This document shows, in pieces, positions 1 through 64,000 of a stretch of DNA of 64,000 nucleotides. The stretch covers positions 1-64,000 of the forward strand of contig NZ_AWFF01000033.1 of NCBI RefSeq assembly GCF_000682755.1, in the 5' to 3' direction. The position numbers and the translations under genes were made by a program. This DNA comes from Hyphomonas beringensis. GTDB lineage: Bacteria > Pseudomonadota > Alphaproteobacteria > Caulobacterales > Hyphomonadaceae. The stretch's first letter is position 1; the number at the start of each line of letters is the position of its first letter. The notes under the pieces were generated by a model. That model saw only the letters and a list, made by a program, of their open reading frames with translations, was not told the origin of the DNA and ran no database searches.

Positions 1-114
1 CCAATATACACCGGGAACGGAGGGTGTCGGAAAACTTTATTTTTGAGCCAATGTTTGCTGCAGGTTGTGGGTGATTTTTTGTGGGATAAGTCGCCGGGGC
101 GACAAGGCAGGGGC

Positions 115-1305
115 TCAGCCCAGCGCCTGTTCCAGATCGGCGAGGATGTCTGGCACGTCTTCCAGGCCGATGGAGAGGCGGATGAGGCCGTCAGAGATGC
201 CGTGGGCGGCGCGTTCTTCCGGCGTGTAGGTGGAGTGGGTCATGCTGGCCGGATGCTGGATCAGGGTTTCCGCATCCCCCAGGCTGACGGCGCGGCGGAT
301 CAGCTGCAGGCGGTTCATCATGTCGATGCCGGCCTGATAGCCGCCTTCCAGTTCAAAGGCGATCATGCCGCCAAAGCCGGACATCTGGCGCTGGGCAAGC
401 TGGTGCTGCGGATGGCTGGGGAGGCCCGGATAGTGGGCCACGGACACGCCGGGCCGGGCCTCTAACCATTCAGCGACGGTCTGACCGCTTTCGCAGTGGC
501 GCTGCATACGCAATTGCAATGTCTTCAGCCCACGCATTACCAGCATGGCATTGAATGGCGCCATGACAGAGCCGGTCATGTCTTTCACGCCGATCATGCG
601 GATGTCCTGAATGGGCTCTGCCCGTCCGCAAACGATGCCCGCGACCAGGTCTCCGTGGCCGCCAAGATATTTCGTGGCCGAGTGCAGCACGAAGTCTGCG
701 CCCAGCTCTACCGGGCGGGTGAGCAGGGGAGAGGCATAGGTGTTGTCGACAATGGTCAGCGCGCCAGCCGCGCGGGCAATGTCTGACACGGTGCGGATAT
801 CCACCAGGCGCATGTTCGGATTGGCCGGCGTTTCGAAATAGACGATGCGCGTCGTGTCGCTGATTGCGGCGGAGAGCTTTTCCGGATCGCGCAGGTCAAC
901 ATGGGTGATCTTCACGCCAAAGCGGCTGAGGCCGTCGCGCATGAAGGCGAAGGTACAGCCATAGAGCGTCTCGTCCGTGATGATTTCGTCGCCCGGCTTT
1001 ACCAGCGTCCAAAGCGTGGCAGAGATGGCGCCCATGCCGCTGGCCGTGGCGATGGCGGCTTCGGCGCCTTCAAGGCTGGCCACGCGGGATTCCAGCAGGC
1101 TGACCGTGGGGTTGGAAATGCGCGAATAGATGTGGCCCTCTGCGTCGCCTGCGAACAGGGCGCCGCCGGTTTCGGCATCCGGGAAGGCAAAGGTGGAGGT
1201 GAGGTGCAAAGGCGGCGTCAGGGCGTTGTCATGGTCTGCGGGCTCATAGCCGTGATGGATGGCGCGGGTTGCGGGACCAAGCGGGCGGCTGGAATCGAAG
1301 GCCAT
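115..1305 (-). CDS. mdeA: Methionine gamma-lyase (PLP-dependent, Cys/Met metabolism family)
   Basis: A 396-residue PLP enzyme of the Cys/Met metabolism family, expected to split L-methionine into methanethiol, 2-oxobutanoate and ammonia in the cytoplasm. The PLP-binding lysine is K212 in [12 protein letters not shown] and the cofactor aspartate is D187 in VDNTY. Y115 and C117 in LYGCTFAF match the Tyr-Cys pair typical of methionine gamma-lyases, which favours MGL over cystathionine beta- or gamma-lyase. Length is normal for the family. It is transcribed divergently from an Lrp/AsnC-type regulator, the arrangement known for mdeA/mdeR in Pseudomonas, so regulation by that neighbour is likely. 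A cystathionine gamma-lyase role cannot be excluded. Confidence 0.85.
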
Positions 1306-1399
1306 GGAAGGCTCCTGTGCGTGAAATTGCGGTATGACGGCAGAATAGCATTGTGCGCGCAGCAGGAGCTTTCAAACATTGCTGTAAACTGATATATTA

Positions 1400-1416
1400 T
1401 TGGCATAATCTGCCAA
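1400..1416. promoter_or_regulatory. Inverted repeat in the mdeA/lrp divergent promoter region
   Basis: TTGGCA-taatc-TGCCAA is a perfect 6-bp inverted repeat with a 5-nt spacer. It lies 13 bp before the regulator's ATG and about 95 bp upstream of the mdeA start. Lrp/AsnC proteins often autoregulate from such divergent regions, so it is a candidate operator. Binding is inferred only. Confidence 0.4.
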
Positions 1417-1428
1417 CAGGATTGCGAT

Positions 1429-1899
1429 ATGGACCGGATAGATGCCAAGATTGTGCGGGCGCTGCAGGAAGATGGCCGTCTGACCAATCAGGATCTGGCG
1501 GAGAAGGTGGGTCTGTCGCCGTCGCCCTGCCTGCGCCGGGTGCGCAATCTGGAGGCGGATGGGGTGATCCAGGGCTATTCGGCTTTGGTGGACCAGAAGG
1601 CCTGCGGCTATCCGATCACCTGTTTCATGCGCATTCGCCTGTCTGTGCACAGCGAAGAGGCCGTTCAGCGCTTCGAGGCGAAGATCATGGAGACCGAGGC
1701 CGTGCTGGACTGCTATCTGATGACCGGCGGGGCCGATTACCAGCTGCGCATCGTGGCAGAGAGCCTGGATGCGTACGAGCAGCTGGTACGCCACACCATC
1801 CAGCGGCTGCCGGGGATTGCCTCCATCGAGACCAGCTTTGCCTATGGCGTTGTGAAGAAGTCCCGCGTTTTGCCGGTAAAGCTGGAGGGTGCGCTATAG
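1429..1899 (+). CDS. Lrp/AsnC family transcriptional regulator (MdeR-like)
   Basis: A 156-residue regulator with an N-terminal winged helix-turn-helix (about residues 3-60, with DAKIVRALQEDGR and VGLSPSPCLRRV) and a C-terminal RAM/AsnC ligand-binding domain (about 65-145). Size and layout are standard for feast/famine regulators, which form dimers or octamers and respond to amino acids. The divergent partner is a methionine gamma-lyase, so the likely job is methionine-responsive control of that gene. The ATG at 1429 directly follows an AT-rich stretch and an inverted repeat. The ligand is inferred from context, not from residues. Confidence 0.9.
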   Translation: MDRIDAKIVRALQEDGRLTNQDLAEKVGLSPSPCLRRVRNLEADGVIQGYSALVDQKACGYPITCFMRIRLSVHSEEAVQRFEAKIMETEAVLDCYLMTGGADYQLRIVAESLDAYEQLVRHTIQRLPGIASIETSFAYGVVKKSRVLPVKLEGAL

Positions 1900-1932
1900 G
1901 CGCGGCGCGCGGACCTGCTATATAGACAGGTG

Positions 1933-4785
1933 ATGAGCAAAGATTCCCCTGCGACTGCACCCAAAGGCCCAACCCTGGTTGAGGCGCGCAGCCATCTGCT
2001 GCGGCGTCCCGGCAAATGGCGGATTTCCAATATCATTGATGGCCGGGCCCTGCGGGTGAAGCTGACCGCGGCGGCGCTGGACAATCTGGGCAACCCCCAG
2101 GCCATGCGCAAGGCCGCGCTGGACCATCTGCATGGCGCGATGTTCCGCGGCCGCATGATTGCGCAGGAGCGGCTGCAGCAGGGGGCAGACGGGCTGGATA
2201 CGGCGCGGCTGTTGTCTGCGGTGCAGGATGAAGTGATCCATGCGCTGTATGACTTCACGACGACGCATGTGCACCGTGCGCGCAACCCCACAGAGGCCGA
2301 GCGTCTGGCGATCCTGGCGACCGGCGGCTATGGCCGCGGCGTGATGGCGCCATCGTCTGACACAGACCTTTTATTCCTGCGCGCCTACAAGGCGAGCCCG
2401 CACACCGAAAGCGTGATCGAATACATGCTGTATGCCCTGTGGGACATGGGCCTTAAAGTGGGCAATGCATTCCGTACGCCTACGGAATGCGTCAAGCTGG
2501 CGGCAGAGGATGTGACGATCAAGACATCCTTGCTGGATGCACGGTTCATTTGTGGTGACCAGGCCCTGTGCGACGAGATGCAGGTGAAGTTCCAGAAGGA
2601 TGCGGTGGACGGCAAGGACGCCGACTTCATCGCCGACAAGCTGGCCGAGCGCGATGCCCGCCATGCCAGGCAGGGCGATGCGCGCTATGTGGTGGAGCCA
2701 AACCTGAAAGAGGGCAAGGGCGGCCTGCGGGATCTGCAGACGCTGTACTGGCTGATCAAGCACATGCATGGCGGCAAGACGCTGGAAGACGTGATGAAGA
2801 AGGCTCCGTTCACGGAAAGTGAATACGGCACCTATATCCGCTCGGCGCGGTTCCTGTGGACGGTGCGCTGCCATCTGCACTTCGTTACCGGGCGTGCGGA
2901 AGAACGCCTGAGCTTTGACCTGCAGCCGGAAATCGCCGCGCGTATGGGCTATCGTGACCGGCGCGGACAGCAGGGGGTTGAGCGCTTCATGAAGCGCTAT
3001 TTCCTGGTGACCAAGGATATTGGCGCGCTGACGCGGATTGTGGCGGCGAAGCTGGAAGCGGACCAGAAGAAGAAACCGGAAGGCCTGCGCCGCCTGTTGC
3101 CGCAACGTGGCCCGCAGCCCCTGAAGGAAGAGGGCTTTGTGATTGATGCCGGCCGTGTCAGCATCGCCTCTGAAAAGGTGATGAAGTCTGACCCGCTGAA
3201 CATGCTGCGCCTGTTCATCATTGCACGGCGAGAGGACAAGGATATCCACCCGGATGCGCTGACGGCGCTGACGCGGAATTTGCGATCCCTGACTGAACGT
3301 GTACGTACCATGCCGGAGGCGCGGGAATTGGTGCTGGACGCCATTCTGGGCGGGACGGACCCCGGCCTGATCCTGCGCCGGATGAATGAAGCGGGCATTC
3401 TGGGAAAGGTGATCCCGGAATTTGGCGGTATCGTCGCGCAGACGCAATTCAACATGTATCATCATTATACGGTGGATGAGCATACGATCCGCGCGGTTGA
3501 GGCGATCGCCGAGATGGAGCGTGGCAATGCCGAGCGCGTGCCGCTGGCGACAGAGATTTTCCCGCTGATCGAAAATCGCCGGGCGCTGTACATGGCCATG
3601 CTGCTGCATGATACCGGCAAGGGCCGGGGCGACCAGCAGGTGGAGGGCATGAAGACCTCTGCGCGGGCCTGCCAGCGTCTGGGCATGCCGGAAGACGAAA
3701 CGGAACTGGTTGCGTGGCTGGTGGGCCACCATCTGGAGCTGAGCGAGACGGCGCAGAAGCGGGACATTTCCGATCCGCGCACGGTGACGCAGTTTGCCAA
3801 TATGGTCGGCTCTCTGGAGCGGCTGAGGCTGCTCTACATCCTGACGGCGGCAGACATCCGCGCGGTGGGGCCGGGCGTGTGGAATGCGTGGAAGGGCCAG
3901 CTGATGGCAGACCTTTACCACAATACCGCTGCGGCGCTGCGCGGGGGGCGCGCCGATGAGAAGGGCGTGCAGGCTGAACTGGAAGCAAAAGCCGAGACGC
4001 GCCGCGAAGCGCTGATCGAGCAGATCGGAACGATCCCGCCACTGCAGCTGGAAATGGAGACGGCCTACTGGACGGGCTTCGATTTGGAAGACCTGGCCTG
4101 GCATGCTGAGGCGCTGACGATGAGTGGCAATATTGTCTGCCATCGTTTCCCGCCGGAGGGCGGCGCGCTGGCCTTGATGGTGTCCGGGTCTGACAGGCAG
4201 GGCCTGTTTGCAGACCTGGCCGGTACGCTGGCCAATCTGGGCGCGAACGTTGTGTCTGCGCAGGTCTTTACCAGCAAGAGCAAGCGCATCGTCGACATTT
4301 TCATCCTGCAGGACGCCGCGCAAAAGCCTTATGGCCAGAGCGATCCGAGCCGCCTGACCCGTCTGGAGAAAGCGCTGGAAGACGTGCTGGCCGGCGCGCA
4401 GGTGAAAGAACTGGCGAAATCGCGGACCGGACGCCGCCAGGCGGCCTTCCTAGTGCAACCCTCAGCGCAGATCAGGGATGACGTGTCGGCAGACTATACC
4501 GTGATCGATATTGCCGGCCGCGACCGGCAGGGCCTTCTGTTCGATGTGGCGCGCGTTCTGGCGGATCTGGACCTGTCCATTCACTCCGCCCATGTCGGCT
4601 CCTATGGCGAGCGGATGTTCGACGCGTTCTATGTGCAGTCCGAAGACGGCCACAAATTGTCCGATGACGCCCAGAAAGAGGCCCTGAGAGACCGTCTTCT
4701 TGGCGCATTGGGGCGCCATGAACCGGATGCGCCGCAAACACCAGCCCGGAAATTGAAGCGATCTCGCGCCGTGGACAGTTTCTGA
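1933..4785 (+). CDS. glnD: Bifunctional [protein-PII] uridylyltransferase/uridylyl-removing enzyme
   Basis: GlnD senses glutamine and uridylylates or de-uridylylates PII proteins, which control nitrogen assimilation. The domain order is complete: nucleotidyltransferase with GGYGRG and SDTDLLFL near residues 120-145, a GlnD-specific linker, an HD hydrolase domain with LLHDTGKGRGDQQ near residue 560, and two C-terminal ACT domains (VSGSDRQGLFADLAG and IAGRDRQGLLFDVAR). The length of about 950 residues is normal for alphaproteobacteria. A GTG at 1930 sits directly before the chosen ATG and either could be used. murJ starts 22 bp downstream, so the two are probably co-transcribed. Confidence 0.96.
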   Translation: MSKDSPATAPKGPTLVEARSHLLRRPGKWRISNIIDGRALRVKLTAAALDNLGNPQAMRKAALDHLHGAMFRGRMIAQERLQQGADGLDTARLLSAVQDEVIHALYDFTTTHVHRARNPTEAERLAILATGGYGRGVMAPSSDTDLLFLRAYKASPHTESVIEYMLYALWDMGLKVGNAFRTPTECVKLAAEDVTIKTSLLDARFICGDQALCDEMQVKFQKDAVDGKDADFIADKLAERDARHARQGDARYVVEPNLKEGKGGLRDLQTLYWLIKHMHGGKTLEDVMKKAPFTESEYGTYIRSARFLWTVRCHLHFVTGRAEERLSFDLQPEIAARMGYRDRRGQQGVERFMKRYFLVTKDIGALTRIVAAKLEADQKKKPEGLRRLLPQRGPQPLKEEGFVIDAGRVSIASEKVMKSDPLNMLRLFIIARREDKDIHPDALTALTRNLRSLTERVRTMPEARELVLDAILGGTDPGLILRRMNEAGILGKVIPEFGGIVAQTQFNMYHHYTVDEHTIRAVEAIAEMERGNAERVPLATEIFPLIENRRALYMAMLLHDTGKGRGDQQVEGMKTSARACQRLGMPEDETELVAWLVGHHLELSETAQKRDISDPRTVTQFANMVGSLERLRLLYILTAADIRAVGPGVWNAWKGQLMADLYHNTAAALRGGRADEKGVQAELEAKAETRREALIEQIGTIPPLQLEMETAYWTGFDLEDLAWHAEALTMSGNIVCHRFPPEGGALALMVSGSDRQGLFADLAGTLANLGANVVSAQVFTSKSKRIVDIFILQDAAQKPYGQSDPSRLTRLEKALEDVLAGAQVKELAKSRTGRRQAAFLVQPSAQIRDDVSADYTVIDIAGRDRQGLLFDVARVLADLDLSIHSAHVGSYGERMFDAFYVQSEDGHKLSDDAQKEALRDRLLGALGRHEPDAPQTPARKLKRSRAVDSF

Positions 4786-4807
4786 GAATTCGATCAGAGG
4801 AATCGCG

Positions 4808-6364
4808 ATGAGCGTCGCGCGCAATACCCTGGTGCAATCCTCGCTGACCCTGGGCAGCCGCGTGCTGGGCATGGTGCGCGACATATTGCTGATCGCCAAG
4901 ATCGGTGCGGGGCCTGTGGGCGATGCCTGGGCGACGGCGCAGCAATTCCCGAACCTGTTCCGCCGCATCTTTGCCGAAGGCGCGTTCGCGTCTGCTTTCG
5001 TGCCGATCTATGCGCGCACCCTGGAGGCCGAAGGGCATGAGGCCGCACGGGCCGTGGCGCAGGAAGCGCTGCGCGTTCTGTTCGCGGCGACGGCGGCGCT
5101 GACCATTCTGGCGCAGATCTTCATGCCCTGGGTCTTGCTGTTGATCCATGGCGGGCAGGCGGATGATCCGGCGAATTACGCGCTGGCCGTTCTGCTGACG
5201 CGGATCACGATGCCGTATCTGACCTTCATGGCGATTGCGGCGCTGCTGTCTGGCGTGCTGAACTCCGCCGAGCGGTTCATCCTGTCTGCCGGTGCGCCGA
5301 CCCTGTTGAACCTGTCTCTGATCCCGGCGGCCTTTGTGGCGCCTTCGGCGGAAAAGACGGCGCTGGCGGCGGCGGTGGCCTATTTCATTGCGGGCCTGTT
5401 GCAGGCGGGCGTGCTGTGGTGGGGCGTGCGTCGCCAGAAAGTGCATATCAGCCTGATCGGCTGGCCGCGCATGACACCCGCTGTGAGGAAAGTGCTGAAG
5501 CTGGCGATACCGGGCACGATTGCGGCCTCTGGCACGCAGATCAACATCATTGTCAGTCAGTCCCTCGCCAGCTTTGAGGTTGGCGCGAAATCCTGGCTCT
5601 ATGCGGCAGACCGGCTCTACCAGCTGCCGCTGGGCCTGGTCGGTGTGGCGGTGGGCGTCGCGATCCTGCCGCGTCTCAGCAAGGCGGCGCGGGCCCTGGA
5701 TGAGAGCGGCAGCCGCCGCACGATGGATGAGGGTATCGGCCTGGCCATGGCGCTGACCCTGCCGGCGGCGGCGGCGCTGATGATTGCGCCGGTCTTCCTG
5801 ATTGATGTGTTTTTCACGCGCGGGGAATTCCTGCTGTCAGATGCGCAGATGTCCGGCCATGCGCTGTTCCACTTTGCCTGGGGCGTGCCGGCCTTTGTGC
5901 TGATCAAGGTGCTGGCCCCGGCCTTCTTTGCGCGGGAAGATACCAAGACGCCGATGCGCTATGCGCTGACATCTGTGCTGATCAATACGGTGCTGGGGGC
6001 GGGGCTGTTCTTCTGGATGAAATCCAATGGGGAGGCGGGCTTTATCGGCCTGGCCATCGCAACCTCCATCGCGGCCTGGGTGAATACGTTCCTGCTGGCG
6101 ACGACGCTGATGCGGCGGGGCTGGTACACGCCCGGCCCACGGCTGGTGTCCGGCGTGGTGCGCGCGGCGCTGTCGACGGCGGTGATGAGCGCGGCGGTGT
6201 GGTTCATGCTGCAGAATCTGGCCGTGATACAGGCGCAGGTGCTGAACTCCCGCATCCTGGCGGCGGTCGTGATCGTGCTGACCGGGGGCGTGATATACGC
6301 TTTTGCAGCCCTGCTGACCGGCGCGATCCGCATTTCTGACATCAGGCAGGCTTTGCGGCGCTAA
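4808..6364 (+). CDS. murJ: Lipid II flippase MurJ (MviN)
   Basis: A 518-residue polytopic inner-membrane protein of the MOP superfamily, expected to flip lipid II across the membrane for peptidoglycan synthesis. It has the family opening (TLVQSSLTLGSRVLGMVRDILL) and about 14 hydrophobic segments. It also has the MurJ stretch with NLFRRIFAEGAFASAFVP and the central region LYQLPLGLVGVAVGVAILP. A ribosome-binding site (AGAGGAA) sits just before the ATG. It lies between glnD and trpS, a widespread order in alphaproteobacteria. Confidence 0.96.
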   Translation: MSVARNTLVQSSLTLGSRVLGMVRDILLIAKIGAGPVGDAWATAQQFPNLFRRIFAEGAFASAFVPIYARTLEAEGHEAARAVAQEALRVLFAATAALTILAQIFMPWVLLLIHGGQADDPANYALAVLLTRITMPYLTFMAIAALLSGVLNSAERFILSAGAPTLLNLSLIPAAFVAPSAEKTALAAAVAYFIAGLLQAGVLWWGVRRQKVHISLIGWPRMTPAVRKVLKLAIPGTIAASGTQINIIVSQSLASFEVGAKSWLYAADRLYQLPLGLVGVAVGVAILPRLSKAARALDESGSRRTMDEGIGLAMALTLPAAAALMIAPVFLIDVFFTRGEFLLSDAQMSGHALFHFAWGVPAFVLIKVLAPAFFAREDTKTPMRYALTSVLINTVLGAGLFFWMKSNGEAGFIGLAIATSIAAWVNTFLLATTLMRRGWYTPGPRLVSGVVRAALSTAVMSAAVWFMLQNLAVIQAQVLNSRILAAVVIVLTGGVIYAFAALLTGAIRISDIRQALRR

Positions 6365-6388
6365 ACAAACGCGCTAAAGCGCCTGCCC

Positions 6389-7429
6389 ATGACCGACACA
6401 CATTCCCCCACCTATAGCGGCCCGCAGCGCATTTTCTCGGGCATCCAGCCAACCGGCAATCTCCATCTGGGCAACTATCTGGGCGCCCTGAAGAAATTCG
6501 TGGATTTGCAGGAAGAGGGCTGGGACGCGGTTTATGCCGTGGTGGACCTTCACGCGATCACAATGCCGGTGGAGAAGGGGGCACTGATCAGCCAGACACG
6601 GCAGATCGCAGCGGCCTTCCTGGCGTGCGGCGTCGACCCGAAGAAATCCATCATCTATGCGCAGTCTTCGGTGAAGGCGCATGTGGAGCTGGCCTGGATC
6701 TTCAATTGCGTGGCGCGCATGGGCTGGGTCGAGCGGATGACGCAGTTCAAGGACAAGGCGGGCAAGGATGCCGAGCGGGCCTCTGTCGGCCTGTTCACCT
6801 ATCCTGTGCTGCAGGCGGCGGACATTCTGGCCTACAAGGCGACCCATGTGCCGGTCGGCGAAGACCAGAAACAGCATCTGGAGCTGAGCCGCGACATCGC
6901 GGATCGCTTCAACCGCGACTATGACGCGCCGGGCTTTTTCCCGCTGCCGGAACCGCTGATCAAGGGGCCGGGCGCCCGCGTGATGAGCCTGAAGGATGGC
7001 ACCAAGAAGATGTCGAAGTCTGATCCGTCAGAGCTGTCCCGTATCGCGCTGGTGGATGATGCCGACACGATCGCGAAGAAGATCAAGAAGGCGAAGACCG
7101 ACCTGCTGGGCGACATGCCGAGCGACAAGGAGGGCCTGGAAGGGCGCCCCGAAGTGGAAAACCTTGTCGGTATCTATGCGGCGCTGTCGGGCGAAACGGT
7201 CGACGCTGTACTGAAGCAGTATGGCGGGCAGGGCTTTGGCGTGTTCAAGCCGGCGCTGGCCGAGGTGACGGTGAACCATCTGGCCCCGATCACCCAGCGC
7301 TTCCGCGAGATTCTGGACGATGTCAGCTATATCGACAGCGTGCTGCAGGATGGCGCAGAGCGGGCCGATGCGATTGCTGCGCCGGTGATCCGCGAAGTGC
7401 GCGAACTGGTCGGCTTCTGGGGCGCCTGA
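6389..7429 (+). CDS. trpS: Tryptophanyl-tRNA synthetase
   Basis: A class I aminoacyl-tRNA synthetase of 346 residues that charges tRNA-Trp. The HIGH-type signature reads GNLHLGNY at residues 23-30 and the KMSKS loop is exact at residues 207-211. The opening [14 protein letters not shown] is diagnostic for TrpRS. It follows murJ after 24 bp and may belong to the glnD-murJ transcript. No paralogue or T-box-like leader is visible. Confidence 0.97.
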
Positions 7430-7511
7430 ACCAGGCTGCGCGGATTTGGTTTGTTGACCTTCTGCGCATGCGGTCTATCCCTCTGAGGCTGAAATCATTC
7501 TGGAGCTTTCC

Positions 7512-7973
7512 ATGCGTCTTGTATCCCTGATTGCCGGTCTTTCCGTTGCTGCCCTCGCGGCCTGTTCCCAGGAAGCGAAAGCGCCGGAGGCGGCGCCGGT
7601 TCCGACTGTGACAGACGCCTTCATCGTGATGCCGGCACCGGGACGGGATGTGGCCATGGGCGGCCTGACGCTGAGCGTGGAAGACGCCCCGATCTGGCTG
7701 ACCGCAGCTGATACCAATATCGCCGACAAGACCGAGCTGCACACGATGAGCATGGAAGACGGCGTCATGCGCATGCGCAAGGTGGAACGTCTGGAAGCCA
7801 CGCCGATTGTGCCGCTGGAACTGGAACGCGGCGGGGCGCACCTGATGTTCTTCGGAATCAGTGACGAGATTGCACCGGGCGACCAGGCAGAGCTGGTGCT
7901 GACCCTGACCGATGAGAATGGCAAAGAGCAGACGGTGACCACCGAAGCCGAAATCCGCGCCATGGGCGAGTGA
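7512..7973 (+). CDS. PCu(A)C-type periplasmic copper chaperone, lipoprotein
   Basis: A 153-residue protein with a lipoprotein signal (lipobox LAAC, lipidated C18). It carries the full copper-binding motif of the PCu(A)C/DUF461 family, H77-X10-M88-X21-H110-X-M112. Members deliver Cu(I) to the CuA or CuB sites of cytochrome oxidase in the periplasm. A ribosome-binding site (GGAGC) precedes the ATG. No oxidase or Sco gene is adjacent, so its client is not apparent from context. It sits after trpS but is probably a separate transcription unit, given the 82-bp gap. Confidence 0.88.
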   Translation: MRLVSLIAGLSVAALAACSQEAKAPEAAPVPTVTDAFIVMPAPGRDVAMGGLTLSVEDAPIWLTAADTNIADKTELHTMSMEDGVMRMRKVERLEATPIVPLELERGGAHLMFFGISDEIAPGDQAELVLTLTDENGKEQTVTTEAEIRAMGE

Positions 7974-8068
7974 CGCCCGTCTCTTTTGAGCTGGCCTCAG
8001 GCCGCTATACTTCCTGACATCTTGGTGTGCCCGGTCAAAAAACCGGCACTCCGTAGCTTTGCGGATAT

Positions 8069-8090
8069 TTAACAGTTAATGTACTGTTAA
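8069..8090. promoter_or_regulatory. CtrA-type box (TTAA-N7-TTAA) inside a perfect inverted repeat
   Basis: TTAACAGT-taatgt-ACTGTTAA is a perfect 8-bp inverted repeat. It contains TTAA(8076-8079)-N7-TTAA(8087-8090), which matches the CtrA recognition pattern of Caulobacter-type bacteria. It lies 73 bp upstream of the DUF2333-like gene. Another dyad-binding repressor could equally use it. Confidence 0.5.
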
Positions 8091-8163
8091 AATGCCCCAT
8101 TCGCCTGCATAGTGGTGTAAACGCAACAGGTCTCCAGCGTTTCATGTAAACAGGGTAGAGTAG

Positions 8164-9222
8164 ATGGCATTTGATAGTAGTCGCCTCCCCGCGGCCTACC
8201 AAGAGGAAGGTCCTGCCGTTACCGTGCTTGGGTCAGATCATCTCGTAACGTTCGATTATGCCGAGCCGAGCCCGGTGATGCTGTTTGCGCAGCGCTGGTG
8301 GCGCCGGACCAAGCTGGTTTTGAAGATCGGCGTCGTGGTGGCGGCTGTTGCGGCCTACCCGGTCCTGACCATCGCCTCCAACAAGATTGATGATGGCCCG
8401 GTCGAGATTGCCGGTCAGAACTGGACGATGCCGGAAGTGGGCGTCGCCATCAACAAGATCGCCCGTGAACTGGAAGGGGCCGGCTGGGCAGGGGACCGTG
8501 CAAACTGGCACCCGCAGGCGCGCCTGACGGCGATGCCGGCCTGGCAGGTTGCCACGACGGACGCGCTGTCTGACCATACGCGCATGCTGTCCGAACTGAC
8601 CGTGAAGGGCGGCGAAGTGGATTCCGACCTGAAAGCAGCCACGCGCCTGCTGCGCGGTGTGCCGGGCGAAGACATGCGCCCTCGCCTGACAGCGGCTGCA
8701 GAAGCGCTGAACCGCTATGATTCCCGCGCAGGCCGCGGTCTGGCCGTGACACCGGGCAAGGTGGAAAAGCTGAAAGCCGAAGCAAATTTGTTTGCTGATT
8801 GGGCGAAGGATGACCGTGTGGATCTGGCCGTTCAGGTCAATCAGGATGTTGTTGAGTTTCCCGCCAGCAAGGCCGACATTGAGAGCTTCTATGGTGCGAA
8901 GGCGCGTGCCCATGTGGCCCAGCAAATGCTGGCGGCTGCCCGCATGACTGAGCCGCGTCTGGCACGTCTGCCGGCCGTCAGCACGGCGTTCGACAAGGCA
9001 GAGCTTGCCTGGGGCCGCGCGGCAGAGATGAAGCCTCTGATCGTTTCCAATCAGAGCGGCGATGGCCCATTCATGGCCAATCATTTGGCCAGCATTGGCT
9101 TTTTCCTGGTCGAAGCCGAGGACGCTTCCCGCGAATTGGCGGCCGCGCTGAACGAACTGCCGGAAGGCGCGCTGGAGAATGTCGCTGCTCTGGAGACGCG
9201 GCTCGCCTCCACGGCGCCCTGA
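8164..9222 (+). CDS. DUF2333-like single-pass membrane protein
   Basis: A 352-residue protein with a cytoplasmic N-terminus, one transmembrane segment at about residues 51-70 following a basic WWRRTK stretch, and a large mainly helical periplasmic part. The pattern of tryptophans near the start of the periplasmic part (NWTMPEV, GWAGDRANWHP) and the closing GDGPFMANHL region resemble DUF2333 proteins, whose function is unknown. It stands between trpS and nfu with its own 190-bp upstream region carrying a CtrA-type box. That suggests cell-cycle-linked expression and perhaps an envelope role. The family call is from memory of the pattern and is moderate. Confidence 0.6.
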   Translation: MAFDSSRLPAAYQEEGPAVTVLGSDHLVTFDYAEPSPVMLFAQRWWRRTKLVLKIGVVVAAVAAYPVLTIASNKIDDGPVEIAGQNWTMPEVGVAINKIARELEGAGWAGDRANWHPQARLTAMPAWQVATTDALSDHTRMLSELTVKGGEVDSDLKAATRLLRGVPGEDMRPRLTAAAEALNRYDSRAGRGLAVTPGKVEKLKAEANLFADWAKDDRVDLAVQVNQDVVEFPASKADIESFYGAKARAHVAQQMLAAARMTEPRLARLPAVSTAFDKAELAWGRAAEMKPLIVSNQSGDGPFMANHLASIGFFLVEAEDASRELAAALNELPEGALENVAALETRLASTAP

Positions 9223-9315
9223 TCCTGCGGGCCTAATCACACGCTGACGTCTTGAACCTGCTGGTGTTGCGCGCCATCTGATGGGCAACGCGCACAGTAG
9301 AAAGGGCTTCCGGCC

Positions 9316-9894
9316 ATGTTCATCCAGACCGAACCGACCCCGAACCCGGATACGGTGAAATTCCTGCCCGGCCATCCAGTGGCTGGCGACAAGGGACCGT
9401 TCGATTTTCCAGATGCCGCAAGCGCCCGCATCAGCCTGCTGGCGCGCGCCCTGTTCCAGGTGGACGGGGTGGAGCGTGTGTTCCTGGGCAGCGATTTCGT
9501 CTCCATCAACAAGGAGACTGACCGCGACTGGAAACATGTGAAGCCGATGGTGCTGGCCGCGATCATGGATCATTACATGGCGGGCCTGCCGGTTGTGGAA
9601 GAGGGCGCTGAGCCGTCTGCCTCAAGCGAGGCCGAGGTTTCCTATGAAGGCGAAGCCGCCGAGATCGTCGATGAAATTCGGGAACTGATCGAAACCCGCG
9701 TGCGCCCGGCCGTGGCGCAGGATGGCGGGGACATCATCTTCCACAAATTCGAGCCGGATACCGGCATTGTGCACCTGTCGATGCGCGGCGCTTGTGCTGG
9801 GTGCCCGTCATCCACGATGACGCTGAAGCAGGGCATCGAGAACATGCTGAAAACCTATGTGCCGGAAGTCACGGCGGTGGAAGCTGTACTCTAG
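9316..9894 (+). CDS. NifU family Fe-S scaffold protein (Nfu type)
   Basis: A 192-residue cytoplasmic Fe-S cluster carrier. Residues 1-86 form the Nfu N-terminal domain (FIQTEPTPNPDTVKFLPG), and residues 112-185 form the NifU-like domain with C160 and C163 in GACAGCPSS, the cluster-binding CxxC. The two-domain layout is that of alphaproteobacterial and mitochondrial Nfu proteins, which pass 4Fe-4S clusters to targets such as lipoyl synthase and aconitase. It has its own upstream gap of about 90 bp. Its position between trpS and tsaB agrees with common alphaproteobacterial synteny. Confidence 0.93.
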   Translation: MFIQTEPTPNPDTVKFLPGHPVAGDKGPFDFPDAASARISLLARALFQVDGVERVFLGSDFVSINKETDRDWKHVKPMVLAAIMDHYMAGLPVVEEGAEPSASSEAEVSYEGEAAEIVDEIRELIETRVRPAVAQDGGDIIFHKFEPDTGIVHLSMRGACAGCPSSTMTLKQGIENMLKTYVPEVTAVEAVL

Positions 9895-9998
9895 TCGGAA
9901 CGACCATATATCGCACCGCATAGTGCATTGATAATGCACGCGACCCCCGGCACGCTGGGGCGGATGAACAAAGTTAAAAGCAAGAGGATTTAAAGGTC

Positions 9999-10598
9999 AT
10001 GACCCATCCGGTAAACGACCATGCGCTCGACGTGATTTTCCGTGACGGGCGCAGCTATAATGGCTTCCACGACAAGGATGTCCCGGAAGTTCTGGTCCGT
10101 GCGGTTTACGATCTGGCGAAGATGGGGCCGACCAGTGCAAACTGTTGCCCGGCGCGCTTTGTGTTCGTCTCTTCGGAAGAGGGCAAGAAGCGCCTGTTGC
10201 CGTTGGTCTCCGAAAACAACCAGCAGAAAGTGTCCGAGGCAAAATGGTCCGTGATCATCGCTTATGACATGGAGTTTCAGGAAAAAGTCCCGAAACTGTT
10301 CCCGCACAATCCGAGCGCGAAGAACTGGTTCGACAGTAATCGCGAGGAAACGGCCTTCCGGAATGGCACGCTGCAAAGCGCCTATTTCCTGATGGCGGCA
10401 CGCTCGCTTGGTCTCGATTGCGGCCCGATGTCAGGCTTTGACATGGACGGCGTGAACAAGGAGTTCTTTGAAAGCCAGGACGGCGAAGAGAAGAACTGGC
10501 GCGCCAACTGGATCTGCAATCTCGGCTATGGCGACAAATCCTCCATCTTTGCGCGCAGCCCGCGCCTGCACTTTGATGAGGCCTGCCGGATCCTCTGA
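9999..10598 (+). CDS. RutE-like malonic semialdehyde reductase / nitroreductase family protein
   Basis: A 199-residue FMN-dependent nitroreductase-fold protein resembling RutE/HadB. Features include KMGPTSANCCPARFVFV near the N-terminus (flavin phosphate and substrate region), a central NPSAKNWFDSNREETAFRNG and a C-terminal NLGYGDKS. RutE reduces malonic semialdehyde to 3-hydroxypropionate in pyrimidine breakdown. No other rut genes are present here, so the real substrate is open. A strong ribosome-binding site (AGAGGA) precedes the ATG. The gene interrupts the usual nfu-tsaB neighbourhood. Confidence 0.8.
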   Translation: MTHPVNDHALDVIFRDGRSYNGFHDKDVPEVLVRAVYDLAKMGPTSANCCPARFVFVSSEEGKKRLLPLVSENNQQKVSEAKWSVIIAYDMEFQEKVPKLFPHNPSAKNWFDSNREETAFRNGTLQSAYFLMAARSLGLDCGPMSGFDMDGVNKEFFESQDGEEKNWRANWICNLGYGDKSSIFARSPRLHFDEACRIL

Positions 10599-10614
10599 TC
10601 CTGGCTGACCCGCC

Positions 10615-11262
10615 ATGATTGTCCTTGGTCTGAATACTGCGTTCACCGCGATGGAAGCGGCGCTGGTGCGCGATGGCGAGATCATCGCTGATGCGCGCGA
10701 GACGATGGCGCGTGGTCAGGACAAGGCCTTGCCGGGCTTTGTCGAGCGCCTGCTGGCCGAGGGCGGTGTCACTCTGGATGATGTGGACCGCATCGCCGTC
10801 GTGACCGGCCCGGGCAGTTTTACCGGCATCCGCATTGGCGTTGCCTATGCGCGGGGCCTGGCCTTGGTGACTGAAGCGCCCTGCATCGGCGTCAGCAGCA
10901 TTGAGGCGGGTATTCCGACAGGCATGGAAGACACGGCGCTGGGGGCCCTGATGGCCCAGAAGCGTCCGCCGGACCAGACCTGGTGGGTGCAGGGCGTGTC
11001 CGAGAACAAGGGCATTGCCGATACGATCGAGATTGGCCTGGAGGAACTCAAGGCCATGCTGGTCGGGTTTCATGCGCCGGTCTTCATGCAGGGCGCCGAG
11101 GCGCTGGGCGAGGACCTGGCCGGGAAGCTGGACATCCGTCCGCTGACGCCTTCGGCGATCACAGCCGCGCTGAAGGCACCCTTGTTTGATCCGGCGAAGC
11201 ATCTGCCCGCACCCGTCTATGCCCGCGACCCCGACGCCACACTGCCGGAGCCGCGAAAGTGA
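10615..11262 (+). CDS. tsaB: tRNA threonylcarbamoyladenosine biosynthesis protein TsaB
   Basis: A 215-residue ASKHA-fold protein (YeaZ family). It partners TsaD, TsaC and TsaE to make the t6A37 modification of tRNAs reading ANN codons. Diagnostic features are the opening LGLNTAF and [23 protein letters not shown], which matches the conserved GPGSFTGLRIG core. The C-terminal half is short, as usual for TsaB. Its stop overlaps the rimI start (GTGA at 11259-11262), so the two are translationally coupled. Confidence 0.93.
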
Positions 11263-11720
11263 CGGACGGTCTGATCGTTCTGAGGCCGGACGATGCAGGA
11301 CGCACCGCGATGCTGCACCTGAGATGCTTTCCTGACCCGTGGAGCGCGGCCTCCTTGCGGGGGCTGTTGAAAGACCCGTCCATCCTGACGCTGGGCATTG
11401 AGCGCGAAGGCCAGCTTGCAGGCTTCATCATGGGGCAGACAATTGTTGGCGAGACCGACATTCTGACCGTCTGCACCAATCCGGAGCTGCGCCGGCAGGG
11501 CATTGCCCGGCACTTGCTGGAGGCGATGATCAAACGCTGCGGAGAGCGCGGTGTCTCTCGCCTGACGCTGGACGTGGCAGAGGACAATACCGCCGCCCGC
11601 GCCCTTTATGCGGCGCATGGCTTTACCGAGGATGGCCGCCGCCCGCGCTATTACTCGACCAAGCGGGATGTGCCTGTGGATGGCATTCTGATGTCAAAAT
11701 CTCTTGAGCTTGGCGTTTGA
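11259..11720 (+). CDS. rimI: Ribosomal protein S18-alanine N-acetyltransferase RimI
   Basis: A 153-residue GNAT acetyltransferase. The acetyl-CoA pyrophosphate loop is [13 protein letters not shown] and the RimI-like tail includes [17 protein letters not shown]. RimI acetylates the N-terminal alanine of ribosomal protein S18. Pairing with tsaB is a recurrent arrangement that supports the call over a generic GNAT. The start is GTG at 11259, overlapping the tsaB stop by three bases. Confidence 0.87.
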
Positions 11721-11791
11721 GGACGCATCAGCTCTGGGCGATTTCGGGAAATAGGCTATGTTGGCCTGAGACCCCTGTGAGGAGCTGAGCC

Positions 11792-12679
11792 ATGACTGAT
11801 ACCCCGAAAACCGACAAGATCCCGCAGCAAGTGTTCGACCTGTATGATGAGTATTGTCATGGTCATCTGTCGCGGCGCGGCTTTTTTGAAGGGCTGGGGA
11901 AGTATGCCGTCGGCGGCCTGACGGTCTCCTCGCTCGCGGCCTGTGTGCTGCCGGACTATAGCCAGATGCAGACCGAGCCTGGCGAAGACGATCTTTATGA
12001 AGAGACGCTCGTTTATCCCTCTCCGAATGGGGCAGGGGAAATGGGAGGCTATTTCGTGCGCCCCGATAATGTGAACGGCGAATTGCCGGGCATTGTCGTG
12101 ATCCATGAAAACCGGGGCCTGAACCCGCATATCCGGGACATCACCCGGCGCGTGGCCAAGGCGGGCTATGTCGCCTTTGCACCGGATGCGCTCTCTCCGC
12201 TCGGCGGGTATCCAGGAAATGATGATGATGGCCGCGCCCTGCAGACGCAGCGCGATCGCAACGAGATGATTGAAGACTTCATGGCAGGGGCCGCCTTCCT
12301 GCGCGACCATGCGGCGGTGAACGGTAAAGTCGGCTGTGTCGGCTTTTGCTTTGGCGGGGCCGTTGCCAACATGATGGCCGTGCGTCTGCCATGGTTGTCA
12401 GCAGCCGTTGCCTATTATGGCGGCTGGCCGACGGCGGAGCAGGCCGGATATGTGGCCGTGCCCCTGCAAATCCACCTGGCGGGACTGGATGAGCGGGTCA
12501 ATGCGGGTTGGCCGGCCTACAAGGCGGCGCTGGACGCCAATGATGTCGAGTACGAAGCGTACATCTATCCCGGCGTGCAGCATGGGTTCAATAATGACAC
12601 CACGTCTCGCTATAATGAAGCCGCCGCGACGCTGGCCTGGAGCCGGACGCTGGACTTCTTCAGCCGCCAGCTGGGCTAG
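11792..12679 (+). CDS. Exported dienelactone hydrolase family protein (Tat/lipoprotein signal)
   Basis: A 295-residue alpha/beta hydrolase of the dienelactone hydrolase family. The nucleophile is C186 in GFCFGGA rather than serine. The conserved acidic motif HENRG is at about 105-109, and the catalytic histidine is in GVQHGFNND. The N-terminus carries a twin-arginine-like signal (SRRGFF at 27-32, then a hydrophobic stretch ending LAAC at 48-51), so it is probably exported folded and perhaps lipidated on C51. Related exported proteins are common in alphaproteobacteria with unknown substrate. The ribosome-binding site is GAGGAG. It appears monocistronic. Confidence 0.85.
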   Translation: MTDTPKTDKIPQQVFDLYDEYCHGHLSRRGFFEGLGKYAVGGLTVSSLAACVLPDYSQMQTEPGEDDLYEETLVYPSPNGAGEMGGYFVRPDNVNGELPGIVVIHENRGLNPHIRDITRRVAKAGYVAFAPDALSPLGGYPGNDDDGRALQTQRDRNEMIEDFMAGAAFLRDHAAVNGKVGCVGFCFGGAVANMMAVRLPWLSAAVAYYGGWPTAEQAGYVAVPLQIHLAGLDERVNAGWPAYKAALDANDVEYEAYIYPGVQHGFNNDTTSRYNEAAATLAWSRTLDFFSRQLG

Positions 12680-12754
12680 GGTGGCTTTTTGCCTGCAAGC
12701 ACTATTGTTTGGGGGCGTAACTGACTGGACTTAAGGTCAATGTGAGGGCAAAAC

Positions 12755-13174
12755 ATGCGCATGGATCGACTCGAGAAACTCTGTGCCGATAAAGGCCTGC
12801 GAATGACGGAACCGCGCCGCGTGATCGCGCGTGTCCTGTCCACTTCGGATGATCACCCTGACGCAGAGGAGCTGCACCGCCGAGCCAATTCCATGGATGC
12901 GTCGATCTCGCTGGCGACGGTATACCGGACGGTCAAACTGTTCGAGGATGCTGGCATCATCCAGGCGCATGATTTCCGCGATGGCCGCGCGCGCTATGAA
13001 GAAGTGCCGGACGAGCATCACGACCACCTGATCAATGTGAAAACGGGTGAAGTCGTGGAGTTTCATTCCGAAGAAATCGAAGCCTTGCAAGAAGAGATTG
13101 CCAAGCGTCTGGGCTTCCGTCTGGTGGACCACCGGCTTGAGCTGTACGGCGTGCCCCTGAAGGACGAAGACTAG
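12755..13174 (+). CDS. fur: Fur family ferric uptake regulator
   Basis: A 139-residue metalloregulator with an N-terminal winged helix (recognition stretch SLATVYRTVKLFEDAGI at about 52-68) and a C-terminal dimerisation and metal domain. The HHDH metal motif is at residues 88-91. The CxxC that usually follows HHDHLI (ICLDCG in E. coli) is replaced by INVKTGEV, so the cysteine structural-zinc site is absent. The only cysteine is C10. Its place close to tsaB-rimI agrees with alphaproteobacterial synteny and favours Fur over Irr or Zur. It represses iron uptake genes when Fe(II) is bound. A hairpin follows the stop. Confidence 0.88.
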   Translation: MRMDRLEKLCADKGLRMTEPRRVIARVLSTSDDHPDAEELHRRANSMDASISLATVYRTVKLFEDAGIIQAHDFRDGRARYEEVPDEHHDHLINVKTGEVVEFHSEEIEALQEEIAKRLGFRLVDHRLELYGVPLKDED

Positions 13175-13179
13175 GTTTT

Positions 13180-13199
13180 CCGGCCCAGTCACGGGCCGG
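13180..13199 (+). terminator. Hairpin after fur
   Basis: CCGGCCC-agtcac-GGGCCGG is a 7-bp GC-rich stem five bases after the fur stop. The following T-tract is weak (TGGCAGCTTTG), so termination strength is uncertain. Confidence 0.45.
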
Positions 13200-13318
13200 T
13201 GGCAGCTTTGTTCAACTCCCGTAAATAAATGGACGTGCAGGATGGAATGCCTGACGACCCGGGCGGCGTAGTCTGCGGCCAGCCGGGACAGGCAATTTAT
13301 GCGAGACGGGACGAGCGC

Positions 13319-14044
13319 ATGCTGCTGGCATTGCTGACAAGCTTTATCATGATGACCGGCGCGCCGCCGCTTGATGAGGCGCTGAGCGCAACCGAAGCCC
13401 CGCGTACGCTGCGGGCAGCCTTTACAGTCGAGCTGAGCAGCCAGAATGCCAGCCGCATCTACAATTACGATCCACGCCGCGACATGGGCGAACGCTGGCA
13501 GGTCGTCTCCTGGCAGGGGGATGATGACGAGCTGGAAGAGGTGGCCCGCAACTGGGCATCTGAGCCCGCGCCGGATGGCCGCCTGTTCGCGGATGATTTG
13601 CGCGCCAGCATGGGGCGTGACGTACAGGTGGACGATATGGGCCATGCCTGGCGCATCGCGTTCCGGCATCACCCCTCCCAGAATGATGGCGAGTTTGATG
13701 TCTGGGCCGCCGAGCGGCTGCAGGCCACGGCCTGGCTGGACCCGGTTGGCGAGCGCTTCCTGCGCATCGACTATCACCTGCCACATCCGGTCGCCGGGCC
13801 TGAGGGCGGCAAGCTGACCAAATATGATCAGAGCTATTTCATTCGCACGGAGCCACGCTGGGGCATCAGCTATGTGTCCAGCTTCTCCATCGAACTGGAG
13901 GCACGCGCGGCTTTTCGCACGATCAGCCGTCGCTATTCGGCCAATATCGTGAAGACGGAATTCTTCTTTTCCAGCGCCGAAGCCGAAGCCGATTTCGAGG
14001 CAAATCGCAAAGGCCCGCAGCTGATGTCTGGATTGCCCGGCTGA
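13319..14044 (+). CDS. Secreted protein of unknown function
   Basis: A 241-residue protein when started at the ATG at 13319, which places a signal peptide (MLLALLTSFIMMTGAPP) at the N-terminus. An in-frame ATG at 13229 would add 30 polar residues in front and is less likely. The mature part is rich in tryptophan and charged residues (GERWQVVSWQGDD, HAWRIAFRHHP, YVSSFSIELEARAAFRTISRR) and looks like a globular beta-rich periplasmic domain. I recognise no family. It follows fur after 144 bp and precedes DUF1489 by 18 bp. Confidence 0.65.
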   Translation: MLLALLTSFIMMTGAPPLDEALSATEAPRTLRAAFTVELSSQNASRIYNYDPRRDMGERWQVVSWQGDDDELEEVARNWASEPAPDGRLFADDLRASMGRDVQVDDMGHAWRIAFRHHPSQNDGEFDVWAAERLQATAWLDPVGERFLRIDYHLPHPVAGPEGGKLTKYDQSYFIRTEPRWGISYVSSFSIELEARAAFRTISRRYSANIVKTEFFFSSAEAEADFEANRKGPQLMSGLPG

Positions 14045-14062
14045 GCCCGCTAGATTGGGGCC

Positions 14063-14476
14063 ATGACGATTCACATGGTGAAGCTCTGCGTTGGCGCGGA
14101 GGATATTGAAGATCTGGAAAACTGGCAGGCGCGCCTGATGAAGCAGGGGCGCGAGCCATTTCATCACACGCGCATGATGCCTAAACAGAAAGACCAGCTG
14201 ATGGATGGCGGATCGATCTATTGGGTCATCAAGGGGGCGATCCGGGTGCGCCAGCGCATTGTGGATGTCCGCCAGATTGCTGGCGAGGAGCATTCCATGT
14301 GCGAACTGGTGTTCGACCCGAACCTTGTGCGCACCTATGCCAAGCGCAAGAAGGCCTTCCAGGGCTGGCGCTACCTGAAACCTGCAGATGCGCCGCGGGA
14401 CCTGACCAGCGGGGAAGCCGCTGTGAACATTCCGCCGGATCTGGACGCTGCGCTGAAGCAGGCGGGCGTCTGGTGA
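14063..14476 (+). CDS. DUF1489 family protein
   Basis: A 137-residue cytoplasmic protein with the alphaproteobacterial DUF1489 pattern. It opens MTIHMVKLCVGAEDIEDLE, has the central TRMMPKQ and GSIYWVIKG stretches, and the RQRIVDVR core. Length is normal. The function of the family is unknown. It lies 18 bp downstream of the secreted unknown and converges with the lipoprotein esterase four bases after its stop. Confidence 0.85.
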   Translation: MTIHMVKLCVGAEDIEDLENWQARLMKQGREPFHHTRMMPKQKDQLMDGGSIYWVIKGAIRVRQRIVDVRQIAGEEHSMCELVFDPNLVRTYAKRKKAFQGWRYLKPADAPRDLTSGEAAVNIPPDLDAALKQAGVW

Positions 14477-14480
14477 GCGC

Positions 14481-15425
14481 CTAGCGCTTCAGTTCCTCGG
14501 TCAGCAGGGTGGCTTCCATCTCGAAGGCTTCGCTGCCGGGCGAGATCAGTTCGACATGGCCTGTGTCCGGCACCTGGATGAAACTGGCGGCGCTGCCGGC
14601 GGATTTTGCCTTATTCGTGTAATCTTTGCCCAGAATGGGTGGGGCGATCCGGTCCTGCTCTCCATTCACGCTGACCTGCCGAGCGGCGAAGGGCAGCATT
14701 TCTGATGGCGACGTGTCGGCGAATACGTCCGGCCGCTGCCCACTGGGCGGCCCGGTCAGCACATCCATGATGGAGGCCAGACAGCCTTCCTGCGTGACAG
14801 GGGCGGAGGCCTCAAGGTCAGCCAGGCCGCCGGAATTCACGACAAGATCAATGTGTAGCGGGTTTTCGCTCCAGAGCGGGCTGTAGCGTGGCAGTTTCGG
14901 ACGCGCGGCCAGCCAGAGGGCCAGGTGGCCGCCAGCGGAATGGCCAATCGCGGCAACCCTGTCGAGCTTCAGATTGTATTCGCCGGCATAGTCCCGCAAC
15001 AGATCAGCGGCGCGGGCGACATCCTGGAAGGTGCCGGGATAGCCGCCGCCATCCTCGTCCACGCCGCGATATTCTATGTTCCAGACGGCGAGGCCGCGCT
15101 GGCGTAGATCTTCGGCCGCATAGTCCATCAGCGTGCGGTCTGCGATGCTTTTCTGCCAGCATCCGCCATGCACCATGATGACGACAGGGAAGGGGCCTTT
15201 GCCGTCCGGCAGCCAGAGATCAATGACATCCGACGTGCCGGGCCCCGTGCGGATATGATGCGGCGTCGACGGCTGCTCTCTCGAGAGAAGATCATTCCAG
15301 GTCATCAGGGGCATGGCGGCCTCCTCAGCTGTGCTGGCGCTTTGAGGTGGGCGGTTTTCGGCGGGGGCTTCACAGCCCGTCAGGGCGAATGACGCGAGGG
15401 CAATGGAAAAAAGCAATGGTCGCAT
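14481..15425 (-). CDS. Alpha/beta hydrolase lipoprotein (esterase/BD-FAE-like)
   Basis: A 314-residue alpha/beta hydrolase with a lipoprotein signal (lipobox LTGC, C18). The oxyanion motif is HGGCW and the nucleophile elbow is GHSAGG. A later aspartate in GEQDRIAPP and a histidine in DTGHVELI complete a triad. This is the BD-FAE/prolyl-oligopeptidase-like group, which includes HGGxW-type arylformamidases. It is divergent from kynureninase, so N-formylkynurenine formamidase activity is conceivable, but the lipoprotein signal places it outside the cytoplasm, which argues against it. The safest call is an envelope esterase of unknown substrate. Confidence 0.85.
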   Translation of the reverse strand: MRPLLFSIALASFALTGCEAPAENRPPQSASTAEEAAMPLMTWNDLLSREQPSTPHHIRTGPGTSDVIDLWLPDGKGPFPVVIMVHGGCWQKSIADRTLMDYAAEDLRQRGLAVWNIEYRGVDEDGGGYPGTFQDVARAADLLRDYAGEYNLKLDRVAAIGHSAGGHLALWLAARPKLPRYSPLWSENPLHIDLVVNSGGLADLEASAPVTQEGCLASIMDVLTGPPSGQRPDVFADTSPSEMLPFAARQVSVNGEQDRIAPPILGKDYTNKAKSAGSAASFIQVPDTGHVELISPGSEAFEMEATLLTEELKR

Positions 15426-15474
15426 AAGGGGTTGCTACTAGCGTCCGGTCGATCTGTCATGCACAAAGCTTGTC

Positions 15475-16701
15475 ATGAATTCATTTCATTTCCCGCTAAG
15501 CCGCAGCGATGCCGAAGCGCTGGATGCCAGAGACCCGCTGGCGCATTGCCGGGCGGCGTTTGCTCTGCCGGAGGGCATAACCTATCTGGTCGGCCATTCA
15601 CTGGGCCCGGCCACACAAGGCGCCTTGCTGGCCCTGCAGCGGGCTGCAGATGAGGGGTGGGTGCGGGACCGGGTCAGCGCCTGGAATAGCGCCAACTGGA
15701 TTGGCCTGGCCGAGCAGGTGGGCGCAAAACTGGCGCGCCTGATCGGGGCCGGGGAGCGCGACGTCCTGGTATGCGACAGCGTTTCGGTAAACCTCTTCAA
15801 GCTGGCCGCGTCTGCCCAGCCTCTGGCTGCCGCGAGGCGGCTTGTGGTGGAGGAAGACGAATTCCCGACCGATCAGTACATCCTGGAGGGCCTCTCCAGC
15901 ATGACCGGCGTGGAGCTGGTGCGCGCAGAGGCGGGAAAGGGCGTTGCAGAGCTGAAAGGCGGCGTTCTGGTCAAGAGCCTGGTCAATTATCGCACTGGAG
16001 AGGTGGCGGATGTCGCGGGCGATGAAGCCGCCGCGCAGGCAGGGGGCGGTCTGATCGTCTGGGACCTCAGCCATGCGACCGGCGTACTGGATGTGCGCCT
16101 GAAAGCGTGGGGCGCGCGACTGGCGGCGGGGTGCACGTACAAATACCTGAATGGCGGGCCGGGCGCGCCGGCATTCGTTTTTGTGGATGAGGCGCTGGCA
16201 CCGGAACTTGCCTCTCCGCTGCCGGGCTGGATGGGCCATGCTGCGGCGTTTGATTTCAAATCCACCTATCAGCCGAAAGAGGGCGTGGCGCGCTTTGCCG
16301 CCGGGACGCCGCCCATCCTCTCACTGGCGGCGCTGGATGGTGCGCTGGAGATTTTCCATGGGCTGAACATGGCCGACGTGCAGGAGAAGGCACGGCGGCT
16401 AAGCCAGATGTGCTTGATGCTGGCCGAAAAGGCCGAACTGAAAATCAGTTGTCCCCTGGAGGCAGACCGGCGCGGCGGGCACATCAGCGTACGCCACTGC
16501 GAAGGCTATGCCGTCGTGCGTGCCATGGCCGATTGGGGCATCGAGGCAGATTTCCGCGCGCCGGACACGATCCGCTTCGGCCTGTCGCCCTTGTTCCTGT
16601 CTTACGCCGAAGTGTGGGACGCGATGCAGGAACTGACGGAAATTCTGGAAACACGCAGCTGGGACAAGGCGTGTTATCGCGAAAAGGCGGTCGTTACATA
16701 A
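15475..16701 (+). CDS. kynU: Kynureninase
   Basis: A 408-residue PLP-dependent enzyme that cleaves kynurenine to anthranilate and alanine. The lysine binding PLP is K223 in CTYKYLNGGPGAPAF, which is characteristic of kynureninase. GHSLGP near the N-terminus, DSVSVNLFKL and DEFPTDQYI also fit the family. No tryptophan dioxygenase or formamidase gene lies within the window except the questionable divergent hydrolase. The stop (TAA at 16699-16701) overlaps the next ATG by one base, so translation is coupled with the permease gene downstream. Confidence 0.92.
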   Translation: MNSFHFPLSRSDAEALDARDPLAHCRAAFALPEGITYLVGHSLGPATQGALLALQRAADEGWVRDRVSAWNSANWIGLAEQVGAKLARLIGAGERDVLVCDSVSVNLFKLAASAQPLAAARRLVVEEDEFPTDQYILEGLSSMTGVELVRAEAGKGVAELKGGVLVKSLVNYRTGEVADVAGDEAAAQAGGGLIVWDLSHATGVLDVRLKAWGARLAAGCTYKYLNGGPGAPAFVFVDEALAPELASPLPGWMGHAAAFDFKSTYQPKEGVARFAAGTPPILSLAALDGALEIFHGLNMADVQEKARRLSQMCLMLAEKAELKISCPLEADRRGGHISVRHCEGYAVVRAMADWGIEADFRAPDTIRFGLSPLFLSYAEVWDAMQELTEILETRSWDKACYREKAVVT

Positions 16702-17522
16702 TGGATCTGATTGTTCAGTATGCACCTCTCCTGCTGGCATTGATCGCAGCAGGGATTACCGCCGGTTTGGCGGCAGGCCTGTTCGGCATTGGCGGCGGCG
16801 CCATTATTGTGCCGGTTCTGTACTTCCTGTTCGATGCGCTGGGCTATCCGGAAACGGCGATGCATGTGGCGGTGTCGACCTCACTTGCGACGATCATCCT
16901 GACGTCGATCCGCAGCGTCATGGCGCATAACAAGCATGGCGCGGTTGACTGGAACATCATCAAGGGCTGGGCCCCGTGGATCGTGGTCGGCTCTCTGATC
17001 GGCATGGCAATCAGTGGCTATCTTTCCAATCGCGGCCTGCTCGCAATTTTTGGATCGCTGGCCTTCCTCTTGGCGGCGCAGCTTTTCTTTGGACGGCCGA
17101 CCTGGCGTCTGGCGGATGACATGCCGAAGGGGCCGGCGCGGGCGGGGCTGGGTGTCGGCGTTGGCACGCTGTCTGCGCTGATGGGGATTGGTGGTGGTAC
17201 GTTCGGGGTCAGCCTGATGACGCTCTGTGGGCGGCCGATCCACCGCGCTGTGGCGACGGCGGCAGGCTGGGGCGTGGCCATCGGCCTGCCGGGCGCGCTG
17301 GCTGCTATCATTGTCGGCTGGGGGGAGCCTGGGCGGCCGCCTTTCTCATTGGGCAATGTGAATCTGGCTGCGTTTGCGCTGATCTCCGCACTTACCGTCA
17401 CTATGGCGCCGGTGGGGGCGAAGCTGGCCCACACGCTGGATGCGGTGAAGCTGAAACGCTGGTTTGCCGTGCTGCTGGCGGTTGTTGCGGCGCGAATGCT
17501 GTGGAAGGCAATCGGCCTTTAA
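16701..17522 (+). CDS. TauE/SafE family membrane permease
   Basis: A 273-residue integral membrane protein of the sulfite exporter TauE/SafE family. Two repeat halves are visible, each starting with a glycine-rich turn (GLFGIGGGAIIVP and SALMGIGGGTFGVS), with about eight transmembrane segments in total. The family moves sulfite, sulfoacetate or other organic anions. The start is the ATG that overlaps the kynureninase stop (TAATG). An in-frame upstream extension to 16410 only reads kynU out of frame and is not used. Coupling to kynU suggests a role with an aromatic acid such as anthranilate, but this is inference. Confidence 0.88.
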   Translation: MDLIVQYAPLLLALIAAGITAGLAAGLFGIGGGAIIVPVLYFLFDALGYPETAMHVAVSTSLATIILTSIRSVMAHNKHGAVDWNIIKGWAPWIVVGSLIGMAISGYLSNRGLLAIFGSLAFLLAAQLFFGRPTWRLADDMPKGPARAGLGVGVGTLSALMGIGGGTFGVSLMTLCGRPIHRAVATAAGWGVAIGLPGALAAIIVGWGEPGRPPFSLGNVNLAAFALISALTVTMAPVGAKLAHTLDAVKLKRWFAVLLAVVAARMLWKAIGL

Positions 17523-18490
17523 ATGAAGACGCCGACAATGCGCTCAATCGCCCAATAGCTGCCGGTTATGCCGATGGCGTAGGCGGTGGCAACGCGTAAG
17601 GCAGGTTCGCCCTGGCGGTAGAGATGGCGGCCGAGCCAGACAAGGGCGAGCACGAACAGCACGAATGTGATCTGCCCGGCCTCTACGCCCAGATTGAACA
17701 GCAGCAGTGCCATCACTTCGGCGCCTTTGGGTAGGCCGATTTCCGACAGTGCCCCGGCAAAGCCAAAGCCATGGATCAGGCCAAAGCCGAAGGCGATCAG
17801 CCAGGGCATGCGCTGGGCCAGCGTCATGCGGCCACGCATACGGTAGATGGCCTCTGCGCCGAGCAGGGCAATGCTCATGGCGATGGTGATCTCGACCGGT
17901 GCGCCGGGCAGGGTGATACCGCCCAGTGCAGAGGCGGCGAGCGTAATGGAGTGGGCGACCGTAAAGGCCGTAACCGTAGGGATCAGCTGGCGTGGGCGCA
18001 CCAACAGGACCAGGCCGAGCACGAACAGCAAATGGTCAAAGCCAAAGATGATGTGCTCCACGCCGATACGGAAATAGGCAAGCGTTGGCGCGCCGGAGGG
18101 GACCGTCAGGTCCAGCGTGGCGGCGCCGGGCCGCAGGACGGCGGTGAGGTCATCTGTCGTCTGCCGGTCAATCCGCAGGAAGACATCCGTCAGGGTGCGG
18201 TCCAGGCCAGCAATGGACACTTCGCCCCTATTCAGGTCGCAGGCCATGGACCAGCGCAGGATGACTGTGCCGCCAGCGCCGGTAACGCGCTCATTCTGTC
18301 GTTCGCAGCCTTCAGGGAAAGTTGGTTCCAGCTTCAGGCGGCGACCATCGAGGATGGGCTGTTTCCAGGTGACGTCATATTGGCCGGGCGCGGTCTCTGT
18401 GATCTCCAGATAGGCCGGGCGGACTTCATGCGCCTCGGCGCCAAGGGCCGCGATCATTATGGCAAGGAAAAGAAGGCAGGCGCGGATCAC
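17519..18490 (-). CDS. HupE/UreJ-like membrane protein with periplasmic N-terminal domain
   Basis: A 323-residue protein. A cleavable signal (ALGAEA before HEVRP) is followed by a periplasmic domain of about 115 residues and a C-terminal membrane part of about six segments beginning VEHIIFGFDHLLFVLGL. This matches the HupE/UreJ_2 family. The FGFDHLLF motif with conserved histidine and aspartate, and the later FGFGLIHGFGFA, are typical of possible nickel or other metal permeases. The GTG start at 18490 overlaps the PPIase stop, so it is the third gene of a coupled trio. Its 3' end overlaps the convergent TauE gene by four bases. Confidence 0.85.
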   Translation of the reverse strand: MIRACLLFLAIMIAALGAEAHEVRPAYLEITETAPGQYDVTWKQPILDGRRLKLEPTFPEGCERQNERVTGAGGTVILRWSMACDLNRGEVSIAGLDRTLTDVFLRIDRQTTDDLTAVLRPGAATLDLTVPSGAPTLAYFRIGVEHIIFGFDHLLFVLGLVLLVRPRQLIPTVTAFTVAHSITLAASALGGITLPGAPVEITIAMSIALLGAEAIYRMRGRMTLAQRMPWLIAFGFGLIHGFGFAGALSEIGLPKGAEVMALLLFNLGVEAGQITFVLFVLALVWLGRHLYRQGEPALRVATAYAIGITGSYWAIERIVGVFI

Positions 18491-19320
18491 TCGACGCCCT
18501 CAATCTCGACATTATAGCGCGCGATGATGTCGGCAATTGCCTGTTCATTCGCTTCGCGGCGCTTTTGCTCCACCCAATCCCGCTTCACCTCCGCGCGGAC
18601 CTCTTCGAAGGGGCGCAGTGCTGCGGGGGTCTTGTGTGTAATGTGGACGAGGTGAAGACCAAGGGCGGACCGGACCGGGCCTTGCCAGTCATCCGAGGCG
18701 GGTAGGCCTGCCATGGCGGCGGCGAACTCCACCCCGAACTGGCGGGCGAGTTCACGGACCGGCACGTCCCCATACTGGCGTTGCAACATGAAGGGGTCGC
18801 CAAGGGCAGCCGTCTCCATCGTGGGGTTATTGTTCAGCTCTGCCAGCAGGGTTTCTGCGTCTTTCTCCGCCGCATCGCCGCGTACGCTGGGGCTGAAGAA
18901 TATCTGAGAGAAGGTCAGGCGGGCAGGCTCAGTGAATCTGTCCGCATGCGCCTGATACCATTCGCGCAACGTGTCTTCCGAAGGGACGGGGTCTTCTCGC
19001 AGGTCCGACACCATGAAGCTCATCTTCTGGGCGAGGCGGCGGGTGATGATCGTGTCGTTCTGGTCAAGGCCGAGCCGACGGGCCTCACGAGCCAGCGCCT
19101 CGTCACGCACATAGTCCGATACCATGGTTGTCATGTCTTCCGGGCCGGGCAGGGCACCGGCTTCGGACGCATAGAGCGCGGCGAGGCGCTCCAGCTCGGG
19201 TTCCGAAACAAAAATGGTCGAGTCCGACTTGTCCTGCCAGGCTTGCCACGCCGTGTGCAGGCCAAAGACAAGGGCCGCCGCGACAACAAACTGGATCAGC
19301 GGTTCACGCAGATATTTCAC
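18487..19320 (-). CDS. Parvulin-type peptidyl-prolyl isomerase, membrane-anchored
   Basis: A 277-residue periplasmic foldase candidate. An N-terminal hydrophobic segment (about residues 8-27) acts as signal or anchor. A SurA/PrsA-like helical part follows (LARQARRLG-type helices, TFSQIFFSP), then a rotamase-like region ending in LGLHLVHITHK and a helical tail. The GLHLVHI motif is typical of PpiC/parvulin proteins. It lies 18 bp after the DUF3604 gene and overlaps the HupE gene (GTGA), so it probably serves the folding or export of one of its operon partners. The start codon is GTG at 19320. Confidence 0.82.
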   Translation of the reverse strand: MKYLREPLIQFVVAAALVFGLHTAWQAWQDKSDSTIFVSEPELERLAALYASEAGALPGPEDMTTMVSDYVRDEALAREARRLGLDQNDTIITRRLAQKMSFMVSDLREDPVPSEDTLREWYQAHADRFTEPARLTFSQIFFSPSVRGDAAEKDAETLLAELNNNPTMETAALGDPFMLQRQYGDVPVRELARQFGVEFAAAMAGLPASDDWQGPVRSALGLHLVHITHKTPAALRPFEEVRAEVKRDWVEQKRREANEQAIADIIARYNVEIEGVE

Positions 19321-19338
19321 GCTTCTTTGTACTCCCGT

Positions 19339-21255
19339 CTATTCTGCCGGGATGTACCAGATGGGCGAGGTATAGGCGCGCTCCTGAATGGTTTCCGGCA
19401 CGTCCGGGCGCGGCGGCGTACCATTGCGCAGGGCTTCCCAGGTTGACCAGCGGCAGCTCGGATTTTCCAGCACACGGACATAATAGGTCGCGCGCGTATT
19501 GGCATCGAAGTCCGGATCCTGCCACAGGGTCTTCAGCTCGCTGGCGCCCTCGCCGGTGGGCGTGCAGGTAGACATGTCGACGGCTGCGCCATTGTCCGGG
19601 CAGCGATGTGTGGTCGGGTCAGGTGTGCCGGTGTGACAGGCGACATCATAAACGGCTTCGCCATCTGATGTGACCTTGACGATCTGCACACGCTGCAGGG
19701 CGCCCATGTTCGGATCGCGCTGGGCCCAGGCGATGAAGGACGGGGCCTGGCCTGTGCCGACAAGGTCTCCACCCATGGGCACACCGCCATCATAGGCCTG
19801 GCGGGTCAGGTTCGCGGCACTCAGCATATCACCTGTGTAATCATACCCACCAAAGAAGCGCACCTTCATGCGTGGGCCTGTGGTGGCAAAGGTTTCCTTG
19901 CGGCGGAAGGCATCGAAGATGGCTTCGCGTGTATTCTCTTCTGCCCAGACGCCTGTGAGGCCAGAGGCGCTCCAGCGGGAGAACCATTCGCGGCCATTCT
20001 TGACGACATTGTTTTCAGGCTGATTATCCCAGCTGGTCGTGCCAGGGAATGGAACAGAACCGCGGGCAACAGGCGAGCCATCCACAAGGCCAATCTTGGA
20101 CCAGTAGTCTTCTTCGGAGTAGGCGCCCCCGGCAACATGGCTGTCAGAGGCGGCCACAAGGCCGAAATGGAAGGGATCAAAACCCTTCTCTTCCTGAAGC
20201 TTCAGGCCATTGCGATAGGCTTCGCGGACATAGGATCCTTCTGTCTTGGAGACATCATAGACGCCGAGCAGCTTGTCATAGATTTCAAAATCGGCCCATT
20301 CGTCATTCGGTGACAGGGATGGGTGGGTTTCACTGGTGCCTTTTACCTGCGTGACCTCTACAAGCGGCTCATTCCGCATGCGCTGGTCAGCATAGGCGGC
20401 ATCCAGCGGGTCTCCATTATATGTTTCCAGGCGGAACATCTGACCGTCGGACACATTGGAGTTGTGCGGAATGGCGATGGATTCATACCCTTCGGAGCGC
20501 TTCTCATCCATCCAGTCCCACAAATCTTCCGGATTGGTGGAGTCTAGCGTCGAGAAGGCGCGGTCAGGCGCGTCTCCCTTGAAGAACACATTGCGGTGAA
20601 GGTTTCCGCCGCCAAAGGTGCCGTCCTCGCGGTTTGTCGTGACGGAGGTGAATTCATAGGCCGCGAAGGTGGTGAACTCCCCCGGCACATAATGGCGGTT
20701 TGCCGCGTCGACATTCTGTAGCCAGACAGAGTTGATCACGCTTTTATCATACATGTCTTCGATGGGCACACCCGAGCGTACAGACGCGCCGACGCCCTGG
20801 AAGGCTGCGGTGATCTTGTCAGGGTCTCTTGAGAACATGTCCTTGGCGCGCGGAAGTTCTGACAGTTCTGTGCCCGGTGTGTCCATGGCAGGCAGGATGC
20901 CGAGATATTCGGCGTGGTCTGTCACGGTGTAGAAATCGAGCGGGCCACCCGCGATGGTCATGTCAAAGCCGGCCGGATGCTTGATCGTTTCACCGCGGGC
21001 GAAGCGGTAGGCATCATCCGCGGTACGCCGGACATTGAAGATGTAGGCATCAAAGCTGGACCTTGTATGGATGTGCAGATCGCCGAAATAGGCGTTGCGA
21101 TCCGGATTGTATCCGGCCGTGTGGCCATCTGCTGGCGCGGTGTCAGGTGTCTCCACCGCCGCCATTTCCGTAACTGTCTCTGATGTTTCCGGCGCAGGGC
21201 TGTTACACGCAGCCAAAGCGATCGCCGATACGGCGAGGCCAAGATAGCTCTTCAT
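19339..21255 (-). CDS. DUF3604 lipoprotein with PHP-like metal-binding motifs
   Basis: A 638-residue lipoprotein (lipobox LAAC, C17) of the DUF3604 family. Metal-site motifs resembling those of PHP-type phosphoesterases are visible: GDLHIHT with H61 and H63, TDHAEYLG with D113 and H114, and SDSH ending at H373. This suggests a metallo-hydrolase acting in the periplasm or at the surface, but no substrate is established for the family. It is first in a three-gene transcript with a PPIase and a HupE-like permease. Its 5' flank (21256-21345) separates it from the universal-stress gene pair. Confidence 0.85.
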   Translation of the reverse strand: MKSYLGLAVSAIALAACNSPAPETSETVTEMAAVETPDTAPADGHTAGYNPDRNAYFGDLHIHTRSSFDAYIFNVRRTADDAYRFARGETIKHPAGFDMTIAGGPLDFYTVTDHAEYLGILPAMDTPGTELSELPRAKDMFSRDPDKITAAFQGVGASVRSGVPIEDMYDKSVINSVWLQNVDAANRHYVPGEFTTFAAYEFTSVTTNREDGTFGGGNLHRNVFFKGDAPDRAFSTLDSTNPEDLWDWMDEKRSEGYESIAIPHNSNVSDGQMFRLETYNGDPLDAAYADQRMRNEPLVEVTQVKGTSETHPSLSPNDEWADFEIYDKLLGVYDVSKTEGSYVREAYRNGLKLQEEKGFDPFHFGLVAASDSHVAGGAYSEEDYWSKIGLVDGSPVARGSVPFPGTTSWDNQPENNVVKNGREWFSRWSASGLTGVWAEENTREAIFDAFRRKETFATTGPRMKVRFFGGYDYTGDMLSAANLTRQAYDGGVPMGGDLVGTGQAPSFIAWAQRDPNMGALQRVQIVKVTSDGEAVYDVACHTGTPDPTTHRCPDNGAAVDMSTCTPTGEGASELKTLWQDPDFDANTRATYYVRVLENPSCRWSTWEALRNGTPPRPDVPETIQERAYTSPIWYIPAE

Positions 21256-21345
21256 ATTTTCCTCCCACAGGCATATTTTTCCTGCCCTTGTGAGAAGAAG
21301 TGTGCGTCTTAATTGTCAGTCTGTCCAGATTTACGCGCCGTCAAG

Positions 21346-21714
21346 TCAGACCGGGCTGACATCCGTAATCTTGTAAGTGAGCGGTGTTTCGCCATGGCTG
21401 GCGATCGTGATGTACTCGCCTTCCTTGAAGACATGCTGGCCCAGCTTGTAGCCGGCTTCATCATCGCCTTCATCATCTTCGTCATAATGGAAGAACCAGT
21501 GGCTGCCGCGATGGGTCAGCAGGCCGTCGGCGCGTTCGTCCGGGTCCGGGTGAAACCGGACGACGCGGCAGGAGTCCCGGTTCTCCCGCCATGCGTCCAG
21601 ATCAATCTGGCCTTCCGCTGTGAGAGGCGCAATGAGGGTGTAGCCCTGGCTGGGGTCTCCGCCAGGAAGCCCTGGATTGCGCGCGAGTTGAAGCGTGATT
21701 TTTGACAAGCTCAT
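21346..21714 (-). CDS. Small conserved-looking protein of unknown function
   Basis: A 122-residue soluble protein with no signal or membrane segment. A run of aspartate and glutamate (YDEDDEGDDEAG) follows an aromatic patch (GSHWFFHY). The end reads GEYITIASHGETPLTYKITDV, suggesting a small beta-rich domain. No family is recognised. A very good ribosome-binding site (AAGGAGG) stands 9 nt before the ATG, which supports a real gene. It is 27 bp downstream of the universal stress protein and is probably co-transcribed with it. Confidence 0.7.
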   Translation of the reverse strand: MSLSKITLQLARNPGLPGGDPSQGYTLIAPLTAEGQIDLDAWRENRDSCRVVRFHPDPDERADGLLTHRGSHWFFHYDEDDEGDDEAGYKLGQHVFKEGEYITIASHGETPLTYKITDVSPV

Positions 21715-21741
21715 CGATCTGGACCTCCTTGGTAGGGATGT

Positions 21742-22575
21742 TTAATGGGCCAGCGCCAGGGCAGGGGCTTCGTCTGCCGTGAGCAGGCGTCGTGTTGTGC
21801 CGCCAAACAGGCGCTCCGTCAGCCGTGAGTGGCCATAGGCGCCGGCGACGATCATCGAGGCATTCGCGCCCTTGGCCATGGCAAGCAGGCCGGTGCCGAC
21901 TTCGCCTTCGATTTCTTCCGTCTTCGACGTAATGTTGTGAAAGTTCAGCCAATCCTGCAGGGCGTGTGGTGCGGCGATCTCACGGTCAGGATCTTTTTTC
22001 AGGTCCTTTGTGTTCTGAGCAATGATCACGTCGCCCATGGCGCGCAGGATAGGCAGGTGGAAGCGAACCGCGCGGGCCGCGCCATTGCTGCCGTCCCAGG
22101 CAATGATGGCGGGGCCGCTGAAGGGCTCATACGTACCGGCCAGAACCACGGGCAAGCCTGCCGTCATCAGAACATGTTCAAAGGCCAGATTCAGTGGCTC
22201 GCCGCCCTTGGCCGCCGTGCGGGGGAAGATGACGGCCTCGGCCAGCGTGGCGGCATTGGAGCCGGATTGCTCCACCGTGTTTACATCATGGATGAATTCA
22301 CAGCTGAGGCCATGGGCGCCGCTTCCGCATGTATCCTCAAAGGCTGCGCGCGAGACTTTCAGAACCTGATCCTGCATCTCGATAATGGACTGAGTGGTCG
22401 TTCCGGCCAGGCCGGTCGCTTCCGGAGTCGCGATGACCATCATTGCGGAATTCGGGTCCGGCAGGGCGCAGAGGCCTCTTACCGGGACGTTCATTTTCTT
22501 GGCCAGGGCGAGAGCGGAAAGCGTTGTTGAACAGTCTTCCTTGCTCGTTCCTTGCAGCATGGCGACAACAGACAT
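21742..22575 (-). CDS. Universal stress protein (tandem UspA-like)
   Basis: A 277-residue cytoplasmic protein. The C-terminal half (about 150-277) is a clear UspA domain with PAIIAWDGSNGAARAV at its start and the ATP-loop-like GAYGHSRLTERLFGGTTRRLL at its end. The N-terminal half looks like a degenerate second UspA domain without the glycine-rich loop. Such tandem proteins respond to stress and often bind ATP. The ribosome-binding site is GAGGATG. It heads a two-gene unit with the 122-residue unknown. Confidence 0.86.
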   Translation of the reverse strand: MSVVAMLQGTSKEDCSTTLSALALAKKMNVPVRGLCALPDPNSAMMVIATPEATGLAGTTTQSIIEMQDQVLKVSRAAFEDTCGSGAHGLSCEFIHDVNTVEQSGSNAATLAEAVIFPRTAAKGGEPLNLAFEHVLMTAGLPVVLAGTYEPFSGPAIIAWDGSNGAARAVRFHLPILRAMGDVIIAQNTKDLKKDPDREIAAPHALQDWLNFHNITSKTEEIEGEVGTGLLAMAKGANASMIVAGAYGHSRLTERLFGGTTRRLLTADEAPALALAH

Positions 22576-22665
22576 GGCACATCCTCATATTGCTGAACTC
22601 TCGACACTACTGTCCTACCAGCAGGGCCTGCGAGTCAAACTAAGGATTTGTACTTAAGCCTTGGT

Positions 22666-23700
22666 TCAGCGGCCTATGCGGCGGCGCGCGATGGCGTCAG
22701 CTACACGATTTGTCGGCTTGTCCGTGCTGAGTGCCTCGTCCAGCACTTCGCCGAGCGTGTGCATCAGGGTTTCCAGCTTGCCGTCTACCCATTCGCGGGA
22801 ATAGGTGCCGGAGATCTCTGCCGCCACATTGATGATGCCGCCGCCATTGATGACGTAATCGGGCGCATAGAGAATGCCCTTGCGGCGAAGCAGCTCGCCC
22901 ATTTCCGGCATGACCAGCTGATTGTTCGCGGCGCCGGCAATGGCCTTCACCTTGAAACGGTCCAGCGTCTGTTCGTTCACTACGGCGCCGAGGGCGCAGG
23001 GGGCGAAAATATCGGCGCCTGCGTCGTAGATATCATCCGGCTCAACGATACGCGCGCCAGTGCGGGCCGAGACATCTTTCAGGGCCTGCTGGTCGATATC
23101 CGTGATGATCAGGTTTGCACCAGCCTCAGCCAGGTGATCACAAGTATAGCCGCCAACATGGCCGACGCCCTGAACCGCAATCGTGCGGCCATTCAGATCA
23201 TCTGTGCCAAAGGCCCGCTTGGCGGTTTCGCGAATGCCGAGATAGACGCCCTTGGCGGTTACGGGGGAGGGGTCTCCACTGGCGGCTTCGCCTTCATCCA
23301 GACCCGCAACATATCGGGTCTCTTCGCGGACGATCTGCATGTCTGAGACGCTGATGCCGACATCCTCAGCGGTGATGTACTTGCCCTGCAGGCTGTCGAC
23401 GGCGCGGCCAAAGGCGCGGAACAGCTCAGGGGATTTGTCCGTCTTGGCATTGCCCCAGATAACAGCCTTGCCGCCGCCCAACGGAATATCCGCCATGGCA
23501 TTCTTGTAGCTCATGCCCTGGCTGAGGCGCAGGGCATCCTTCAGCATATCTTCGCCGGTCTCGTAATCCCACATGCGGCAGCCGCCAGCCGCCGGTCCAA
23601 GAGCCGAGGAGTGAATGGCAATGATCGCCCTCAATCCGCTTTTGGCATCATGGAACAGGTGCACGCCCTCATGGGCGTCAAAGGAAGCGTGGTCGAACAT
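22666..23700 (-). CDS. Leu/Val/Phe-type amino acid dehydrogenase
   Basis: A 344-residue NAD-dependent dehydrogenase of the Glu/Leu/Phe/Val family. The catalytic lysines K66 (SYKNA) and K78 (LGGGKAV) lie in the dimerisation domain, with GGCRM typical of leucine dehydrogenase just before. The nucleotide-binding Rossmann part carries VQGVGHVGG. Length matches leucine or phenylalanine dehydrogenases (about 340-380) rather than glutamate dehydrogenases. It is expected to deaminate branched-chain amino acids to 2-oxo acids and ammonia. It is divergent from trkH across a 263-bp gap. Confidence 0.88.
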   Translation of the reverse strand: MFDHASFDAHEGVHLFHDAKSGLRAIIAIHSSALGPAAGGCRMWDYETGEDMLKDALRLSQGMSYKNAMADIPLGGGKAVIWGNAKTDKSPELFRAFGRAVDSLQGKYITAEDVGISVSDMQIVREETRYVAGLDEGEAASGDPSPVTAKGVYLGIRETAKRAFGTDDLNGRTIAVQGVGHVGGYTCDHLAEAGANLIITDIDQQALKDVSARTGARIVEPDDIYDAGADIFAPCALGAVVNEQTLDRFKVKAIAGAANNQLVMPEMGELLRRKGILYAPDYVINGGGIINVAAEISGTYSREWVDGKLETLMHTLGEVLDEALSTDKPTNRVADAIARRRIGR

Positions 23701-23916
23701 GGGAGATCAGTCAGTTGCAGATGAAAGATGGCGACTTTCTGGCGTCTGGGCAACGCTGCGTCAAATGGTTTGCCCCCTATGACTGCAATGTAAAATGACA
23801 TAACTGGCCTGAGACTTGCCAGACACCGCGTAACACTTAGCCAAGGATATAGTTGAAAGCGCCTGACGACACCGGATCATGCCTGAAAACCGCATGCTGC
23901 TTAACCACACAATGCG

Positions 23917-23945
23917 TTGACACCTCAGCAGGATTTAGCGCGTAT
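23917..23945 (+). promoter_or_regulatory. Possible sigma70-type promoter for trkH
   Basis: TTGACA at 23917-23922 is followed after about 17 bases by a poor -10 (GCGTAT). The trkH ATG at 23964 has no obvious ribosome-binding site. Elsewhere in the 263-bp gap between the leucine-type dehydrogenase and trkH I see no gene or strong repeat. Confidence 0.3.
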
Positions 23946-23963
23946 CCTGCCCCTCTCTGAACC

Positions 23964-25418
23964 ATGCAATTGCGACCCGTCCTCCTTGCCATAGGCATCA
24001 TGACCGTCCTGCTGGGCATGGCGATGATCCCGTGCATGCTGATCGACTGGGCAGATCACCGCCCGGAAACCTATGTTTTCGAAGTGTCTTCGTTTGGCAC
24101 CATTCTGATCGGTACGTGCATCTGGGTACTGTCTCGCGGGGAAGTGGAGCGAAGTGGCCAGCGCGAGGCGTTCCTGCTGACCGTGCTGGTCTGGGTCTAT
24201 CTGCCAGTGATCGCGTCGATTCCTTTTCTCGCTTCCGGCATGAGCTTTACGGATTCCGTGTTTGAGTGCATTTCCGGCCTGACGACGACGGGCGCGACCG
24301 TGCTGACGGGGCTGGATGACATGCCGCGCGGCCTGTTGCTGTGGCGGGCCATTCTGCAATGGATCGGCGGCATTGGCATTATCGTGACGGCGATTGCCAT
24401 TCTGCCCCAGCTACGCGTCGGCGGGATGCAGCTGTTCGAACTGGAAAGCTCTGACATGTCCGGCAAGTTCCTGCCGCGCATCACCGACATCGCGGCCTAT
24501 CTGGGCCTGACCTATCTGATCATCTCAATGCTGTGCGCTCTGCTGTATTACCTGACCGGCATGAACTGGTTTGATGCCATCACGCACTCAATGACGACGA
24601 TGTCTGCCGGGGGCTATTCCACGCATGATGCCTCGTTTGGCTATTTCAACGATACCAATGCGCCCTATGTGGCGACGGTCTTCATGTTCATTGCCGGCCT
24701 GCCATTCAGCCTGTTGGCCATGCTGTTGTTGCAGGGGCGGATCCGGCCGATGCTGACGGACCCACAGCCCCGCGTTTATCTTGGCCTCGCACTGTTCTTC
24801 TCGACTGCGATCGTCGTCTATCACGAGGCGGTGGTGGAGCCGCCAATCTTCGATCACGTCTTCCATGGCTTCAAGGAAGCCCTGTTCAACATCATCTCCA
24901 TCATGACCGGCACGGGCTATGCCTCTGCCCCGTATGACACGTGGGGCCCGCCGGTGATGACCATCTTTCTGGTGGCGACCTTTGTCGGCGGCTGTGCAGG
25001 CTCGGCGGCATGCGGGCTGAAAATGTTCCGGCTGGAGATCGCCGCGAAAACCATCGTGGCCTATTCGCGCCGCATGACCCAGCCGCACCGGCGCACGCCG
25101 ATCCGCTATGCGGGCAAGGCTGTGAATGAGGAAACGCTGCAGTCGGTGATGGTGTTTGTGTTTCTCTACCTCGTCACATTTCTGGGTGCAGCGGCCTTGC
25201 TGGGGCTGGCAGGGCTGGACGCGCTGACGGCAATCTCGGCCTCTGCGACCAGCGTATCAAATGTTGGCCCGGGTCTCGGACCGCTGATCGGACCGTCCAG
25301 CACGTTCCAGGAACTGTCGGATTTTGCCAAATGGGTTTGCGCCATTGCCATGCTGCTGGGGCGACTGGAATTCGTGGCAGTGTTCGTGGTGATGACCCGC
25401 CGCTTTTGGCGTGGCTAA
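23964..25418 (+). CDS. trkH: Trk-type potassium uptake protein TrkH
   Basis: A 484-residue inner-membrane potassium channel subunit. Four pore repeats are readable by their filter segments: GLTTTGATVL, MSAGGYSTH, GTGYASAP and ATSVSNVGPGLG. This fits the four-fold MPM architecture of TrkH/KtrB. It needs a TrkA-type cytoplasmic gating partner, which is not in the window. It ends just before a strong bidirectional terminator. Confidence 0.93.
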   Translation: MQLRPVLLAIGIMTVLLGMAMIPCMLIDWADHRPETYVFEVSSFGTILIGTCIWVLSRGEVERSGQREAFLLTVLVWVYLPVIASIPFLASGMSFTDSVFECISGLTTTGATVLTGLDDMPRGLLLWRAILQWIGGIGIIVTAIAILPQLRVGGMQLFELESSDMSGKFLPRITDIAAYLGLTYLIISMLCALLYYLTGMNWFDAITHSMTTMSAGGYSTHDASFGYFNDTNAPYVATVFMFIAGLPFSLLAMLLLQGRIRPMLTDPQPRVYLGLALFFSTAIVVYHEAVVEPPIFDHVFHGFKEALFNIISIMTGTGYASAPYDTWGPPVMTIFLVATFVGGCAGSAACGLKMFRLEIAAKTIVAYSRRMTQPHRRTPIRYAGKAVNEETLQSVMVFVFLYLVTFLGAAALLGLAGLDALTAISASATSVSNVGPGLGPLIGPSSTFQELSDFAKWVCAIAMLLGRLEFVAVFVVMTRRFWRG

Positions 25419-25444
25419 AGCGAGCGTTTCTGTGCTGGGCATAA

Positions 25445-25473
25445 AAAAAGCCGGGTGCATGGCCCGGCTTTTT
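25445..25473. terminator. Bidirectional rho-independent terminator
   Basis: AAAAAGCCGGG-tgcatgg-CCCGGCTTTTT is a perfect 11-bp stem with T-runs on both strands. It sits between the convergent trkH and acidic-protein genes and can serve both. Confidence 0.9.
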
Positions 25474-25509
25474 GATGCTTGAATGCGCGGAATATCCGTA
25501 AACTGACAA

Positions 25510-27318
25510 TCAGTTCCAGGGGTTGAACCGTTTCGCCGCGCGCGGGGGCGGTGTGGGCTCAGGATCCTCGTCTTCCTCAAAGGTTTCGGACTCATACGCT
25601 GTGTAGGTTTCGCCTGAGCTGTCATGAGCTTCTGGCGCAGCCGTCTCCGCTTCCGGGAAAGGCGTGTAGTCAGGAGCGGGGGCGGGAGTTTCCCGAATCT
25701 CTGCGTCGGGCTGCGGCGCAGGTGTCTCTTCCTGGACGGGAACCTCTTCGGTTTCCTCCGCGTCTGCAACATGCTCAGCAGGCTGATATTGGTCGGCTTC
25801 CTCTGCCTCTGTGTCAGTATCTGCGTCTGATTGTTCCGGTAACCAGTCAGGTAGATCGCTCGTGCCGTCGATCACGACATGTGGAGATCCCACTTCTTCG
25901 ACCGGGTCTGCAGATTGGGGGTGTGGCTCAGGCTCTGCCGGGCGGCTATGGGCACCCAGACCGAAGCCTGATGTGATGCCTGACAGGCTGTAGCTGCGGA
26001 TTGGCTCTGACTCTGGTTGAGGGGCTGTCTCTGTCTCTTCAGGAGACGTCGCCTCAAAGGTATCTTCCGGTTCCGGATCGGCCTCGCTGGCGGCTTCCTC
26101 AGGCTCTGCTGGTGCAGGGCTTAGGCGGTACTGGTTGAGCGCGCCCGCGCCAAAGCCTCCGCCGAAATAGCCCTGATTCATATTATTGCTTGCCGGCGGA
26201 GATTCGAGCGTATCCATGTCGGCGTCTTCAGCGGCGATCTCCTCGGCCGTTTCCTCCGTGTACACGGACTCTTCCGGCGCTTCTGAAACATGCAGCTCTT
26301 CGCTGGCGGGTGCCTCGAATGTGTCGACCGTCTCCTCGACGAAGGGGGGAGGCGTCTCTTCCTCTGCTACCGTTTCCGGTTCGGCATCAGCCTGCGGGGT
26401 GAAATCTCTCACGGCTTCTGATTGCGCATAGGTCGGCGCAGTTGCGTCATCTTCCATGAAGGCAGGCGCGTAGGGAGCCGGTTCTGCCTCTGGTTCCGGC
26501 GCGGCTTCAGCCTCTACTGTGGCAGCGGGAATGTCTTCCTCTGTCTCGGCTTCAATATCTGTTTCCGTGGCTGCTGTCTCAGGTTGGGTTTCGGGCTCTG
26601 GCTGCGTTTCTTCGATCACATCCATATGGGTTGGTGTGTAGCCGGCTTCCGGCTCATCCAGCACGGTGTGCTCGTCTTCCGCCACGGCCTCTTCTTCCTC
26701 TGGCGGAATCGAGAAGCCTTGAAGTTCTGTCTCTTCTTCGAGCTCCTCGGCGGCGGCCTCTTCTGGCGCGGCGGTGCCTGGTTGGCCGTTTACCTGGTCC
26801 GCCAGGCTCGCGACCGCGCGTTGCATGTCGGACTGGCCTTCGAATTCCGGATACATTTCGGGGTCCAGCGGATCGCTGTCATCGCCGATATCCTCGATCA
26901 TGTCCTCTGCGCTGGTATCTGCTTCGATGGCTTCGAACGTCTCTTCCACCTCAGCCTCTGCCTCATCTGTCTCAGCTTCGGCATCAACATCGTCCAGACC
27001 AGCGAGCAGCGCATTGATCGCTTTTTCAGCGCCGCGCGCATGGCGGCGCGCTTCCAGATAGAGCTCGCTGACGAACTGGGTGTAGGGGCGGCCGTTTGCA
27101 TCAACTTCATTGGCGAAGTCATCCGGCGAGCAGGTCTCTATTTCGCGGCCCAGCGCATCCGTCAGCAACACGGCGCAAGGATCGGGCGTCAGAGTCACCC
27201 GATACCCTTCGGTATCGTGCGTGATCTGGCCGTTCTCGCCTTCCTGCCAGGCCACTTTCTGCTTGTGCGTCATCTCGCTGAGCTTATCGATCAGCCGTTT
27301 TGTGGATGGATGCAGCAT
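25510..27318 (-). CDS. Long acidic, largely disordered protein with a small N-terminal domain
   Basis: A 602-residue protein started at the ATG at 27318 (a TTG lies one codon earlier). Residues 1 to about 105 look folded (STKRLIDKLSEMTHKQKVAW, an internal beta-rich stretch, then helix SELYLEARRHARGAEKAINAL). The remaining 490 or so residues are dominated by Glu, Ala, Pro, Thr and Asp, with no signal peptide or membrane segment. They are interrupted by a few short patches (NQGYFGGGFGAGALNQYRLSP, IRSYSLSGITSGFGLG) that may be binding motifs. The C-terminus is short and basic (RAAKRFNPWN). No family is recognised. It resembles acidic scaffold or hub proteins. Confidence 0.8.
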   Translation of the reverse strand: MLHPSTKRLIDKLSEMTHKQKVAWQEGENGQITHDTEGYRVTLTPDPCAVLLTDALGREIETCSPDDFANEVDANGRPYTQFVSELYLEARRHARGAEKAINALLAGLDDVDAEAETDEAEAEVEETFEAIEADTSAEDMIEDIGDDSDPLDPEMYPEFEGQSDMQRAVASLADQVNGQPGTAAPEEAAAEELEEETELQGFSIPPEEEEAVAEDEHTVLDEPEAGYTPTHMDVIEETQPEPETQPETAATETDIEAETEEDIPAATVEAEAAPEPEAEPAPYAPAFMEDDATAPTYAQSEAVRDFTPQADAEPETVAEEETPPPFVEETVDTFEAPASEELHVSEAPEESVYTEETAEEIAAEDADMDTLESPPASNNMNQGYFGGGFGAGALNQYRLSPAPAEPEEAASEADPEPEDTFEATSPEETETAPQPESEPIRSYSLSGITSGFGLGAHSRPAEPEPHPQSADPVEEVGSPHVVIDGTSDLPDWLPEQSDADTDTEAEEADQYQPAEHVADAEETEEVPVQEETPAPQPDAEIRETPAPAPDYTPFPEAETAAPEAHDSSGETYTAYESETFEEDEDPEPTPPPRAAKRFNPWN

Positions 27319-27459
27319 CAAGTCCCACCTTTCCGTCTTGCCCCAGCGCTACCCTAACAGTTACAGGCTGACGCGCGAATGATCAAACGCCTGTGAGGGG
27401 CTATTCGAATTAAATGGCAGCATGCCTGTCATTGCGCGTTTCAACTTGGCGCGACATGT

Positions 27460-28641
27460 CTATTCGGTTGGCGCCTCGGCTCCCGGCAGCCAGATCATTT
27501 GTATCAGTACGGGATCGGCCTCTTCGCCGTCCGGTATATCGAACACACGCTGGAACAGAGCCTCGCCTGCAGTTTCGGTGCAAACCAGCTTTCCGGCATA
27601 GGATTTTGTACCCTCCGCGCAGCCCTTGCGGGTCAACTCCGGCAGATCGCTGAGGTGAAAGCTGCCGACATGTTCGCCCAAGGGGCCGGTGACTTCCGGA
27701 TGTCTTGTGATGACGCGGTAGACCTGGCCGAGGGACCAACTCGACTCCACGACATAGACAGGTGTGTCGTCGCCCTCTGCCATGATGTTGAAAACCGGAT
27801 AGCTTTCGCCCTCATCCGAGATCTGGTCCGGTACGATCTGATAGCCCGGGAAAGCCCCGCGTATGGCGTTTGTGTTGAACGGCACCGCGCCGGTCAGACC
27901 GGCGGCGCCTTCAGGCCCGATTGAGGCCTGTTGCAAGGGGTTTTCTATTCCGCTTTCGCGCAGATCTGCCTTCAGCTTCGCGACATCCTGCAGGAAGTCT
28001 TTCACCGGCTCACCATCTGCCACGGAAAGATCTGAACGGAAGCCGCGAATGATGCCGTCCGGATCGACCAGAAGGTAAGAGGGGGTCCATTTGATCTTCA
28101 GCGCCTCACGGATAGAGGCGTCGTCATCTATCAGCGTCGGGAAGCTGTAGCCCTTTTCCTCGAAATAGGCGGCGACGGAGCCATACTTGCCGAACATGTC
28201 TTCCGTTGTGGCGCGATTGGCATTTGCGGGCGTGTGAATGGAGAGGAAGTTGAGGTCCGGATCCTGGTCAATCGCTGTCACCAGTGCGGCGACATACGGT
28301 GCGTCGGCCATACAGTCTCCGCACCAGATGCCCCAGACATCGATCACCGTCCAAGTGTCCAGCGTGTCCGGGTCGAAGGGCGAGCCATCTGCCATCTGGC
28401 CGGAAAGCGGGGGCAGGGGTTTGCCAAGCAGTTCATAGGCATAGGGCCGCCCGTCAGCATCGCGCGCAACACTGTCTCCCTCCTTGACCGTTGCCGTGTT
28501 GGGCGGGGGGGCGTTCACCGTAATGAACCGGGTCGCGGAATTGGGATCGGTGCTGACGCCGTGTTGCGGATCAGCGGTCTCTGCCGGGCTGCAGGCCGCG
28601 ACCAGGAGAAGGGATGCGGCGGCGTAGAAAGCGCGTCTCAT
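27460..28641 (-). CDS. TlpA/redoxin-like lipoprotein with an extra C-terminal domain
   Basis: A 393-residue lipoprotein (lipobox VAAC, C17). Residues about 75-205 are a thioredoxin-fold TlpA-type domain with active site WCGDC (C107, C110) and the cis-proline segment WTPSYLLVDPDG. It should be a periplasmic thiol reductant or oxidoreductase. Residues about 225-393 form a second domain containing two cysteines (RKGCAEGT, KLVCTETAG) that I do not recognise. Typical TlpA proteins are about 180-220 residues, so this is nearly double. It is apparently monocistronic. Confidence 0.82.
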   Translation of the reverse strand: MRRAFYAAASLLLVAACSPAETADPQHGVSTDPNSATRFITVNAPPPNTATVKEGDSVARDADGRPYAYELLGKPLPPLSGQMADGSPFDPDTLDTWTVIDVWGIWCGDCMADAPYVAALVTAIDQDPDLNFLSIHTPANANRATTEDMFGKYGSVAAYFEEKGYSFPTLIDDDASIREALKIKWTPSYLLVDPDGIIRGFRSDLSVADGEPVKDFLQDVAKLKADLRESGIENPLQQASIGPEGAAGLTGAVPFNTNAIRGAFPGYQIVPDQISDEGESYPVFNIMAEGDDTPVYVVESSWSLGQVYRVITRHPEVTGPLGEHVGSFHLSDLPELTRKGCAEGTKSYAGKLVCTETAGEALFQRVFDIPDGEEADPVLIQMIWLPGAEAPTE

Positions 28642-28765
28642 GGCGGCTCCAGTATCGTTTCACATGAGGAAAGCTAGCACGCCGCATGGTCCTGAAAAGC
28701 AAAATGCCCTGAAAGGCGCGTTCAGCAGGCCTAATGCACGGATTGGTGCCGTTGTGCCGCGTGGA

Positions 28766-29956
28766 TCAGCCGGGCTTGTTCTGCGCGCGGTGTCTCCATT
28801 GCTTCAAGGACCAGACCAGAACGCCGACCAGCGTACCCCAGAAGGCCCCGCTGACACCGAACATGGTCATGCCGCTGGCGGCAAACAGGAAGGTCAGCGC
28901 GGGCGCTTCAATCCGGCCTGGGTCCGCAAAGGCTGCAGAGAGCGATGAGACGAGTGCCGGGATCAGTGCGAACCCGGCGACGGCGGTGATCAGCTCTCTT
29001 GGGGCAATATTGGCAAAGGCCACGATGGGTTTGGAGAAGAAGGCTATCATTATGTAGGCGACGCCAGAGGCAACGGCGGCCCAGTAACGCTGTGCGGGAT
29101 CACGCCCTGCATCTTCGCCCGACATCATCGCTGCGGTAATCGCCGACATGTTCACCGGGATGGCGCCAAAGGGCGCGATCAGCAGGCTCGCCAGTCCGGT
29201 TTTCCGCAACAGGGGCTGGCGCTCATATGTGTATCCGCTGAGGTCCAGCACTGCGAAGCCGGGTATGTTCTGTCCGGCCATAGTGACGAGGTACAACGGG
29301 ACGGCGATCGAAATGAAGCCGCGCAGCGTGAACACCGGCATGATGGCTTCAAGCGGCGGCAAGCCCGGAGCGCTGGACGTCACGCTGGCCTCCGATGGAT
29401 CTATATTGAGCACGACAAGAATGATGAAGGCCGCAATCGTGATCGGCATGGCCGCCAGCTTGTGCCAGGCAAATCCAACGATCCAGGCCAGCAAGAGCGG
29501 CAGGATCAGGTAGGGCACCTTGCCAGCCGAGATGGCAGGCGCGAGGCAGAGCGGAACGATCACGCCCGCCAGAAGTGCATTGGCAATCGGCTTCGGAATG
29601 GACGAAACAAGACGTCCCAGGGCAGGCACAAAGCCGGTAACAACAATCAGCACCGCGCAGCAGATCAGGGCGCCGACGGCTTCGGCAAACCCGCCGGGCA
29701 GCGTGGCCGCAGCGGCCAGAAAAGCTGCGCCCGGTGTGGACCAGGCTATGGCGGCGGGAATCCGCGTCGCCAGCGGAAGCCAGATGCTGCACACGCCCAT
29801 GCCCAGAGTTGCGAAGAACAGGCCGGTTGCCACCTGGCTTTCGCTCGCCCCCATGGCGGTGAGGCCTGCCAGAACGATGGCAAAGGAGGCCGAGTAGCCG
29901 ACAAAGGCGGCCAGAAGCCCCATATAGATGGCCGACGGAGATATCTGTCTGATCAC
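28766..29956 (-). CDS. benE: BenE family benzoate/H+ symporter
   Basis: A 396-residue polytopic inner-membrane transporter of the BenE family, with about twelve hydrophobic segments. It has the characteristic middle (IAWSTPGAAFLA, SIPKPIANALLAGVI) and later FVTMAGQNIPG-like stretch (LVTMAGQNIPGFAVL). Members import benzoate with protons. The chosen start is GTG at 29956, preceded by GGGAGACGAGG. A longer frame to 30148 would overlap the terminator of the upstream thiolase gene and adds a non-hydrophobic, cysteine-rich lead, so it is rejected. No benzoate-degradation genes are adjacent. Confidence 0.87.
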   Translation of the reverse strand: MIRQISPSAIYMGLLAAFVGYSASFAIVLAGLTAMGASESQVATGLFFATLGMGVCSIWLPLATRIPAAIAWSTPGAAFLAAAATLPGGFAEAVGALICCAVLIVVTGFVPALGRLVSSIPKPIANALLAGVIVPLCLAPAISAGKVPYLILPLLLAWIVGFAWHKLAAMPITIAAFIILVVLNIDPSEASVTSSAPGLPPLEAIMPVFTLRGFISIAVPLYLVTMAGQNIPGFAVLDLSGYTYERQPLLRKTGLASLLIAPFGAIPVNMSAITAAMMSGEDAGRDPAQRYWAAVASGVAYIMIAFFSKPIVAFANIAPRELITAVAGFALIPALVSSLSAAFADPGRIEAPALTFLFAASGMTMFGVSGAFWGTLVGVLVWSLKQWRHRAQNKPG

Positions 29957-30025
29957 TGCCTCGTCTCCCTTTGATCGCGTTCGGTAGAGTGCCTGACTGC
30001 AATATTCTCTACAGATTGGGTGGCA

Positions 30026-30058
30026 AGAAAAAGGCCCCGGCGCAGTGCGCCAGGGCCT
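30026..30058 (-). terminator. Rho-independent terminator of the thiolase gene
   Basis: Read on the minus strand, AGGCCCTGGCGC-actg-type hairpin arms (30032-30058) are followed by TTTTTCTT. It lies 26 bp after the thiolase stop and upstream of the BenE start. Confidence 0.75.
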
Positions 30059-30083
30059 GATTTTCCCGTGTGTGGGGGAAGGC

Positions 30084-31292
30084 TTAGCTGAAGATCTCGA
30101 ACAGACCTGCAGCGCCCATGCCGCCACCGATACACATTGTGACAACACCGTATTTCGCGCCGCGGCGCTGGCCTTCCATCAGGATGGAGCCGGTGCAACG
30201 TGCGCCGGTCATGCCGAATGGGTGACCGATGGAGATGGAGCCGCCATTGACGTTGTATTTCGCCGGGTCGATGCCAAGACGGTCACGGCTGTAGAGGCAC
30301 TGGGACGCGAACGCTTCGTTCAGTTCCCAAAGGTCGATGTCGTCAACGGTCAGGCCATGGCGTTCCAGCAGGCGCGGAACGGCAAAGACCGGGCCGATGC
30401 CCATTTCGTCCGGATCGCAGCCAGCAACGTTGAAGCCAACGAAACGGCCGAGCGGCTTCAGGCCGCGCTTTTCGGCTTCCTTGGCTTCCATGACGACCAC
30501 AGCAGCGGCGCCATCGGAGAGCTGGGAGGCGTTACCGGCAGTAACATACTGACCTTGCTTGACGACCATGCCGCCGGAGAAGACCGGCTTCAGGCCAGCC
30601 AGGCTTTCATAGGTCGTGCCCGGGCGATTACATTCGTCACGGTCGCACACGACTTCCTGCAGGGTCTCTTCGCCGGTTTCCTTGTTGACCAGTTTCATCG
30701 TGGTCTTCAGTGGAACGATTTCCTCGGCCATGTAGCCTTTTTCCTGGAAGGCTGCGGTGCGCTTCTGGGATTCAACGGAATATTCGTCCTGATATTCGCG
30801 GCTGACGCCATAACGGTCTGCAACGATCTCTGCGGTTTCGATCATGGTCATCCAGATCGCCGGCCATTTCTTCATCAGTTCGTCTTCGGTGTAGCGGTAC
30901 ATGTTCATGTGGCCGCTGCGGGAGACGAGGGAAAGGGACTCAACGCCGCCGCCGATGGCAACCGGAGCGCCTTCATTGATGACGGTGTGAGCTGCATTGG
31001 CGATGGCCTGCAGGCCGGAAGAGCAGAAACGGTTGATCGTCGCGCCGGATGTGGTGGACGGGCAACCGGCCCAAAGCGCTGCGTTGCGCGCCACATTGTG
31101 GCCGGTCGCGCCTTCAGGCTGAGCACAGCCGAGGAAGACATCTTCAATCTCAGCTGCTTCGATGCCGGAGCGGTCGATGGCGCCCTTGATCGCATGGCCT
31201 GCCAGCGTGATGCCGTGGGTGTTGTTCAGCGAACCCCGGCTGGCTTTCCCCATGCCGGTCCGGGCGTAGGATACGATAACTGCTTCACGCAT
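30084..31292 (-). CDS. Acetyl-CoA C-acyltransferase (thiolase)
   Basis: A 402-residue thiolase. The nucleophile is C90 in NRFCSSGLQA, the conserved histidine is in ISIGHPFGMTGAR, and the second cysteine is in VTMCIGGGMGAAG. This complete set indicates an active degradative or biosynthetic thiolase in fatty-acid or short-chain acyl-CoA metabolism. The ATG at 31292 is preceded by GGAGGAAAGC and is preferred to an in-frame ATG 13 codons earlier. An inverted repeat lies about 55 bp upstream and a good terminator follows, so the gene looks like a single regulated unit. Confidence 0.93.
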   Translation of the reverse strand: MREAVIVSYARTGMGKASRGSLNNTHGITLAGHAIKGAIDRSGIEAAEIEDVFLGCAQPEGATGHNVARNAALWAGCPSTTSGATINRFCSSGLQAIANAAHTVINEGAPVAIGGGVESLSLVSRSGHMNMYRYTEDELMKKWPAIWMTMIETAEIVADRYGVSREYQDEYSVESQKRTAAFQEKGYMAEEIVPLKTTMKLVNKETGEETLQEVVCDRDECNRPGTTYESLAGLKPVFSGGMVVKQGQYVTAGNASQLSDGAAAVVVMEAKEAEKRGLKPLGRFVGFNVAGCDPDEMGIGPVFAVPRLLERHGLTVDDIDLWELNEAFASQCLYSRDRLGIDPAKYNVNGGSISIGHPFGMTGARCTGSILMEGQRRGAKYGVVTMCIGGGMGAAGLFEIFS

Positions 31293-31345
31293 ATGCTTTC
31301 CTCCAGATGTGCGTACATTGTTGCGGCGCACACTAGTCGGGAGAT

Positions 31346-31381
31346 TTCCGTTACGCCAGCCTTACCTTTGCGTAAACGGAA
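31346..31381. promoter_or_regulatory. Imperfect inverted repeat upstream of the thiolase gene
   Basis: TTCCGTTACGC (31346-31356) is repeated in inverted form as GCGTAAACGGAA (31370-31381), with one extra base. The inner TTACGC/GCGTAA arms are perfect. It lies about 55-90 bp before the thiolase ATG. It is a candidate operator for an acyl-CoA-responsive repressor. Confidence 0.45.
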
Positions 31382-31427
31382 TTCAGATTGTACAGTCCAG
31401 CTTCCGAGATCCCTTTGTTTACAGGGA

Positions 31428-33080
31428 TCAGGACTGTCCAGGCTGATACTTGAAGGACCATGTGACGCTGTAGATTGGGTCATCATTCAGGCTCGAAACC
31501 GGCAGCTTAAAGGGCTCTGCCATTTCCAGCCCCAACATGGCCATGTCTTTCCATTTGAAGCGCACGCCAACGCCAGCAGAGCCAAGCGTGATGTCTTGCA
31601 AGGAAGAGGCAGGGGTGTTCAGCGAGCCGCCGCCATAATCGGCAAAGACATAGATGTCGCTCTGCTTGAAGTCTCCCTTTTGCAGAGGGCGATAGCTCGG
31701 TTCGAAAATGGCGGCATAGCCCTTGTCGAAGGCGACAAGGCCGTTCCGAAACCCTCGCCCGAAGCTCGCGCCACCGATCAGCAAGCGCTCATTTGCGGGC
31801 AGCGCGTCTTCTGTCCACTGCGCAGACGCTGAGAGGTTCAAGCGGACACGCTTGCCGACAGCCTGAATTAGGCGGGATCTGACGTCTATTTTGGTGAAGT
31901 CTACCGACGCGCCGGGGGTCGAGGTTTCTGCACTATTGATATCCACTCCCTGAGACAGGGTCGCAACGCCTTGCACTGCGCGTTTCTTCGTTGTCTTGCG
32001 ACCCGTCAGACCCAGCCGCGCAGCGGTGATTTCATCATTGGTCAGGACAGAGCCGAAGGCTGCGTTCGTGCTTTGCAGATGGTCGATCCGGAAGCTTGCA
32101 GAGACTTCGCGTTTGAAGTCCAGCAGAAGGGGGTGAGAGAGACCTGCAGAGACCTGAACGGCTTCCCCCTCGATCGGGATGGCGTCAGGCCGGGTCTCTT
32201 GATAGGCGGCGGCAAGATCCAGCATTGTGCCGCGCGTGCCGACGGGACTGCGATAGCTGATTTCGGCTGAGCGTGCCTGCTGGCCATCTGTTGATATCGA
32301 CAGCCGCCCGGACAGTTGGTCCCCCTCGCGCATCAGATTGTACCCGACGCCGCCGGCGGTCAGGCGGCCGCGGTCAATCAGACGGGATTCACGATTGTCA
32401 TACCCGCCATAGAAGCGGTTCTTCTTGGGTTCGACATCCAGGATAACATTTGTTGCGCCTTGTTCCTTTGTCGTGCCGAGCCGAGGCGTCACCTTGTAAC
32501 CGGGCACACGCCGTGAGAGCGCAAGCGCCCGTTCATAGCTGGACCGCGACGCTGGCTGCTGGCCTATAACAGGCTCCATATATCCGGAGAGCAATTTGCT
32601 TTCTGTGACCTTGTCATCCTTGCGGACATAGGCGTTCTTCACATAGCCCTCGGCGATACGAATATCGACAATCCCGTCAGACAGGTCCTGACTTGGAATG
32701 GCGAGAGAGAAGAGGGCGACAGGGGAGTCCTGATAGGCTGCAGACATGGCTGCGGCGAGGGCCTTTAGAGTTTTGACGTCTGCCTGCTGTCCCAGAAAGC
32801 TCTCCGCAACGGCGGCCACGTCTTCGGGCACATCTGCGCCAATGAAGTTGATGCCGCGTATGGTCGAGGCAGTCCCCATGGGGGCTGCCACATCGGTGCG
32901 GCCACGTTGCTGAGGGGCTTCAGGCTTTGGCTCCATCTCATCAGATTCCGTTGGTGTGTAGCCGGGGTCCAATGGTCGGTTCAAATCAGTCGCGGCACCT
33001 TGCAGTGCCGCGGCCGGTTGGATGAAAAGCATCGCACTGAACAGGGCGATAGCCGATGATTTACAAGCGCGATGCTTCAT
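31428..33080 (-). CDS. TpsB/ShlB/FhaC-type outer-membrane secretion transporter
   Basis: A 550-residue outer-membrane protein with a signal peptide ending near AAALQ and a proline-rich linker. POTRA-like domains follow at about residues 70-220 (STIRGINFIGADVPED, GIVDIRIAEGYV, VPGYKVTPRLG), then a C-terminal beta-barrel with alternating aromatic and polar strands ending in WSFKYQP. The L6-type motif is FGRGF (R442), equivalent to the RGY/RGF loop of Omp85/TpsB proteins. TpsB proteins export a partner across the outer membrane. The only partner in the operon is the collagen-like lipoprotein 21 bp upstream, with no haemagglutinin-type TpsA. A ribosome-binding site (CAGGAG) precedes the ATG. Confidence 0.88.
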   Translation of the reverse strand: MKHRACKSSAIALFSAMLFIQPAAALQGAATDLNRPLDPGYTPTESDEMEPKPEAPQQRGRTDVAAPMGTASTIRGINFIGADVPEDVAAVAESFLGQQADVKTLKALAAAMSAAYQDSPVALFSLAIPSQDLSDGIVDIRIAEGYVKNAYVRKDDKVTESKLLSGYMEPVIGQQPASRSSYERALALSRRVPGYKVTPRLGTTKEQGATNVILDVEPKKNRFYGGYDNRESRLIDRGRLTAGGVGYNLMREGDQLSGRLSISTDGQQARSAEISYRSPVGTRGTMLDLAAAYQETRPDAIPIEGEAVQVSAGLSHPLLLDFKREVSASFRIDHLQSTNAAFGSVLTNDEITAARLGLTGRKTTKKRAVQGVATLSQGVDINSAETSTPGASVDFTKIDVRSRLIQAVGKRVRLNLSASAQWTEDALPANERLLIGGASFGRGFRNGLVAFDKGYAAIFEPSYRPLQKGDFKQSDIYVFADYGGGSLNTPASSLQDITLGSAGVGVRFKWKDMAMLGLEMAEPFKLPVSSLNDDPIYSVTWSFKYQPGQS

Positions 33081-33101
33081 ATTCGCGTCTCCTGACCTGG
33101 A

Positions 33102-34259
33102 TTAGCTGATGCCGCCTAAACCGGAGAGCAGGCCGCCAAGGCCTCCGCTTTCCCCGTCTTCAGTGGACTCTGTCAGGTCTCCCAACAGGCCGCCGGCGCC
33201 CTCTGTGTCCAGCAGCTCTTCGGTCGTGTCGGTAAGACTGTCTGTGGTATCACCCAGCAGGCTGCCACCTGGTTCAGAGGCAGAGACTGTTTCGAGCAGT
33301 CCGTCCGTCGTGTCTTCGAGGCCGGATACCGTGTCGGTCAGCAGGGCTTCCGTGAATTGCGGATCGCTGGCTGCCGTGATGACGTCTTCCACGGTGTTCT
33401 GGGTGTCGGACAGCAGGTTCGCGTTCAGCAGGTCTCCTTCGCCACCAACGATATCAACCGTGGCGACGCCTGCGACGTCCAAGCCTCCGTCAGTGTTCGG
33501 GGCCAGGTCAACATTGAGCAGCATGTCGTCATTCGCGACGCCCGCCTCAAGCAAGCTACCATCAGCTTGGGTATCAGACAGAACGCTGGCGCCGATCAAA
33601 GGCGTTGTATCGCCGCCGACAACATCCGAGGCGCCAATATTGGCGGCGAGAAGCGGCGAAGCGGCATCAAGTGCGCCGTCCACGAGCATCTCATTGCCGC
33701 TGCCATAACCGGTCAGGGTGTCGCCGACATTGGTTACAGTGTCGGCTGCGGCAACGACGATATTGCTGAGGGAGGAGTCTGAGCTTGCATCTGTCATGGT
33801 GGAGGCAAGCTGCTCACCCGTTCCGGAAAGCATGTCACCGGCAGCAATGGAGACAGTATCCAGGATTGGGGCGCTGGTGCCCGGATCTCCAAGATTTGCC
33901 AGAAGGCCCGTGCCGCCAATTCCGTTGTCCCCAACCAGGCCGCCCGTGGCGATCATGCCAGCTTCACCGAGATTGAAGTTGCCGTCAGTCCCGTCCATGC
34001 CGTCTAACCCATCCATCCCGTCCAGACCGGCCATGCCTTGCGGGCCTGCGGGACCAGCTGGCCCGGCCGGACCAGCCGGGCCGACCTCACCTTGCTGAGA
34101 TCCACTGCCGAGTGGGCTTTGGTCGCCAGGAGCGCGGTCGATTGTCTGCATTGTATTTCCGACACTGGCGATGCGTCGTGTCGTTGTGGATTCGCAAGCG
34201 CCCAAAACCAAAAGGGCGCCAATCGCTGCGGTTGAAACGAGAGAGTATTTCATGTTCAT
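33102..34259 (-). CDS. Collagen-like lipoprotein, probable partner of the TpsB transporter
   Basis: A 385-residue lipoprotein (lipobox LGAC, C22). A polar linker is followed by 12 uninterrupted Gly-X-Y triplets (residues 57-92), first GPA-type and then G(M/L)(D/A)-type. A long Gly/Asp/Leu/Thr-rich low-complexity region follows, with recurring VLSDTQ/LLSDTQ, VVGGD/IVGGE and LLxDT elements. The glycine- and leucine-rich tail ends GGLLSGLGGIS. The composition suggests a calcium-loving, repetitive adhesin or surface fibre. A strong GGAGGAAT ribosome-binding site supports the start; a second ATG two codons on (34253) has better spacing. It is the first gene of an operon with the TpsB-like transporter. 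No known family beyond collagen-like repeats is recognised. Confidence 0.85.
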   Translation of the reverse strand: MNMKYSLVSTAAIGALLVLGACESTTTRRIASVGNTMQTIDRAPGDQSPLGSGSQQGEVGPAGPAGPAGPAGPQGMAGLDGMDGLDGMDGTDGNFNLGEAGMIATGGLVGDNGIGGTGLLANLGDPGTSAPILDTVSIAAGDMLSGTGEQLASTMTDASSDSSLSNIVVAAADTVTNVGDTLTGYGSGNEMLVDGALDAASPLLAANIGASDVVGGDTTPLIGASVLSDTQADGSLLEAGVANDDMLLNVDLAPNTDGGLDVAGVATVDIVGGEGDLLNANLLSDTQNTVEDVITAASDPQFTEALLTDTVSGLEDTTDGLLETVSASEPGGSLLGDTTDSLTDTTEELLDTEGAGGLLGDLTESTEDGESGGLGGLLSGLGGIS

Positions 34260-34389
34260 ATTCCTCCGAATAATCCTGAGCGCACAGACAGGATTTCAGC
34301 CCTTTCCAGCGCCATTGACTCCATTTTGGATGGAATTTCTTTCGGGTGAATTGAGTTTCAGTCTCAATAACAGGAATTACATTGACCCT

Positions 34390-34399
34390 GGGTTAACCC
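34390..34399. promoter_or_regulatory. GGGTTAACCC palindrome upstream of the collagen-like operon
   Basis: A perfect 10-bp palindrome in an AT-rich 166-bp gap that contains several TTAAC half-sites, about 130 bp upstream of the collagen-like gene start. A full TTAA-N7-TTAA site is not present. It is a regulatory candidate only. Confidence 0.25.
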
Positions 34400-34425
34400 G
34401 TTAATTTTCTTGTAAAGTTAAGAAA

Positions 34426-34956
34426 TCAGCCGCGATTGCCGTCTTCAAAACTGGCCAATGTCCAGTCTGCGAAGTTTTTGAGGTTGCCGCCGCGGAAAAG
34501 GTATCCTGCAATGCCTGCTGCACGCGCGGCCTCAATGTCGGTCGCCTTGTCGCCTATGAGAAAGCTGCTTTCACGCTTGACGGGAAAATCGGCCATTGCC
34601 TTAAGCAACATGCCCGGATTGGGTTTTCGGTCAAAGCTGTCGCGCCGATAAAAAAAATTTTCTCCGTCCGCGTGAAACGGACAAAAATAAATTCTGTCGA
34701 TATTGGCGTCTTTTGCGCGCAATTCTTCCTGCATCCATTGATGCAGCACGTTCATGTCGTCTTCGCTGTAGTAATTGCGGGCGATTCCGGACTGATTGGT
34801 CACCACGAACACGAACCAGCCCATTTTGTTGAAGCTGGAAATGGTTTCAGCGGCACCGTCGACCCATTCAAAATCCTCGATACGGCTGACATAGCCCTTG
34901 TCGACGTTGATCACGCCGTCTCGATCCAGGAAGAGGGCAGGCCGGGAGGAACTCAT
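34426..34956 (-). CDS. gmhB: HAD-IIIA phosphatase, GmhB/HisB-N-like (heptose bisphosphate phosphatase)
   Basis: A 176-residue HAD phosphatase. The catalytic aspartates are D11 and D13 in LDRDGVIN. Motif II threonine is in VVTNQSGIAR, and motif IV is in LIGDKATDIEAARAAG. It fits D-glycero-D-manno-heptose-1,7-bisphosphate 7-phosphatase, used to build the LPS core. The usual Zn loop (CxH...CxC) is reduced to CPFH, with RDSFDRKP where CxCRKP is expected, so zinc is probably not bound. The ATG at 34956 gives the standard start; an upstream in-frame ATG at 35028 would add 24 unlikely residues. No other heptose genes are adjacent. Confidence 0.8.
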   Translation of the reverse strand: MSSSRPALFLDRDGVINVDKGYVSRIEDFEWVDGAAETISSFNKMGWFVFVVTNQSGIARNYYSEDDMNVLHQWMQEELRAKDANIDRIYFCPFHADGENFFYRRDSFDRKPNPGMLLKAMADFPVKRESSFLIGDKATDIEAARAAGIAGYLFRGGNLKNFADWTLASFEDGNRG

Positions 34957-35095
34957 CACGCCGGTCTTTGCCCGGAGTGGGGGCAAGTTGCAACACTCCC
35001 TGTTGCGGGGAAATGGCTGGACGGGCACCGGAAATGCCCGTTTGGTCAGTTAAGGATGAACCGGGAAGTGTTCGCCTCAGCCAAGGAGGGCAGAC

Positions 35096-35380
35096 ATGGA
35101 AGACTTCATAGCCGCTATTCTGAGTGCCGCTGGAGGCGTCGTGCTGGGGCCGATCCTCACCAGACTTGCCGGGGCGAGCGCGACCGGCGGCCTGCTGGGC
35201 GGCATTATTGGCGGGCTGGCCGCGCATTACGGGCTGGACGCTGCGAACATACAGGTGTTGGGCGATGGGGCGGACAGCGTTCTCGCCCCCATCAATGTCA
35301 TCAATAATCTGCTGGAAGGCGCCTTGGGCGGCGGCATTCTGGGATTGCTGGGCGGTGTATTGATGCGGCCCAAGCGCTGA
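35096..35380 (+). CDS. Small glycine-rich membrane-associated protein
   Basis: A 94-residue protein with two hydrophobic glycine-rich stretches (AAGGVVLGPILTRLAG with GGLLGGIIGGLAAHYG, and LEGALGGGILGLLGGVLM), probably two membrane hairpins or an amphipathic insert, ending MRPKR. A ribosome-binding site (AAGGAGG) stands just before the ATG, supporting expression. No family is recognised. It is flanked by minus-strand genes on both sides. Confidence 0.65.
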   Translation: MEDFIAAILSAAGGVVLGPILTRLAGASATGGLLGGIIGGLAAHYGLDAANIQVLGDGADSVLAPINVINNLLEGALGGGILGLLGGVLMRPKR

Positions 35381-35400
35381 ATGCGCACAAGTCCCTCGGC

Positions 35401-36654
35401 TTATTCCGCCGTGTCGGGAATGGCACCCTTGTTGGCGCGTACCCCTTGCAGGAAGGGGATCAGGGCCAGGGCGGTCAGGATTGCGGCCAGCAGGAAGGCT
35501 GCGCCCGCAAAATGCACTTTCGTATCTGCCCGCGTGAAGTGGTAGAGCGTCGAGGACATGATCAGCGGCCCGAGGATCATCGCCAGAGAATTCAGGCTGG
35601 CGGAGGCGCCTTGCAACTCGCCCTGTGCATTGCGCGGTGTGAGCGTGGACATCAGGGAGTTGACGGCAGGGCCTGCCACGCCGCCGAGGGCGCCAAGCGG
35701 GATGATCATGTAGACGATCCACCCGGCACCGGCGAAGGCATAACCCAGCAGAGCCAGCACGTTCACAACGATCCCTAAAATGGCCGTTTTCACTGTGCCC
35801 AGCCGCTTCAGGACAACACCCATCAGCCCGGCCTGCACCACGGCCGCGCCAACACCGACAAGCCCTAGCGAAAGGCCGATTTCCTTTGGTGTCCAGTCAT
35901 AGCGGATCTCGCCATGCACAGACCAGGTCGACGGGAAGACAGTGTGCGCCAGGAAGAAGGTGCCTGCGGCCACCAGAAACCAGGCAATGTGAGGCAGTTT
36001 GGAGAAATGTTTCACGGCGCCGAACGGATTGGCCCGTGCGGCCTCAAACTTACGACGATCTTCCTTGGCCAGGGATTCCGGCAGGACGAACATGCCGTAG
36101 CAGAAATTCAGAACGGCCAGACCTGCTGCGGCGAAGAAGGGCGCACGCGGGTCAATATCGCCCAGCAAGCCGCCAAAGACCGGCCCGAACACAAAGCCGA
36201 AGCCAAAGGCGGCGCCGATCATGCCGAAGGCCTTGCCGCGATTTTCCGGCTCGGTAACGTCCGCAATATAGGCATTGGCCGTGGAATAGGTTGCGCCGGA
36301 GATGCCGGACAGGGCCCGTCCTATGAACAGCAACAGTATGTTATGCGCGAGCGCCATGACCAGAAAGTCGAGCGCCAGGGTCGCAATGGAGGCGAGCAGA
36401 ACGGGGCGGCGTCCGAATCTGTCCGACACCGCGCCGAGTGTTGGCCCAAACAGGAAGTTCATGAAGGCATAGGTCGCCCCAAGGCCACCAATATAGAGTG
36501 TAGCCTCTTCGGCAGGGATGTTGGCGAGTTCCTGAACCAGGCTCGGGATCACCGGGACAATCATGCCGAATGCCAGCATGTCCATCGCGACCGTGATGAT
36601 CACGAACAGAAAGGCATTTTTGCCGTGTTTTCGAATGGCAGGGGCTTCAGTCAT
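35401..36654 (-). CDS. TCR/Tet-type MFS efflux transporter
   Basis: A 417-residue MFS transporter with 12 hydrophobic segments. The MFS signature after TM2 is GAVSDRFGRRPVLL, and the first half has DMLAFGMIVPVIPSL, closely like TetA-type drug/H+ antiporters. Related chromosomal genes are often annotated as tetracycline efflux without evidence for resistance. No tetR-type regulator is adjacent, so substrate and drug role are unproven. It appears to be a single-gene unit. Confidence 0.87.
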   Translation of the reverse strand: MTEAPAIRKHGKNAFLFVIITVAMDMLAFGMIVPVIPSLVQELANIPAEEATLYIGGLGATYAFMNFLFGPTLGAVSDRFGRRPVLLASIATLALDFLVMALAHNILLLFIGRALSGISGATYSTANAYIADVTEPENRGKAFGMIGAAFGFGFVFGPVFGGLLGDIDPRAPFFAAAGLAVLNFCYGMFVLPESLAKEDRRKFEAARANPFGAVKHFSKLPHIAWFLVAAGTFFLAHTVFPSTWSVHGEIRYDWTPKEIGLSLGLVGVGAAVVQAGLMGVVLKRLGTVKTAILGIVVNVLALLGYAFAGAGWIVYMIIPLGALGGVAGPAVNSLMSTLTPRNAQGELQGASASLNSLAMILGPLIMSSTLYHFTRADTKVHFAGAAFLLAAILTALALIPFLQGVRANKGAIPDTAE

Positions 36655-36734
36655 GGATAGACCGTCTGGCCTTAGCCGCAGCAGCGGTCAATGTGTTTGT
36701 GGCTTTTGCGGAAATGATTGCAGGCCTTCGCTAA

Positions 36735-37379
36735 ATGTGGCCCAATTCGCGAATGGCGGATGACATTCCCATTACACGCAATGTGGTGCCCCCGCAGCGG
36801 GCGGAAGGCATTCGGCAGCGCGTTCGCAAGATGGAGCGTCTGGGGCAGGGCGAAGATGCGTCCCGACTTGCAAGACGGGATGATGCGGCCGGTCTGCTGG
36901 CGCTCCTGTCAGATCCTGCGGTCCATGCGCCCATATACTCGCTGCCGCGTCCTCTGACCCTGCAGACCGTGGAAGGGTTCATCGCCCGGCATGAGGAGGA
37001 GCGGGAGCGTGGAGAGGGCCTGCTGTTTGTGCGGGAGCGGGACGGCCGGATCATGGGCTATAGCGATTTCCAGATATGGCCGGACTGGGCAGCAGGCGAA
37101 CTGGGCGGTGCACTGCACCCGTCCCAGCACTCAAAAGGGCAGGGCACCCGTGGTGCGGCAGAGAGCTTTGGATGGATGTTCGAGGCGCTGGATCTGGACC
37201 TGCTCTGCATGACAGCGAGCATGGAGAATACGCCAACGCAGCGTCTGCTGGACGGGCTCGGCTTTGCCCGTATGGGCTGTGTGCTCAGTACCAGACCGGA
37301 TGGCACGACGCGGGAATCCCTGGTCTGGGAAATGACGCGTGAGGCCTGGCAAAAACGCTCACCTGCAGAGACGCCCTAA
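36735..37379 (+). CDS. GNAT family N-acetyltransferase
   Basis: A 214-residue GNAT protein resembling the RimJ/RimL-type acetyltransferase_3 group. The core includes DFQIWPDWAAGELGGALHP, a degenerate acetyl-CoA loop (KGQGTRGAAES) and the typical C-terminal ASMENTPTQRLLDGLGFARMG. The first 40 residues are basic and poorly conserved in appearance. ATG at 36735 is used; ATG at 36753 is an alternative. The substrate is unknown. It lies upstream of lemA by 66 bp. Confidence 0.8.
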   Translation: MWPNSRMADDIPITRNVVPPQRAEGIRQRVRKMERLGQGEDASRLARRDDAAGLLALLSDPAVHAPIYSLPRPLTLQTVEGFIARHEEERERGEGLLFVRERDGRIMGYSDFQIWPDWAAGELGGALHPSQHSKGQGTRGAAESFGWMFEALDLDLLCMTASMENTPTQRLLDGLGFARMGCVLSTRPDGTTRESLVWEMTREAWQKRSPAETP

Positions 37380-37445
37380 CACTGGCCTTAACACCGGCGG
37401 CAATGCTGGATATGGATGAAGGCCCAAGCCCCAGGAGTTTGCATC

Positions 37446-38009
37446 ATGCTTATCTATGCCGTGCTGGGCCTGCTGGCCATCTTCGTGATTGGCGGCGTGC
37501 TTATCTACAACAATCTCGTGAAGAAATCTCAGATGGCGGACAATGGCTGGTCTGACATCGATGTGCAATTGAAGCGGCGGGCAAATCTTATCCCGCAACT
37601 CGTCAGCACCGTCGAAGGCTATGCCTCGCACGAGCAGAAGCTGTTTGCAGAAATCGCCACGCGCCGCGCAGAGGCGATGGCCGCGGGGGATGATGTATCT
37701 GGCCGCAGCGCAGCCGAGACAGCGCTGTCTCAGCCTGTCTCCCGTCTCGTGGCCGTGGCCGAAGACTATCCCGAGCTGAAGGCAAGCGAAAATTTCCTGG
37801 AATTGCAAAGAGAGCTTTCCGATACTGAAGACAAGATCGAAATGGCCCGGCGCTTCTATAATGGCGCGGTGCGGGAGTTGAACACGTCAGTGCAGAGTTT
37901 CCCCGCCATGCTGATTGCGGGGCCAATTGGCTTCCGGCAGAGGGACTATTTCGAGGTGGATATGGCGGACCGGGCCGTGCCGCAGATTGATATGGGAGAT
38001 CAGGCGTGA
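37446..38009 (+). CDS. LemA family protein
   Basis: A 187-residue protein with an N-terminal transmembrane segment ([20 protein letters not shown]) and a helical-bundle domain. The family core is [31 protein letters not shown], ending [21 protein letters not shown]. LemA proteins are envelope-associated and of unclear function. The start at 37446 is supported by CAGGAG upstream and by the position of the membrane segment. Its stop overlaps the next gene's start by four bases, as commonly seen for lemA and DUF2207 pairs. Confidence 0.92.
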
Positions 38010-39721
38010 GTATACGGACGATCCTGCTGAGCCTTGTCTTTGCCTGCTTTGCGCTGGCCGCAGTTGCGGAAGAGAAGATCAACAGTTTTGACGTTGCCAT
38101 AACCGTTCAGGAAGACGGCGATATCGACGTGTCCGAGCGGTTGAATGTCACCTCCGAAGGATATGAAATTCGCCGCGGTATCTTCCGGGACCTGCCGCGC
38201 TATTATGCCGACGACCAGCATGAAGGCGACAAGCTGCCTTATCAGTACAAGGTCACAAGGGTGACCCGGAATGGGAACAGTGAGCCCTACGAGATTCTCA
38301 AGGAAGGCAATGCCTATCAGATACGCATAGGCAATGCTGACAGGTATCTTGAGAATGGAGAGCATGTCTATGAAATCGAATATGAGGTGAAGAACCAAAT
38401 CCGCTATTTCGAGGATCATGATGAACTCTATTGGAATGTCACCGGAAATTACTGGCTGTTCCCGATTGAAAAGGCCTCTGTACGGGTAACCCTTCCTGAA
38501 GATGCGGTGCTGCTGGACAAATCTGCCTATACAGGCGGCTATGGGGCAGATGGCCGTGACTATGCCTTCCGCCAGAGTGGCGGGGCTTATGTTTTTGAAA
38601 CCACGCGCCCCCTGGGTTTGAGAGAGGGGCTGACGGTCTCCCTCCGTATCGAGAAGGGCGCGATTGCGCCGCCCTCCCTGTCTGACAAGGGCACATTGTT
38701 CTGGTTCCGCTATGGCGCGTTGGGCATTCTGGTCCTGTCGTTTCTGGGTGTCCTCGGCTTCCTGTTGGCAAGCTTTCGTAAAGTGGGGGAGGATCCGCCA
38801 AAGGGCCCTGTCTTCGCGCAGTATGAGCCGCCAGCCGGTTATTCACCGGCGGCCGTTCATCACATCTATTACAGAGGCTTCCGGGGGCATGGCTCTCTGA
38901 TTTCCGCGCTGCTGCACATGGCGACCGGTGGCTTTGTCGATATTGATGCTTCGGATAAGAAAAACACGTTGCTGAACCGGACACTCGAGACGAATGTCGC
39001 GACGTTGAGCGATGATGAGAAAATCCTGGAGCACGGATTGTTTTCTGATCGATCCAGACTGATGCTCGGCACGGCCTATGATTCCGATTTCACCAAGGCG
39101 TACACCGCCTTTCGGAAATATATTTCCCGAAAGTATGGAGACCCGTACTTCAAGTGGAACATAGGCTATACACTTGTTGCCCTGATCCTGACCGTTGCGG
39201 TGATTGTCGTATCGGCCTTGCTGACGGTGAACTGGACCTGGTGGCATAGCCTGGTCGTATTGGCCTTTGCTGTCTTGAATGGTGTCTTCATGTATCTGAT
39301 GCCGGCGCCGACGAAAAAGGGCCAGAAAATCCGAACCGATATTGAAGGGTTCCGGTTATATCTGGAGACAGCAGAGAAGCTGCAACTGAATGCGGCAGAG
39401 GTGGGCAGTGAGACGCCGCCGCCCATGAGCAAGGATCGCTATGAGAAATTCCTGCCCTATGCGATCGCGCTGGGCGTGGAAAAGCCGTGGACGAAGTATT
39501 TCGAAAAGACCCTGCCGAGTGAGGCCGCGGACTATTCCCCCGCCTGGGGGCATTTCGGCGGGCACTCTCTGGGCAATCTCAGCAGCATGACCGACAGCAT
39601 GGTGTCCACCATGAATTCCGGTGTCAGCGCCTCTCTGCCGCAAAGCTCCAGCTCCTCCGGGGGAGGGGGCGGCGGCTTCTCTGGTGGAGGCGGCGGTGGA
39701 GGCGGCGGCGGTGGCTGGTAG
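38006..39721 (+). CDS. DUF2207 membrane protein
   Basis: A 571-residue protein with a signal peptide (LAAVAEE), a long extracytoplasmic DUF2207 domain ([22 protein letters not shown]) and membrane segments at about residues 230-250 and 390-435. A cytoplasmic domain follows, ending in a glycine-serine tail. The tail ([18 protein letters not shown] and onward to GW) is the low-complexity end typical of this family. It is translationally coupled to lemA, and the pair is likely to form one envelope complex. Activity is unknown. Confidence 0.9.
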
Positions 39722-39724
39722 CGC

Positions 39725-40501
39725 CTAGTCCTGGCTGAAGCTGCCCGCGCGGCCCTGGCCTGAGGCAAAGCGGCTGGCGCCTTCCACGGCGCTGCCCGCA
39801 CGCAGAACGTCCCGGCCGCCTTCGATTTCTGCCTTCAGGGCTGCCGGCATATCCAGGCTCCATTGCTGCAACGCAGACAGCCTGTCGGTTCGCATGCAGA
39901 GTTGCGGGAAGCTGGCAATGCGCTGTGCAATTTCCACCGCTTTGGGGAGCGCGGTCTCTTCCGACGTTTCGTAATTGGCAAGGCCGATCGCCATGGCCTC
40001 TGCCGCGTCCACTTCTCGACCGGTCAGGATGATGTCCATCGCCCGCGAGGCGCCGATAAGACGGGACAGGCGTATCGTACCGCCATCAATCAGGGGCACG
40101 CCAAAGCGCCGGCAGAAGACGCCGAATATTGCCGATGGCGAGACCACGCGAAGATCACACCACGCGGCCAGTTCAAGTCCACCTGCAACGGCATATCCGT
40201 CGACGGCTGCAATAACGGGTTTGGACAGCATCAGACGGCTGGGGCCCATTGGGCCGAAATCGCCTTCGGTCTCAACCCGGTTGCCCTTGCCTTGGGCAAC
40301 GGCTTTCAGATCTGCGCCCGCGCAGAAATTGCCGCCTGCACCCGTCAGGATCGCCACGCTCAGATCTTTATTGGCGTCAAATGTTTTGAACGCGTCATAA
40401 AGGGCTGAAGCTGTCTCTGAATCGACTGCGTTACGCGCCTGCGGTCTGTTGATGGTGACGATCAGAATGTCCTGATCCTGATGGGTGGTGACCAGATCCA
40501 T
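39725..40501 (-). CDS. Enoyl-CoA hydratase/isomerase (crotonase family)
   Basis: A 258-residue crotonase-fold enzyme. Oxyanion-hole segments are GAGGNFCAGADL and VDGYAVAGGLELA, and the helix after the second includes GVFCRRFGVPLIDGG. It is expected to act on an acyl-CoA in beta-oxidation or a side pathway. The exact reaction (hydratase, isomerase, lyase) cannot be told from motifs. It lies ten bases downstream of the DUF4336 gene, so the three minus-strand genes 42141-39725 are probably one transcript. Confidence 0.88.
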   Translation of the reverse strand: MDLVTTHQDQDILIVTINRPQARNAVDSETASALYDAFKTFDANKDLSVAILTGAGGNFCAGADLKAVAQGKGNRVETEGDFGPMGPSRLMLSKPVIAAVDGYAVAGGLELAAWCDLRVVSPSAIFGVFCRRFGVPLIDGGTIRLSRLIGASRAMDIILTGREVDAAEAMAIGLANYETSEETALPKAVEIAQRIASFPQLCMRTDRLSALQQWSLDMPAALKAEIEGGRDVLRAGSAVEGASRFASGQGRAGSFSQD

Positions 40502-40511
40502 ATGAGTTTCC

Positions 40512-41216
40512 CTATTCTTTCAGCAGCCAGCTGAAGGCCCGGCGGAGGAAGGCATCCGCGCCCGTATCAATCCACTCGCCATGCGCCATGATGACATGCT
40601 CAGGTTTGCGGCCAATCAGGCGGAGAATGGTCTGGCGTGCAGATGATCGGTTGATCCAACTGAGCCTCCATTCCAGCGGTGCGTAGCCTTTGCCTTGCAC
40701 AATGCCCCAAACATTGGCGATCATGCGTTGCCAGCTTTTCCAGTATCTCTCCAGAAAGGATTGCGAGAAGTTCTCTGACAGGTCTGCAAAGATTGCCGTG
40801 CCCGAAGCCGTGTGAAGGAAGGCGACCTCATCCATGAAGAGAGAGCCTGTGAACCAAAACTGATCGATCACGCCCTGCCAGTCTGCAGGCGGAGTGTGCT
40901 GCAGGGCAGGTTCAAACTTTAGGTCTTTGCGTTTCTTGATGGTTGAGGCAGGGCCCCAGAGCTTTGCATCCGGCCAGGCGGCTTTCCAGTCCTGAAGGAA
41001 GAGATGGTGGATTTTGTTCGGGCTGATGAGATGTGCCACGCGCCCTAGGGCGTTGACGGCTTCCTTCAATTCATCTGTCAGCTGAATGGGTGACCAGACC
41101 CAAAGCGCTCCATCCGGCAGGCGCACGATCACCATGCGGGTCGAATAGGGATAGCCATAGAAGTTCACATTTGGCCCGTCGACCAGCCAGATGTTTTCCT
41201 CGACCTCAGTCAGCAT
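40512..41216 (-). CDS. DUF4336 family protein
   Basis: A 234-residue soluble protein with the DUF4336 pattern (ENIWLVDGPNVNFYGYPYSTRMVIVRLPDG, ISPNKIHHLFL, and HGEWIDTGADAFLRRAFSWL). The family looks like a metallo-beta-lactamase relative. Histidines in SPNKIHHLF and near the C-terminal MAHGEW fit that fold, but the full HxHxDH motif is missing. The function is unknown. Its start overlaps the upstream alpha/beta hydrolase stop by 11 bases, indicating coupling. Confidence 0.85.
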   Translation of the reverse strand: MLTEVEENIWLVDGPNVNFYGYPYSTRMVIVRLPDGALWVWSPIQLTDELKEAVNALGRVAHLISPNKIHHLFLQDWKAAWPDAKLWGPASTIKKRKDLKFEPALQHTPPADWQGVIDQFWFTGSLFMDEVAFLHTASGTAIFADLSENFSQSFLERYWKSWQRMIANVWGIVQGKGYAPLEWRLSWINRSSARQTILRLIGRKPEHVIMAHGEWIDTGADAFLRRAFSWLLKE

Positions 41217-42141
41217 TTGCTGGGCCTGTTGGGGTGGTGCGTCCCAGGAAGGGAATGATCCGGTTTAGCAGAACAGGGACGACTTTCTCTGGCAGATCAT
41301 GACCCCATTTTTCGATGATTTCAAATTCTGCATTAGGAATGCGCCGGGCAATGTCGCGCCCGCCTTCAGGATTGATCAGGCGGTCCGCTGCACCGTGAAG
41401 CACCAGGGTTGGTTGCGTCACCGTGCCAAGACGTTCATGCCAGCGGGGTTGCGCCAGCAAGGCTGCAAACTGCCGGGCCAAGCCGAGCGGGCGATTGGCG
41501 CGCTGGACATCCGCAATCGCGGACGCGCGCAGTTCCGCATCGGAATTACGAATATCCGGATGCGAACCAATTACGTGGTAGGTCTGTACGGCCAGGTCGC
41601 CGATGGCTTCAAGCGTTTCTGCCTCCGGTTCTGCTGTCAGAGCCTCCAGCGCGTCATCCGATGTTGGTGGCAATTCCGGGTCGCCGGATGTGGTCATGAC
41701 GGGGATCAGCGTGCGCACGCGCTCTGGATGGTTCAGGGCCATCAGCTGAACAATCATGCCGCCCATTGAAAGCCCGAGTACATCCGCCTGATCAGCGCCG
41801 AGCGCTTCAATCAGCGCAGCGGCATCTGCCGCCATATCGTCCAGCACATAGGGCACTTGCTCATGCACCGGAGCGCCCTCTGCCGCGCCCTGCATCAGGG
41901 CCTCCATGGGCGGAGGAACTGTCTCTTCCAAACCGGGATATTCTGCTGCAGTGGTCAGGCCAATGTCCCGATTGTCGAAGGTGACAACCCTGCGGCCTGC
42001 ATCAACAAGGGATTGTTTGAAACTGTCAGGCCATTCCGTCATCTGCCCCATATAGCCTGATATGAGCAGGATCATCGGATCATCTGGTGAGCCGATATCT
42101 TCGTACTCGATATCCAGTCCGTTGGCCTTGATGCGTGGCAT
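41206..42141 (-). CDS. Alpha/beta hydrolase
   Basis: A 311-residue alpha/beta hydrolase of the PcaD/BioH-like group. The nucleophile serine is in LGLSMGGMIVQLMA, the acid is in LHGAADRLINPEGG, and the histidine is in EKWGHDLPEKV. No signal peptide is present. The frequent product name is 3-oxoadipate enol-lactonase-like, but no pca genes are adjacent, so the substrate is open. It is the first gene of a coupled set with DUF4336 and a crotonase. Confidence 0.88.
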   Translation of the reverse strand: MPRIKANGLDIEYEDIGSPDDPMILLISGYMGQMTEWPDSFKQSLVDAGRRVVTFDNRDIGLTTAAEYPGLEETVPPPMEALMQGAAEGAPVHEQVPYVLDDMAADAAALIEALGADQADVLGLSMGGMIVQLMALNHPERVRTLIPVMTTSGDPELPPTSDDALEALTAEPEAETLEAIGDLAVQTYHVIGSHPDIRNSDAELRASAIADVQRANRPLGLARQFAALLAQPRWHERLGTVTQPTLVLHGAADRLINPEGGRDIARRIPNAEFEIIEKWGHDLPEKVVPVLLNRIIPFLGRTTPTGPANAD

Positions 42142-42194
42142 ACCTGTCTCCCTCTATCCGTTACGAATAGTGTAGGACAGGAGAGTGAAGAGCG

Positions 42195-43376
42195 CTAGCG
42201 GCTGAGTTCCTTCATGGCCTCATCCAGGCCTTCCAGAGTCAGCTCGAACATCCGGTGCCCGCCGATCAGTTCACGGATCAGCTTGATGGAGCCGGTATAC
42301 TCCCATGCGCCTTCCTTGACCGGGTTCAGCCAGACAAGGTTTGGATAGCGTTCGACGAAGCGCTGGATCCAGATGCCGCCAGCCTCTTCATTCCAGTGCT
42401 CGACCGAGCCGCCTGCATAGGTGATTTCATACGGGCTCATCGTGGCATCGCCAACGATGATGACTTTATAGTCTGACGGGAACTTGTTCAGCACGTCCCA
42501 GGTCGGGATGCGATTGTTCAAGCGGCGGCGATTGTCTTTCCACAGGCCTTCATAGGGGCAGTTGTGGAAGTAGTAGTATTCTAGGTTCTTGATCTCGGAC
42601 CGTGCGGCGGAGAACAGCTCTTCCATGATCCGCACATAAGGGTCCATCGATCCGCCGACATCCAGCAGAAGCAGGACAGAGACCGTGTTGCGCTTTTCCG
42701 GGCGCATCTCGATATCGAGATAGCCCTTGCGGGCCGTGTTGCGGATCGTCTGGTCCAGATCCAACTCGTCATGCGCACCGGTGCGGGCCCATTTGCGCAG
42801 GCGCTTCATGGCGACCTTGATGTTCCGTGTGCCGAGTTCGACACTGTCATCGTAGTTCTTGAATTCTCGCTTGTCCCACACCTTCACGGCGCGGCGGTGG
42901 CGGGACTTTTCCTGGCCGATGCGCACGCCTTCAGGGTTATAGCCATTCGCGCCGAACGGGGAGGTGCCGCCTGTGCCGATCCATTTATTGCCGCCTTCGT
43001 GACGCTCTTTCTGTTCCTTGAGGCGCTCCTGAAGTGTTTCCATCAGCTTCTCAAAGCCGCCCAGCGCTTCGATCTCGTCCATCTCTTCCTTGGACAGGAA
43101 TTTCTCTGTCATTTTGCGCAGCCATTCTTCCGGCAGGTCCTGCACGTCAACGGCATCGGCCAGAGTGTCTAGCCCCTTGAACGTATGGCCGAACACCTTG
43201 TCGAACTTGTCGATATTGCGCTCATCCTTCACCAGAGCTGCGCGAGAGAGATAGTAGAAATCCTCCACATCCATATCGATCACCTGCTTGTCCATCGCCT
43301 CCATCAGGGCGAGGTACTCCTTCAGGGTGACGGGCACTTTGGCTTCGCGCAGCTCATTGAAGAATTTCAGGAACAT
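42195..43376 (-). CDS. CoxE-like VWA domain protein
   Basis: A 393-residue cytoplasmic protein with an N-terminal helical part (LREAKVPVTLKEYLALMEAMD) and a C-terminal von Willebrand A domain with MIDAS-like LLLDVGGSMD. The first serine of DxSxS is a glycine. YYFHNCPYEGLWKD is characteristic of this CoxE-like family, which usually works with a MoxR-type AAA ATPase in metal-cofactor insertion or complex assembly. Here the candidate ATPase (46170-47039) is on the same strand but 2.8 kb away, separated by three opposite-strand genes. Confidence 0.9.
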   Translation of the reverse strand: MFLKFFNELREAKVPVTLKEYLALMEAMDKQVIDMDVEDFYYLSRAALVKDERNIDKFDKVFGHTFKGLDTLADAVDVQDLPEEWLRKMTEKFLSKEEMDEIEALGGFEKLMETLQERLKEQKERHEGGNKWIGTGGTSPFGANGYNPEGVRIGQEKSRHRRAVKVWDKREFKNYDDSVELGTRNIKVAMKRLRKWARTGAHDELDLDQTIRNTARKGYLDIEMRPEKRNTVSVLLLLDVGGSMDPYVRIMEELFSAARSEIKNLEYYYFHNCPYEGLWKDNRRRLNNRIPTWDVLNKFPSDYKVIIVGDATMSPYEITYAGGSVEHWNEEAGGIWIQRFVERYPNLVWLNPVKEGAWEYTGSIKLIRELIGGHRMFELTLEGLDEAMKELSR

Positions 43377-43524
43377 GGGCGGATCTCTTTATATGGCGTT
43401 CGTTGGCAAGATAGCCTCCGCAGGGGCCTATGTCCAAGCTGACGCTGGGATAAGCGGGCAAGTCTGCTGCAGAGGCTTTGGCAGCGCTCATCCAGCGTTC
43501 ACCTGCATTTGCTAGGAGGGCGGT

Positions 43525-44280
43525 ATGAAATCCCTTGTTCTTGCTGCCACTTTTGCCGCTTCCGGTCTTGTCGCAGGGCCTGCCTCTGCGCAGCTGATCA
43601 GCCCGTGCGGGCAACAGGATGAGACAGAATGCATGCTGGAATCGATTTGGGTTGCGGCAAGTGTCCTGCCGCCGGAAAAGCAGGACCGCGTGAAGCGGCC
43701 GTTTCTTTATGTGGTGGCTGAGACGCATGATGCTGCCCTCACGCGCGAATGGTCTCGCAGGCTCAACAGCGCGCCAATCCTTCCCCGTGAAGGCCCCGGC
43801 TATGCTGGGCGAAAGGCGCGGGGCGTGTTGGCAGAGGGAGGCTGGGATGATTTCCTCCAGAAGGCGCGCTCGGGAAGCGCTCCCTTCAATATTGGCCGCC
43901 CGGAAATCATGGCGGAAGGTGCACGGCTGGCCGAGACGCCCGCCCTCCGCGAGCGTATTGTCAGCGCCATGTTCGAGCTGGCGGGGCCGCCGCAGGGCGG
44001 GAAGGGGCTAGAGCGCTCCTTTGAGCAGGCCGATTTCGGTCACCTGCTGGCAGAGCTATCAATGGAGGCGTGTAATCTGCAGGATTTTGACCGCGCCGTG
44101 AGGCTGACTGCGACGCCAGACTCCCTGCGCTATGCCTTGTGGCGTGCCCGAATTACAGGAGATGCCTCGCCTCTGGCCGCGAGGATCCGGAATGAGGCGG
44201 ATGATCAGGATACGCGACACGTCCGCGCCGTTCTGGAAGGGTATGCTCCTATTGTCTCCCGCGGCTACTGTCCTGATTGA
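43525..44280 (+). CDS. Secreted protein of unknown function
   Basis: A 251-residue protein with a clear signal peptide (ASGLVAGPASAQ). The mature part is mostly helical and alanine-rich. Cysteines occur in ISPCGQQDETECM and near ACNLQDF and RGYCPD. No domain is recognised. A ribosome-binding site (AGGAGG) is just before the ATG. The stop overlaps an in-frame TTG of the MscS frame, but the MscS ATG lies 36 bp further on. It lies between the VWA and MoxR genes on the opposite strand. Confidence 0.75.
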   Translation: MKSLVLAATFAASGLVAGPASAQLISPCGQQDETECMLESIWVAASVLPPEKQDRVKRPFLYVVAETHDAALTREWSRRLNSAPILPREGPGYAGRKARGVLAEGGWDDFLQKARSGSAPFNIGRPEIMAEGARLAETPALRERIVSAMFELAGPPQGGKGLERSFEQADFGHLLAELSMEACNLQDFDRAVRLTATPDSLRYALWRARITGDASPLAARIRNEADDQDTRHVRAVLEGYAPIVSRGYCPD

Positions 44281-44315
44281 GCGGAACTTCTCGCTGCGTC
44301 ATGCGTTCAGGGCGC

Positions 44316-45242
44316 ATGGAATTTACCCCCATAGATGATTTGAAAACAGCCGTAGAAGGTATGGCTACGGGCTTTTTCAAAAGTCTGCCTGCTCTGATTC
44401 TTGCTCTCATCATTCTCGTCCTGACCATTGTTGCGGGTCGTATTATACGGGCCGTTGTCACGGCAGGTATGAAGCGCGCTCATGTGCGCAGCGCCCTGAT
44501 CACGCTCGCCCAAAATCTCATTTCCATTGTGGCCTGGATCATCGGCCTGGCGCTCGCCGCCCTGGTTGTCTTCCCGTCTGTTTCTCCCGGTAATTTGGTT
44601 GCCGGGCTGGGCCTTACGTCTGTGGCCATAGGTTTTGCCTTCAAGGATGTCTTTTCTAACTTCCTGGCAGGCGTTGTGATCCTCGGTCGCAAGAAGCTGC
44701 GCATCGGTGACGTGATCGAGTGTGAAGATGTCTATGGCCGCGTGGAGAATATCCAGATCCGGGAGACGCATGTCCGCCAAACGGATGGGGAACTGGTGAT
44801 CGTGCCGAACTCCTATCTGTTCGACAATCCGGTCGTCATTCAGACGGATCGCGGCTTGAAGCGGCAGGAGCTTGTCGTCGGCGTGGATTATGACACTGAC
44901 ATGCGGAAGGCGAAATCGGCTCTGATGGAAGCGCTCAAGTCGTGCGAGACCGTTAATCAGAATGAGCAAATGCAGGTGCAATGTGTCTCATTCGGTGGCT
45001 CCTCCATCGATTTCAAATTGTTCTGGTGGGCCGATAGTCGCCCGGCTGACCAGCGCGCGACCTATGATGAAGTCGCTTTTGCGGTGAAAGACGCTCTGGA
45101 CGAAGCTGGCATCACGATCCCGTTCCCGCAGTCCACATTGTCCTTCCGGCCTGAGGCTGTGCCTATCCCGCTAAAGGGCCTGGCGTCCAAAGAGACTGAG
45201 GAAGAAAGTGAAGACGAGGCAGAGTCCCGTAAAAACAAGTGA
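44316..45242 (+). CDS. Small-conductance mechanosensitive channel (MscS family)
   Basis: A 308-residue inner-membrane channel. Three N-terminal transmembrane segments lead to the pore helix SVAIGFAFKDVFSNFLAGVVIL, followed by the MscS beta domain (LRIGDVIECEDVYGRVENIQIRETHVR, VIVPNSYLFDNPVV) and the alpha/beta C-terminal part. The pore glycine/alanine pattern fits MscS. The ATG at 44316 is preferred over the ATG at 44301 and a TTG at 44277. It releases osmolytes under hypo-osmotic shock. Confidence 0.9.
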   Translation: MEFTPIDDLKTAVEGMATGFFKSLPALILALIILVLTIVAGRIIRAVVTAGMKRAHVRSALITLAQNLISIVAWIIGLALAALVVFPSVSPGNLVAGLGLTSVAIGFAFKDVFSNFLAGVVILGRKKLRIGDVIECEDVYGRVENIQIRETHVRQTDGELVIVPNSYLFDNPVVIQTDRGLKRQELVVGVDYDTDMRKAKSALMEALKSCETVNQNEQMQVQCVSFGGSSIDFKLFWWADSRPADQRATYDEVAFAVKDALDEAGITIPFPQSTLSFRPEAVPIPLKGLASKETEEESEDEAESRKNK

Positions 45243-45296
45243 TAACGGGACGCTTTGCCCCTTGGCGCGAGACTGACTCGCGCCATACTATGCCTC

Positions 45297-46052
45297 ATGA
45301 GCAGCGACATCGAGTTTTCAGAGGATCCAGAGGGTGATCCGCCAGAGGCCATTGCGGGTAGCAAGGAGGTCGGTGCGTTGGCCCACCTCTACCGGGCGGA
45401 AGTGTACCGCTCGACCATATGGCGGCAGCGTCTTGACCAGACAACAAATTGGGCCGTGATCACGACAGGTATTGGCCTGTCTGTATCTTTCTCTTCTGCC
45501 AGTGCCTCCCCATTCCCCATCGTTCTGGTGGGGGCTTTGTGCATCATGTTCCTGATGCTGGAGGCGCGGCGCTATCGGTTCTTCTATGTCTGGCGGTTTC
45601 GCGCGCGTGTGCTGGAGATCGCTTTCTATGTGCCGATGCTGCGCGGGCAGGGGGCCAGGATCCCTCTGGATCGTGGCACAGCGCTCTCAGACGATTATGA
45701 AAAGCCGCAATATCGGATATCTTCCTTGCGGGCGATCGGTCGTCGCCTTCGCCGGAATTATGGGTGGATTTTCGCTATTCAGGGCGCGGCCTATTTCGCC
45801 AAGATCGCCATTCATCCGACCGATGTGCTCACATGGGACGAGTATGTACGGCGCGCGCACCTTGGCCCCATACCGGGCCTCATTGCTATCATTTGCGGCC
45901 TGTTGTTCCATGTTGGCTGGATCAGCCTTGCCTGGAAAACCTGGCTTGATGAGCGCGGCGACAAGACAAAGATGGAAGACTTTCTGAGAAGCCGTTCCGA
46001 CGTGAACCGCCGCCCCAAAGCGCACCCTCTGGGAGAGATCAAACAGGATTAG
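45297..46052 (+). CDS. DUF2270 family membrane protein
   Basis: A 251-residue predicted membrane protein. The family pattern ALAHLYRAEVYRSTIWRQRLDQTTNWAV is near the N-terminus, with four hydrophobic segments following (TTGIGLSVSFSS, IVLVGALCIMFLML, WIFAIQGAAYFAKI, LIAIICGLLFHVGWISLAW). The function is unknown. ATG at 45297 gives the start that keeps an acidic N-terminal tail. It is 54 bp after mscS and probably in the same transcript. Confidence 0.85.
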   Translation: MSSDIEFSEDPEGDPPEAIAGSKEVGALAHLYRAEVYRSTIWRQRLDQTTNWAVITTGIGLSVSFSSASASPFPIVLVGALCIMFLMLEARRYRFFYVWRFRARVLEIAFYVPMLRGQGARIPLDRGTALSDDYEKPQYRISSLRAIGRRLRRNYGWIFAIQGAAYFAKIAIHPTDVLTWDEYVRRAHLGPIPGLIAIICGLLFHVGWISLAWKTWLDERGDKTKMEDFLRSRSDVNRRPKAHPLGEIKQD

Positions 46053-46130
46053 GGGACGCTGTTCTGTGCGATAATGCTCAACACAACCGGAAGCCCCTGA
46101 GGTTCAGGTAACAGGATTCTTAACTGCAAG

Positions 46131-46149
46131 CGCCGCCTGCAAAGCAGGC
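46131..46149. terminator. Hairpin between convergent DUF2270 and MoxR genes
   Basis: CCGCCTGC-aaa-GCAGGCGG is a perfect 8-bp stem in the 117-bp convergent gap. No T-run follows on either strand, so it may be only a processing or weak termination signal. Confidence 0.35.
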
Positions 46150-46169
46150 GGGTCTATCAGAGCGTCTGC

Positions 46170-47039
46170 TTAGCCCGCAGGCCCTCTGCGGCCGCCGCCT
46201 TCGCCGCGACGTGCGAGGAAGGCGAGGCGTTCGAACAGGGCGACGTCCTGCTCATTCTTCAGAAGCGCGCCATGCAGCGGCGGAGTCAGACGCTCAGGGT
46301 CTTTCTCTTTCAGCGTTTCGAGGTCGATATCCTCGTTCATCAGGAGCTTCAGCCAATCGAGCAGCTCACTGGTCGATGGCTTTTTCTTCACGCCCGGCAG
46401 TTCGCGCATGGCGTAGAATGTGGTCAGTGCGTCTTTGACCAGTTTCTGCTTGATGCCTGGATAGTGGACATCGACGATCTCCTGCATCGTTTCCTCGTCC
46501 GGGAACTTGATGAAGTGGAAGAAGCAGCGGCGCAGGAAAGCGTCCGGCAGTTCCTTCTCATTGTTGGAGGTGATGATCACGATCGGGCGCTGTTTTGCCT
46601 TCACGGTCTCATCCGTCTCGTAGACATAGAACTCCATACGGTCGAGTTCCTGGAGAAGGTCGTTCGGGAATTCGATGTCGGCCTTGTCGATTTCATCGAT
46701 CAGCAGGACAGGGCGCTTGTCGGCGGTGAACGCCTCCCACAGCTTGCCCTTCTTGATGTAGTTCTTGACGTCTTTCGCGCGCTCTTCACCCATCTGGCCG
46801 TCGCGCAGTCGAGAGACCGCATCATATTCATACAGGCCCTGATTGGCCTTTGTCGTGGATTTGATATGCCACTCAATCAGTTCGGCGCCGAGGGCCTTGG
46901 CCACTTCAACGGCCAGAACGGTCTTGCCGGTGCCGGGTTCGCCCTTGATCAAGAGGGGGCGTTCCAGAGCAATCGCGGCGTTGACGGCCACTTTCAAATC
47001 ATCCGTTGCGACGTAATCCTGGGTGCCTTCAAAGCGCAT
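46170..47039 (-). CDS. MoxR family AAA+ ATPase
   Basis: A 289-residue MoxR-type ATPase. Walker A is GEPGTGKT (33-40), Walker B is LLIDEIDKAD, and sensor regions include ITSNNEKELPDAFLRRCFFHFIKFP. It is a chaperone-like ATPase that usually acts with a CoxE/VWA protein on cofactor insertion or envelope complexes. The tail (ARRGEGGGRRGPAG) is low-complexity. A ribosome-binding site (GAGGAAG) precedes the ATG. Its probable VWA partner is at 42195-43376. Confidence 0.92.
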   Translation of the reverse strand: MRFEGTQDYVATDDLKVAVNAAIALERPLLIKGEPGTGKTVLAVEVAKALGAELIEWHIKSTTKANQGLYEYDAVSRLRDGQMGEERAKDVKNYIKKGKLWEAFTADKRPVLLIDEIDKADIEFPNDLLQELDRMEFYVYETDETVKAKQRPIVIITSNNEKELPDAFLRRCFFHFIKFPDEETMQEIVDVHYPGIKQKLVKDALTTFYAMRELPGVKKKPSTSELLDWLKLLMNEDIDLETLKEKDPERLTPPLHGALLKNEQDVALFERLAFLARRGEGGGRRGPAG

Positions 47040-47436
47040 GAATTCTTCCTCATCTGGGTCTGGCTACACAATAGACGGGCCACCCTGTGGGGCAAGCGCT
47101 TACGTGGCGAAAGGGCAGTGACGCGCTGCAGCAGGGATTTAATTATCTGCTGCCTGGACCGCGTGGTATATAGATATGGCCATGCGCGCCGCCGCAGAAG
47201 CTCAAGCTTCAGATCAGCGCCGCGCGCTCCGGTTGGTTGGCCTGATTGGCTGGATAGTCCGGAGATGCTGCAGGCCTTATGACCCTACGCATCCGTGACA
47301 CGGGCGCATGGCACTTTACCCCAATCCGTATTCGGGACAGTTCGGTCTCATTCTGGCACAACTAACGAGATCGCAATTAAGCGTTAACGCCTTTCTGCAA
47401 ATTTCAACAAAACATGCAGGATCGGATTCGCACGCC
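47040..47436. other. 397-bp intergenic region between moxR and flbT
   Basis: This is the only stretch over 300 bp without a convincing gene. It holds the moxR promoter and, toward 47330-47430, several TTAAG/TTAAC half-sites and a possible flbT promoter. No complete CtrA TTAA-N7-TTAA or sigma-54 TGGCAC-N5-TTGC site was found. A 40-codon frame (47176-47298, MAMRAAAEAQ start) is present but has no ribosome-binding site. No tRNA or other RNA fold was recognised. Confidence 0.6.
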
Positions 47437-47823
47437 ATGCCCTTGAAGCTGTCCCTGAAGCCGGGTGAAACATTCGTTGTAAACGGTGCGGTCGTGCGCA
47501 ATGGCGACCGGCGAGGCGTCTTGCTGCTGGAAACGCATGCGCGGGTTCTGCGCGAGAAAGACATCCTGCGCCCCAACGAAGCCACCACGCCGGCTGGGCG
47601 GGCCTATTTCGCCGTCATGCAAATGTATCTGCTGGGAGAAGTGGACGGCCCGGCCTATGCGCAGGCCGCTGAAGCCTTGGCGAGCATGCTGGCGAGCTGC
47701 CAGTCCGATGAAGATCGCGAAGCCGTGCTGGACATTTCCGCAGATGTTACCAGTTCCAACCTTTACAGGGCGCTCAGCCGTTGCCGCAAAATGATGGCGG
47801 CAGACGTGCGGGGAGCCGCCTGA
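47437..47823 (+). CDS. flbT: Flagellar biosynthesis repressor FlbT
   Basis: A 128-residue protein matching FlbT: it opens MPLKLSLKPGETFVVNGAVV, contains ILRPNEATTPAGRAYFAVMQMYL, and ends in a helical tail. FlbT binds flagellin mRNA and destabilises it until the hook is built, in Caulobacter and Brucella. The in-frame extension to 47308 adds non-conserved residues and is not used. Its stop overlaps the next ATG (TGATG). The usual partner flaF and the flagellin genes are not adjacent in the window. Confidence 0.9.
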   Translation: MPLKLSLKPGETFVVNGAVVRNGDRRGVLLLETHARVLREKDILRPNEATTPAGRAYFAVMQMYLLGEVDGPAYAQAAEALASMLASCQSDEDREAVLDISADVTSSNLYRALSRCRKMMAADVRGAA

Positions 47824-48134
47824 TGCCGGATGGAAGTCTGATGAGAGCCCACACCTTACCGGAAACGCCCCCCGTCAGCCTGGATGAGGCGATCTCTCGC
47901 CTGGAGGCCGGGCAGGGGGAAGACATGATCGTGGATCTTGGGAATGGCCGGACGGCCTCGGCAGACGGGCATCGGGGCAATGAAGGCCTCCTTCAACGCC
48001 TGCGCGGGCATCGCATGATGTTGGCCCTCGCTTCAGGCGCAGCCGATCTTTCCCGGTTCGAGACAACTCCAGACAAGGTCAGCGTGGCCCCGATGGTGCA
48101 GGAAATACTCGACGCCGCCACGCAAAAAGATTAG
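47823..48134 (+). CDS. Small unknown protein coupled to flbT
   Basis: A 103-residue soluble protein starting at the ATG that overlaps the FlbT stop. The sequence is mixed charge with no membrane segment (SLDEAISRLEAGQGEDMIVDLGNG, SVAPMVQEILDAATQKD). It is not FlaF by its pattern. The tight coupling implies a flagellar or regulatory role. No family is recognised. marC follows 9 bp after its stop. Confidence 0.7.
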   Translation: MPDGSLMRAHTLPETPPVSLDEAISRLEAGQGEDMIVDLGNGRTASADGHRGNEGLLQRLRGHRMMLALASGAADLSRFETTPDKVSVAPMVQEILDAATQKD

Positions 48135-48143
48135 GGCGCGCGC

Positions 48144-48791
48144 ATGAGCGCTGACCTTATCTCCCTTTTTACCGCGACATTCGTCACATTCTTCGTCCTG
48201 ATAGATGCATTGGGCGTTGCACCCGTGTTCGCAACGCTGACCGCTCAGGGCAATGCCGCTTATCGCCGGCAGATGGCGTTCAAGTCCATTTTCGTGGCCA
48301 GCATCATCATTTTCGGCTTCGCCTTCGGCGGCGCGTGGCTGCTGAATGCCATGCACATCTCGATTGATGCCTTCCGGGCTGCGGGCGGCATTCTGCTGTT
48401 CCTGATCGCGCTGGATATGGTGTTTGAAAAGCGGACCGAGCGCCGGGAGCACCGCGCTGAAGAGCATCTGGATAGCCACAACGCAGATCCAGAGCCAGAC
48501 GATATTTCGGTGTTTCCGTTGGGTATTCCCATGGTTGCCGGGCCGGGCTCTATCGCCACGGCCATGTTCTACATGTCTGAAAAGTCTGACTGGGTAGAGA
48601 AGGGCGTTGTGCTGTCCGCCATCGGCCTGAACCTTTTGCTGACGCTGGTCATTTTCCTGATTGCAGGCCCGCTGGTGCGCATGATGGGCGCCAGCGTGGC
48701 AGGGGCCCTGACGCGGATTCTGGGCGTTATCCTTGCGGCCCTGTCGGTTCAGTTGCTGATCGACGGCATTCAGGGCGCTTTCGGTATTTAA
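48144..48791 (+). CDS. MarC family (UPF0056) membrane protein
   Basis: A 215-residue integral membrane protein with about six segments. It carries the family pattern IDALGVAPVFATLT near the N-terminus and FPLGIPMVAGPGSIATAM before the fourth segment. MarC proteins were once linked to multiple antibiotic resistance, but the role is unproven. It follows the small flbT-coupled gene closely and may share its transcript. Confidence 0.9.
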   Translation: MSADLISLFTATFVTFFVLIDALGVAPVFATLTAQGNAAYRRQMAFKSIFVASIIIFGFAFGGAWLLNAMHISIDAFRAAGGILLFLIALDMVFEKRTERREHRAEEHLDSHNADPEPDDISVFPLGIPMVAGPGSIATAMFYMSEKSDWVEKGVVLSAIGLNLLLTLVIFLIAGPLVRMMGASVAGALTRILGVILAALSVQLLIDGIQGAFGI

Positions 48792-48833
48792 AGCTCCACT
48801 GCCTGCGGCCTGTTTCAGTTCTCTTTTGTCTTT

Positions 48834-50132
48834 TTAGATGCCTGCCGGCTCTACGCGCTTCTTTGGAAGGCGGACATTTCGGCGGAAGGTCGCGATCATC
48901 ACATAGAAAAGCGCGAGGCCCGATGCGGTCAGGCCCATGACCTGCAGCATCAGCTGGCGGGTCCATTTTATGCCTGTGTCGGCAATACGAAGCGCAGCCG
49001 GGCCTTCCTGTTTCACCAGGGCAACGGCGCGGTCTCCCCCCGCTTCTGTCAGCAGACGCACACGGCGCAGATCGGCCGTGTCCTTCACCGGCTCCAGCAG
49101 CGTGATGGCTGCTGACGGGCTGGTCAGCATGCCGATGCGGTCAATCTGCACAAAGTCAGCTTCCAGTTTCTCCAGGCCATGCGGGTCGAGGGATTCCAGG
49201 AAGGCTGCCTTGACGCGATCCTCGCGGACATTCGTTGTGGCCAGTTCCCCAAGCGCATCTTCAAGGGCAGGACGCAGCTTGCTGTCGGGAAGGGCGTCAT
49301 TCAAGCGCTCTTTGAGGTAGGCGGTAAATTCCGGAGTCATACGGCGGGCACGGCGCGCTGATTTCAGAATGGAGGCTGCGCGGATATTCGTATCCGACAG
49401 GCCATCTGTGGCTTCTGCTTCCAAGAGGCCTATTGCCGTAATTTTCAGCGCGATGATGTCCACCCGGTCACCATCGAGCCAGCGCTCGGAATTGTTGGCC
49501 AAATCGGCAAATGTGCCCAGCAGCAGGAAGTGGCGGTTATTGCGGGAATTGGTGCTGACGGAGATGTCGCCGTCGGCTTCAGCTTCCGCCTCAGCCAAGG
49601 CGCCATCTTCCTCGGCGGGTGCCGTTTCAGGCGTTTCGGATGCTTCACTTGCCTCCGTGACAGGTGTCGGCTCAATACCGGAATCGCGAATACGGGCAGA
49701 GACCTGCGCTTCTTCGAATTTCAGCCCGATATCCAGTGGCAGCTTTCGCAGGGCGGCGGCGGCAAGGCGATCGTCGGCGCGCTCAAGGCGCACGCCGTTT
49801 GAATCGGCTTCCAGTTCCCGAACCGATTCCCTGTCCAGCATCTGGGGCGCCGCGAGCAGGAAGCCGCGCGCGGCTGCGACATCCATGTCGGTCAGCTCGC
49901 GTTCAACAATGTCGTGCCAGAATTTGTACTTGTCGCCAGCACTGCGGGGGGCAAAGGAGGCAAAGGCCTCATCCATGTTGCGGCGTGTCGTATCGATGGC
50001 TTCGATGCCCGGAGATTCCGAGAAGGTTGAACCGGAAAAAGCCGCAGCAAGGCTCTGGGCCGCGATGACAGGCATTAAAATCAACAAGGAGTTGAAGACC
50101 ACTGCCTGCATCCAGCCGGAGGTCTTATCCAT
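48834..50132 (-). CDS. Two-TM envelope protein of unknown function
   Basis: A 432-residue protein when started at the ATG at 50132, which has GGAAAACT upstream. Further in-frame ATGs at 50153, 50168 and 50198 are possible. A membrane segment near residues 8-28 (AVVFNSLLILMPVIAAQSLAAA) and another close to the C-terminus (MLQVMGLTASGLALFYVMIA) bracket about 370 periplasmic residues. These are helical repeats rich in Leu/Ala with an acidic Ala-Glu linker. Some internal repeats read like tetratricopeptide or HEAT-like helices, but I cannot assign a family. It is divergent from dksA across a 281-bp gap. Confidence 0.75.
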   Translation of the reverse strand: MDKTSGWMQAVVFNSLLILMPVIAAQSLAAAFSGSTFSESPGIEAIDTTRRNMDEAFASFAPRSAGDKYKFWHDIVERELTDMDVAAARGFLLAAPQMLDRESVRELEADSNGVRLERADDRLAAAALRKLPLDIGLKFEEAQVSARIRDSGIEPTPVTEASEASETPETAPAEEDGALAEAEAEADGDISVSTNSRNNRHFLLLGTFADLANNSERWLDGDRVDIIALKITAIGLLEAEATDGLSDTNIRAASILKSARRARRMTPEFTAYLKERLNDALPDSKLRPALEDALGELATTNVREDRVKAAFLESLDPHGLEKLEADFVQIDRIGMLTSPSAAITLLEPVKDTADLRRVRLLTEAGGDRAVALVKQEGPAALRIADTGIKWTRQLMLQVMGLTASGLALFYVMIATFRRNVRLPKKRVEPAGI

Positions 50133-50327
50133 AGTTTTCCGGCGTCGGGGCATGTACGCTGAAACCATCAATCGGCTGAGTTTTGGACGAAGGATCATAG
50201 AGCGCGTCGTCGCCCTAAAGATCAAGTCCCGGCCTGTAAATTGCAGGTGAAAGCGGGAACAAACCAGTGAAAGATTGGTGATATTCTTTAAGAAAATACA
50301 CGTTTTTGCCGCAATTGTCTGAAAACA

Positions 50328-50356
50328 TTGACAAAAATTACACAGCAAGAATGATT
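50328..50356 (+). promoter_or_regulatory. Possible promoter for dksA
   Basis: TTGACA at 50328-50333, then 17 bases and ATGATT at 50351-50356. It lies about 58 bp upstream of the dksA ATG. The -10 match is moderate. Confidence 0.35.
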
Positions 50357-50413
50357 GCAGTGAATCGCTGGGCGTTCTATATCCGCCCCCAAACAGAGTT
50401 AAGGTATGAAGCG

Positions 50414-50830
50414 ATGAGTGTTGACCTCTCGGACGACTATCGCCCCTCGGAGGACGAGGACTTCATGAACGAGCAACAGCTCGCCTACTTCCGGAAGCTT
50501 CTCGAAACCTGGAAAGCCGACATCCTGGATGGTGCAAAGCAGACCATCAATAATCTTCAGGATGAGTCTGGCTCACTCCCGGATATCGTGGATCGAGCTT
50601 CGGCGGAAAGCGATAAGGCGCTGGAGCTGCGCACGCGGGACCGTCAGCGCAAGCTGATCTCCAAGATCGATGCTGCGCTGCGCCGGATTGATGATGGTTC
50701 TTATGGCTATTGCGAAGTGACGGGCGAGCCGATCAGCTTGCGCCGTCTGGAAGCCCGGCCGACAGCCACGCTCAGCCTGGAAGCCCAGGAACGTCATGAG
50801 CGCAAAGAGCGTACCCTGCGCGACGATTGA
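50414..50830 (+). CDS. dksA: RNA polymerase-binding transcription factor DksA
   Basis: A 138-residue coiled-coil regulator. The helical hairpin with DEFMN-like tip (DEDFMNEQQLAYFRKLLETWK, then ASAESDKALELRTRDRQRKLISKI) is followed by the zinc-finger-like region GYCEVTGEPISLRRLEARPTATLSLEAQERHE. Only the first of the four zinc cysteines remains, as is common in alphaproteobacteria. With ppGpp it controls rRNA and amino-acid promoters. The ATG at 50414 is chosen because the in-frame upstream extension is not conserved in pattern. Confidence 0.93.
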   Translation: MSVDLSDDYRPSEDEDFMNEQQLAYFRKLLETWKADILDGAKQTINNLQDESGSLPDIVDRASAESDKALELRTRDRQRKLISKIDAALRRIDDGSYGYCEVTGEPISLRRLEARPTATLSLEAQERHERKERTLRDD

Positions 50831-50853
50831 TCCTTCCACAGCTTCAAAAAGAT

Positions 50854-50891
50854 AACGGCGGTGACCCCGAAAAGGATCACCGCCGTTTTTT
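50854..50891 (+). terminator. Rho-independent terminator of dksA
   Basis: AACGGCGGTGACCC-cgaaaa-GGATCACCGCCGTT with a single mismatch, followed by T-rich TTTTTT. It is 23 bp after the dksA stop. Confidence 0.92.
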
Positions 50892-51062
50892 CATCAGCCC
50901 AACGCTTCGGCAGATATGCTTGACGCCTCATGCGTTGAAGACATCATGGCATGAAGGTCCAAACGATGTCTTACAGCATGGTAATCAAGGCCTTAACGCC
51001 GAAGTGTGATATTTAACAATAAGTGCTTCGCTGTTAACGCCGGAGGATCCGGAGACCTTTTC

Positions 51063-52286
51063 ATGACTGATGACAGCCGCAGCGGGTGGGAAATTACTAA
51101 CCAGTCGTTAACCGTATCAGGCGCAAAAAAGAGATTCACACAGGACCCGGCTGATACTCACATGCGCTCCACCTTGCCTCTCGCCGCCGATGACGGATGG
51201 GACATGTCTCCGAGACGTGAGGCAGATATCATGCTGGACATGCCCACCACGTTTGAGCCGATTACACCAGAGAGGCCGCTGCCGACGTCGCGCGGCGTGT
51301 TGAGCCCGGCTGAGATTGAAGCTCTGCTGCGTCCCAATTTGGATGACATGCCGGATATTCCGGAAGAGCCGGATGTCACCAGCGAAAAACCAATTCCTGA
51401 CTTTGAACCACAAGCGCAGCCCCGGCTGCGCCCTGTTGCTGCAGCTCCAGCTGCTGCGGATGTGTCCGAAGATTCGCGCCGTCTGGCTGCGCGCCTGTCT
51501 CTGGCGCTGCGCGATGGCTGTGGATTGAAAGCGGCGGCAACTGTGCGTGCGGGATCAACAGGCAGTTTTGACCAGGCGCTTTATCCGGGCTCTGCGCCAG
51601 CAGGCTCTGCGATTGCCTGCTTTGCGGCGCCGGGCGGTGAGATTGCTGCAATGATGGTGCTGAGCGCGCCTCTGGTCAGTGCCCTGATCGAAACAGCCTG
51701 CGGCGGAAAGCCGGGAGGGCAGGGCGAACAGGAAGAACGTGTACGTCAGCTGACCCTGCTGGATACAGCGCTTCTGGAAGCCTTGGTGCGCCCCCTTGGG
51801 CCGGCCATCGCCCCGGCCTTGCGGTTTGCGCGTATCGAGACTGACGAAGAATTTGCGGCGGCCCTCGCCAACCCTGGCGACGCCTCCATTCTGGATCTTG
51901 ATGTGCGGGTGGAGACGGTTCGGATGACGGCCCGCCTGATCCTGGCAGAAGATGATCTGTTTGATGCGGCTGACACGCCCAAGGCGAGGCGGGCTCAAAC
52001 TGTAGAGGCGCCAGTTGAAGCCGCCCCTGTAGCTGAGGAGCCAAAGCCTGCGCCTGCTGCCATGACAGCTGTGCTGACAGCCCGCATTGCGTCTCTCAGT
52101 GTGCCAATGTCGCGTCTTTCAAACCTGAAAGCGGGCTCAACCCTGCTTCTCGGCGTGCCAGCAGATCAGCCCGTGGAATTGCTGACCGGCGGGCGTGATG
52201 GCCCGGTGGCAGCGGAAGGCCAGATTGGCCGCAAGGGCAATCGCATGGCCCTGCGCATCACCCGACGCACACAGATCCTGGGTTAG
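51063..52286 (+). CDS. Divergent FliM-like flagellar motor switch protein
   Basis: A 407-residue protein with the FliM CheY-binding motif LSPAEIEALL (residues 80-89), a middle CheC-like part (about 140-300) and a C-terminal SpoA/FliMN domain (about 336-402). It should sit in the flagellar C-ring switch. The motif usually lies within the first 15-20 residues of FliM, so the N-terminus is long. An alternative ATG at 51231 with GAGG upstream would put it near residue 25, in keeping with a CtrA-like box at 51097-51111. No fliL, fliN or fliG lies adjacent. The middle is strongly divergent, so a FliM paralogue is possible. Confidence 0.75.
   Translation: MTDDSRSGWEITNQSLTVSGAKKRFTQDPADTHMRSTLPLAADDGWDMSPRREADIMLDMPTTFEPITPERPLPTSRGVLSPAEIEALLRPNLDDMPDIPEEPDVTSEKPIPDFEPQAQPRLRPVAAAPAAADVSEDSRRLAARLSLALRDGCGLKAAATVRAGSTGSFDQALYPGSAPAGSAIACFAAPGGEIAAMMVLSAPLVSALIETACGGKPGGQGEQEERVRQLTLLDTALLEALVRPLGPAIAPALRFARIETDEEFAAALANPGDASILDLDVRVETVRMTARLILAEDDLFDAADTPKARRAQTVEAPVEAAPVAEEPKPAPAAMTAVLTARIASLSVPMSRLSNLKAGSTLLLGVPADQPVELLTGGRDGPVAAEGQIGRKGNRMALRITRRTQILG
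51097..51111 (+). promoter_or_regulatory. Near-consensus CtrA site upstream of the alternative fliM-like start
   Basis: CTAA-N7-TTAA(C) differs from the CtrA pattern TTAA-N7-TTAA at one base. It lies inside the long reading of the fliM-like gene but 120 bp upstream of the alternative ATG at 51231. Confidence 0.3.
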
Positions 52287-52294
52287 CGCTCTCT

Positions 52295-53311
52295 CTAATT
52301 TTGAGGGGGCTTGGCCGGTGTCTTGCGGTCCATATGCGCCTGCGCCCCGTCACGTGAGGCTTGCTCGGTGCCCCCGCCCAGGATCTCCGCTTCCTTCTGC
52401 GCCCATAGACGTTTCTGATACTTGCTGGAAATGATGTCCGTCACGACCAGTACGAAGATCACCAAATAGAAGGATGATTTGGACATCGCTTCGATCGTGT
52501 AGGTGAACAGGGTCATATGGGACAGGTGTGCGCCTTCCGTGACCAGCAGAACGCCGACTAGGAACAGGATGAACAGGCCGAGCACCTCATACATGCGGTT
52601 TTTCTTCAGGAAGTTGGCCACAGCATCTGCCATCAGGGCCATCACGACCCCCGATACAATAATGGCGATGGCCATGAGCCAGACCTGATAGTCCTTGCCA
52701 GGGCGGCAGCCGACGGCATCCGGAATAGGGGAGGAGATCAGCGCAGCCTTACAGTCTGTCACCGTGCCTTTGAATGTGCCGAGTGTCTCGCCTGCGGAAT
52801 TGACGATCTTTGCGATCTCCACATTGGCAATCGCCATGGCTGACAGGATAGAGTCGAAAGAGAAAACCATGTTCATGGCCACGATCAGGAGGATGGCCTG
52901 AGTGACGGATTTGGATTTGCCCCCCTCGCTATGCTCAATGTGCTCCACAGTGAGCATGTGGGAGATTTCCTTGACCGCCGTGTAGATGATGAAGGCACCG
53001 CCCGCCAATGTGATGAGGCCCTGGAAGGTGAATTCCCCCTCGAAAATACCTGGCATATGGAAGCCGAACAGAGGTTCCGACAGGGCATCGAACAATGCCA
53101 CGATGATAAACAGCAGAATGATCCGGAAGACGACGGCCAGGCCAATCCCCCAGCGGCGCACCATGGGGGCCTTGGCCTCGCCCACGCGTTTGGATTCGAT
53201 GGAAATGTAGAGGAGGTTGTCAAAGCCCAGAACAGCCTGGAGCATCAACAGCATCATCAATGTGAACAAGCCTGATACCGTGAAGACTTCCGCAATAACC
53301 TCACCCAGCAT
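52295..53311 (-). CDS. TerC family integral membrane protein
   Basis: A 338-residue polytopic membrane protein of the TerC family. Diagnostic stretches are VLGFDNLLYISIESKRV near the N-terminus and FSFDSILSAMAIANVEI, both carrying the acidic residues thought to bind metal. About eight membrane segments are visible. TerC/Alx/YkoY proteins export manganese or calcium, often during secretion-linked metalation of proteins. A YceI-DUF885 pair follows upstream on the same strand. The C-terminal tail is basic and disordered (MDRKTPAKPP). Confidence 0.88.
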   Translation of the reverse strand: MLGEVIAEVFTVSGLFTLMMLLMLQAVLGFDNLLYISIESKRVGEAKAPMVRRWGIGLAVVFRIILLFIIVALFDALSEPLFGFHMPGIFEGEFTFQGLITLAGGAFIIYTAVKEISHMLTVEHIEHSEGGKSKSVTQAILLIVAMNMVFSFDSILSAMAIANVEIAKIVNSAGETLGTFKGTVTDCKAALISSPIPDAVGCRPGKDYQVWLMAIAIIVSGVVMALMADAVANFLKKNRMYEVLGLFILFLVGVLLVTEGAHLSHMTLFTYTIEAMSKSSFYLVIFVLVVTDIISSKYQKRLWAQKEAEILGGGTEQASRDGAQAHMDRKTPAKPPQN

Positions 53312-53369
53312 TCATCGTCTCCCATAGAACAGTATTTTCTCCCCCCTCTTAGGGGAGACATGCATCAGA

Positions 53370-54023
53370 TCAAGATACGTCGGGCTTGCGCAACAGTTCC
53401 GTTTCGATCTCCAGATGCACGGTGTCGGCCAGCAATCCGCTGAATTTACTGATCCCGAATTCGGTCCGGTCGATATCCCCACGAATGGAGAAGCCTGCAA
53501 CATCGGCTCCACGCAGCCGATCATAGGCCGAGCCATTGAACTTGACCGACAAGGTGATCGGCGCGGACCGGCCATGCAGGGTGAGGACACCCTCAACATC
53601 CGCAGTCGTCTCGCCAGTCCGGATGATCCGCGTGGACTGAAACCGGGCCTGTGGATAGTGCGTGGCATCGAACCAGTCCGGCCCCATCAGGGTCTGTGCG
53701 AAATCCTCATTGGCGACGTCGAGTGAGGTCATGTCCACAATGGCTTCCAGCATGGCGTCTTCGGGATGTTTTGGGTCTCCCTTTAGCGTCACGTCGAAAC
53801 GATCAAAACGTCCCACATAAGTGGAGAAATCCAGATGGTTGATCTTGAACAGCAGGGAGGCGTGTGCCGGATCAAGCTGCCAGTTTCCCCCTTTCATCTG
53901 AATGGTTTCAGTCTCGACATCCGGCTTCAGGAAGGGAGCAACGACAGAGGTGCACGCAGTCAGAGCCCACAGGCTCGCTGTTGCAAGTCCCAATCGGGTC
54001 AGTCTGCGTGCTGTCATTTTCAT
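53370..54023 (-). CDS. YceI family lipoprotein
   Basis: A 217-residue lipocalin-like protein (YceI domain) with lipobox LTAC. The fold pattern is readable: GNWQLDPAHASLLFKINHLDFSTYVGRF at the start, then ATHYPQARFQSTRII and DRTEFGISKF. Members bind polyisoprenoids such as ubiquinone. The ATG at 54023 overlaps the stop of the upstream DUF885 gene (ATGA), so the two are coupled. Confidence 0.9.
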   Translation of the reverse strand: MKMTARRLTRLGLATASLWALTACTSVVAPFLKPDVETETIQMKGGNWQLDPAHASLLFKINHLDFSTYVGRFDRFDVTLKGDPKHPEDAMLEAIVDMTSLDVANEDFAQTLMGPDWFDATHYPQARFQSTRIIRTGETTADVEGVLTLHGRSAPITLSVKFNGSAYDRLRGADVAGFSIRGDIDRTEFGISKFSGLLADTVHLEIETELLRKPDVS

Positions 54024-55897
54024 GCGTCCTTCTTCTCGTCGATCCATTCGTCGACATTTTCTTCCAGTATCTGAAGCGGCACCGCGCCATCCTTCAGAAC
54101 CACGTCATGAAATTCGCGAATATCGAACTGGTCGCCCAGTTCCGCCTTGGCATGTTCACGCAGCTCAACGATCTTCAGCATGCCGATTTTGTAGGCCGTA
54201 GCCTGGCCCGGCATCACGATATAGCGCTCAATTGCCTTGCGCGCGTCACCTTCCGGGTTTGGCGTGTTGTCCATCAGATACTGGATCGCCTGCTCGCGCG
54301 TCCATTTCTTGTCGTGGATGCCCGTATCCACGACCAGCCGGGCAGCCCGCCAGATCTCCATCGCGAGGCGGCCGAAATCATCATATGGATCAGAGTAGTA
54401 GCCCATTTCCTTCGGAAGAAGTTCGGAATAGAGGCCCCAGCCTTCGGTGAAGGCCGTATACCCGCCAAACTTGCGGAAGCTCGGAATGCCGTCCAGTTCC
54501 TGGGCAATGGCGATCTGCATGTGGTGGCCGGGGATGCCTTCATGAAAGGCGAGCGCCTGCATCTGATAGGTCGGCATATCCTGCATGCGGTACAGGTTTG
54601 CGTAATAGATGCCGGGGCGGCTGCCATCCGGGGCAGGGCGGGAATAGAACGCCTTACCAGCAGATTTCTCGCGGAACGGCTCAACCGCTTTGACGATCAT
54701 GTCTGCTTTTGGGAAGGTCTTGAATACGCTTGGCAGATCCGCCTTCATGCCATCAATGATTTCAGTCGCTTCGCTGAGATATTCCGCCCGGCCTTCTTCC
54801 GTATTCGGCAGGTAGAATTGTTCATCGGTCCGCATGAATTCGAAGAAATCCTGCAGGCTGCCTTCAAAGCCGACCTGTTGCATGATGCCGCGCATTTCAT
54901 CCTGGATACGGGCCACTTCATCGAGGCCCAGCTGATGGATCTCCGCAGCGCTCTTGTCCGTTGTGGTCACCTGTTTCAGGCGCATTGCGTAATAGTCTTC
55001 CCCATCAGGGAACTTCCAGGCGCCATCATCCGTGGTGGCTGTTTTGGCTTGTTCAGTCAGTACGGCGATGGCGTTTTCATAAGCGGGGCCGACGGAGGTT
55101 TTCAGCGCGATTGCTGCGCGGTCCAGCAGATCTGAGGCTGTCTCCGCGTCGATATCGCCCTTGTCGAGCATGGCCTGTAGCTTGCCCCGGAAATCCTCCA
55201 TCAGCGGGCTGTCCTCGCTGCCATCAGATATATCGCTGGTGAAGGGATAGCCCGTGATAACCCCTTGAGAGTCGCTCAGCACGTATGGGTACACGAAAGC
55301 CGGTGGCTGGATGCCCTGGCTGACGGAGTATTTCGCATTCTCGACACTCTGTCCGAGATATTCGCTGACGCCTTCAAGGCGGGAGATATAGGCTTCGGCA
55401 TCGGACAGGCTGGCGACGCGGTGCTGGTTTACCAGGAAAGCCGGAATGCCGGATTGGGCGCCGAACATCTGGTTGAACGTGTAGCCATAGTGCCGATACG
55501 GGAAGGCGGCCTCGGCGCGGGCAAGCTCATACTCTGCCAGACGCCAGGAGAGCTGTGCCTGGTCATCCAGCTTGTCGAAATCGAAATTGTCCTTCATCTC
55601 GGCGATGTTCTGGCGCTGGATCTCCAGATCCTCGATTGCACGAGCATCGGTGATGTCATCCCATTTGCCATAATCAGTCTTGATGCCGAGATAGGTCTGC
55701 ATCATCGGGCTGCGGGCCGCGGCATCCTGGAATTTCTCTTCAAACCAGGCGTTAAGACGCTCGCTCTCGGTTTCGGTCTCGACGGCTTCCTGAGCCATCT
55801 CCTGCGTTGCGGGCGCCGGGACAGTCTCTGCCATGTGCGTTCCGTTGCAAGCTGCCAGGAGGAGAAGGCCTGCTATGGCGGTGGAAGTCTGTCTCAT
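54020..55897 (-). CDS. DUF885 family lipoprotein peptidase-like
   Basis: A 625-residue lipoprotein (lipobox LAAC) of the DUF885 family, which resembles M3/M32-type metallopeptidases. The metal motif is HEGIPGHH, with a conserved glutamate downstream in FTEGWGLYSE. It likely acts as a periplasmic carboxypeptidase on peptides. The ATG at 55897 with GAGGCACTTC upstream is preferred over the ATG at 55966, which would place a polar stretch before the signal. It is co-transcribed with yceI. Confidence 0.88.
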   Translation of the reverse strand: MRQTSTAIAGLLLLAACNGTHMAETVPAPATQEMAQEAVETETESERLNAWFEEKFQDAAARSPMMQTYLGIKTDYGKWDDITDARAIEDLEIQRQNIAEMKDNFDFDKLDDQAQLSWRLAEYELARAEAAFPYRHYGYTFNQMFGAQSGIPAFLVNQHRVASLSDAEAYISRLEGVSEYLGQSVENAKYSVSQGIQPPAFVYPYVLSDSQGVITGYPFTSDISDGSEDSPLMEDFRGKLQAMLDKGDIDAETASDLLDRAAIALKTSVGPAYENAIAVLTEQAKTATTDDGAWKFPDGEDYYAMRLKQVTTTDKSAAEIHQLGLDEVARIQDEMRGIMQQVGFEGSLQDFFEFMRTDEQFYLPNTEEGRAEYLSEATEIIDGMKADLPSVFKTFPKADMIVKAVEPFREKSAGKAFYSRPAPDGSRPGIYYANLYRMQDMPTYQMQALAFHEGIPGHHMQIAIAQELDGIPSFRKFGGYTAFTEGWGLYSELLPKEMGYYSDPYDDFGRLAMEIWRAARLVVDTGIHDKKWTREQAIQYLMDNTPNPEGDARKAIERYIVMPGQATAYKIGMLKIVELREHAKAELGDQFDIREFHDVVLKDGAVPLQILEENVDEWIDEKKDA

Positions 55898-56099
55898 GAA
55901 GTGCCTCGATTGCTCTGTGAATTCTGTAATTTCTACTGTTTGCCTTAACGGTTTTTTCGCTTTCATTAACCTTTGCCGTGCGAAACTGAATAAACTAGGA
56001 TTCCGTCATGTCTGAGTCGGCAAGCTACGCCGGGCGAAGAAGGCGTACAGTAAACAGCGCGAAAAATTCAGCGCTGGCGGTAGGAGTGTAAAGCGACCC

Positions 56100-58691
56100 A
56101 TGGATTCCCCAGACCAGGCGAAAGCGACCCCCGCAGAAGACCTTGAACTGGCCCCCGAGGCAAGTGCAACGTCTGCGAGCAATCAGATTGACATGATGCA
56201 GCTTGGCTTCTGGGTCTGCCTGCTCATTTCGATTGCAGCGGCGAGTGTGGCGCTGGCCTGGCCCGGCGCGTCGGGTGCGCCGGGGCCGATTCTGCTGATC
56301 GCCATGGCGTCTGGCGGCCTCGTCTTCCTGCTGTGGAGCGTGCGCGGCGCAGGTCGCATGCTGGGACTGTTCCCGGAGCGTGGCTCCATCGCGCGGGCGG
56401 CGCAATCTGGAATGCCTCGCTTCGGCTGGATCGAGGCGCTGGACGAGTCTGTTTTGATTGCGGACCAGGGCGGCGCCCCTGTCGCGGCCAATACTGCCTA
56501 TCGTGAACTTACCAGCATGGCGCTGATGATGAACCAGTCCGAAGGGGCGCCTGTGACTGTCGATCGCCTTTTCGGGGCAAATCCGGGCCTTGCTGCACCT
56601 GTCTACCGTCTGTCAAAGGATGCCAAGATCGGCCATGCGCGCCGCGAAGTGCTGCCGCCGATCACGATCGGGCCCGAGAGTGTGCCGGCGCAATTTGAAA
56701 TTACGGTCTCTCCGCTGCCACGTGAAAAAGTGCTCTGGAGAATTCGCCCGATTGCCGGGGACCGTGAAGCAACGGGCGCGTCTGACCTTAAGTCGCTTTA
56801 TGTCGAAGATGCACCGATGGGCTTCTTTGCGGCCCGTCCGGACGGCACGATTACCTATGCCAATGGTTGGCTGCGCGACATGCTCGGTCTGCCTGAGACA
56901 GCGAAGAACATCCGCATTGATGACATCATGCGCCCTGAATTCGTGAAGATGCTGGCGCGTGACCGCAAGTCTGGCGCTGCTGGGCGTGTGGATATTCAGC
57001 TGCGCGGCCGTGACGGTGTTGAGCGTCCGGTACAGGCGATCACCACCTGGTCCGGCAAGGGCGCGGAAGCAACAGGCCGCACCATCATTCTGGCGAGCCA
57101 GCAGGTGATGAGCACGGGCGAAGACAGCAATTTCCGTGTCTCCACTGCATCGCGTCCGCCGCGCCCTGATGGCGACCCTATGTTTGATGACGCCCCGTTT
57201 GGCGCCGTCCGCCTCGAAGGGGCAAGCGTCGACAGCGCGATCATCATGGATTCCAACCGCTCCCTGATGGAAATCACCGAAGGCAAAGGCGCGCCAGGCG
57301 GCAAGTTCTCTGACCTCTTCCTTGTGGAAGAGGGGGAGGAGGCGCTGCATGGCCTGCTGGTGGATGCCATCGACAAGCCGGTCGCCCTCAGATTGGCCGG
57401 ACGTGAGCCTAAGCACGTCAACGTCTTCGTCGCCCTCGATGGCGCAGGCCGTCCGTCTGTGGCGTACATCATGGACATTACCGAGCAGCGCGAACTGGAA
57501 ATGCGTCTCGCCCATGGTGAAAAGATGCAGGCCATCGGCCAACTCGCTGGCGGTGTTGCGCATGACTTCAACAATGTGCTGCAGGGCATAATCCTGAACA
57601 ATGAACAGTTGATGGTCCGCCATCCGCTGGGCGATCCGTCCTATCCGAACCTGAAGTCGATCCACGAATTCTCGATCCGGGCCAAGGATCTGGTCAAGAT
57701 GTTGCTCGCCTATGCGCGTCAGCAGACCTTCAAGCGCGAAGTCTTTGCGGTGACAGACTTCATGAGCGAGTTCCACATCTTGCTTCGCCAGCTGCTCGAC
57801 GAGCGGATCGAAATGGAAGTGAAGCATGGCCGCGATGTGCCTTATGTGAAGGCCGACAAGAACCAGCTGGAGAATGCCCTGTTCAACCTGGCCACCAATG
57901 CGCGCGATGCGATGCTGGCCCACAAAAATGGCGGCAAGCTGACGATCCGCACGGCGCGCTCCACAGGCAAGGAAGCGCAGGAGAAAGGCTTCTCCTTTGT
58001 CAGCGACGGCGACTACATGCTGATCGAAGTGGAAGATACCGGCCACGGCATGACCAAGGATGTCATGGACAAGATCTTCCAGCCCTTCTTCACCACTAAA
58101 GAAGCCGGCGTCGGAACAGGTCTGGGCTTGGCGACAGTTTACGGCATTATCAAACAGTCCGGCGGCTATATCTGCACCACGTCGAATGTTGGTAAAGGCA
58201 CCACCTTCCATATCTACCTGCCTGCCCTGAAGGCTGAGGAAATTCCTGAGCCGGTAGAGATGACGCAGACGGAGAAAGTCAGCAGCCGTCCGATGGATAT
58301 TTCCGGACGGGGACGGATCCTGCTTATCGAGGACGAAGACGGCGTTCGCGGTATTGCGGCCTCTCTGCTGCGCACCAGCGGTTATGAGGTGGAAGAGGCG
58401 TGCGATGGCGAAGAGGCAATGGAAATCCTTGAGGATCATCCGTGCAGTTTCGACCTGGTCATCTCCGATGTCGTCATGCCAGGCAAGGATGGTCCGACGC
58501 TGATCCGTGAGGCCAAGGAATTGCTGGGCCACGCCCGCGTCATCTTCATCTCCGGATATGCCGAGCGCGATATCGCGAAGCAGTTGGATGATGACCGTGC
58601 GGTCTCCTTCCTGCCGAAGCCATTCACGGTGCGTCAGCTGGCTGAGCGCGTGAAACAGGAATTGGGCAATCCCAGCAAGGAAGCTGCCTGA
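56100..58691 (+). CDS. cckA: Cell-cycle hybrid histidine kinase CckA
   Basis: An 863-residue hybrid kinase. Two transmembrane segments (about residues 37-60 and 63-80) are followed by PAS domains (about 110-180, 230-350, 370-470). The HisKA domain has H488 in GGVAHDFNN, the HATPase has EDTGHGMTKDVMDKIFQPFFTTK and GTGLGLATVYGI, and the REC domain has D790 in ISDVVMPGKDG. The HDFNN H-box and order match Caulobacter CckA, which phosphorylates CtrA and CpdR through ChpT to drive the cell cycle and flagellar gene control. A hairpin terminator follows. Confidence 0.95.
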   Translation: MDSPDQAKATPAEDLELAPEASATSASNQIDMMQLGFWVCLLISIAAASVALAWPGASGAPGPILLIAMASGGLVFLLWSVRGAGRMLGLFPERGSIARAAQSGMPRFGWIEALDESVLIADQGGAPVAANTAYRELTSMALMMNQSEGAPVTVDRLFGANPGLAAPVYRLSKDAKIGHARREVLPPITIGPESVPAQFEITVSPLPREKVLWRIRPIAGDREATGASDLKSLYVEDAPMGFFAARPDGTITYANGWLRDMLGLPETAKNIRIDDIMRPEFVKMLARDRKSGAAGRVDIQLRGRDGVERPVQAITTWSGKGAEATGRTIILASQQVMSTGEDSNFRVSTASRPPRPDGDPMFDDAPFGAVRLEGASVDSAIIMDSNRSLMEITEGKGAPGGKFSDLFLVEEGEEALHGLLVDAIDKPVALRLAGREPKHVNVFVALDGAGRPSVAYIMDITEQRELEMRLAHGEKMQAIGQLAGGVAHDFNNVLQGIILNNEQLMVRHPLGDPSYPNLKSIHEFSIRAKDLVKMLLAYARQQTFKREVFAVTDFMSEFHILLRQLLDERIEMEVKHGRDVPYVKADKNQLENALFNLATNARDAMLAHKNGGKLTIRTARSTGKEAQEKGFSFVSDGDYMLIEVEDTGHGMTKDVMDKIFQPFFTTKEAGVGTGLGLATVYGIIKQSGGYICTTSNVGKGTTFHIYLPALKAEEIPEPVEMTQTEKVSSRPMDISGRGRILLIEDEDGVRGIAASLLRTSGYEVEEACDGEEAMEILEDHPCSFDLVISDVVMPGKDGPTLIREAKELLGHARVIFISGYAERDIAKQLDDDRAVSFLPKPFTVRQLAERVKQELGNPSKEAA

Positions 58692-58712
58692 AAGGAATAG
58701 CTGAAATCTGAC

Positions 58713-58743
58713 GATGGCCTGAAGCTTTAACGCTCAGGCCATC
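58713..58743 (+). terminator. Hairpin terminator after cckA
   Basis: GATGGCCTG-(a)-AGC-tttaac-GCT-CAGGCCATC forms a 12-bp stem with one bulged A, 22 bp after the cckA stop. The T-tract is weak (AGACGTTTCTG). Confidence 0.5.
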
Positions 58744-58779
58744 AGACGTTTCTGCTTATGCGGGAATGTGCCCCAGCCT

Positions 58780-59514
58780 TCAGACAGATGCCCAGAATTG
58801 CTTCAGGACTTCGGCAAAGGCTTCCGGCCGTTCTGCGCACGCCCAGTGACCGGCGCCCCGTTCCACATGTAACGGAATGTTCCACTTCTGCGAAAACCGT
58901 TCGGCTACGGAGAGGTCAACATACGGGTCTGTCTCTCCCCAGAATAGCTGGCCCTGTGCGGGTAGATTCTTCAGATCTTCCACCCACTCTCCCTTGAAGC
59001 GCAAGCCCACGGCCGAACGGTATAGGCTAAGAATGCATTGCCGCATCGTCTTGTCTATGAGCGGCACTTCTTGTTTGGCCAGATCTGTCGGCATTCCGCC
59101 CTGCATTAGGGCGGGCAGAAGGCGCTGTTTGTTCCGCATACCCAGCATGACCATCTCACCGACCAGAGGTGTCGCCCAGCGCCTGGCCATGGTGTGGCCG
59201 GAATAGTCAGGGTCAATCACGGCATTGGTAACGCACCAGCTGCGCACCAGATCTGGGCGCAGAGAGGTGGCTCTCAAAGTCAGGAGCGCGCCCCAGTCAT
59301 GGCCGACAATGTCCACAGGCTCGCCAGCGGCTTCCATCTGGCCAGCCAGCCAATCGGCATAGGCATCCTTTGTGGCACTGAAGCCCTCCGGCCTTTCACA
59401 GCCAAAGCCGGGCAGGGCGGGCGCTTTGTAATCCGCCTCCGTCAGGCCAAGGGCTTGGACCAGAGGCCGCCACAAATGCGGAGTATCCGGAACGCCATGG
59501 ACAAAAATAATCAC
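58780..59514 (-). CDS. Alpha/beta hydrolase with Asp nucleophile (epoxide hydrolase/haloalkane dehalogenase-like)
   Basis: A 244-residue alpha/beta hydrolase. The elbow is GHDWGALL with aspartate as the nucleophile, the HGxP oxyanion motif is HGVPDTPHLW, and the histidine is in RGAGHWACAERP. This combination fits epoxide hydrolases and haloalkane dehalogenases rather than esterases. The start is GTG at 59514. It is divergent from an S24-type regulator with a 77-bp gap that holds a perfect inverted repeat. Confidence 0.85.
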   Translation of the reverse strand: MIIFVHGVPDTPHLWRPLVQALGLTEADYKAPALPGFGCERPEGFSATKDAYADWLAGQMEAAGEPVDIVGHDWGALLTLRATSLRPDLVRSWCVTNAVIDPDYSGHTMARRWATPLVGEMVMLGMRNKQRLLPALMQGGMPTDLAKQEVPLIDKTMRQCILSLYRSAVGLRFKGEWVEDLKNLPAQGQLFWGETDPYVDLSVAERFSQKWNIPLHVERGAGHWACAERPEAFAEVLKQFWASV

Positions 59515-59532
59515 ACTGCTTCTCCCACCCTG

Positions 59533-59557
59533 TTGACAATAGGTTGATATTCCTATT
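59533..59557. promoter_or_regulatory. Operator-like inverted repeat overlapping a TTGACA promoter element
   Basis: AATAGG-ttgatatt-CCTATT (59538-59557) is a perfect 6-bp inverted repeat. It touches TTGACA (59533-59538) in the divergent gap between the alpha/beta hydrolase and the S24 regulator. A second repeat, TGGGA-atatta-TCCCA (59577-59592), abuts the regulator ATG. Autorepression is a reasonable inference. Confidence 0.5.
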
Positions 59558-59591
59558 TAGCAGGCAAGGCAACCATTGGGAATATTATCCC

Positions 59592-60209
59592 ATGAAACAT
59601 CGGGATATCTGGCGGGGCATTGACGCTCTGGCTGAGCATCATGGACTGACGGCTTCGGGCCTCGCGCGCCGGGCGGGGCTGGACCCGACGGCGTTCAATC
59701 CGTCCAAACGCCAAGGCGCGGACGGGCGGCCTCGCTGGCCCTCTACGGAGAGCCTTGCGCGCGTGCTGGACGCGGTGGGGCAGGGCTTTGATGACTTCGC
59801 CGCACTTGTGGATGGTCGACGAGGGGCGATCGCGCCGCTCATTGGGTTTGCACAGGCGGGTCAAGATGGCTTCTTTGATGATGCGGGCTTCCCGGTTGGC
59901 GGGGGCTGGGAAGAGGTTCGCTTTCCGGGCCTCGGCACGGAATCTGTCTATGCGCTGGAGATCAGCGGAGATTCCATGGAACCGGCCTATCGGGCAGGGG
60001 ACCGCATTATCGTTGCGCCCGCCGCAGAGGTGAAGCCGGGTGACCGGGTTGTGGCAAAGACTGTGGACGGAGAGGTCATGGCCAAGGTTCTGGCCCGCAA
60101 GAACACCCGCACCGTGGAACTTGCCTCTCTGAACCCGGCCTATCCCTTACGGAGTTTCAAGCCGTCTGAGCTCGCCTGGATCGCACGCATCCTGTGGGCC
60201 AGCCAGTAA
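59592..60209 (+). CDS. S24/LexA-fold transcriptional regulator
   Basis: A 205-residue repressor with an N-terminal helix-turn-helix (about residues 5-75, LTASGLARRAGLDPTAFN) and a C-terminal S24 peptidase domain. The catalytic dyad S128 (ISGDSMEP) and K165 (VMAKVL) are 37 residues apart, as in LexA. A possible cleavage pair A89-G90 sits in FAQAGQ. It could be autocleaved on a stress signal, but such XRE-S24 proteins in alphaproteobacteria are often non-SOS regulators. It has its own operator-like repeats. An in-frame upstream start (59544) is rejected. Confidence 0.85.
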   Translation: MKHRDIWRGIDALAEHHGLTASGLARRAGLDPTAFNPSKRQGADGRPRWPSTESLARVLDAVGQGFDDFAALVDGRRGAIAPLIGFAQAGQDGFFDDAGFPVGGGWEEVRFPGLGTESVYALEISGDSMEPAYRAGDRIIVAPAAEVKPGDRVVAKTVDGEVMAKVLARKNTRTVELASLNPAYPLRSFKPSELAWIARILWASQ

Positions 60210-60233
60210 TACGCTGATTGCATCCATTCTGCC

Positions 60234-60416
60234 ATGTTTCGCGTAGAAAGGGCAGATTCGGAAGCCGCGACAGAGGCAGGCAATATGGCCAATCTCATTC
60301 TCTTGCTGGAAGACAATCCCCGCATGGCACAGATGTTCGCCACGTGGGGGCGTATGAGCGACGACAAGCGACAGGCCTATCGCGAAACGGCAAAGGCCTT
60401 TCTTGATCAATTGTGA
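60234..60416 (+). CDS. Small protein of unknown function ending in an inverted repeat
   Basis: A 60-residue frame that may start at ATG 60234 or at M18 (60285). The M18 form reads MANLILLLEDNPRMAQMFATWG then a helical charged end (DDKRQAYRETAKAFLDQL). No family is recognised. The last eight codons and the stop lie inside the 17-bp inverted repeat that follows. Codon use is ordinary. Reality is moderately supported by frame length and position 24 bp after the regulator. Confidence 0.45.
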   Translation: MFRVERADSEAATEAGNMANLILLLEDNPRMAQMFATWGRMSDDKRQAYRETAKAFLDQL

Positions 60417-60430
60417 TCAAGAAAGGCCTT
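60393..60430. terminator. Perfect 17-bp inverted repeat between convergent genes
   Basis: AAGGCCTTTCTTGATCA-attg-TGATCAAGAAAGGCCTT, perfect over 17 bp with a 4-nt loop. It lies between the small ORF and the convergent L,D-transpeptidase. No T-tract follows on the + strand and only a short one on the minus strand, so it could be an atypical terminator or a protein-binding site. Confidence 0.5.
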
Positions 60431-60452
60431 GTCGGGGGAATGTCTAAGGCGC

Positions 60453-62267
60453 TTAGCCCTTTTTGCGGCTTGTCGAAGCCTTGGCCATCTCTTCTTCTGT
60501 TTGCGGAATATAGAGTGGCGCATACTTGTCCACCATCATGAGGCCGCCCTCTTCATTATATACGTCACGCCAGAAATAAGGGGTGCCATCTTCACCCACT
60601 GTCACCGTCATGTAGGTGATGTGAATCTGAGTCTCATTTGTGAAGTTGATACGCTCCGGCGCCGTGCCTTCGAGGGCCTCTTCAACATCCTTTTTGGACA
60701 CAACCGGATCATCCTCGGCGATCCATTCGGCCATCTCATCAGGGTTTTCCAGGCGAATACAGCCAGAGCTGAATGTGCGTTGCGCTCTGTCAAACAGTCT
60801 CTTGCCAGGCGTGCCGTGCAGGTACACTGAGTATTGGTTCGGGAAAATGATTTTCATGTCCCCCAATGCATTGCTCGCGCCGGGGCCTTGGATAAGCTGG
60901 TAATTCTGAGCTGATGCCGGATCCGTCCAGTCCACGCTGGCCGCAGACACCTGCTGGCCGGTGGCACGGTCTATAACTGTGAAGTTCTTGCGTGTAGCGT
61001 AGCTTGGGTCTTTGGCCAGCTTGCTCAGCTTGTCCTTCTTCACGATGCTGACGGGTGCATACCATTTCGGATTTGCCACGGCATATTCGACCTGATCTGA
61101 AAAGACCGGGGTCTCCCGTGACGGCATCCCGACAATCGTCTTCATGGAGATTTCCATACGGCCATCGTCCCAGCCCTCTACCATAAAGGAAGGGATGTTC
61201 GCCCAGATATACTTCTCGCCAAGATCATCATAATGACGCCAGCGGTTCATCGTGTCGGCGATACGGTCGATCTTGGATTCGACGCTCTCATTCAGGGCCG
61301 CGAGCGTCTTGTCGCCAAGTACGCCATCATCCTCAAGGCCGTGATGACGCTGGAAAGCCTTCAGGCCTTCCTCAAGCTTTGTATCGAAGACCATTTCCGG
61401 ATCAACGGAAGCGTCTTTCGTCTCATCAGTGGCTTCGGAATCATCCAGGCCGATTGTTTGCAGCAGGGCCTCTGTCCAGGTTTCCGGTTCCATATAGCCT
61501 TCACGTTCCAGGCGTTCGCGCAGGGCCGGAACACGGGCGTCTGTGTCTCCAGGCTCTATAGCATCGCCTGCCGGAATGGCCAGCCAACCGCCTTCCGCTT
61601 TCAGTTCACGATACTGTTTGAGCTCTTTCTTGAGGCGCATATATTGCGGGTGCGTTGGCTCCATGTCGGACAGAACGTCGTCGGCATCGCCTTTGGCTGC
61701 CTTTATGAGGTTCTTTTGAACCATGGACATGGAAGGCTTGTCAGTCTTTGACGTTGCGGCTTCGCCATTGTCGGAAAGTCCTCCGCTTACAGCAGATGCC
61801 ATGCGAACCCAGGCGGCTGTCAGTCGCAGATCAGCTTCCGCGCGAGCTTCAGATGTCTCGCCATTGAATCTCTGGTCAATCATGTTCTCAAGCAGGTCGG
61901 CAGATGTATCCGATGCGACGATGCCATATGAAAAGAGATCTGCGCGTGCACGCTTCAGGGATTGCGCCCCTTTTTTTGTCCAGACCGGCTCAAATACATT
62001 CTGGGCATATGTGGCACGCACCGTCATTAGAACCCCGGCTTCGGTCTCTGCAGAAAGTTCTTCTTCCAGCCAGTCATTGGTGATCAGAGCTTGCAGAGCA
62101 TTGGCTTCAGGGGACGAAAGTGTCGAGCCCATGGCTTCGTCGGCAGTTAGAGCGGCGACGGGGGCAGTATCGACTGGCGCGGCATGCTGAGCTGAGGCTG
62201 TTGCTGCGACGAACAGGCTGGCTGTTGCGAGAATCGTTGAGGCAAGGAGCTTGTTGTTGGTATTCAT
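60453..62267 (-). CDS. L,D-transpeptidase (YkuD) with peptidoglycan-binding domain
   Basis: A 604-residue secreted enzyme with a signal peptide (ATASAQ) and a large N-terminal part. A peptidoglycan-binding domain 1 follows (LKAFQRHHGLEDDGVLGDKTLAALN), then a YkuD domain with catalytic C503 in SSGCIRL and the paired YLHGTPGK. It resembles LdtD/YcbB, which forms 3-3 cross-links in peptidoglycan. The ATG at 62267 is preceded by GAGGGCA. An upstream in-frame ATG at 62345 is rejected. It is divergent from an M15-type peptidase gene. Confidence 0.92.
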   Translation of the reverse strand: MNTNNKLLASTILATASLFVAATASAQHAAPVDTAPVAALTADEAMGSTLSSPEANALQALITNDWLEEELSAETEAGVLMTVRATYAQNVFEPVWTKKGAQSLKRARADLFSYGIVASDTSADLLENMIDQRFNGETSEARAEADLRLTAAWVRMASAVSGGLSDNGEAATSKTDKPSMSMVQKNLIKAAKGDADDVLSDMEPTHPQYMRLKKELKQYRELKAEGGWLAIPAGDAIEPGDTDARVPALRERLEREGYMEPETWTEALLQTIGLDDSEATDETKDASVDPEMVFDTKLEEGLKAFQRHHGLEDDGVLGDKTLAALNESVESKIDRIADTMNRWRHYDDLGEKYIWANIPSFMVEGWDDGRMEISMKTIVGMPSRETPVFSDQVEYAVANPKWYAPVSIVKKDKLSKLAKDPSYATRKNFTVIDRATGQQVSAASVDWTDPASAQNYQLIQGPGASNALGDMKIIFPNQYSVYLHGTPGKRLFDRAQRTFSSGCIRLENPDEMAEWIAEDDPVVSKKDVEEALEGTAPERINFTNETQIHITYMTVTVGEDGTPYFWRDVYNEEGGLMMVDKYAPLYIPQTEEEMAKASTSRKKG

Positions 62268-62426
62268 GTTAAGTGCCCTCTTTGTATGTCCGTTCTGGAA
62301 GCATGGGGCGGCGCTGCTAAGCTGCGTGCCAAAATGCCCCGGCATCGTTGTTCTGAATTCGCCAGTTAAACACGCCGAGTACGCAGGGGTTCCGAGTTTA
62401 AGGCCTGAAAAGGCTGATAAAAATTT

Positions 62427-63464
62427 ATGGCACCAATTGCCGCTTGGTGCGTTACAGGTGCGAGCGCATTGGTTAAAAGTGCGGGTAATTTTCGGCCATT
62501 TGATACGAGGACTGATCCAATTTATTCTGAACTTTTCAAATTCCTGCTTCTTCCCGCAATCGCAGTGTTTGCTGAGTTAACCACTCCGGGTGGGCAAACA
62601 CGGCAAGTCTCTGAAGTTAGTGAGGCGGGATTTGAAATCAGGGTTAATGGAACACTTTCTGCTTTGCCTCTTATCTCTGCCTCCGGGATGCCGGGCGAGC
62701 CGGTTGAGATTGAAGTGCCGCAAGGCGCCTCAATCAGCGTAAGCGCAGGTGAGGTCTCGGAAGAGGGGGGTAAGATCCTCTGGAGGGCACCAGATAGCCC
62801 GGGGCTTGAAGACATGACCATTACTCATAATGGTCAACAGGTGCATCTGAACTTGTTCGTGCTCACACCATTTCGAAACGGCGTCGAAGATGCCCTGAAC
62901 GGCTATCGTATCGGCAAATATGCTCAGCCGCTGAGGAATATGAGCAGCTATGCCGTACCGCGCGGCTTTATAGATCTGACCGCTATGTCAGAGGATTTGC
63001 GGGTCTCCCCGAATTTTAAGCTCGGACAGTTTCGCTGCAAGCAGCAGCCCGGTCATGAACCGACTTATTTGTTGCTGCGGCCTGAGATGTTGGTGAAGTT
63101 GGAGATCATTCTTGAGGCTGCAAATGAACGGGGCTGGGAAGCCGACACCTTCTTCGTGATGAGCGGATATCGCACGCCATTCTACAATGCGGCTATCGGC
63201 AACACGACAACGTCTTCACGGCACCTCTATGGAGATGCGGCTGACATTTACATCGACCAGGACCGTGACGGTCAGATGGATGATCTTGACGGCAATGGCC
63301 GCATCGAGAAGGCGGACGCTTACGCGCTCGTCGCCCTGATTGATGATCTGGCAGCGAAGAAAGATCCACGCTGGGTGCCAGGCGGTGGCTCTGCTTATGG
63401 TGCCAATGCAGCGCACGGGCCGTTCGTGCATGTCGACACGCGCGGATACAAGGCGCGCTGGTAG
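62427..63464 (+). CDS. M15-type peptidase (YcbK/DUF882-like) with N-terminal hydrophobic segment
   Basis: A 345-residue protein with a hydrophobic segment at about residues 37-50 (FLLLPAIAVFAE) that may act as anchor. A beta-rich middle precedes a C-terminal M15/D-Ala-D-Ala carboxypeptidase-like domain. Metal ligands fit H266-x6-D273 in SRHLYGDAADIYI and the later histidine in GPFVHVD, with FVMSGYRTPFYN upstream. YcbK-type proteins cleave or trim peptidoglycan peptides. The N-terminus before the hydrophobic segment is uncertain. It is divergent from the L,D-transpeptidase gene. Confidence 0.85.
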   Translation: MAPIAAWCVTGASALVKSAGNFRPFDTRTDPIYSELFKFLLLPAIAVFAELTTPGGQTRQVSEVSEAGFEIRVNGTLSALPLISASGMPGEPVEIEVPQGASISVSAGEVSEEGGKILWRAPDSPGLEDMTITHNGQQVHLNLFVLTPFRNGVEDALNGYRIGKYAQPLRNMSSYAVPRGFIDLTAMSEDLRVSPNFKLGQFRCKQQPGHEPTYLLLRPEMLVKLEIILEAANERGWEADTFFVMSGYRTPFYNAAIGNTTTSSRHLYGDAADIYIDQDRDGQMDDLDGNGRIEKADAYALVALIDDLAAKKDPRWVPGGGSAYGANAAHGPFVHVDTRGYKARW

Positions 63465-63501
63465 GGCGACGGCCCCAGCCACACGCATTCTCCCTCTTGC
63501 C

Positions 63502-63522
63502 GTGACGTTAAATAGACGTCAC
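63502..63522. promoter_or_regulatory. Inverted repeat just upstream of the LysR gene
   Basis: GTGACGT-taaatag-ACGTCAC is a perfect 7-bp inverted repeat ending 12 bp before the ATG. It may be an autoregulatory site or another factor's operator. Confidence 0.4.
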
Positions 63523-63533
63523 AAACTGACCTC

Positions 63534-64000
63534 ATGGATTGGGGCAAATTGAAGTCTTTTCACGCGGCCGCCGAAGCCGGAAGCCTGACCTCTGCAGGGG
63601 AGCGTCTGGGCATTTCGCAATCGGCCGTTTCTCGTCAGATCGCAGCCCTGGAAGAGGCGCTTGGTGTGTCTCTGTTCCAGCGTCATGCTCGCGGCCTTGT
63701 CCTGACTGATAGCGGCCATACGCTGTTTCGCTCCACCATGGAGATGGCGAGCGCGGCGCAATCGGCGAATACGCTGCTGAAAGACCAGCAGGAAACCCCA
63801 CAGGGGGAGCTCATCGTCTCCGCCCCAATGGCTTTTGGCTCTACTTGGCTGGTTCCGCGCCTTGGCACGTTTGCCCGGAAGCATCCGGACCTCAATCTGG
63901 ATCTGCGTCTGGATGATAGTCGGGAATATGACCTGCTGAAGCTGGAGGCAGAGTGCGCCATTCGATTGTGGGCCGCGGACAAGGCAGACCTGATCCAGCG
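63534..64000 (+). CDS. LysR family transcriptional regulator, truncated by the window end
   Basis: The first 155 codons of a LysR regulator. The winged helix-turn-helix is clear (LKSFHAAAEAGSLTSAGERLGISQSAVSRQIAALEEALG, residues 5-43), followed by the dimer helix and the start of the substrate-binding domain (ELIVSAPMAFGSTWLVPRLGTFARKHPDL). The gene runs off the right end. Its target cannot be inferred here. Confidence 0.93.
   Translation, partial: MDWGKLKSFHAAAEAGSLTSAGERLGISQSAVSRQIAALEEALGVSLFQRHARGLVLTDSGHTLFRSTMEMASAAQSANTLLKDQQETPQGELIVSAPMAFGSTWLVPRLGTFARKHPDLNLDLRLDDSREYDLLKLEAECAIRLWAADKADLIQ

What the first reader, a model, noticed from the sequence alone, without database searches (positions are those of the whole stretch)
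31428..34259. Collagen-like lipoprotein plus TpsB/FhaC-type transporter: two-partner secretion without a classical TpsA
Seen: a lipoprotein with 12 Gly-X-Y triplets and a long Gly/Asp repeat region is the first gene of an operon, and 21 bp later comes a POTRA plus beta-barrel protein with the RGF loop motif. Known: TpsB proteins export large beta-helical TpsA partners, which are not found here. Inference: the collagen-like lipoprotein is the substrate or surface-tethered partner, a route for making collagen-like surface fibres in a Gram-negative bacterium. The AT-rich 5' flank with TTAAC elements suggests regulated expression.
Basis: partly seen in the sequence, partly recalled or inferred. 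Interest (0 to 1): 0.7.

Follow-up and report, generated by a model that had tools for sequence, protein, structure and literature searches.

The report
Lipoprotein paired with a TpsB transporter
A marine bacterium carries a small lipid-anchored protein with a short collagen-like stalk directly next to an outer-membrane export channel, and the two stay together in many relatives that mostly lack the channel's usual cargo, so the small protein is probably what the channel puts on the cell surface.

Summary
Among 41 genomes, all 7 with a full-length orthologue of this TpsB carry the lipoprotein directly upstream. A canonical TpsA (TPS domain, PF05860) is absent from 16 of 18 pair-carrying genomes; in the other two it has, or probably has, another TpsB beside it. 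In trees of TpsBs gathered here, 24 of 26 members of an alphaproteobacterial clade and 7 of 7 of a second clade have a collagen-like, glycine-rich or similar low-complexity partner, mostly with a visible lipobox. Six of those seven are Collagen_mid (PF15984) proteins, proposed as adhesins in Burkholderia, where BCAL1524 affects auto-aggregation. The collagen stretch is short (13 triplets), variable and replaceable, so "collagen fibres" is not supported; the post-linker region is the more constant part. Best reading: a branch of two-partner secretion whose TpsB displays a lipoprotein without TPS domain. Secretion is untested, and some such lipoproteins lack a nearby TpsB. Side finding: six of eight sphingomonad TpsB loci read have a 2OG-Fe(II) oxygenase after TpsB, five of them with a collagen-like lipoprotein further on.

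The parts
33102..34259 (-). collagen-like lipoprotein gene, 385 aa (the start may be the second ATG, residue 3)
   Evidence: ORF and lipobox LGAC|ES; found beside all 7 full-length TpsB orthologues
34194..34259 (-). signal peptide and lipobox, Cys22
   Evidence: by pattern; A21, C22 and S24 invariant in 15 aligned proteins
33975..34091 (-). 13 G-x-y triplets, residues 57-95; variable stalk/linker
   Evidence: 0 of 20,000 shuffles; 6 to 20 triplets in 15 aligned proteins
33882..33968 (-). most conserved block, residues 98-126; candidate recognition element (inference)
   Evidence: alignments A2 and A5
33105..33881 (-). acidic post-linker domain and C-terminus
   Evidence: alignment A5; profile similarity to seven partners from other families, 97.6% probability over 81 columns
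33081..33101 (-). 21-bp gap with AGGAGA upstream of the TpsB start
   Evidence: read by eye
31428..33080 (-). TpsB/FhaC-type outer-membrane transporter, 550 aa
   Evidence: Pfam ShlB, POTRA_2, Omp85; fold nearest CdiB/FhaC
32646..32864 (-). POTRA_2 domain, residues 73-145; a second POTRA-like fold follows (about 146-218)
31560..32459 (-). ShlB barrel match, residues 208-507; 16 strands (222-545) in the model by my count
31749..31757 (-). RGF loop motif, residues 442-444
   Evidence: invariant in 7 Hyphomonas; RAF in the relatives read
34393..34421 (-). three TTAAC elements upstream
   Evidence: set kept in 2 of 9 relatives compared, the two closest

Best explanation
The two genes form a lipoprotein branch of two-partner secretion. 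The first gene makes a lipoprotein: a lipid anchor, a flexible or collagen-like linker, a conserved block and an acidic post-linker domain. The second makes its own TpsB. After lipidation and sorting to the outer membrane, the post-linker part is threaded through the TpsB barrel, probably recognised by the POTRA domains through the conserved block, and stays on the surface tethered by its lipid, as an adhesive or aggregating coat. Shown: gene pair, TpsB fold (predicted), conserved linkage across families, absence of TPS-domain proteins from most pair genomes, related transporters tied to one kind of partner. Inferred: export, topology, recognition element, adhesive role. Not supported: long collagen fibres.
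For: (1) 7 of 7 full-length TpsB orthologues among 41 genomes have the lipoprotein directly upstream. In 249 genomes of the order, 16 of the 17 best TpsB places (E below 1e-60) have such a partner upstream, one of them frameshifted-looking (G923); the 17th sits at a contig edge. (2) All six loci found from the lipoprotein side in named genomes have the TpsB next to it. (3) PF05860 is absent from 16 of 18 pair genomes; in G970 the TPS domain lies just after a second TpsB; in G000 it lies near the end of contig C98, while another TpsB on C70 follows the end of a similar large repeat protein (contig-end inference). (4) Trees: 24 of 26 TpsBs of one clade (support 99) and 7 of 7 of another (support 100) have such a partner in the locus; in a composition screen of 75 loci it marked 30 of 31 partner loci and 6 of 44 others, none of these six a lipoprotein of this kind by eye. 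(5) In G814 only the last 70 codons of TpsB remain and no lipoprotein lies within 1.5 kb. (6) TpsB model nearest to CdiB and FhaC. (7) Literature: Burkholderia Collagen_mid lipoproteins BCAL1524/1523 lie next to the 1,686-bp outer-membrane gene bcal1522 (PMC10224339, sections 9, 10, 16 read); BCAL1524 was found in outer-membrane vesicles and its deletion lowers auto-aggregation (PMC10303873, passages read).
Against: No experiment shows export by TpsB. Canonical TPS reads its substrate N-end first through a TPS domain (recalled); here the N-end is lipidated and there is no TPS domain, so the mechanism would have to differ. Two members of the TpsB clade do not fit: L141 has a 121-residue exported protein without lipobox upstream, and L146 shows no such partner in the 4 kb read. 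In five sphingomonad loci the lipoprotein is 0.9 to 3.7 kb downstream, not adjacent. Some Collagen_mid lipoproteins have no TpsB nearby: the second copy in G567 (1.5 kb read), Cupriavidus CH34 (+ strand ORFs of 230 aa or more only), and three of the five in B. cenocepacia by the paper's Table 1. An accessory lipoprotein that helps a TPS system without being cargo is known (BcpO). G000, G791, G847, G869 and G970 have further TpsBs. The lipoprotein model is uninformative (pLDDT 31.8). That BCAL1522 is a TpsB was not tested on its sequence, and vesicle localisation does not prove surface exposure.
Confidence: 0.6

Rival explanations
1. The lipoprotein is not exported freely but sits in or on the TpsB barrel as a stable plug or part of a display complex, in the way RcsF sits in BamA; the pair is a two-part outer-membrane structure.
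For: Same gene linkage and one case of joint loss; BamA-RcsF (6t1w) is a solved complex in the same superfamily (listed).
Against: Collagen_mid lipoproteins without a nearby TpsB exist. Linkers and C-ends vary in length and sequence, unlike a fitted plug.
Confidence: 0.17
2. The lipoprotein is a periplasmic accessory or chaperone for TpsB, which exports another, unlinked and unrecognised substrate.
For: BcpO, in some species a predicted periplasmic lipoprotein, is needed for the function of the TpsA BcpA (PMC5422565, passage seen).
Against: 16 of 18 pair genomes have no PF05860 protein. The low-complexity, acidic, variable body looks like a surface protein rather than a chaperone (judgement). 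A Burkholderia relative in kind has an aggregation phenotype (PMC10303873, passages).
Confidence: 0.13
3. The linkage is incidental: two envelope genes kept together with no functional interaction.
For: In the six named or MAG Hyphomonas loci the pair lies upstream of the same thiolase gene, so adjacency within the genus is partly simple inheritance. L146 and L141 lack the usual partner.
Against: The linkage persists across several families, two TpsB clades and plasmids, in different surroundings and gene orders.
Confidence: 0.05
4. The TpsB serves a divergent TpsA that PF05860 misses.
For: A single model was used, and some genomes are drafts.
Against: The same search finds TPS domains in 5 of 41 genomes of the same set, with E-values of 1e-29 to 1e-41.
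Confidence: 0.05

Closest known systems
Two-partner secretion (type Vb): FhaB/FhaC, CdiA/CdiB
   Same: TpsB with POTRA_2, ShlB barrel and RGF loop motif; predicted fold nearest CdiB and FhaC; partner gene adjacent
   Different: Partner is a small lipoprotein without a TPS domain; no sign of a beta-helix, though its structure could not be predicted
Burkholderia Collagen_mid lipoproteins (Bcc-CLPs, PF15984; BCAL1523/BCAL1524)
   Different: No PF15984 match in the window protein, no significant profile similarity (25.9% probability over 25 columns); the paper sections I read do not discuss a TpsB
Slam / type XI surface lipoprotein export
   Same: A dedicated outer-membrane barrel that exposes lipoproteins
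   Different: Slam has TPR repeats and a 14-strand barrel (recalled); here POTRA domains and a TpsB barrel
Bacterial collagen-like adhesins Scl1/Scl2, Lcl, Bucl8
   Same: Protein with G-x-y triplets; weak NCBIfam similarity to Lcl, SclB and SclA, far below cut-off
   Different: Only 13 triplets; anchored by lipid; paired with TpsB; triplets are replaceable in related partners

Membership tests
TpsB/FhaC transporter | POTRA_2 domain and ShlB-type barrel | tested here: met
   PF08479 2.7e-7, PF03865 7.4e-23, both above cut-off
TpsB/FhaC transporter | two POTRAs and 16-strand barrel | tested here: met
   AlphaFold model, mean pLDDT 67.4, strands counted by me; Foldseek top five 6wim, 4ql0, 6wil, 4qky, 3njt
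TpsB/FhaC transporter | RG[FYW] motif in loop 6 (recalled) | tested here: met
   RGF 442-444, invariant in 7 Hyphomonas; RAF in other families of the clade
Two-partner secretion system (type Vb) | TpsA partner with N-terminal TPS domain (PF05860) | tested here: not met
   no PF05860 in the partner; absent from 16 of 18 pair genomes
Two-partner secretion system (type Vb) | partner genes adjacent | tested here: met
Two-partner secretion system (type Vb) | TpsB-dependent secretion of the partner | not testable with these tools
   needs a deletion and a surface assay
Bacterial collagen-like protein | uninterrupted G-x-y run well above chance | tested here: met
   13 triplets, 0 of 20,000 shuffles
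Bacterial collagen-like protein | Pfam Collagen (PF01391) above gathering cut-off | tested here: not met
   11.9 bits against 27.2
Bacterial collagen-like protein | triple helix formed | not testable with these tools
   needs circular dichroism and melting
Collagen_mid lipoproteins (PF15984) | PF15984 match | tested here: not met
   not among matches to E 1; hhalign 25.9% over 25 columns
Slam (type XI) | TPR domain plus Slam barrel | tested here: not met
   only ShlB, POTRA_2 and Omp85 found to E 1; fold is TpsB
Outer-membrane lipoprotein | lipobox with Cys after signal peptide | tested here: met
   LGAC at residue 22 by pattern; A-C invariant in 15 aligned proteins, though L098 and L099 have Pro at -2, which is unusual; no lipoprotein predictor was available

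The most novel reading that the evidence does not exclude
A widespread, so far unnamed lipoprotein-exporting branch of type Vb secretion: TpsB transporters that have traded the TPS-domain TpsA for a small lipoprotein with an exchangeable linker (collagen, polyglycine, Pro-rich). In some sphingomonads the system includes a 2OG-Fe(II) oxygenase that may hydroxylate the collagen-like stalk, which would be a bacterial collagen hydroxylated and displayed by a TpsB.
Probability: 0.45. Interest if true: 0.78.

Novelty: new variant of a known kind. Interest (0 to 1): 0.58.

Why it matters
Few routes are known by which lipoproteins reach the outside of Gram-negative cells, and what TpsBs without a TpsA do is open. 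If this branch is real, it gives a dedicated two-gene route for surface lipoproteins, a testable link between a TpsB and the Collagen_mid adhesin candidates of Burkholderia and relatives, and it suggests that recognition by a TpsB need not require a TPS domain.

Tried and rejected
Collagen as the defining feature: rejected, because related TpsBs pair with lipoproteins whose linker is polyglycine (L105, L119) or Pro/Asn-rich (L103).

A TpsA elsewhere as the real partner: tested with PF05860 in 41 and 11 genomes; none in 16 of 18 pair genomes.

Searching with the whole lipoprotein profile gave matches in 33 of 385 genomes, apart from the window's own within model positions 16-140, that is around the triplets, so it was dropped. 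The post-linker profile from seven Hyphomonas rows (A3) found only the window's own gene in 398 phylum genomes: too narrow, since other families surfaced from the TpsB side. A plasmid search with the lipoprotein gave no match, although L119 is a related partner on a plasmid, so that search was too weak to count.

Homology of the window lipoprotein to Collagen_mid: not supported (25.9% probability, E 7e-4 over 25 columns). Similarity to partners from other families: 97.6%, E 2.7e-12 over 81 columns; low-complexity columns may inflate it.

Structure of the lipoprotein: pLDDT 31.8, not used. PDB sequence search with the TpsB profile gave CdiB 6wim over 64 positions and two repeat proteins (Ika8, Ika4) that I take for spurious. 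Promoter scan: nothing. One or two origins of the partner-linked TpsBs: undecided (AU p 0.575 for 31 rows together; quick trees only).

Rows left out and then put back: the first tree (75 rows) lacked L141 and L146, which I had fetched. With them (77 rows) the clade becomes 24 of 26 instead of 24 of 24; both are reported here. Of 116 plasmid records with a TpsB match I fetched nine (H1-H6, H15, H21, H25). L102 (contig edge) and L115 (remnant) were not put in the tree. For L095, L097, L098 and L101 I aligned from a later start codon than the longest frame.

Papers: 10 searches. None of those aimed at the link listed, in what I saw, a paper that joins a collagen-like or Collagen_mid lipoprotein to a TpsB; one search listed 25 of its 80 papers. 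Searches (locus tags; Hyphomonas with collagen) added the Burkholderia papers or nothing. The library lacks most subscription papers. Eight papers were opened, by passages or named sections only; none was read whole.
Full report
What is there. On the minus strand a 385-residue lipoprotein (34259-33102) is followed after 21 bp by a 550-residue TpsB (33080-31428). The lipoprotein has a lipobox at Cys22, 13 G-x-y triplets at residues 57-95, a conserved block at 98-126 and an acidic Gly/Asp/Leu/Thr-rich remainder. The triplet run is far above chance (0 of 20,000 shuffles, maximum 9). The TpsB matches ShlB and POTRA_2 above their cut-offs; its model (mean pLDDT 67.4) has two POTRA folds and 16 barrel strands by my count and is nearest to CdiB and FhaC.

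Is the pair conserved? In 41 genomes (own plus 40 relatives) 12 had some TpsB match; 7 had a full-length orthologue, and all 7 carry the lipoprotein directly upstream. The pair is patchy: most of the 25 genomes of the genus in that sample lack it. Starting from the lipoprotein side in named genomes, all 6 loci found have the TpsB. In 249 genomes of the order, 61 had a TpsB match; of the 17 best places (E below 1e-60), 16 have a partner of this kind upstream and one is at a contig edge. These include two other genera of the family (L097, L104) and three further families. In one of those (f5: L098-L101) the partners are collagen-like. In L103, L105 and the Sphingobium plasmid gene beside L119's TpsB the linker is Pro/Asn-rich or polyglycine instead. 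The L104/L124 gene looks frameshifted, so its partner is less clean. In G814 only the last 70 codons of TpsB remain and no lipoprotein lies within 1.5 kb. The six named or MAG loci share the same downstream thiolase, so within the genus the adjacency is partly plain inheritance.

No classical TpsA. PF05860 was found in 5 of 41 genomes; of the 7 pair carriers only the window's genome has one. Of 11 further pair genomes, 1 has one. So 16 of 18 lack it. In G970 it lies just after a second TpsB. In the window's genome the TPS domain lies in a gene near the end of contig C98, with further open frame of the same repeat type up to the contig end, and a TpsB on contig C70 follows the end of a large protein with similar repeats; I infer, without joining them, that these belong together. 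One HMM was used, and drafts can miss genes.

One kind of partner for related transporters. The TpsBs gathered here were put in quick maximum-likelihood trees (75 rows; 77 rows after adding two that I had fetched but left out). In the larger tree an alphaproteobacterial clade has 26 rows (support 99) and a second clade 7 rows (support 100). In the locus, 24 of the 26 and 7 of the 7 have a collagen-like, glycine-rich or (L103) Pro/Asn-rich low-complexity partner. The two exceptions are L141, whose upstream neighbour is a 121-residue exported protein without lipobox, and L146, with no such partner in the 4 kb read; L141 sits on a long branch. A lipobox is visible by pattern in the full-length partners I read, with an unusual Pro at -2 in L098 and L099; L074 was seen without its N-end. 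A crude composition screen marked 30 of the 31 partner loci (it missed L103) and 6 of the 44 others; by eye those six are TpsA pieces, other secreted proteins or, in L112, a frame I take for spurious. The rows were picked through similarity to the window's TpsB and most flanks are only 1.5 kb, so this is a pattern, not a census. One common origin of the 31 is not rejected (AU p 0.575).

Relation to known families. Six of its seven partners match Collagen_mid, PF15984 (L120, L122, L123, L130, L139 and the partial L074); L121 does not. In 249 phylum genomes PF15984 gave 5 hits above cut-off in 4 genomes, plus 4 below it; 4 of the 5 lie next to a TpsB, the fifth does not within 1.5 kb. Burkholderia members are described as putative adhesins (PMC10224339: abstract and sections 9, 10, 16 read). 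Its Table 1 puts bcal1524 and bcal1523 next to bcal1522, a 1,686-bp outer-membrane gene called 'heme utilization-related', a size and label that would fit a TpsB; the sequence was not tested here, and the sections read do not mention two-partner secretion. The other three of its five lipoproteins have no such neighbour. BCAL1524 was reported in outer-membrane vesicles, and its deletion raised residual OD from 11.9% to 17.7% in an auto-aggregation assay (PMC10303873, passages read). The window lipoprotein itself does not match PF15984 and is not demonstrably homologous to it; it shows profile similarity to partners from other alphaproteobacterial families.

How it may work. The shared anatomy is lipid anchor, exchangeable linker (58-97 residues from the Cys to the conserved block in 15 aligned proteins), conserved block, acidic body, and a dedicated TpsB. 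The simplest reading is that TpsB moves the body to the surface while the lipid stays in the membrane, with the linker spanning or spacing. The collagen triplets would then be one of several linker solutions; 13 triplets make a rod of about 11 nm (0.29 nm per residue, recalled), not a fibre. The recognition element would most likely be the conserved block, since there is no TPS domain. All of this paragraph is inference apart from the cited length.

Against. No secretion data exist; an N-terminal lipid sits badly with N-first TPS translocation (recalled); lipoproteins of the Collagen_mid kind exist without a TpsB nearby; an accessory lipoprotein is known in TPS; two clade members lack the usual partner; and gene linkage alone cannot tell cargo from plug or helper.

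Side finding. Of eight sphingomonad plasmid TpsB loci fetched, six (L140, L142-L146) have a 186-residue 2OG-Fe(II) oxygenase just after TpsB (PF13640 in all six; 67-77% identical to that of L140); L119 and L141 do not. In five of the six a GPT/GPG collagen-like lipoprotein lies 0.9 to 3.7 kb after TpsB; in L146 none was seen. All six TpsBs fall together in one branch of the window's clade.

Verdict. Observation confirmed; interpretation partly supported; a new variant of two-partner secretion is likely but untested.

Noticed in passing
L140 3692-7782; L142 4941-11593; L143 3689-7734; L144 3725-9314; L145 3671-7888; L146 3797-6188: TpsB followed by a 186-aa 2OG-Fe(II) oxygenase in six Sphingobium/Novosphingobium plasmids, with a GPT/GPG collagen-like lipoprotein further on in five of them: a candidate collagen hydroxylase cassette.
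   Followed up: partly
L115 (G814) 1453-1713: Remnant of TpsB (last 70 codons) at a locus where no lipoprotein lies within 1.5 kb.
   Followed up: partly
G000 contigs C98 (end) and C70 (start), loci L126 and L127: A large TPS-domain protein with repeats near the end of C98; a TpsB on C70 follows the end of a similar protein: probably the genome's classical TPS pair, split by assembly.
   Followed up: partly
L124 933-2165 and L104 766-1119: Partner gene in G923 looks frameshifted (reading continues in other frames); left as found.
   Followed up: no
L141 3473-3838: A 121-aa exported protein without lipobox or Pfam match lies just upstream of a TpsB in Sphingobium sp. V4, with a short LLG...GISILSN stretch that resembles the partners' repeats: perhaps a partner without lipid anchor.
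   Followed up: partly
L106 2-1150 and other TpsB loci L107-L111, L113-L118: Other TpsBs of the order show no lipoprotein of this kind in the 1.5 kb flanks; in L106 a FecR-like gene (by eye) lies divergently upstream.
   Followed up: no
window 34390-34399: Palindrome GGGTTAACCC among the TTAAC elements upstream of the lipoprotein gene; found also in L002, altered in L003.
   Followed up: partly
window 38006-39721: Membrane protein (DUF2207-like by eye, no search run) ending in a long Gly-rich tail.
   Followed up: no
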